The position numbers and the translations under genes are program-made. Shown piece by piece: positions 1 to 20,077 of a stretch of DNA of 20,077 bases (the stretch's first letter is position 1; each line of letters starts with the position of its first letter). Below the pieces are notes generated by a model, which made no database searches, was not told where the DNA came from, and worked only from the letters and a program-made list of their open reading frames with translations. The DNA comes from a virus, in IMG/VR virus record IMGVR_UViG_3300017782_003987, positions 1 through 20,077 of that record; one strand, 5' to 3'.

Positions 1-1
1 A

Positions 2-637
2 GCTGCGTCAAAATTGAATTTAGAAATTGCACAAACATTACGTGAAAGATCCCACGCGGCGTCTGCTGAGTTAGCAAAAACTTTAGGCGAGCCACCTTTA
101 CTAAAAGGTTATGGAATGCGTAATACTACAACGATGGCAATTGCTCCTACTAAATCATCGAGCTTTATTCTTGGGCAAGTATCACAATCAATTGAGCCTG
201 AGTTCAGCAACTGTTATGTTAAAGATCTGGCCAAAATGAAAGTTACAATCAAAAATCCATATCTACAAAAACTCCTTGAAGATAAAGGTGCAGATACCGT
301 AGAAACGTGGGATAGTATTAAAGCAAGAGATGGATCTGTGCAACACCTTGTAGAATTGCTGGATGAAAATGAACGAGCCGTATTCAAAACGTTTTCAGAA
401 ATTAATCCAAACGCAATTATTGACCAAGCCGCAATTCGTCAAGAATACATTGACCAATCGCAAAGTCTAAACCTAATGTTAGATCCTGATATGTCAGTTA
501 AAGAAATCAATCAAATGTATCTATATGCGTGGGAAATGGGTGTAAAGAGTTTGTACTACAGTTATTCAATGTCTGCAGCGCAATCACTTACTCGAAAGCG
601 TGTAATGTTAGAAGGTTGTGCAGCCTGCGAAGCTTAA
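2..637 (+). CDS. nrdA: Ribonucleoside-diphosphate reductase, large (alpha) subunit, C-terminal part (5' end outside window)
   Basis: This is the last 211 residues of class I ribonucleotide reductase alpha, which reduces ribonucleotides to deoxyribonucleotides for phage DNA synthesis. The open frame runs off the left edge. Visible family marks are MAIAPT (fragment residues 45-50), SQSIEP (61-66), the adjacent tyrosine pair in SLYYSYS (185-186, matching the radical-transfer Tyr730/Tyr731 of E. coli NrdA) and a C-terminal redox pair GCAAC (Cys206, Cys209) that would be re-reduced by glutaredoxin or thioredoxin; a glutaredoxin gene lies at 10576. The catalytic cysteines lie upstream of the window. 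The stop codon sits one base before the ALAS start. No nrdB follows here, although nrdA and nrdB are often neighbours in T4-like phages. Confidence 0.93.
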
Positions 638-638
638 T

Positions 639-1832
639 ATGAAACATTTGCACTATTTTAAAAATACAGTCGATAGTTATAGAGAAGATGGTCGTTATAG
701 AGTTTTTAATGATATCATAAGAGAACGTGGTAACTTTCCAAAAGCAATTTGGTATGGCAAATACGCTCCTAAGAATATTGTCAATTGGTGCTCAAACGAC
801 TATCTTGGTATGGGTCAAAACGAATATGTTATTGACGCTATGCACACAGCTTTAGACCAAACAGGATCAGGATCCGGCGGTACACGCAATATTGGCGGAA
901 CCTCGCAATACCATGTTACATTAGAAAGAGAACTTGCGTCGCTTCATAAAAAGGAGTCAGCACTTCTTTTCTCGTCCGCATATGTTGCAAACGAATGGGC
1001 TATTATTTCTTTAAGTAGAATTATACCAAACATATGTTTTATTTCTGACAACAAAAATCATGCGTCTATCATTATGGGCGTTAAGCACAGCCGTGCTGAT
1101 AAAATGATTTTTCATCATAACGATATGTCAGATCTCGAGGAAGCATTAACTATTGCAACAGAAAGTGGACAAGTACCTTGTATACTATTTGAGTCTGTGT
1201 ATTCTATGGATGGCGATGTTGCTCTTATTGAACAGATATTGGACTTAGCGGATAAATATAACGCAATTACGTATATTGACGAAGTACATGCCGTTGGTTT
1301 ATACGGCGAACAAGGTGGAGGTTATTGCGAGCACCTTGGTTTAGAAGACAGGGTAGATATTATTAATGGTACACTTGGAAAAGCATTCGGAGTTCAAGGC
1401 GGGTATATTAGTGGGAATCGTACTGTCATTGACGCTATTAGGTCCGTGGCTTCTGGGTTCATCTTTACAACAAGTATATCGCCCGCCGTGTGCGCCGGAG
1501 CAATTGCCTCAATCAAATTTCTCAAAGATCATACAGGCTTGCGATCCCAACATCAACAACGAGCAACAAAACTGAAACAATTGTTGAGCGAAGCTAATAT
1601 ACCAGTTCATGACTCGTGTTGCACACATATCGTCCCTGTAATGGTTAATGATGCGTTTAAGTGCAAAGACGCCAGTGATCGTTTGTTGAATGAGTATGGA
1701 ATTTATATTCAAGCAATTAATTCGCCAACCGTTAATGCTGGTACTGAAAGATTACGAATTGCGCCAACGCCGTATCACAATGACGTGATGATGGTAGAGT
1801 TGGTAGAAGCATTGAAAGAAGTGCTTAAATGA
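639..1832 (+). CDS. hemA: 5-aminolevulinate synthase (ALAS, Shemin pathway)
   Basis: This PLP enzyme would condense glycine and succinyl-CoA to 5-aminolevulinate, the first step of C4-type tetrapyrrole synthesis. It has 397 residues, the length of alphaproteobacterial ALAS. Family blocks are collinear throughout: GRYR (18-21), [11 protein letters not shown] (50-60), GSGGTRN (78-84), NHAS with His141, ESVYSMDGD (185-193), DEVHAVG with Asp214 and His217, GTLGKAFG with the PLP lysine Lys248, GFIFTTS (273-279), IVPVMV (331-336) and GTERLRI (368-374). Thr364 matches the substrate-specificity threonine region. ATG 639 is chosen over GTG 618 because it lies one base after the nrdA stop and gives the normal N-terminus; translation is probably coupled to nrdA. 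2-amino-3-ketobutyrate ligase and BioF are related, but the motif set is that of ALAS. Confidence 0.95.
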
Positions 1833-1927
1833 ACAATAATATGTTAACAGTCAAACTGATGTTATTTCTATGCGTGTTTTTACACGTTGTAGTAATACCA
1901 ATATGGATGTGGAGTTTAGGATTATGA
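1829..1927 (+). CDS. Tiny membrane peptide (32 aa), unknown
   Basis: A 32-residue frame opens with ATG overlapping the ALAS stop (ATGA) and ends by overlapping another ATG at 1924. After a polar start (MNNN) almost the whole peptide is hydrophobic ([19 protein letters not shown], then IWMWSLGL), enough for one membrane-spanning helix. The stop-start overlaps on both sides suggest translational coupling with hemA and the following membrane protein. No family is recognised. It could be a holin-like or regulatory micro-peptide, or only an uncoded spacer; the tight overlaps are the main support. Confidence 0.45.
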
Positions 1928-1977
1928 ATCAACTTGAGTCTGCATTCTTTGGAAAACGACTGTGGAAGGAAAATAAA

Positions 1978-2397
1978 ATGAGTAAGATTAAAAAAGCCTT
2001 TTGGTTTTGTCTAGGAATTATTTTAGTAGGAGTAGCGTATCTCGGCGTATTACTACCTGGTCTACCTTGGTCAACACCAATTCTTGGCGCAACGTTTTGT
2101 TTCGCTAAATCAAGTGACAGATTGCATGCATGGATTATGAACCATCCAAGGTTTGGTCCATTTGTTAAAAACTGGTCAAAGTACCGTGTATATCCAACCG
2201 CCGCCAAATGGCTGATGGTTGCAGTTATGTCCACGTCTTTGGCATTTATGTATTTTGGTACAGGTAATGAAAAAGCAACGCTTTACTTGTTTATTACATT
2301 CGCATTAATTGTTACCTGGGCATGGCGTTATCCTGGCTCACAGGCTATTGCTGAAGATCGCATTGCTAAAGGCAAAAAGATCGGTTGGCTAAAGTAA
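1978..2397 (+). CDS. YbaN/DUF454-family inner membrane protein
   Basis: A 139-residue membrane protein resembling E. coli YbaN (DUF454), a family of unknown function. Family marks are LGVLLPGLPWSTP (22-34) and CFAKSSDRLHAWIMNHPRFGP (41-61), the two best conserved stretches. Hydrophobic segments at about 7-27, 78-95 and 100-117 predict a small polytopic protein. ATG 1978 is chosen because AGGA lies seven bases upstream and the family N-terminus fits; an in-frame ATG at 1924, overlapping the preceding peptide's stop and with GGAG nine bases upstream, would add 18 residues. It lies between hemA and the sugar block. I cannot assign a role in the phage. Confidence 0.8.
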   Translation: MSKIKKAFWFCLGIILVGVAYLGVLLPGLPWSTPILGATFCFAKSSDRLHAWIMNHPRFGPFVKNWSKYRVYPTAAKWLMVAVMSTSLAFMYFGTGNEKATLYLFITFALIVTWAWRYPGSQAIAEDRIAKGKKIGWLK

Positions 2398-2404
2398 ATA
2401 AATA
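2397..2404 (+). promoter_or_regulatory. Possible late promoter box AATAAATA
   Basis: AATAAATA begins on the last base of the DUF454 stop and lies 35 bases before the epimerase start. It matches the looser NATAAATA late consensus reported for marine T4-like phages, but not the strict TATAAATA. A TATAAT hexamer follows at 2411-2416 without a good -35 box, so a host-type promoter is an alternative. The region is A/T-rich, so the match may be chance. Confidence 0.35.
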
Positions 2405-2439
2405 AACTTATATAATATGAATATGATGAAAGGTATATT

Positions 2440-3465
2440 ATGGCAAAACGTATTCTAATTACTGGTGGCGGTGGTTTTATTGCTCACCATTTAATTAATC
2501 AGGTACTCCTCCGAACAGACTGGGAAATTGTAACGCTTGATCGTTTAGATTATAGCGGTAATCTCAATCGCCTCCATGATTTACTTCAGGAACGAACTCC
2601 TGCTGAGCGTAAACGTGTACGAACAATCTTCCACGACTTAAAGGCAGAAATCAACCCAATGCTCGAAGCAGACATTGGTCCTGTTGATATTATTGCTCAC
2701 CTGGCAGCTGGTTCCCACGTAGATCGTTCTATTGAGCGTCCTATGGAATTTGTTATGGATAACGTAGTGGGTACGGCTAATCTTTTAGATTATGGTCGTC
2801 GGCAAGACAATCTTGAAAGGTTCTTATACTTTTCAACAGACGAAGTATTTGGACCTGCTCCGGATGGAATTAAGTATGACGAATATGATCGTTATAATTG
2901 TACTAATCCATATTCAGCATCTAAGGCTGGAGCTGAGGAATTGGCTGTTGCATATCAAAATACTTATAATATGCCAATTTATATTACTCACACTATGAAT
3001 GTGTTTGGCCAACGTCAACATCCTGAAAAGTTTATTCCTATGACTATTCGGAATGTAAGAGATGGTGGTACTGTTACAATTCATAGCGATGCAAGCAAAA
3101 CAATACCAGGATCTCGTCATTACATTCACGCTGAAGATGTAGCTGACGCAACAATGTTTTTGCTAGAACACAATCGTACTTTAGATATGTCAAATAATAG
3201 TGGTATTAAATGTCCTAAGTTTAACATCTGCGGAGCAACCGAGCTTAACAATTTAGAACTCGCAAATCTTATTGCTGACGCACAAGGAAAGGAACTTAAA
3301 TATGAGTTTATGGATTTCCATTCTAGCCGTCCTGGCCATGATCTTCGTTATGCTCTTAGTGGTGATCGTATGGCGAATATGGGTTGGCGTCCGCAACCTG
3401 TTAGAGAAAGAATTGCTGAAGTGGTCCAGTGGACTTTAGATAACAGAAGGTGGCTTGACATATGA
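2440..3465 (+). CDS. NAD-dependent nucleotide-sugar dehydratase/epimerase (RmlB-like extended SDR)
   Basis: A 341-residue extended short-chain dehydrogenase/reductase acting on a nucleotide sugar. The Rossmann glycine motif is TGGGGFIAHH (8-17). HLAAGSHVDRS (87-97) is followed by FSTDEVFG (131-138) with the Ser/Thr and the Asp-Glu pair typical of 4,6-dehydratases, then catalytic YSASK (Tyr158, Lys162), the NVFGQRQHPEKFIP block (187-200) and a C-terminal RHYIHAEDVADA substrate-side motif (226-237). The TDE motif and the HPEKFIP block favour an RmlB-type dTDP- or similar sugar 4,6-dehydratase over a GalE epimerase. GAAAGG lies six bases before ATG. It overlaps the methyltransferase gene by ATGA, so the two are probably translated together. 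Confidence 0.88.
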   Translation: MAKRILITGGGGFIAHHLINQVLLRTDWEIVTLDRLDYSGNLNRLHDLLQERTPAERKRVRTIFHDLKAEINPMLEADIGPVDIIAHLAAGSHVDRSIERPMEFVMDNVVGTANLLDYGRRQDNLERFLYFSTDEVFGPAPDGIKYDEYDRYNCTNPYSASKAGAEELAVAYQNTYNMPIYITHTMNVFGQRQHPEKFIPMTIRNVRDGGTVTIHSDASKTIPGSRHYIHAEDVADATMFLLEHNRTLDMSNNSGIKCPKFNICGATELNNLELANLIADAQGKELKYEFMDFHSSRPGHDLRYALSGDRMANMGWRPQPVRERIAEVVQWTLDNRRWLDI

Positions 3466-4037
3466 ACTTTCAAACAATTATAAACCAAACATACAATGAG
3501 TGGTCCGCTAAGCCCACTGATATTAATGAGCATCTTCCGATTTTAAAAGACTATGCTGAACACTGTAAACACGTAACTGAAATGGGAGTTCGCCGTGGCG
3601 CGAGCTCTCGAGCATTCCTAACTTGCGATGTAGTGTTGCGGTCATATGACATTTACGAAGAACCAAGTGTTACTGAATTATTTGAAATGGCTCGTAAAGC
3701 AGGTAAGGATGTTGACTATATTATCAAAGATGTACTGCAAGTTAAAATTGAACCGACTGATATGCTGTTTATTGATACATGGCATTCACAGGCTCAACTA
3801 AGACAAGAACTTGCTATGCATGGTAATGTACCAACAAGATTCTTAGCATTTCATGATACTCATACATATGGTACTGTTGACGAAAGTATGGAGTGGGCGT
3901 CAAATCCAAACCGTAAAGCAATCAAAGGTCAAGGATTGCTTCCAGCCATTATTGAATTTATTATGGCAAATCCTCATTGGAAATTTAGAGACCATAGAAC
4001 AAACAATAACGGACTGACAGTATTAGAAAGATCATAA
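3462..4037 (+). CDS. Class I SAM-dependent methyltransferase-like protein
   Basis: A 191-residue protein resembling the small Methyltransf_24/CmcI-like group that often sits in polysaccharide clusters and O-methylates sugars. VTEMGVRRGASS (38-49) looks like SAM motif I with acidic Glu40 and the Gly42/Gly46 pattern, LFIDTWHSQAQLRQEL (102-117) matches the xxIDxxHxYxxvxxDL region, and AFHDTHTYG (129-137) matches the conserved HDT stretch of this group. It lies between a sugar dehydratase (4-base overlap) and a GT17 glycosyltransferase that starts on the next base after its stop, which supports a sugar-modifying role. Substrate unknown. Confidence 0.7.
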   Translation: MNFQTIINQTYNEWSAKPTDINEHLPILKDYAEHCKHVTEMGVRRGASSRAFLTCDVVLRSYDIYEEPSVTELFEMARKAGKDVDYIIKDVLQVKIEPTDMLFIDTWHSQAQLRQELAMHGNVPTRFLAFHDTHTYGTVDESMEWASNPNRKAIKGQGLLPAIIEFIMANPHWKFRDHRTNNNGLTVLERS

Positions 4038-5606
4038 ATGAAAATTGTAGATTGCTTTCCATTTTTTGCTCCGACTAACGAAGAAATTCTGCAGCTTCGG
4101 GTTAATATGCTAAAAGATGTGGTTGATAACTTTATCATCGTTGAGTCTAATAAGACACACAGCGGTGCGCCTGTTGAAAGAAAGTTTCTTGAAATTGCAA
4201 GGAACCTTGGACTTCCTATGGAAAAAATCATTTACATTGAGCATGATATTCCTGACGATAATGATTTGGTTGTAATGCCAATTGACCAGCAAAATGCCGG
4301 TAAAAATAGTAGCATAGAATCTATACTGTGCCGTGTACGTGAGCGTCTGCAAAAAGATGCTGTTATGGAAGGTATGAAAGATTTTGACTCGGATGATGTT
4401 TTTATATATGGCGATGCAGACGAAATCGTAGATCCTAAAAACGTAAAGTGGTTAGCTGAACTCGTTCAACAAAATAGTAATCACTCCATTCTTAAAATAC
4501 CTTTAGTTTATTTACAAGGCAGAGCTGATTTAAGAGTATATCATAAATCGACAGGTGCCTTTAGAATTTGGCAACGAGCTATGTTTATGGCAACTAAACA
4601 CCAGGTTAACAGGTCAGGTGGTATGTTAAACATTCGCTGTGGCAATATGCCATTTAAGCTACAGTTTGCAATGCACGGCGGACAAATGATACAAGATCTT
4701 GGTTGGCATTTTGCATGGATGGGAACAAACTCTCAGCGTGAAACGAAAGCCAAATCTTTTGCACATGCTTTTGATAAACTTCAATGGATGAAAACGCTAG
4801 ATGGTTATAACGATGGAGCATATAAGAAATTTGTAAAGGATACACAACCAGTTGAAGGTGGACCTGCTCCTGACGGATTTGCAGACCACGTGTTGAAAAG
4901 ATATCCACTTGCCAAACTTCCATCTATGCTTTTGCAAAATCAAAAGTTAAGAGATTTCTTTTTACCTGAAACAGACTTGTTTAAAGAATTCAAGTTTTCA
5001 CCTTGCGAATGTTTTTGGTGCAATAAACTTTCATGGCCTTTATTATATGATCTTGACGGAAAACAAACTTGGTTTGAAGTGCCAAGAAGTTGTTCGGTTA
5101 CAATTAAGGAAACGCATCCTGACCGAAAGCAAATCTTTAGAGATACAAAAGAATATAAAGCAGTCATAAAAAACAAAAAGGATAAAGGTACACCTATAGT
5201 CGTATTCACAGATCCCGTTGAAAGGTTCGTTTCTTTAATCAATGTATACTTAACTGAAGGTCAAAGATATTACGATTACGGAAAGGATATTTTCAATTCA
5301 TTTGGTAAAAACCTTGCTGAGTGTACTAAGCAAGAAAAGATAGACTTGTTCTTTAAAAATCTCCATAAAATATCAGGTGCGCATCAAGTACATCATTTCC
5401 ATCCTCAATGTATGTTTGTTGATACTAAAAACTTTAAAGAGTTTCAAGTTATTAATAAACACGAAGTCAATAACTTTTTTAAAATAAACAAAGTACTAAA
5501 CTTTACAGTAAAAGAAATCACCGCAGACGATTTCAGTAAAGACCAAATTGACTTTATTAAATGGATTTACATTTCAGATTACAATTTCTTTGAAAAGCAC
5601 GGCTGA
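4038..5606 (+). CDS. Glycosyltransferase family 17 fused to a C-terminal sulfotransferase-like domain
   Basis: A 522-residue two-domain protein. Residues 1 to about 290 look like GT17 (the family of beta-1,4-GlcNAc transferase III): MKIVDCFPFF (1-10), RVNMLKDVVDNFIIVESNKTHSG split across 21-43, the metal-binding YGDADEIVDP (124-133) and GWHFAWMG (222-229). Residues about 318-522 look like a Sulfotransfer_2 domain: VPRSCSVTIK (348-357) fits the 5'-phosphosulfate loop, IVVFTDPVERFVSL (387-400) the 3'-phosphate strand and helix, HFHPQ (453-457) the HFRPQ motif, and IKWIYISDYNFF (507-518) the usual C-terminal helix. A CECFWC cysteine cluster (323-328) lies at the domain join. It could add a sugar and sulfate it using PAPS. 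The domain assignments come from remembered motifs. Confidence 0.82.
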   Translation: MKIVDCFPFFAPTNEEILQLRVNMLKDVVDNFIIVESNKTHSGAPVERKFLEIARNLGLPMEKIIYIEHDIPDDNDLVVMPIDQQNAGKNSSIESILCRVRERLQKDAVMEGMKDFDSDDVFIYGDADEIVDPKNVKWLAELVQQNSNHSILKIPLVYLQGRADLRVYHKSTGAFRIWQRAMFMATKHQVNRSGGMLNIRCGNMPFKLQFAMHGGQMIQDLGWHFAWMGTNSQRETKAKSFAHAFDKLQWMKTLDGYNDGAYKKFVKDTQPVEGGPAPDGFADHVLKRYPLAKLPSMLLQNQKLRDFFLPETDLFKEFKFSPCECFWCNKLSWPLLYDLDGKQTWFEVPRSCSVTIKETHPDRKQIFRDTKEYKAVIKNKKDKGTPIVVFTDPVERFVSLINVYLTEGQRYYDYGKDIFNSFGKNLAECTKQEKIDLFFKNLHKISGAHQVHHFHPQCMFVDTKNFKEFQVINKHEVNNFFKINKVLNFTVKEITADDFSKDQIDFIKWIYISDYNFFEKHG

Positions 5607-5848
5607 TGCGAGTCAAACCAAACGAAGCTGGAGTACATTACTTACAGCAAGAAATCAAACAACACAAAGTTGAAAAGGCAATGTTACGTAGCGATATTGA
5701 CGGTTTGCGTGGACAAAACATGATGCTTATGGATACTCTTGATGCTTTGACTGAAGATGAAAGTTATTGGTCCAAAGAAGCATTGCAAACCGGAATTGTG
5801 TTTAAACTTAAAAATGTTTTGAACCAAATAAGGCAAGATAGAAAATAA
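5606..5848 (+). CDS. Small coiled-coil protein, unknown
   Basis: An 80-residue, charged, probably helical protein whose ATG overlaps the stop of the GT17-sulfotransferase gene (TGATG). Residues about 12-50 are rich in Leu, Glu, Lys and Gln with heptad-like spacing, suggesting a short coiled coil; the C-terminus is basic (NQIRQDRK). No signal peptide, membrane segment or cysteine is present, and no family is recognised. It is the last gene before an early promoter and may be the tail of the sugar operon. Confidence 0.7.
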   Translation: MRVKPNEAGVHYLQQEIKQHKVEKAMLRSDIDGLRGQNMMLMDTLDALTEDESYWSKEALQTGIVFKLKNVLNQIRQDRK

Positions 5849-5851
5849 CCA

Positions 5852-5880
5852 TTGACATACTCAATAGAATCAGTTATATT
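5852..5880 (+). promoter_or_regulatory. Sigma70-like early promoter P1, before the SleB-type hydrolase gene
   Basis: TTGACA at 5852-5857 and TATATT at 5875-5880 are separated by exactly 17 bases. It starts just after the stop of the coiled-coil gene, and the expected start site is near 5887. The box belongs to a family of six identical-spacing promoters in the window. Confidence 0.82.
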
Positions 5881-5886
5881 AGTAAC

Positions 5887-5894
5887 TATAAATA
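5887..5894 (+). promoter_or_regulatory. Possible late promoter box TATAAATA before the hydrolase gene
   Basis: An exact T4-type late box lies 16 bases before ATG 5911 and just downstream of early promoter P1. A start about six bases after the box would leave a leader of only about 11 bases with the GAGG ribosome site at its very 5' end, which is short and lowers confidence. Confidence 0.45.
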
Positions 5895-5910
5895 TAAATT
5901 GAGGCACACA

Positions 5911-6438
5911 ATGAAACTGAAACAAATTATCGCAGCAACAGTATCCGCAGCTTTGACAGGAACAGTAGTTATAGGATCTCTTACACTACCTGTAATTGCG
6001 GCCGAGCAAGAAAGACTATGGTCAGAACAAGAAGCTAACTGCTTGGCTTTAAACATATACTATGAATCACGTGGCAGCAACCTTGCGGATAAAGCTGGAG
6101 TTGCAGATGTAGTTTTAAATAGAAAGTACGATACACGTTATCCTAACACAATATGCGAAGTTGTCCAGCAAGGCATTAAAAATGCAGACGGTTCAATGAA
6201 GCGTAATATGTGCCAGTTTAGCTGGTACTGCGACGGAAAATCTGATAACCCACAAGATCAGGATCGTTGGAATGAAGCTCAAATGATTGCGTCACAATTA
6301 CTTGAGTGGGGAAAATACCGTGGCATTACCGAAGGAGCCACTCATTATCATGCAACTTATGTAAGTCCGCGTTGGGCTAAAGACCTTCAGCAGGTTGGCC
6401 GTCTTGGTGCTCATATCTTTTATCGTTGGGATCAGTAA
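5911..6438 (+). CDS. Secreted SleB-type cell wall hydrolase
   Basis: A 175-residue peptidoglycan hydrolase of the SleB/Hydrolase_2 family. The N-terminus has a basic start, a hydrophobic stretch (about 5-28) and a likely signal cleavage after VIAA (28-31), so export is expected. The catalytic domain shows LNIYYESRG (47-55) with the predicted catalytic Glu52, GVADVVLNR (63-71), YPNTICEVV (77-85), CQFSWYCDG (101-109), GATHYHATYVSPRWA (142-156) and HIFYRW (168-173), all SleB hallmarks. ATG 5911 is chosen because GAGG lies six bases upstream and the signal peptide begins there; the in-frame TTG at 5899 would fall on the late box. It could help lysis or cell-wall opening. Dual early and late promoters would be unusual for a lysis enzyme. 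Confidence 0.88.
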   Translation: MKLKQIIAATVSAALTGTVVIGSLTLPVIAAEQERLWSEQEANCLALNIYYESRGSNLADKAGVADVVLNRKYDTRYPNTICEVVQQGIKNADGSMKRNMCQFSWYCDGKSDNPQDQDRWNEAQMIASQLLEWGKYRGITEGATHYHATYVSPRWAKDLQQVGRLGAHIFYRWDQ

Positions 6439-6741
6439 ATGTTGTTAGATACTAAAGCACAAGGTTTTTTTGATAAAAATATTAATCTTATGGTTCCTTG
6501 GTATCTTATGGCTGCGTATGCATACTATAAAGAAGATGATCCAATATTGTCAGATCAGTTCTTTGATAATATGGCAAAAGTAATGTATGACAAATGGAAT
6601 GAAATAGAACATTTTCATAAACATTTAATCGGTCCTATGGATCTAATAGCGGGTACTTATCTCGGTGAATACCCTAATCGTGTGATAGACGGTTTGCACC
6701 ACTTGCGACCGATAAATAAAAGAAGGAAACGTAAAAGATGA
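6439..6741 (+). CDS. Small phage protein with a LigA domain Ia-like segment
   Basis: A 100-residue protein starting on the base after the hydrolase stop. The central stretch AYAYYKEDDPILSDQFFDNMAK (26-47) recalls the N-terminal Ia region of NAD-dependent DNA ligases (AYYxxDxPxxSDxxYDxL), which binds the nicotinamide half of NAD+. No adenylation lysine motif (KxDG) is present, so it is not a ligase. The C-terminus is very basic (NKRRKRKR), suggesting nucleic-acid binding. I recall similar short proteins in other marine T4-like phages, but no function. It overlaps the next gene by ATGA. Confidence 0.75.
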   Translation: MLLDTKAQGFFDKNINLMVPWYLMAAYAYYKEDDPILSDQFFDNMAKVMYDKWNEIEHFHKHLIGPMDLIAGTYLGEYPNRVIDGLHHLRPINKRRKRKR

Positions 6742-7070
6742 GTGATGAACGATTTGCAATGGTAACCGTGGTTTCAACACACCGCATGAGATATGCAGTA
6801 CCGATTTCTGACTTGCAAAAATTAAACCCAAATACAAAACTCGAAGGAAACGATAAAGAAGCTTTAACGTGGGTTGAAGAGTTGGTGATGGAAGAACGCG
6901 TTAAAGAATTCTCTCAAAAATGGTTGGGAGAACAAACCGTTGACAAAGTCGTGTTAACTCAAGAAGAAGTACTAAAGCTGTTTGATTCAGATAACGAATA
7001 TTTAGCGGATTGGACAGTGGAACAAAAACTCAAGTCCCTCAATCGTTGGGAAGATGAAAGTGTAATGTAA
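6738..7070 (+). CDS. Conserved hypothetical phage protein
   Basis: A 110-residue acidic protein with no signal, membrane segment or cysteine. It starts with a beta-rich stretch (MVTVVSTHRMRYAVPISDLQ, 8-27) and continues as mainly helical and acidic. AAGGAA lies about ten bases before its ATG, which overlaps the preceding stop by ATGA; it ends by overlapping the next ATG (TAATG). The RYAVP and DLQKLNP pattern looks like small proteins in other T4-like phages, but I cannot name a function. Confidence 0.75.
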   Translation: MSDERFAMVTVVSTHRMRYAVPISDLQKLNPNTKLEGNDKEALTWVEELVMEERVKEFSQKWLGEQTVDKVVLTQEEVLKLFDSDNEYLADWTVEQKLKSLNRWEDESVM

Positions 7071-7309
7071 TGCAACATACTATTGAAGATTTAATTAGAC
7101 GTATAGAAGTTATGAAAGACAAAGCTGTTATGGTTCACCGTCTTAGAAATCAATATAGTGACTTGGCAGAGCAAACATATGATGCGCATACGTGCCGAGT
7201 TTTGATTGAAGACATACAATCACTTGCTCTGGGAATTGCCTACGATAAAGAAGGGACAGAAATAAAAACAGAAATGGAATACAAAAATGTTAAAGCAATG
7301 GAACCCTAG
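7070..7309 (+). CDS. Small helical protein, unknown
   Basis: A 79-residue protein whose ATG uses the last base of the preceding stop. It is predicted to be helical (IEDLIRRIEVMKDKAVMVHRLR, then RVLIEDIQSLALGI), with no recognised motif. It overlaps the following gene by 23 bases in a different frame, typical of compact phage operons. Function unknown. Confidence 0.65.
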   Translation: MQHTIEDLIRRIEVMKDKAVMVHRLRNQYSDLAEQTYDAHTCRVLIEDIQSLALGIAYDKEGTEIKTEMEYKNVKAMEP

Positions 7310-7634
7310 CAGCTGGGTAATATTTAAAGTAAAAAACCACGAAACACCACACTATCGGTTATTATGTGGTTGGAACGAAGGTTATGAGGCCGCAAAGGCA
7401 AAGACTGAATGGAAAATATCTGGAGGAATTTTGGAGTGCAGGGAATCAGAAGATGGATTGTCTTGGATATTTATGACAGCTAAATCTGAATATGTGTGCG
7501 ACAAATCATCTTATCAAGTTGAAAACCACGTTTACCATGTATGGCAAACAATGATAGACGATCCGGATAAAGATGTAGAACAAATTGCTTATCGTGATTT
7601 GCAGGTTGAAAAAATGGAATGGCTTAAATTATGA
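7287..7634 (+). CDS. Hypothetical protein
   Basis: A 115-residue protein, aromatic-rich (eight Trp) and predicted mostly beta in its first two-thirds (SWVIFKVKN, HYRLLCGWNEGYEAAKAKTEWKISGG across 9-46). The GWNEGY stretch suggests a small fold used for a ligand or protein contact, but no family is recognised. It starts inside the previous gene's end and overlaps the UDP-sugar dehydrogenase start by ATGA, so it is probably co-translated with it. Confidence 0.65.
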   Translation: MLKQWNPSSWVIFKVKNHETPHYRLLCGWNEGYEAAKAKTEWKISGGILECRESEDGLSWIFMTAKSEYVCDKSSYQVENHVYHVWQTMIDDPDKDVEQIAYRDLQVEKMEWLKL

Positions 7635-8410
7635 AAATTCAAATAGCAGGATACGGGTTTGTTGGAAAGGCTCACGCGTTTGCTCTTGCAGGTAAAAACG
7701 ATAATGTAACTGTTTACGATCCTGCGTTAGGATATACAAATTGGGATGAAAATACTGACTGCGTTATTATTGCAGTCAGTACACCACAGCATGAAGATGA
7801 TGGATCTTGTGATATGCGTAATGTGTATGGAGTTCTTGAAACATGCCCTGATGTTCCAATTTTAATTAAATCAACTATTAGTCTAGAAGGATGGGTCTCA
7901 ATTGAAAATAATTTCCCTGATAAACAAATTACGTTTTCGCCAGAATACCTCAGAGCTAAGTATGCTGTTGAAGATTTTAAAAAGCAACAAGTAATACAGC
8001 TCGGCGGCGGTGACGTTGCGTTCTGGGTAGATATATTAGGAAAAAGATTAGGCTGCAAATTAGAAGTAGCAGATCCTAAAGAATTAATTTTAGCTAAATA
8101 CTTTATCAATTCATTCCTAGCGACCAAGGTTTCGTTCTTTAATCAGATTTATGATTTGTGCGAAGCCGCAGGAGTTGATTATGCATTAGTATCTCACTTT
8201 GTAACGCAAGACCGCAGAATAGGAAAAAGCCATACGACTATTACGCGTGAACGTGGATTTGGTGGACATTGCTTTCCAAAAGATACGAGCGCTATATGCA
8301 GGACAGGTGAACGTTATGGAGAAAATATGTCTATTATTGAAGCTGCAAGAAAATACAATGAAAACCTAAAAGTGGATACATCAAACGTGATTAGTATTGT
8401 TAGGTCATAA
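7631..8410 (+). CDS. UDP-glucose/GDP-mannose dehydrogenase family protein, short form
   Basis: A 259-residue member of the nucleotide-sugar dehydrogenases that oxidise a sugar C6 alcohol to a uronic acid using 2 NAD+. Visible: NAD motif GYGFVG (7-12), AVSTP (48-52) with DDGSCD (56-61), FSPEYLRA (102-109), the central ELILAKYFINSFLATKVSFFNQI (151-173) with Lys156 and Asn160, and GFGGHCFPKD (209-218) carrying the catalytic Cys214 plus Lys217 and Asp218. Usual members have about 390-450 residues; the C-terminal nucleotide-binding domain is missing here. The stop is a clean TAA followed at once by the cytidylyltransferase ATG, so this is not an obvious frameshift. Confidence 0.88.
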   Translation: MKIQIAGYGFVGKAHAFALAGKNDNVTVYDPALGYTNWDENTDCVIIAVSTPQHEDDGSCDMRNVYGVLETCPDVPILIKSTISLEGWVSIENNFPDKQITFSPEYLRAKYAVEDFKKQQVIQLGGGDVAFWVDILGKRLGCKLEVADPKELILAKYFINSFLATKVSFFNQIYDLCEAAGVDYALVSHFVTQDRRIGKSHTTITRERGFGGHCFPKDTSAICRTGERYGENMSIIEAARKYNENLKVDTSNVISIVRS

Positions 8411-8411
8411 A

Positions 8412-8819
8412 ATGAAGGTTGGGTTTACAGCATCAGCATTTGATTTACTACATGCAGGACATGTACAAATGTTAAGAGACGCAAAAGAACAGTGCGATTA
8501 TTTAATTTGTGGTTTACAAATCAATCCAACTTTAGATCGCCCTGATAAGAACGCTCCCGTGCAAACTGTGGTTGAGCGCTATACGCAATTAAAAGCTATA
8601 AGTTACGTTGATGAGATCATTCCGTATTTGACAGAAGGTGATCTTTGTGATATATTATCAATGTACCATATAGATATTCGTATCCTCGGAGTTGAGTATA
8701 AGGAAAAAGATTTTACAGGTAAAGACATTTGCCGTAAACGTGGTATAGATTTATATTTTAATAAACGGGATCACCGTTTTAGTACAAGTGATTTAAGAAA
8801 GAGAGTTTGTAATGACTGA
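8412..8819 (+). CDS. TagD-like nucleotidyltransferase (cytidylyltransferase family)
   Basis: A 135-residue protein of the HxGH nucleotidyltransferase superfamily, closest in layout to glycerol-3-phosphate cytidylyltransferase (TagD) and the RfaE C-terminal type. It has FDLLHAGHVQML (10-21) with the nucleotide-binding HAGH at 14-17, RYTQLKAISYVDEIIP (56-71), ILGVEYKEKDF (91-101) and the closing RFSTSDLRKRV (122-132), equivalent to the ISTT loop. It would activate a phosphorylated sugar or polyol with CTP or another NTP. ATG 8412 is chosen over TTG 8397 since it follows the dehydrogenase stop by one base. It pairs with the dehydrogenase as a sugar-activation unit. Confidence 0.85.
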   Translation: MKVGFTASAFDLLHAGHVQMLRDAKEQCDYLICGLQINPTLDRPDKNAPVQTVVERYTQLKAISYVDEIIPYLTEGDLCDILSMYHIDIRILGVEYKEKDFTGKDICRKRGIDLYFNKRDHRFSTSDLRKRVCND

Positions 8820-8991
8820 TGGACCATTTAAGAACGCGTTTGATGCTGATACTGACGGCGTAATCAGACGTGAAATTATTACATATCGTATGCGTAACGG
8901 CAGTATGATTAAAGAAGAAGCAAGCCGAGACTATTATACGTCAGGCGACTATCATGATAACCAAAACGTTAAACCGTTGGTGCAACGATGA
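8812..8991 (+). CDS. Small hypothetical protein (59 aa)
   Basis: A 59-residue frame, ATG 8812 to TGA 8989-8991, starts eight bases inside the end of the cytidylyltransferase gene and ends in an ATGA overlap with the next gene. The product is polar, with basic (DGVIRREIITYRMRNG, 15-30) and acidic/aromatic (SRDYYTSGDYHDN, 38-50) parts. I recall similar short proteins with IxxYRMRxGxMxKE in T4-like phages. Function unknown. Confidence 0.65.
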   Translation: MTDGPFKNAFDADTDGVIRREIITYRMRNGSMIKEEASRDYYTSGDYHDNQNVKPLVQR

Positions 8992-9170
8992 GTGACGAGC
9001 AATGGGAAATGGATTCAGAAATGCTGAACCAACTACATAACACTGCACGTATTATGGAACAACATGATAATAACGCTGGTCCTGAAGTTAGACGAATTGC
9101 AGACCGCTTTAGTGAACTAATTAAAAACGCTCATAATAGGAGACATTGGTGTAATGGAAACGAAAGATAG
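8988..9170 (+). CDS. Small helical protein (60 aa), unknown
   Basis: The ATG overlaps the previous stop (ATGA). The 60-residue product is polar and likely helical (SEMLNQLHNTARIMEQHD, 10-27; EVRRIADRFSELIKNAHNRR, 33-52). No motif recognised. Its end overlaps the next small gene by 17 bases. Confidence 0.6.
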   Translation: MSDEQWEMDSEMLNQLHNTARIMEQHDNNAGPEVRRIADRFSELIKNAHNRRHWCNGNER

Positions 9171-9270
9171 TAAACATCTAATTTTTGAACGCGTAGGTAA
9201 TATTGTTTACGCTCGCTATTTTGGCGACCCTCCCCTAAGTCGTTGGGTCTATAAGGAGTTGGAAGAATAA
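9154..9270 (+). CDS. Very small hypothetical protein (38 aa)
   Basis: ATG 9154 to TAA 9268-9270 encodes 38 residues with an LIFERVGNIVYARYFGDPP stretch (9-27), a beta-hairpin-like pattern seen in other tiny phage proteins. AGGAGA lies at 9138-9143, ten bases before ATG, a good ribosome site. Its stop overlaps the next ATG (TAATG). Confidence 0.6.
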   Translation: METKDSKHLIFERVGNIVYARYFGDPPLSRWVYKELEE

Positions 9271-9431
9271 TGTGGATATTATTTGTCATATCGTTTATTC
9301 CAGAATATAATGATTATAAAGTTGTAGAGTTTAACCGTTATAATACACGGCAGCAGTGTGATATTAACCAAGCAGTGTTACGGGCAACTTTTGAGGATAA
9401 TGAATTAACGGCGTGCGCATGGCAAAACTAA
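9270..9431 (+). CDS. Small protein with hydrophobic N-terminus and two cysteines (53 aa)
   Basis: The ATG uses the last base of the preceding stop; AAGGAG at 9253-9258 may serve as ribosome site. The 53-residue product begins MWILFVISFIP, a short hydrophobic segment that could be a signal or membrane anchor, and has Cys30 and Cys49 (QQC and TACAW), a pattern common in small exported phage proteins that form one disulfide. Function unknown. Confidence 0.55.
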   Translation: MWILFVISFIPEYNDYKVVEFNRYNTRQQCDINQAVLRATFEDNELTACAWQN

Positions 9432-10141
9432 GAAAATTTATATTTGACGTTGACGGAACTCTTACTCCTAGTCGTGCAAAAATAGACTTCCATTTTGAAA
9501 AATGGTTTTGGGGTTTTATCCAAACAAACAAAACATGGCTTGTTACTGGCAGTGATTATCCAAAAACATTAGAACAGCTCGGCAAAAACATTTGCGAAGA
9601 AGTTGTTACTGTTTATAATTGCAGCGGAAACGAAACAAGATTTAAAGGCAAGATTGCCAACGCATCAAGTTGGACATTGCCAGACACTGCTCGTCATTGG
9701 TTAGAAATGGAACTCATTCGTTCACCATTCCAACCACAAACTGGTAATCATATTGAAGAACGCCGCGGTTGTGTTAACTTTAGCATTGTAGGACGTAACG
9801 CAACACCAGAACAAAGAGAGCAATATGTTAAGTATGACAAAATAAATAATGAACGCCTACATATTTCTAGAACTTTCAATTATGTGTTTGGTTCTGAAAG
9901 TACTTGTCTTACCGCTCAAATTGGTGGCGAAACTGGTTTAGACATTTATCCTATTGGTAGAGATAAAGCTCAAATCGTTCAGGATTTCAGTATGGATGAT
10001 GAAATTTATTTCTTTGGAGATAAGATGGAAATTGGTGGAAATGATTGGCCTCTCGCCAACACTCTTAAAGACTATCCTAATGCTAAATGCTTTCAAGTTA
10101 AGGATTGGCAAGATACGTGGGAAATTTTGAAAGGACTTTAA
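9419..10141 (+). CDS. Phosphomannomutase of the eukaryotic PMM (HAD) type
   Basis: A 240-residue HAD-fold protein whose motifs match eukaryote-type phosphomannomutase, which interconverts mannose-6-phosphate and mannose-1-phosphate on the way to GDP-mannose. It has FDVDGTLTPSR (9-19) with nucleophile Asp10 and acid/base Asp12, VTGSDY (42-47), NFSIVGRNATPEQRE (120-134), IGGETGLDIYPIGRDKAQ (168-185) and FFGDKMEIGGNDWPLA (198-213), the last two typical of PMM. Usual PMM length is about 245 residues, so it is complete. ATG 9419 is preferred to GTG 9413. Neighbouring sugar dehydrogenase and transferase genes support a nucleotide-sugar role. A related HAD sugar phosphatase is the alternative. Confidence 0.87.
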   Translation: MAKLRKFIFDVDGTLTPSRAKIDFHFEKWFWGFIQTNKTWLVTGSDYPKTLEQLGKNICEEVVTVYNCSGNETRFKGKIANASSWTLPDTARHWLEMELIRSPFQPQTGNHIEERRGCVNFSIVGRNATPEQREQYVKYDKINNERLHISRTFNYVFGSESTCLTAQIGGETGLDIYPIGRDKAQIVQDFSMDDEIYFFGDKMEIGGNDWPLANTLKDYPNAKCFQVKDWQDTWEILKGL

Positions 10142-10142
10142 T

Positions 10143-10316
10143 ATGTGGTTTAAAAAGAAAAATGATGTGTACGAAATTGACTTTGATAAAGATGTAGCTC
10201 CGGTTAACTTACCTAAACCTGATATGACGATGGAACAGATGGTGGCGGAAGTACTCAAAAAAATAGACAGTATTGAAAAAAAGATTGACAAAATTCTCGC
10301 TAAATCTCCTAAATAA
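10143..10316 (+). CDS. Small charged protein (57 aa)
   Basis: ATG 10143 follows the PMM stop by one base. The 57-residue product has a basic N-terminus (MWFKKKNDVYEIDF) and a lysine-rich helix at the end (MVAEVLKKIDSIEKKIDKIL, 34-53) with hydrophobic residues every three to four positions, likely a short coiled coil. No family recognised. It probably uses the PMM message. Confidence 0.65.
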   Translation: MWFKKKNDVYEIDFDKDVAPVNLPKPDMTMEQMVAEVLKKIDSIEKKIDKILAKSPK

Positions 10317-10336
10317 CAAATAAAGGAGGTGGCCAC

Positions 10337-10582
10337 ATGTTTACAATAGAAATGGACATGGAAGAAACGTTAATCACTCTACTTGATCCTGAAGGAAAAG
10401 AAGAAGACGTTCAATTTATTTTATACGAAGACATTACATATATTCGACAATGGTGTGAAGAGACGCAAAGGTTTTCCGTGATAGCATTAACGGCAACTCA
10501 GTTTAACCAGCTTATGCATTCTTTTGACTTACCTGAAGGCACATACATGTTACAAAAGAAAGGATGGAACTCAGAATGGTAA
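10337..10582 (+). CDS. Conserved hypothetical T4-like phage protein (81 aa)
   Basis: An 81-residue acidic protein. GGAGGT at 10324-10329, seven bases before ATG, is one of the strongest ribosome sites in the window and implies high expression. The layout MFTIEMDMEETLITLLDPEGKE (1-22), then ILYEDITYIRQW (28-39) and an LTATQFNQLMHSFDLPEGTY stretch (51-70), looks like a small protein I recall from cyanophage and other marine T4-like genomes; function unknown. It overlaps the glutaredoxin start by seven bases. Confidence 0.78.
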   Translation: MFTIEMDMEETLITLLDPEGKEEDVQFILYEDITYIRQWCEETQRFSVIALTATQFNQLMHSFDLPEGTYMLQKKGWNSEW

Positions 10583-10824
10583 TAATATACGGTAAAAGCG
10601 CTTGCGGCTTCTGTTTACGTGCTAAGAAGCTCGCCGAACGGCATGGCCTAGAATATGAATATAAGAGTGTTGACTTCGACCAATACAGAACAGAAATGTA
10701 TGATTTAAAACCTGATGCTGAAACAGTTCCACAAATTTGGTGGAATGATAAGTATCTTGGTGGATACAACGAGTTTGCGATGGAAATTGAAAACACTCGT
10801 AATTTTGGTCAAGACGCATTTTAA
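10576..10824 (+). CDS. Glutaredoxin
   Basis: An 82-residue thioredoxin-fold protein close in size to T4 NrdC (87 residues). It has the active-site pair CGFC (Cys10, Cys13), the TVPQIW cis-proline segment (50-55) and LGGYNEF (61-67) for glutathione contact. It would reduce the C-terminal cysteine pair of the phage ribonucleotide reductase. ATG 10576 is chosen because MVIIYGK is the usual N-terminus; an in-frame ATG at 10564 would add four residues but has no spaced ribosome site. Its TAA forms the first bases of the next early promoter's conserved block. Confidence 0.92.
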   Translation: MVIIYGKSACGFCLRAKKLAERHGLEYEYKSVDFDQYRTEMYDLKPDAETVPQIWWNDKYLGGYNEFAMEIENTRNFGQDAF

Positions 10825-10827
10825 CTA

Positions 10828-10856
10828 TTGACATTTTCTTTCAACTATGGTAGATT
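10828..10856 (+). promoter_or_regulatory. Sigma70-like early promoter P2
   Basis: TTGACA (10828-10833) and TAGATT (10851-10856) are 17 bases apart. The -35 box sits inside the 15-base block TAACTATTGACATTT (10822-10836), which is repeated exactly before two other genes. It serves the gene at 10885. Confidence 0.82.
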
Positions 10857-10884
10857 GATTCTATCAAATGAAAAGGAATACATT

Positions 10885-11127
10885 ATGACATACACAGTTG
10901 AACTTGATATCTCCCACGAAGCAACACATGAAGAAGTTGTTCAATTTGCAACTGATCATGGTTGCCGCGTAATGATGAGGATTGAAGAAGGTCCTGCAGG
11001 AGGAAATCCTCTTTACACATTTGCATCTGAAACTTTTGATATGCTCCAAGAATTGACCGAACAAGTACTTGGCTCAGGCCGCGGGCTTGATGAGGAACAA
11101 ATTAAAACTATGATCGTGGAGGTATAA
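10885..11127 (+). CDS. Small acidic protein (80 aa), unknown
   Basis: An 80-residue protein read from early promoter P2. AAAAGGA (10871-10877) lies seven bases before ATG 10885; an upstream in-frame TTG at 10828 is rejected because it would put the promoter inside the gene. The predicted order is strand-helix-strand-strand-helix (YTVELDI, EEVVQFATDHG, RVMMRIEE, PLYTFAS, ETFDMLQELTEQVL), compatible with a small ferredoxin-like alpha/beta fold. No family recognised. Confidence 0.75.
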   Translation: MTYTVELDISHEATHEEVVQFATDHGCRVMMRIEEGPAGGNPLYTFASETFDMLQELTEQVLGSGRGLDEEQIKTMIVEV

Positions 11128-11129
11128 GA

Positions 11130-11474
11130 TTGTCTATGCATATGATACGTGGTGTTCAAGTCCACGGAAATACTAAAAAACGTAAAAACAAAAGCAAACG
11201 GTTGCTAGCCGCAGAGGCTGAACACGAGGCTTTTTTAACACGCGTAGGGTACACTGGAAAGAAAGCTGATTACCGTTATGAGCTACCCAATTATAATACT
11301 GGACCTCGCGTAACCTCTGATAAGGTTGCTGGCAACGGTTCTAAAAAAGAAACTGTAAAATATACTGGCAACGAAATCGCAGGTATTGTAACAACTCACA
11401 AATCTAATCTGATGCCAGTACGTAAAGATAACAAGCAGTCAATTATAGATGCTGCTCAAATGAGGAGAAGTTAA
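11130..11474 (+). CDS. Conserved hypothetical basic phage protein, TTG start
   Basis: A 114-residue basic protein common, as far as I recall, in marine T4-like phages. It has GVQVHGNTKKRKNKSKR (8-24), a helical LLAAEAEHEAFLTRVGY (25-41) and a central YRYELPNYNTGPRVTSD (48-64). GGAGGT at 11118-11123 is six bases before TTG 11130 but twelve before the in-frame ATG 11136, so TTG is the likelier start; using ATG would remove two residues. The basic N-terminus hints at nucleic-acid contact. Function unknown. Confidence 0.75.
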   Translation: MSMHMIRGVQVHGNTKKRKNKSKRLLAAEAEHEAFLTRVGYTGKKADYRYELPNYNTGPRVTSDKVAGNGSKKETVKYTGNEIAGIVTTHKSNLMPVRKDNKQSIIDAAQMRRS

Positions 11475-11630
11475 TTGTGGGCAATAATTCAGAAACTTAT
11501 TTGGGGTCATATTTGCAGTTACAAAATTCTCTGCACTGATATCATCAAAGGACCTAATAAAAAATTGCTACGTAAGTATACTTTGCAATGCAAAGAGTGC
11601 GGTAACATTAAAACAAAGGTCGCAAAGTAA
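11475..11630 (+). CDS. Zinc-ribbon-like small protein (51 aa), TTG start
   Basis: TTG 11475 follows directly on the previous stop, with GAGGAG (11462-11467) seven bases upstream. The 51-residue product is basic and carries HIC (His12, Cys14) and CKEC (Cys39, Cys42), a possible four-ligand zinc site of zinc-ribbon type, plus Cys20. The IWGHxC and QCxxCGxIK layout is familiar from small phage proteins. No ATG exists in this frame. It ends seven bases before or beside the late promoter of the GIY-YIG gene. Confidence 0.6.
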   Translation: MWAIIQKLIWGHICSYKILCTDIIKGPNKKLLRKYTLQCKECGNIKTKVAK

Positions 11631-11632
11631 CA

Positions 11633-11640
11633 TATAAATA
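11633..11640 (+). promoter_or_regulatory. Late promoter box TATAAATA before the GIY-YIG nuclease
   Basis: An exact T4-type late box lies 24 bases before ATG 11665. Transcription would begin near 11646, inside or just after the 5' arm of a hairpin that covers the ribosome site. Confidence 0.68.
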
Positions 11641-11662
11641 ATCCTATTACTATGGGGTTATT
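11637..11662 (+). promoter_or_regulatory. Hairpin sequestering the ribosome site of the GIY-YIG nuclease gene
   Basis: AATAATCCTA (11637-11646) pairs with TGGGGTTATT (11653-11662) over ten positions, including two T-G (U-G) wobbles, around the six-base loop TTACTA. The 3' arm holds GGGG (11654-11657), the only ribosome-site candidate seven bases before ATG 11665. The 5' arm overlaps the late promoter box. Read-through transcripts could fold and hide the site; transcripts from the late promoter would lack most of the 5' arm. Confidence 0.6.
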
Positions 11663-11664
11663 CT

Positions 11665-12099
11665 ATGTGGCATTACAAAGGTGAGGAGTTTACCTCAGAG
11701 ATGATTGGTGATTATATTGGCTTTGTTTATATAATCACAGATAACTCTAACGATAAAAAATATATCGGTAAAAAGATTTTCAAATCAAAAAGAAGACTTA
11801 AACCTTTGAAGGGCAAGACCCGCCGAAGAACTAAGATAGTAGAGTCTGATTGGCAAAAGTACTATGGCTCGTCAGAAGAAGTCAAACTTATGGTAGAAGA
11901 AAAAGGCCCTGATAACTTTTACCGAGAAATTATACACCTTTGCGATAAGAAAGGTGAAATGGGCTATCTCGAACTTTACGAACAAATTACTCGTCACGCA
12001 TTGCTAGACGATTCATACTACAACGGCATATGCCAAGCTAAAATCCATAGAAGCCATGTTAAGGGATTAAAATGGCTCATGGACGATAGTAATGGTTGA
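11665..12099 (+). CDS. GIY-YIG family nuclease
   Basis: A 144-residue protein with one GIY-YIG-type domain: GFVYIIT (19-25) as the GIY half and KKYIGKK (31-37) as the YIG half, basic KSKRR and KTRRRTK (40-57), DWQKYYGSS (62-70), the candidate metal-binding glutamate in YLELYEQI (101-108) and YYNG (118-121). The family cuts DNA. No separate DNA-binding domain is obvious, so a homing endonuclease of the Seg type or a host or self DNA nuclease are both possible. Promoter and hairpin upstream suggest late-only translation. No intron is visible. Confidence 0.82.
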   Translation: MWHYKGEEFTSEMIGDYIGFVYIITDNSNDKKYIGKKIFKSKRRLKPLKGKTRRRTKIVESDWQKYYGSSEEVKLMVEEKGPDNFYREIIHLCDKKGEMGYLELYEQITRHALLDDSYYNGICQAKIHRSHVKGLKWLMDDSNG

Positions 12100-12124
12100 C
12101 ATTTCTATTAAAATAGATTATATT
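12096..12124 (+). promoter_or_regulatory. Sigma70-like early promoter P3
   Basis: TTGACA (12096-12101) and TATATT (12119-12124) are 17 bases apart. The -35 box overlaps the stop of the GIY-YIG gene (TGA at 12097-12099). It drives the gene at 12153 and probably the dNMP kinase behind it. Confidence 0.82.
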
Positions 12125-12152
12125 AATCTAGAATCAGTTAATGGAGAATGTT

Positions 12153-12383
12153 ATGATTATCAAAAGAAAAAGCGCCTTTTCAGGAATCGTTCGCTCAAAG
12201 GATATCCCTGTTGATCCTAAAGACTTCGCTCAGTTTGAAGCTGGGTATGGAAGTATGGAAGACTTACTCCCTTATTTGTCAGACGAAGATCGTGAATTCA
12301 TTCTTTCAGGTATGACTCCTCAAGAATGGAAAAACGCGTTCTCTGAAGAAATTATGAATATCGTTGAGGACCAATTTGCATGA
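12153..12383 (+). CDS. Small acidic conserved phage protein (76 aa)
   Basis: GGAG (12143-12146) lies six bases before ATG 12153, preferred over the in-frame ATG 12141, which would include this site. The 76-residue product starts basic (MIIKRKSAFSG) and then turns acidic, with VDPKDFAQFEAGYGSMEDLLPYLSDEDREFILSGMTPQEW (20-59). This IKRKS-FSG, DLLPxLSxxxREFIxxGxTxxEW layout is common in small proteins of phages and plasmids, with no function known to me. It overlaps the kinase start by four bases. Confidence 0.8.
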   Translation: MIIKRKSAFSGIVRSKDIPVDPKDFAQFEAGYGSMEDLLPYLSDEDREFILSGMTPQEWKNAFSEEIMNIVEDQFA

Positions 12384-13054
12384 TCATGTTATTTAATGGT
12401 CCTCCTCGGTCAGGCAAAGATGTTGCAGCTGATTATTTCAAAAAGCAAAAAGGTTGGAAACACCTTTCATTTAAATACCAACTCTATAAAGAAACTGCAA
12501 AATACTTTGGCATTAATTATGATTGGTTTATGGAACGCTATGATGATCGCTCTGTAAAAGAGGTTCCTCATATGGATCTAGGCCATATGTCTTGCCGTGA
12601 GGCAATGATTTATGTTTCAGAAAAAGTAATTAAACCTAAACGTGGTTTGGATTACTTTGGCTTGCAAGTTGCAAACGAAATAGATGTTACTAAGGATTAT
12701 GCAATTTCTGATGGTGGTTTTATTGATGAACTCATTCCTGTTATAAATAGAGTTGGATCCAACAATTTCGTATTAGTGCAGCTTACACGTGAAGGCTGCG
12801 ATTATTCAACGGACTCTAGGCGTTATTTTGACGGTAACGTTATTCAAGAGTTCACTAACGAAAAACAGACCGCAATCAATAAAAAATATGTATTGCCTTA
12901 TAAGTTTGAAGTTGACACTTACAGAATCCATAACAATGGAAATCTTGAAGACCTTCATAATGTTTTAGAAGCAATATATAAAAAGGAAGGACAACGTGGA
13001 CAAATCAGCAAACAGAACAGAGACTCAGCGTTATCTGAAGAGTGTTTTCAATGA
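12380..13054 (+). CDS. Deoxynucleoside monophosphate kinase (T4 gp1-like)
   Basis: A 224-residue kinase, near the size of T4 gp1 (241), which phosphorylates dNMPs (in T4, dTMP, dGMP and hydroxymethyl-dCMP) to feed replication. The P-loop is GPPRSGKD (7-14), followed by LSFKYQLYKETAKYFG (29-44), an acidic YDDRSVKEVP (54-63), the DYFGLQVANE lid-side segment (90-99) and ISDGGFIDEL (108-117) as the likely acidic strand end. It starts in an ATGA overlap; ATG 12386 is an alternative. The match is by motif and size, so dNMP specificity is inferred. Confidence 0.85.
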   Translation: MIMLFNGPPRSGKDVAADYFKKQKGWKHLSFKYQLYKETAKYFGINYDWFMERYDDRSVKEVPHMDLGHMSCREAMIYVSEKVIKPKRGLDYFGLQVANEIDVTKDYAISDGGFIDELIPVINRVGSNNFVLVQLTREGCDYSTDSRRYFDGNVIQEFTNEKQTAINKKYVLPYKFEVDTYRIHNNGNLEDLHNVLEAIYKKEGQRGQISKQNRDSALSEECFQ

Positions 13055-13235
13055 AAATCCTTATGATATTGAAACCTTTTTTGAAGGCCTTGAAATCATG
13101 GCAGATAATGGAAAAGAACTATTCTTTGTAGACAGGGTTTTATCAAGAATAAGAAAAGACCCTACTATTGATTTAGCTACGGCCACCTTTGAAGTATTAA
13201 GAGATTACGAAACGGTAAAGTTGGTATTTAAATAA
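12996..13235 (+). CDS. Small protein (79 aa), GTG start, unknown
   Basis: This frame opens with GTG 12996 inside the kinase gene, 59 bases before the kinase stop. GGAAGG (12985-12990) lies five bases upstream, and no ATG occurs before residue 35. The product is helical with an acidic middle (YDIETFFEGLEIMADNG, 23-39) and RVLSRIRKDPTIDLATATFEVLRDYE (47-72). No family recognised. The overlap makes the start uncertain, but the downstream part lies outside any other gene. Confidence 0.65.
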   Translation: MDKSANRTETQRYLKSVFNENPYDIETFFEGLEIMADNGKELFFVDRVLSRIRKDPTIDLATATFEVLRDYETVKLVFK

Positions 13236-13257
13236 CATATATAAAGTGAGATAGATT

Positions 13258-13515
13258 ATGACAAATGATGAAATGAAAGATAGCCTGCACCAAGGCATGT
13301 GTAAAGTTGTTTTTACAAAAAAGAATGGTGACGAACGCATTATGCATTGTACCCTTCAAGAATCAATGTTACCAGAGCAAATGGACATTGAAGAAGAAAT
13401 TCAAAAAAAGAAACCAAACCCTGATGTCCTAGCAGTATGGGATGTTGAAGCCAAAGGTTGGCGTTCATTCCGTTGGGACTCAATTAAAGATTTTAGTACG
13501 GAGTTTAATCTATGA
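13258..13515 (+). CDS. SH3-like small phage protein (WYL_2/DUF2693-like)
   Basis: An 85-residue protein with the pattern CKVVFTKKNGDERIMHCTL (15-33), followed by VLAVWDVEAKGWRSFRWDSIKDF (57-79). The first part, a beta hairpin with KNGxxRxMxCTL, and the WRSFRWDSI end match the small SH3-like phage family annotated as WYL_2/DUF2693, to my memory. Such proteins are thought to bind nucleic acid or protein. It overlaps the glycosyltransferase start by ATGA. Confidence 0.75.
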   Translation: MTNDEMKDSLHQGMCKVVFTKKNGDERIMHCTLQESMLPEQMDIEEEIQKKKPNPDVLAVWDVEAKGWRSFRWDSIKDFSTEFNL

Positions 13516-14474
13516 GCTGTATTTACCAAGGTAAAATTATTGAAACAGAACAGTCCAAAAATTCATTAGGTGGAACTGAAATGATGCGTCAGCGCGTTAT
13601 TGATAATGTGCAAAGTGATATCTTGCAGGATTTTGCTATTCACTTCTCACGCCCTCGTGAAATGTACACTAACGTAAAAAACATTATGTACTGTCACGAC
13701 TTGGCTGAAGATCCTGAAAACAAAGTTCTTACAAATAACGGATGGAAAGAATTTGACCATTTTGTTTTTGTAACAGCATGGCAACGAGACATGTACATTG
13801 CTTATTATAACATTCCGTACTCAATGTGTTCAGTAATTCCTAATGCTGTTGAAAAGCCTTATAATCCAAAACTTGATAAAGATGCAAATGAAATCCGTTT
13901 GATTTATCATACTACTCCGCATCGTGGTCTTGAGCTCTTATATCCAATCGTAGACGCATTGTCTAAAGATTATCCAAACATTCATCTTGATGTATATTCT
14001 TCCTTTGCAATTTATGGGTGGGTTGAACGCGATGATCCGTATGTTGAATTGTTTACGAAAATCCATGCTCACCCTAATATGACATATCACGGCTCAGTTT
14101 CTAACGAAAAAGTACTCTCCGCATTGGATAAATCTCATATCTTCCTATACCCAAACATTTGGAAAGAAACATCTTGCATTGCGTTGATTGAAGCAATTAA
14201 GAGTGGCTTGCTTTGTATCCATCCAAATTATGGTGGACTAACTGAAACCGCAGCTAACGCAACAATTACATATGATTGGCATGAGGATCCTAACGTCCAT
14301 GCTAATCGAGCTTTTTCAGTTGTAAAGCAGGTATTGGATATTCAAAAGCAAGATCCAAACTTCATTCCAAAGTTTACAACGTCAGATCGCTTTAATTTAG
14401 CACGGAACAGTATAAATAGTTTTGCGAATAGTTGGAACAGACTGCTCCAAGATTTAAATAACGATGGAAAATAA
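13512..14474 (+). CDS. GT-B glycosyltransferase (family 1/4 type)
   Basis: A 320-residue GT4-like glycosyltransferase. It has an N-terminal GGTEMM loop (20-25), MYCHD (59-63), VTAWQRDMY (87-95), VIPNAVE (108-114) linking the two domains, IYHTTPHRGLELL (131-143) with the donor-phosphate Arg138, and KETSCIALIEAIKSG (218-232) carrying the EX7E pair Glu219 and Glu227, followed by NYGGLTE (239-245) for the nucleotide-sugar. It would transfer a sugar from a nucleotide-sugar donor, retaining configuration. The acceptor is unknown. It may act with the sugar genes upstream, although those are 3-8 kb away. Confidence 0.88.
   Translation: MSCIYQGKIIETEQSKNSLGGTEMMRQRVIDNVQSDILQDFAIHFSRPREMYTNVKNIMYCHDLAEDPENKVLTNNGWKEFDHFVFVTAWQRDMYIAYYNIPYSMCSVIPNAVEKPYNPKLDKDANEIRLIYHTTPHRGLELLYPIVDALSKDYPNIHLDVYSSFAIYGWVERDDPYVELFTKIHAHPNMTYHGSVSNEKVLSALDKSHIFLYPNIWKETSCIALIEAIKSGLLCIHPNYGGLTETAANATITYDWHEDPNVHANRAFSVVKQVLDIQKQDPNFIPKFTTSDRFNLARNSINSFANSWNRLLQDLNNDGK
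14411..14418 (+). promoter_or_regulatory. Possible intragenic late promoter box TATAAATA
   Basis: An exact TATAAATA lies near the 3' end of the glycosyltransferase gene, 59 bases before ATG 14478, and codes in-frame for part of the conserved-looking C-terminus. Its distance from the next start fits a late promoter, but an octamer of A and T is expected by chance in AT-rich DNA. Confidence 0.35.
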
Positions 14475-14477
14475 GTT

Positions 14478-14840
14478 ATGTCTAATGTTATAGAATTTCC
14501 TATAAAGGATAAAGTTAACGCGTCTGCAAAAACACGTGAAGAACTTCAGCAAACTATTGTTGACTATAAAGAAGAAATAGCTGAAGAAGCGTCTGAATAT
14601 TTGTGGAGAAATCTCCTTGGTGAAATGTCACGGATGGGATGTGATTTTGATAAAGAAATCAAAGTGCATTTTCCATCCATGGTATTAGTACTTGAATCAA
14701 TTAGGTCCTTACACTTACAAGCTCATGGTGTCCACCATCCACTGCAAGATTTTGCAACAGAATTTGTTGATGTTGAAGAAATAGAAAATTTTGAGGCAGA
14801 AGCTAAAAAAATGGTTGACATTGACGAAGAGTTAGATTAG
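14478..14840 (+). CDS. Conserved hypothetical phage protein (120 aa)
   Basis: A 120-residue acidic protein. It starts MSNVIEFP, an N-terminus I recall from marine T4-like phages, and is otherwise helical (TREELQQTIVDYKEEIAEEASEYLWRNLLGEMSRMG split across 19-54, and MVLVLESIRSLHLQAHGVHH, 68-87). The end is strongly acidic (VDVEEIENFEAEAKKMVDIDEELD). No catalytic motif. Its start lies three bases after the glycosyltransferase stop. Confidence 0.7.
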   Translation: MSNVIEFPIKDKVNASAKTREELQQTIVDYKEEIAEEASEYLWRNLLGEMSRMGCDFDKEIKVHFPSMVLVLESIRSLHLQAHGVHHPLQDFATEFVDVEEIENFEAEAKKMVDIDEELD

Positions 14841-14880
14841 AATAGTAAGTATTAGATAAAATTGAAACAGAGAAAATAAA

Positions 14881-15741
14881 ATGGCAATTCTAGTAGATTA
14901 CAACCAAGTTATCCTTGCTTCGCTATTCGCAAGCATCGGTAACCATCATAATGTGGACATTGACGAAAATCTTATCCGTCATATGTTCCTAAATTCAATC
15001 CGGTCTAACCGTAAAAAGTTTACCGAACAATATGGAGAAATCGTAATATGTGCTGATGGCAAAAATACATGGCGCCGTGAGCTATATCCTTATTACAAAG
15101 CTAATCGTAAAAAGTCTCGTGATGAGTCTGAACTTGATTGGACTCAGCTATTTGGTATTATGAATACCATCCGAGATGAGCTTAAGGAATTCTTTCCATA
15201 CAAAGTTATTCATATGGACCATCTTGAGGCTGATGATATCATTGGTACCATCATCCATGAAAACGGTGCTATCTTAAACGGCGGTGCAGAACCTTTCTTG
15301 GTTCTATCCGGTGATAAAGATTACATCCAATTACATACGTATGCTAATGTGGATCAGTTTGACCCAGTTCGTAAACGTTGGATCCGTAATGACAATCCTG
15401 ACCAATATTTGGTTGAGCACGTCTTAAAAGGTGACACTGGTGATGGTGTTCCGAATATTCTTTCACCAGACAATTGTTTAGCTGTTGGCCAACGCCAAAA
15501 ACCTATGACCAAAAAACGCCTTGAGCAATTCCGCAATGGCACGGATGGTATGGATGAAGAAACATTACGACGCTATCACCGTAATAAAACCATGATTGAT
15601 TTGTCTCAAATTCCGGCAAATTACCAAACAGCAATTCTTGAAGAGTACAGCATTGACAAAGAAGTTGGTCGTTCAGAACTCTTTAACTTTTTTGTTAATC
15701 GCAAACTCAAAAACCTAATTTCAGACATACAGGATTTTTAA
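14881..15741 (+). CDS. rnh: RNase H (T4-type 5'-3' exonuclease)
   Basis: A 286-residue FEN-1-family nuclease like T4 RNase H (about 305 residues), which removes RNA primers and adjacent DNA from lagging-strand fragments. It has VDYNQV with Asp6, ICADGKNTWRRELYPYYKANR (56-76) with Asp59, LEADDIIG (115-122) with Glu116, Asp118 and Asp119, LSGDKDYIQL (142-151) with Asp145 and Asp147, and GDTGDGVPN (184-192), the helix-three-turn-helix DNA-binding motif. All expected metal ligands are present. In T4, rnh lies beside dsbA, 33 and 59; here a different small gene follows directly after the stop. Confidence 0.93.
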   Translation: MAILVDYNQVILASLFASIGNHHNVDIDENLIRHMFLNSIRSNRKKFTEQYGEIVICADGKNTWRRELYPYYKANRKKSRDESELDWTQLFGIMNTIRDELKEFFPYKVIHMDHLEADDIIGTIIHENGAILNGGAEPFLVLSGDKDYIQLHTYANVDQFDPVRKRWIRNDNPDQYLVEHVLKGDTGDGVPNILSPDNCLAVGQRQKPMTKKRLEQFRNGTDGMDEETLRRYHRNKTMIDLSQIPANYQTAILEEYSIDKEVGRSELFNFFVNRKLKNLISDIQDF

Positions 15742-16182
15742 ATGGCAGTTAGAAGATCAATTTCAGAAATCATAAATAAAGCAATAGAAATACCAGTTAA
15801 AAAAGATAAAGCAGCGTGGCTTCAGGAAAACGAATCCGCTCCGCTAAAAACTATCCTCAAATATTGGTTTGACGAATCTATTGAGTTTTTGATTCCTGAT
15901 ACACCACCGCCTTGGAAAAAGAACGAATACGAAGACGAAGCTAAAAGTTTGTTATACCATGAGGCACGTCGACTTAAGATCTTTGTCAAAGGTGGAGGGT
16001 ATGATAATCTTAACCAAATCAAGCGTGAAAGTTTATTCATTAGCTTGTTAGAAGATGTTGATAATGATGACGCTGAAATGCTATGCAAAATGATTACTAG
16101 AAAATCGCCAAAAGGATTGTCCTTAAAGACAGTCATGACGGCATTTCCTGACTTAATTGAAATTAAAGAAACAGTATCATAG
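15742..16182 (+). CDS. Conserved T4-like phage protein (DUF6433-like), unknown
   Basis: A 146-residue protein starting directly after rnh. It shows KKDKAAWLQENESAPLKTILKYWFD (20-44), the proline run IPDTPPPWKKNE (51-62), ESLFISLLEDVDNDDAEML (95-113) and GLSLKTVMTAFPDLIE (125-140). This order (LxxNxSxxLKxIL, PPxxP, RESLFxxLLExxxxxDAExL, GLTxxxVxxAFPxLI) fits a family I remember from cyanophages as DUF6433. No function is known. Its place right after rnh, where T4 has dsbA/33/59, hints at a replication or transcription role, which is only a guess. Confidence 0.78.
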   Translation: MAVRRSISEIINKAIEIPVKKDKAAWLQENESAPLKTILKYWFDESIEFLIPDTPPPWKKNEYEDEAKSLLYHEARRLKIFVKGGGYDNLNQIKRESLFISLLEDVDNDDAEMLCKMITRKSPKGLSLKTVMTAFPDLIEIKETVS

Positions 16183-16191
16183 GAAAGACTA

Positions 16192-16365
16192 ATGGCTAAA
16201 AGTTTTAAAGAGTTCCGCGAAGATTGGGAACACGACGAATGGGGTCACAACGAAGAACGGAGCGTACGCAGTAAGGAAAAGCGTATGAAAAACCGTCGTG
16301 ATAAAAAGAAACTGAAACGGCAAGAAAGAAATTCCCATCTTGATACTGAAGAACAAAAAAGGTAA
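16192..16365 (+). CDS. Small, very basic protein (57 aa)
   Basis: ATG 16192 follows AGGAAAG (16181-16187, spacing four). The 57-residue product has an acidic/aromatic start (MAKSFKEFREDWEHDEWG) and then an extremely basic segment (SVRSKEKRMKNRRDKKKLKRQER, residues 24-46), pointing to RNA or DNA binding. No family recognised. Stop TAA is at 16363-16365. Confidence 0.7.
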   Translation: MAKSFKEFREDWEHDEWGHNEERSVRSKEKRMKNRRDKKKLKRQERNSHLDTEEQKR

Positions 16366-16384
16366 TTCTTTTTCATATTAACTA

Positions 16385-16413
16385 TTGACATTTGAGTACA
16401 AATAGGTTATATT
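16385..16413 (+). promoter_or_regulatory. Sigma70-like early promoter P4
   Basis: TTGACA (16385-16390) and TATATT (16408-16413) are 17 bases apart. The -35 box is in the conserved block TAACTATTGACATTT (16379-16393). The -10 box lies within a 37-base sequence that recurs at 19930-19966. Confidence 0.85.
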
Positions 16414-16443
16414 GATTCTATAAGGTAAAACAAAAGGAATCAA
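16407..16443 (+). repeat. 37-base direct repeat, copy 1 (early promoter -10 and leader)
   Basis: These 37 bases, from one T before the -10 box through the ribosome site AAAGGA, are identical to 19930-19966. The unit contains a 7-base dyad: TTGATTC (16412-16418) and GAATCAA (16437-16443). It precedes an unrelated gene in each place, so it is a duplicated control segment. Confidence 0.9.
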
Positions 16444-16447
16444 TCTT

Positions 16448-16840
16448 ATGGGTACTTCATCAATGATCGCAAACTACAACGAAGACGGCACAGTTACAGC
16501 AACATATTGCCATTACGATGGTTATCTTGCTTACAACGGCCGTCTTCTTTTTGAAGCCTATAACACACCTGAGAAGGCTAAAGCAGTAGCAAATGCTGGT
16601 TATATCTCAGGTCTGAAAGAAGACCTACAGACATCTTTAGATGAGTCGGTCCATTCAAACCAATCCCCTGTTACATACAATTCAGTTGAAGACTTCCTGG
16701 CAAACGGCCGTGAGTTTGCTTGTGCTGATTATCTTTACCTGTTTGACGGAGACGCATGGTTCTATGCTTCAACGCCTGCCCAGGAAGGTACATGGTTAAT
16801 GGAAGAAGTTGAAATGAATTTAAATGAGGTAGCTGCATAA
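16448..16840 (+). CDS. Conserved small phage protein (130 aa)
   Basis: A 130-residue acidic protein of a family I recall as widespread in phages, beginning MGTSSMIANYNEDGTVTATYCHYDGYLAYNG. Marks are the YCHYDGYL segment (20-27), LLFEAYNTPEKAKAVANAGYISGL (33-56) and, near the end, DYLYLFDGDAWFYAS (94-108). Function unknown. It is read from early promoter P4 with AAAGGA (16433-16438) nine bases before ATG. The stop is doubled by TAATAA, and the second TAA opens the next promoter block. Confidence 0.88.
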   Translation: MGTSSMIANYNEDGTVTATYCHYDGYLAYNGRLLFEAYNTPEKAKAVANAGYISGLKEDLQTSLDESVHSNQSPVTYNSVEDFLANGREFACADYLYLFDGDAWFYASTPAQEGTWLMEEVEMNLNEVAA

Positions 16841-16846
16841 TAACTA

Positions 16847-16875
16847 TTGACATTTGCTCGCGAATCAGATAGATT
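16847..16875 (+). promoter_or_regulatory. Sigma70-like early promoter P5
   Basis: TTGACA (16847-16852) and TAGATT (16870-16875) are 17 bases apart, with the 15-base block TAACTATTGACATTT at 16841-16855. Serves the KOW/SH3-like gene at 16902 and probably the HAD gene after it. Confidence 0.85.
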
Positions 16876-16901
16876 GTATATATCAACAAAGGAAAATGAA
16901 A

Positions 16902-17174
16902 ATGAAAAAGTTAAACCAAACAACACTGAAAACAATCCGCAACGCTGACAAGGATACACTTGACGCAATTATCGCGGAAGTCAAAAACCGTCAACGCCAA
17001 ATGCAGCGTGAAATCGGAAACGCATTCAACGTCGGAGATAAAGTTTGGTTTGACGCAAATCGTCGTGGTCGCATTGAAGGTATGATTTCAAAAATCAACC
17101 AAAAGACTATCGTCGTTAAAACACCTACCGTAACTTGGAAAGTTACACCATCACTATTAAAGAAAGTAGCCTAA
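16902..17174 (+). CDS. Small KOW/SH3-like phage protein (90 aa)
   Basis: A 90-residue basic protein: an N-terminal helical part (MKKLNQTTLKTIRNADKDTLDAIIAEVKNRQRQ split across 1-33) followed by an SH3/KOW-like beta part with FNVGDKVWFDANRRGRIEGMI (43-63), KINQKTIVVKT (65-75) and a WKVTPSLLKKVA end. AAAGGA (16888-16893) lies eight bases before ATG 16902; ATG 16896 would be too near. KOW-like barrels often bind RNA or RNA polymerase, but this is not shown here. Similar proteins occur in other marine phages by memory. Confidence 0.82.
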   Translation: MKKLNQTTLKTIRNADKDTLDAIIAEVKNRQRQMQREIGNAFNVGDKVWFDANRRGRIEGMISKINQKTIVVKTPTVTWKVTPSLLKKVA

Positions 17175-17175
17175 T

Positions 17176-17787
17176 ATGTATAACCGTTCTAATGAAACAA
17201 TTGCTGATAAAGTCATCCTAGTTGACGTTGACGGTGTACTCCTTGACTGGGAGTATGCCTTCACAGGTTGGATGCAAAAGCATAACTATGAAATCCAAGA
17301 AGGCATGGAAGATCAATATGATATGACCCTTCGTTATGGACTCAAGATTGAAGATAAAGAACGGATTGTTCGTATGTTCAACGAGTCTGCTTGGATCCGT
17401 AAACTTCCACCTTTGCGTGATGCAATCAAATATGTTCGGAAACTCCATGAAGAACAAGGATATGTATTCCGAGTAATCAGTTCATTGAGTGACTGCTATT
17501 ACTCTCAACATCTTCGGACTAAAAACTTGATTGAAATGTTTGGTCCTAGTGTCTTTGAAAACTTTGTCTATCTTGACACAGGTGCCGATAAAGATGATGC
17601 TCTTGAGCAGTATCGTGGAACCGGTTGCTTTTGGGTTGAAGATAAACCACAGAATGCCGACCTTGGCTCTGAGCTTGGTTTGGAAGCAATCCTAGTTAAT
17701 CACCATCATAATGAAAATGTTGAGATTAACCCTGCAACCACTCGTGTAAATAATTGGAAAGAAATTTATGAATTAATCGCTGGATAA
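17176..17787 (+). CDS. HAD-superfamily phosphatase/nucleotidase
   Basis: A 203-residue HAD hydrolase. Motif I is VDVDGVLLDW (16-25) with nucleophile Asp17 and acid/base Asp19, motif II is VISSLS (100-105), the conserved lysine is probably Lys139 in GADKDD (136-141) and motif III/IV is FWVEDKPQNADLG (152-164) with Glu155 and Asp156. It resembles the HAD hydrolases seen in cyanophage T4-like genomes; substrates may be a nucleotide or a 3'-phosphate end. It starts one base after the previous stop. Confidence 0.83.
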   Translation: MYNRSNETIADKVILVDVDGVLLDWEYAFTGWMQKHNYEIQEGMEDQYDMTLRYGLKIEDKERIVRMFNESAWIRKLPPLRDAIKYVRKLHEEQGYVFRVISSLSDCYYSQHLRTKNLIEMFGPSVFENFVYLDTGADKDDALEQYRGTGCFWVEDKPQNADLGSELGLEAILVNHHHNENVEINPATTRVNNWKEIYELIAG

Positions 17788-17809
17788 CTATTTTGAATTA
17801 TAAATAGTT
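17786..17809 (+). promoter_or_regulatory. AT-rich stem-loop overlapping a late promoter
   Basis: AACTATTT (17786-17793) and AAATAGTT (17802-17809) form a perfect 8-base inverted repeat with an 8-base spacer. The stem has a single G-C pair, so an RNA hairpin would be weak, and no T-run follows directly. It overlaps the TATAAATA box at 17799-17806. A protein-binding dyad or a chance AT palindrome are both possible. Confidence 0.4.
17799..17806 (+). promoter_or_regulatory. Late promoter box TATAAATA
   Basis: An exact late box in the 69-base gap after the HAD gene, 50 bases before ATG 17857. It could drive the FmdB-like protein, phoH and the PAAR gene. The PAAR gene being structural makes a late promoter here sensible. 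Confidence 0.6.
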
Positions 17810-17856
17810 TTAACAATGAAATAGATTATGAAATAATTTGAAATAGAGGAGACTTC

Positions 17857-18093
17857 ATGCCGACTTATACGTTTGAAGATACAAACACTGGTGAAATATT
17901 TGACAAAGTTATGAAGATCTCAGATAGAGATCTTTTCCTCGAAGAAAACCCTAATATAACTCAAAGAATTGGACGGCCACCGTCAATAGGTGATGCCGTG
18001 CGTCTCGGGCGATTGAAGCCTGACGACGGTTTTCGTGATGTGCTTCGTAATGTTCAACATCATCATAAAAAGGATAACATAAACACTTGGTAA
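17857..18093 (+). CDS. FmdB-like small phage protein (78 aa)
   Basis: A 78-residue protein with MPTYTFEDTNTGEIFDKVMKISDRDLFLEENPNITQRIG at the start, an opening and spacing close to the FmdB-type small regulators (MPTYxYxC...), and the phage-typical DAVRLGRLKPDDGFRDVLRNVQHHH (46-70). The paired cysteines of bacterial FmdB zinc ribbons are absent, as in similar phage proteins I recall. GAGGAG (17846-17851) lies five bases before ATG. Function unknown. Confidence 0.8.
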   Translation: MPTYTFEDTNTGEIFDKVMKISDRDLFLEENPNITQRIGRPPSIGDAVRLGRLKPDDGFRDVLRNVQHHHKKDNINTW

Positions 18094-18128
18094 ACCGTTG
18101 TGTTATTCGGATATAACAAGGAGGTTTC

Positions 18129-18878
18129 ATGGCTAGACAGCGAAGACTATCCAGGAAAGAACGACGTAGACAAGAACGAGAAGAGGAAAACATGATGCGT
18201 GTTTTAAACACCAAGTTTTCAATGCGGGCAGTTAAACCGCTAACACCATCTCAATCTGATTTATTTAATTCTTACGAAAGAGGGTATAATCTCGCAGCCA
18301 TAGGAACAGCAGGTACAGGAAAAACAATGTGTGCTACATACTTGGCACTCAATGATGTACTACAGAAAGGAGAGTATGAAAAGGTCGTCATAATTAGATC
18401 TGCAGTTCAAACACGCGAGCAAGGCTTTATGCCTGGGTCAAAGGCCCAAAAGGAGGCGGTATTCGAAGGTCCGTATACCGACATCGTTAACGATCTATTT
18501 AGCAGAGGAGATGCTTATCAAGTTTTAAAACAAAAAGGTATGATTGAATTTATGAGTTCATCGTTTGTAAGAGGACTCACGTTTGATAATTCAGTCATTA
18601 TAGTAGACGAATGTCAATCTATGACGTACCATGAACTTGATACTATTATCACACGTGTAGGAGAGTCCTCAAAGATTATCTTCTGCGGTGATACAAAGCA
18701 AGACGATCTTCAACAATCTCGAAACAGAGCAGATATCTCAGGTCTTTACGATTTTGTAAAGGTTCTAAATGCTATCCCATCTTTTGGTGTGGTAAGATTT
18801 GGAGTTGAAGATATTGTTCGTTCAGGATTAGTTAAAGAATATATAATTGCAAAAGAAAAACTTTTAGAGGCTGCATAA
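18129..18878 (+). CDS. phoH: PhoH-like ATPase
   Basis: A 249-residue PhoH-family P-loop ATPase; the exact role in phages is unknown. It has a highly basic N-terminal tail (RQRRLSRKERRRQERE, 3-18), LTPSQSDLFNSY (38-49), Walker A GTAGTGKT (59-66), VIIRSAVQTREQGFMPG (residues 88-104) and Walker B VIIVDECQ (156-163), followed by GDTKQDD as sensor. AAGGAGGT (18118-18125) is a near-perfect ribosome site, preceded by a 6-base stem TGTTAT/ATAACA (18101-18118). The stop overlaps the PAAR start by one base. Confidence 0.93.
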   Translation: MARQRRLSRKERRRQEREEENMMRVLNTKFSMRAVKPLTPSQSDLFNSYERGYNLAAIGTAGTGKTMCATYLALNDVLQKGEYEKVVIIRSAVQTREQGFMPGSKAQKEAVFEGPYTDIVNDLFSRGDAYQVLKQKGMIEFMSSSFVRGLTFDNSVIIVDECQSMTYHELDTIITRVGESSKIIFCGDTKQDDLQQSRNRADISGLYDFVKVLNAIPSFGVVRFGVEDIVRSGLVKEYIIAKEKLLEAA

Positions 18879-19231
18879 TGGCGTTAGCTGCACGCGGAGA
18901 CACAATAGAAACAGTAGATACAGTTCATCCAGCATCAGGAGATGCGGTGGCAAACGATGGATCTAATTGTGACGTAAATTCAATAAACACTTCAACAGAC
19001 GCGTGTAGCGGAAAAGTTTTTGCACAAGGTATCGGCGTTGTCAGATTTGGCGATGCCGTTACCAATCATATACAAGGCGGTGTTTGTACTAATCATGCAA
19101 TCGCGCCTACTCTTAACACAGGTTCATCTAAGGTGAAAATTGAAGGAAAGAAAGCAGGGCGCAAAGGTGATACATATTCTTGCTCTGCTGAAATCAAAAC
19201 AGGAGCGCCTAAAGTAGATATAGGCGGCTAA
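18878..19231 (+). CDS. PAAR-domain baseplate spike tip protein
   Basis: A 117-residue PAAR protein, the cone that caps the central spike of T4-like baseplates (T4 gp5.4) and of type VI secretion tubes, helping to pierce the host envelope. Repeated short beta elements are visible: MALAARGDTIETVDTVHPASGD (1-22), VVRFGDAVTNH (54-64), TGSSKVKIEGKKAGRKGDTYSC (81-102) and IKTGAPKVDIGG (106-117). His17, His64, His73 and several Cys (31, 43, 70, 102) are candidate zinc ligands. It overlaps the phoH stop by one base, so its message includes phoH, a non-structural gene. Confidence 0.88.
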   Translation: MALAARGDTIETVDTVHPASGDAVANDGSNCDVNSINTSTDACSGKVFAQGIGVVRFGDAVTNHIQGGVCTNHAIAPTLNTGSSKVKIEGKKAGRKGDTYSCSAEIKTGAPKVDIGG

Positions 19232-19239
19232 TTTATATT

Positions 19240-19911
19240 ATGTTTAATCATGTAGAGCACGGCGTGGTGCTTCCCAAATTAACACGTGAAACAACTACAA
19301 CTGGTAGAAAATACTTTACACCAGAAGGAAACGCATATCCGTCAATCACAACGGTTCTTGGCGTATTAAATAAAGAAGGAATTCTTGCGTGGCGTCAAAG
19401 AGTTGGCGAAGCGGAAGCAAATAGAATATCACAGCAAGCCGCCACTCGTGGTACGGCGGTACACAAACTTGCAGAAGATTATTTAGATAATAAAGAGGAT
19501 TGGAACAAAGGTGCAATGCCTTCAAATCTCCAATCCTTTAATGATTTAAAATCTATACTTGACCAACGTTTAAACAATGTTTGGTTTCAAGAAGAGTTCT
19601 TATACTCTGATAGACTAAAATGCGCAGGACAGGTTGACTGCATCGCTGAGTTTGACGGTCAACTTTCTATTGTTGATTTTAAAACATCAAGGAAACCAAA
19701 GAAAGAGGAATGGATTACTAATTACTTTATTCAAGCATCTTTTTACGCCGCTGCATTTTATGAAAGAACCTCCATACCAATTAAACAAGGCGTGATCTTG
19801 ATAACCGTAGACGGTTCAGAACCACAAGTCTTTAAAGTTAACACTTACGATTATTTAGAACATTTTATTGCAGTACGAAAAAAGTACAAAGAAATGAAAG
19901 AACGCCATTGA
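19240..19911 (+). CDS. PD-(D/E)XK exonuclease
   Basis: A 223-residue RecB/lambda-exonuclease-like nuclease of the type annotated as exonuclease in marine T4-like phages. Visible: SITTVLGVL (35-43), ATRGTAVHKLAEDYL (68-82) with His75, EEF (118-120), GQVDCIAEFDGQLSIVDFKTSRKP split across 130-153, with Asp133 and the Asp146-x-Lys148 pair as metal and catalytic residues, and QASFYAAAFYE (165-175) in the usual YxxQxxxYxxA position. It would process DNA ends for recombination-dependent replication or degrade host DNA. The stop TGA overlaps the -35 box of promoter P6. Confidence 0.88.
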   Translation: MFNHVEHGVVLPKLTRETTTTGRKYFTPEGNAYPSITTVLGVLNKEGILAWRQRVGEAEANRISQQAATRGTAVHKLAEDYLDNKEDWNKGAMPSNLQSFNDLKSILDQRLNNVWFQEEFLYSDRLKCAGQVDCIAEFDGQLSIVDFKTSRKPKKEEWITNYFIQASFYAAAFYERTSIPIKQGVILITVDGSEPQVFKVNTYDYLEHFIAVRKKYKEMKERH

Positions 19912-19936
19912 CATTCATTATGAAATGGTTTATATT
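19908..19936 (+). promoter_or_regulatory. Sigma70-like early promoter P6
   Basis: TTGACA (19908-19913) and TATATT (19931-19936) are 17 bases apart. The -35 box overlaps the exonuclease stop. The -10 and leader duplicate those of promoter P4. Confidence 0.83.
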
Positions 19937-19966
19937 GATTCTATAAGGTAAAACAAAAGGAATCAA
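19930..19966 (+). repeat. 37-base direct repeat, copy 2 (early promoter -10 and leader)
   Basis: Identical to 16407-16443, including the dyad TTGATTC (19935-19941) and GAATCAA (19960-19966) and the AAAGGA ribosome site. Immediately downstream the two copies diverge: here ATG follows the repeat by one base, in copy 1 by four. Confidence 0.9.
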
Positions 19967-19967
19967 A

Positions 19968-20077
19968 ATGACAAAGTTCAACAAAACAGACTTCAGCTAC
20001 CACGGTGGATATCTTATGTACACAGGTTCGTATGAAGGCCAACCAGTATATGAAGACAGTGAAAGAGTTCATTCCTC
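19968..20077 (+). CDS. Small conserved phage protein, 5' part (3' end outside window)
   Basis: ATG 19968 opens a frame that continues past the right edge (36 codons seen). The start MTKFNKTDFSYHGGYLMYTG, then SYEGQPVYEDSERVHS, resembles a small phage protein that usually starts MxKFTxxxFxxxGxYLxY and continues with a phage-specific FVARF segment. AAAGGA lies before ATG within the 37-base repeat, and early promoter P6 drives it. Function unknown. Confidence 0.72.
   Translation, partial: MTKFNKTDFSYHGGYLMYTGSYEGQPVYEDSERVHS

What the first reader, a model, noticed from the sequence alone, without database searches (positions are those of the whole stretch)
639..1832. Complete Shemin-pathway ALAS gene in a T4-like phage
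The protein keeps every catalytic element expected: Arg21, the GTRN loop, His141, Asp214, His217, Lys248 and the C-terminal GTERLR arginines, at positions that match bacterial ALAS numbering almost one to one. It is flanked by nrdA, so it belongs to the phage. Such a gene would raise 5-aminolevulinate supply during infection, either for heme/B12-dependent enzymes or for bacteriochlorophyll in a phototrophic host. ALAS points to an alphaproteobacterial host. I recall that ALAS genes have been reported in aquatic phage sequences, so the family may be known, but its setting here, next to a DUF454 membrane protein, may not be.
Basis: partly seen in the sequence, partly recalled or inferred. Interest (0 to 1): 0.75.

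Follow-up and report, generated by a model that had tools for sequence, protein, structure and literature searches.

The report
Phage gene for making heme precursor
A T4-like aquatic phage carries an intact gene for the enzyme that makes the first building block of heme, a kind of phage gene published in 2024, and its frequent neighbour, a membrane protein of unknown function, may be a partner that has been overlooked.

Summary
The gene is real and intact: window 639-1832 encodes a 397-aa 5-aminolevulinate synthase (TIGR01821, 565 bits, cut-off 339). It lies in a T4-like phage and nests in a well-supported phage clade near Pelagibacteraceae. This kind of gene is already published: 'valaS' (Wegner et al. 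2024, PMC11480375), with E. coli complementation and loss of the heme-feedback site, also lost here. So the enzyme is a new member of a known kind.

What that paper's main text does not mention is the neighbour. The DUF454 (YbaN-type) membrane protein lies on the held stretch in 54 of 81 phage ALAS loci, in several different gene contexts, and beside each of the three phage ALAS lineages in the tree. In an nrdA-anchored control with enough flank, 22 of 22 ALAS-bearing loci had DUF454, against 8 of 27 without ALAS (related phages). A 221-kb relative also carries heme oxygenase and a bilin reductase, about 27 kb from its ALAS. Host and a bacteriochlorophyll role are unsupported. DUF454's role is inferred; a small bacterial test showed no linkage to heme oxygenase.

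The parts
639..1832 (+). 5-aminolevulinate synthase (ALAS, vAlaS-type), 397 aa, intact
2..637 (+). 3' part of the ribonucleotide reductase large subunit gene (nrdA); its 5' end is outside the window; ends 1 nt before the ALAS ATG
1924..2397 (+). DUF454 (PF04304, YbaN-type) membrane protein; start uncertain: ATG at 1924 (MNQLE leader shared with 9 of 11 close relatives checked) or ATG at 1978 (139 aa); longest ORF starts at 1870
   Evidence: model with mean pLDDT 89 and three long helices
2440..3465 (+). NAD-dependent epimerase/dehydratase (nucleotide-sugar), next gene in many relatives of the window's own lineage
14881..15741 (+). phage exonuclease, annotated RNaseH or flap endonuclease in phage records; a phage marker
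18129..18878 (+). PhoH-like protein, a phage marker
19240..19911 (+). phage exonuclease (phrog_298)

Best explanation
The gene is a phage-adapted 5-aminolevulinate synthase (vAlaS). It most likely condenses glycine with succinyl-CoA to 5-aminolevulinate during infection. Because the heme-feedback residues are missing, it should keep the tetrapyrrole pathway running when host control would shut it down. It lies directly after nrdA and is followed by a small DUF454 membrane protein that recurs with phage ALAS and is probably part of the same module, most likely in handling heme, iron or a porphyrin at the membrane. A 221-kb relative with the same gene order also carries heme oxygenase and a bilin reductase elsewhere in the genome, so ALA made here may feed heme for respiration and, in part, bilins. 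Shown: identity, intactness, phage clade, purifying selection, missing feedback residue, DUF454 association. Inferred: activity of this protein, lack of feedback inhibition, host, and the role of DUF454.
For: ALAS model far over cut-off; catalytic residues kept wherever the 81 sequences reach them. Tree: window inside a 45-row clade, 100/99, of 40 viral rows and 5 genome-contig rows; Pelagibacteraceae and two further phage lineages lie just outside. Purifying selection, window against L002: dS 0.685, dN 0.085. His342 of 2bwn (recalled as Rhodobacter capsulatus ALAS) aligns with K341; 0 of 81 phage ALAS have His there, and 1 of 81 has a Cys in its C-terminal tail. A homologue complements E. [quoted passage not shown] DUF454: 54 of 81 ALAS loci; 22 of 22 ALAS-bearing nrdA loci with over 4.5 kb downstream. 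28 of 35 called window ORFs have counterparts in the same order on a 221-kb phage record that also has heme oxygenase and bilin reductase.
Against: No activity was measured for this protein. Neither heme oxygenase nor bilin reductase is on the window itself (0 of 1), which is a 20-kb fragment. DUF454 also occurs without ALAS: in 8 of 27 ALAS-less nrdA loci, and in 23 of 24 DUF454 records without nearby ALAS none was found elsewhere on the record (many are fragments). Two ALAS records of 49.6 and 67.8 kb lack DUF454. In bacteria I saw no linkage: 0 of 10 genomes with heme oxygenase had DUF454 on the same contig as it.
Confidence: 0.88

Rival explanations
1. The protein is another alpha-oxoamine synthase (BioF, Kbl, serine palmitoyltransferase-like or quorum-signal synthase) and not an ALAS.
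For: These models match with significant E-values.
Against: All of them score below their curated cut-offs, ALAS is 226 bits above its own; residues R21, T82, N84 and R373, recalled as the succinyl-CoA recognition set, are kept; the tree places it among ALAS.
Confidence: 0.02
2. DUF454 is a bystander: phages that carry ALAS share a hot spot for accessory genes, so the pairing reflects common descent and position, not function.
Against: The pair recurs in different contexts and on either side of ALAS; in 18 of 54 loci the called frames overlap. L158 has a Pelagibacteraceae-type ALAS (70.3% to L164, 60.6% to L154) but a DUF454 89.3% identical to L154's: the ALAS differs, the partner stays. A single clade of all phage ALAS without Pelagibacteraceae is rejected (p-AU 0.0019).
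Confidence: 0.35
3. The ALAS mainly feeds bilin or bacteriochlorophyll synthesis rather than heme for respiration.
For: A bilin-reductase-type gene directly follows ALAS in 7 of 81 loci (one member checked by Pfam), and heme oxygenase plus bilin reductase are on the 221-kb relative.
Against: Of 26 ALAS-bearing records searched, 18 lack heme oxygenase and 15 lack bilin reductase; several are fragments. A sister lineage pairs ALAS with alternative oxidase, recalled as a respiratory enzyme. Bacteriochlorophyll genes were not searched for.
Confidence: 0.2

Closest known systems
vAlaS (valaS) of aquatic phages, Wegner et al. 2024 (PMC11480375; parts 1-3 of 8 read, abstract to end of discussion, plus a term search of the main text)
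   Same: Phage-borne ALAS, phage clade apart from most bacteria, Pelagibacteraceae as close bacteria (paper: about 55% identity; here L164 57%), loss of the heme-feedback His, broken cassette with heme oxygenase and bilin reductase in a relative.
   Different: Window ALAS sits between nrdA and DUF454, an arrangement the main text does not mention; the paper's assayed enzyme (phage CB_2) was not compared letter for letter here.
Solved ALAS 2bwn (recalled as Rhodobacter capsulatus) and 7x98
   Same: Near full-length alignment, catalytic residues kept.
   Different: Residue His342 of 2bwn is Lys here; the protein ends at residue 397, before the position of Cys400.
DUF454 / YbaN family (PF04304)
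   Same: Window neighbour passes the family cut-off. ybaN is listed in E. coli Fur regulons (PMC10164565, PMC7157518; passages). DUF454 and heme oxygenase are both among the commonest domains co-occurring with cluster 1 type 11 secretion genes (PMC12282271, passage).
   Different: Function unknown; no link to ALAS seen in the titles, abstract starts and passages shown; no solved structure matches the model with E at or below 0.001 (0 of 58 matches).

Membership tests
5-aminolevulinate synthase (TIGR01821) | Score above curated cut-off, with related families below theirs | tested here: met
   564.9 bits vs 338.55; all BioF, Kbl and SPT models below cut-off
5-aminolevulinate synthase (TIGR01821) | PLP lysine and substrate-binding residues (R21, T82, N84, H141, D214, H217, K248, R373) | tested here: met
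   roles of the residues are recalled except the lysine (PMC11480375)
[quoted passage not shown]
   needs an enzyme or complementation assay
Phage vAlaS (Wegner et al. 2024) | Nests in a phage clade apart from bacterial ALAS | tested here: met
   45-row clade, 100/99: 40 viral rows, 4 genome-contig rows with phage neighbours, 1 row that looks truly bacterial
Phage vAlaS (Wegner et al. 2024) | One or both heme-feedback residues (R. capsulatus His342, Cys400) missing | tested here: met
   K341 in place of His342; protein ends at residue 397; 0 of 81 rows have His
Phage vAlaS (Wegner et al. 2024) | Heme oxygenase and bilin reductase genes in the same phage (not required; stand-alone valaS is reported) | tested here: inconclusive
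   absent from the 20-kb window; present about 27 kb from ALAS in a 221-kb relative
DUF454 (PF04304) | Pfam gathering score | tested here: met
   94.9 bits vs 35.1

The most novel reading that the evidence does not exclude
DUF454 (YbaN) is a dedicated tetrapyrrole or iron partner of phage ALAS: a small membrane protein that phages keep beside whichever ALAS they acquire, and which would give a functional lead for a widespread, iron-regulated bacterial protein of unknown function. In sister phages the module also takes up alternative oxidase, suggesting a phage programme that keeps host respiration running while heme supply is reset.
Probability: 0.4. Interest if true: 0.65.

Novelty: new member of a known kind. 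Interest (0 to 1): 0.4.

Why it matters
The enzyme adds a member, in a lineage of roughly 200-kb T4-like phages, to a published phage gene family. The association is the useful part: it names a testable partner for phage ALAS and ties the unknown DUF454/YbaN family, already known to respond to iron, to tetrapyrrole metabolism from an independent direction.

Tried and rejected
Isolated phages: tblastn of the ALAS against 50,697 phage records gave 19 matches, best 35.5% identity; the 6 with gene annotation are Kbl or BioF, and I read most as host DNA in phage-labelled records. The DUF454 gave 7 matches there, which I read the same way. PHROGs gave no family for either protein at E 0.001.

DUF454 fold: good model (pLDDT 89) but no solved structure with E at or below 0.001, so the fold gave no mechanism.

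Bacterial linkage of DUF454 to heme oxygenase: 229 genomes sampled from one class, 10 with heme oxygenase (9 over cut-off), 4 of those 10 with DUF454, none on the same contig as the heme oxygenase. This small test goes against a general link in bacteria.

Control by terminase relatives: dropped, because most of the 80 records are short fragments. The nrdA-anchored control replaced it: of 80 loci, 31 with 4.5 kb or less downstream were dropped before the count; of those 31, 4 had ALAS without DUF454 on contigs that end soon after ALAS, 3 had both and 24 had neither. Some of the 80 lie on the same contigs as the ALAS set, and one of the 8 DUF454-only loci (L361, record G001) has an ALAS elsewhere on its record. 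The Fisher p of 1.3e-7 treats related phages as independent and is not used as a probability.

DUF454-anchored scan: 53 of 77 loci carry ALAS in the held flank, but the query alignment came from ALAS neighbours, only the best 80 of at least 572 relatives were kept, and several loci lie on contigs of the ALAS set, so this number leans towards ALAS.

The bacterial side of the tree rests on one pattern-based scan (best 80 of 130 confirmed), so a closer bacterial ALAS could have been missed. The place of L144 is weakly supported (94/33, long branch).

Host: the terminase of the 221-kb relative is nearest to Sinorhizobium phages phiN3 and phiM12 (58-59%), and the window RNaseH to Methylophilales phage Melnitz (51%). 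No host can be named.

Full report
WHAT IS THERE. Window 639-1832 (+) encodes an uninterrupted 397-aa protein. It scores 564.9 bits to the ALAS model TIGR01821 (cut-off 338.55), while glycine C-acetyltransferase, BioF and serine palmitoyltransferase models remain below their own cut-offs. The best solved chains are ALAS, first 7x98 and 2bwn. Against relative L002, dN is 0.085 and dS 0.685, so the protein is under purifying selection.

IT BELONGS TO A PHAGE. Upstream is the 3' end of nrdA, ending 1 nt before the ALAS ATG. Elsewhere on the window are an RNaseH-type exonuclease, PhoH and another phage exonuclease. A 221-kb virus record (L086, handle G050) has counterparts of 28 of 35 called window ORFs in the same order, 30-94% identical. 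Its terminase is nearest to Sinorhizobium phages phiN3 and phiM12, which I recall as T4-like.

TREE. In an IQ-TREE tree of 79 ALAS proteins (42 viral, window included, and 37 from genome contigs, thinned by identity from 179 distinct ones), the window lies in a 45-row clade with support 100/99. Of the 5 genome-contig rows in that clade, four (L159-L162) have matches to the phage protein set around them and an adjacent DUF454, so I read them as phage contigs binned with bacteria. The fifth (L163, Neisseriaceae bacterium PsAf) has 7 other called ORFs, none matching the phage set, and looks like a phage gene taken up by a bacterium. Pelagibacteraceae L164 and L165 lie just outside, with two other phage lineages: L158, which groups with them at 100/99, and L144, whose place is weakly supported. 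One clade of all phage ALAS (with the five) that leaves Pelagibacteraceae out is rejected, p-AU 0.0019. The direction of transfer between L158 and Pelagibacteraceae is not proven.

ALREADY KNOWN. Wegner et al. 2024 (PMC11480375; read from the abstract to the end of the discussion) described viral alaS in aquatic phages, showed complementation of E. coli ST18 and 5-ALA formation by the CB_2 enzyme, and noted that many vAlaS lack His342, Cys400 or both. Here His342 of 2bwn aligns with K341, 0 of 81 phage ALAS have His there, and 1 of 81 has a Cys in its C-terminal tail. The ALAS is therefore a new member of that kind. A search for Shemin, phage and heme oxygenase from 2023 on found only that paper.

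THE NEIGHBOUR. DUF454 (PF04304, 94.9 bits) follows ALAS. In the ALAS-anchored set it is on the held stretch in 54 of 81 loci (80 viral loci plus the window), directly next in 17 and directly before in 6. In 14 of the 54 the called reading frames overlap by 4 nt. A search of whole records, covering the 27 of 80 viral loci that lacked it (and 12 others), found it in 4 of those 27; of the 23 left, 21 are records of 25.7 kb or less. Collapsing ALAS at 85% identity gives 25 groups, 21 with enough flank or a hit, 17 of them with DUF454. The contexts differ: nrdA-ALAS-DUF454; ALAS, alternative oxidase, another membrane-like protein, DUF454; DUF454-ALAS-bilin reductase; ALAS-DUF454 pairs among genes on the other strand.

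CONTROLS. Anchoring on nrdA instead, 49 of 80 loci had more than 4.5 kb downstream: 22 with both genes, 0 with ALAS alone, 8 with DUF454 alone, 19 with neither. Of 24 DUF454 records without ALAS nearby, 1 has ALAS elsewhere, 5 have heme oxygenase and 6 a bilin reductase. L158 carries a Pelagibacteraceae-type ALAS (70.3% to L164, 60.6% to L154) beside a DUF454 89.3% identical to that of L154. Against: no linkage of DUF454 to heme oxygenase in 10 bacterial genomes, two ALAS records over 40 kb without DUF454, and the phages in these sets are related to one another and overlap between sets.

LITERATURE ON DUF454. ybaN is in E. coli Fur regulons (PMC10164565, PMC7157518), a DUF454 gene rises under iron restriction in Avibacterium (PMC7970244), and DUF454 and heme oxygenase both co-occur with cluster 1 type 11 secretion genes (118 and 137 of 1,111; PMC12282271); only passages were read. 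Of the 7 papers listed for DUF454 and the 30 listed of 31 for ybaN, none has a title or shown abstract start about phages. The main text of the valaS paper has no mention of DUF454, YbaN or nrdA; its figures and supplements were not seen.

MECHANISM. Most likely ALAS supplies 5-ALA without heme feedback during infection, sustaining heme for respiration, with part going to bilins where heme oxygenase and bilin reductase are present; the 221-kb relative has these at 143997-145454 and ALAS at 172945-174141. DUF454 is probably a membrane accessory of that pathway; transport, iron or heme handling cannot be told apart. Its AlphaFold model has three long helices (4-26, 75-96, 99-117) and four shorter ones.

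VERDICT. Observation confirmed; the enzyme belongs to a published kind; the DUF454 association is the new and testable part.

Noticed in passing
L028, L031, L032 (3409-3972), L035-L038, L042, L043, L053-L055: An alternative-oxidase family lies in 12 of 81 ALAS loci, directly after ALAS in 10; one member was checked (PF01786, 239 bits). An AOX-anchored scan gave 80 phage loci (best of 210), 23 with ALAS. Two paper searches on alternative oxidase and phages or marine viral genomes listed cyanophage, algal- or plant-virus and unrelated papers (listings only).
   Followed up: partly
L163:4983-6170: Neisseriaceae bacterium PsAf has an ALAS inside the phage clade, with 7 neighbouring ORFs that match no phage protein held: a likely phage-to-bacterium transfer. 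Its genome also has a heme oxygenase.
   Followed up: partly
L067-L069, L077-L080 (for example L067:3775-4446): A bilin-reductase-type gene directly after ALAS in 7 loci, with DUF454 directly before ALAS in 6 of them.
   Followed up: yes
L159, L160, L161, L162: Apparent phage contigs binned as Rhodobacteraceae Water_Bin34, Neomarinimicrobiota and Flavobacteriales genomes; L161 also has an alternative-oxidase-type ORF at 7638-8231.
   Followed up: partly
window 2440-5606, 7631-8819, 9413-10141, 13512-14474: Several sugar-related genes: epimerase, glycosyltransferases, UDP-glucose dehydrogenase-like, cytidylyltransferase-like and phosphomannomutase-like proteins.
   Followed up: no
window 5899-6438 and 18878-19231: Cell-wall hydrolase (PF07486) and PAAR-motif protein (PF05488).
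   Followed up: no
window 1870-1977: Possible N-terminal leader of DUF454 (MNQLE) shared in frame by 9 of 11 close relatives checked, so the true start is unclear.
   Followed up: no
L111 around the nrdA-nrdB-DUF454 stretch: nrdA-nrdB-short ORF-DUF454 without ALAS, the same order as in ALAS-bearing relatives.
   Followed up: no
phage records OR844998.1, OR847847.1, CAKLQH020000007.1 and others: Several phage-labelled public records hold Kbl, BioF or YbaN-type genes that look like host DNA.
   Followed up: no
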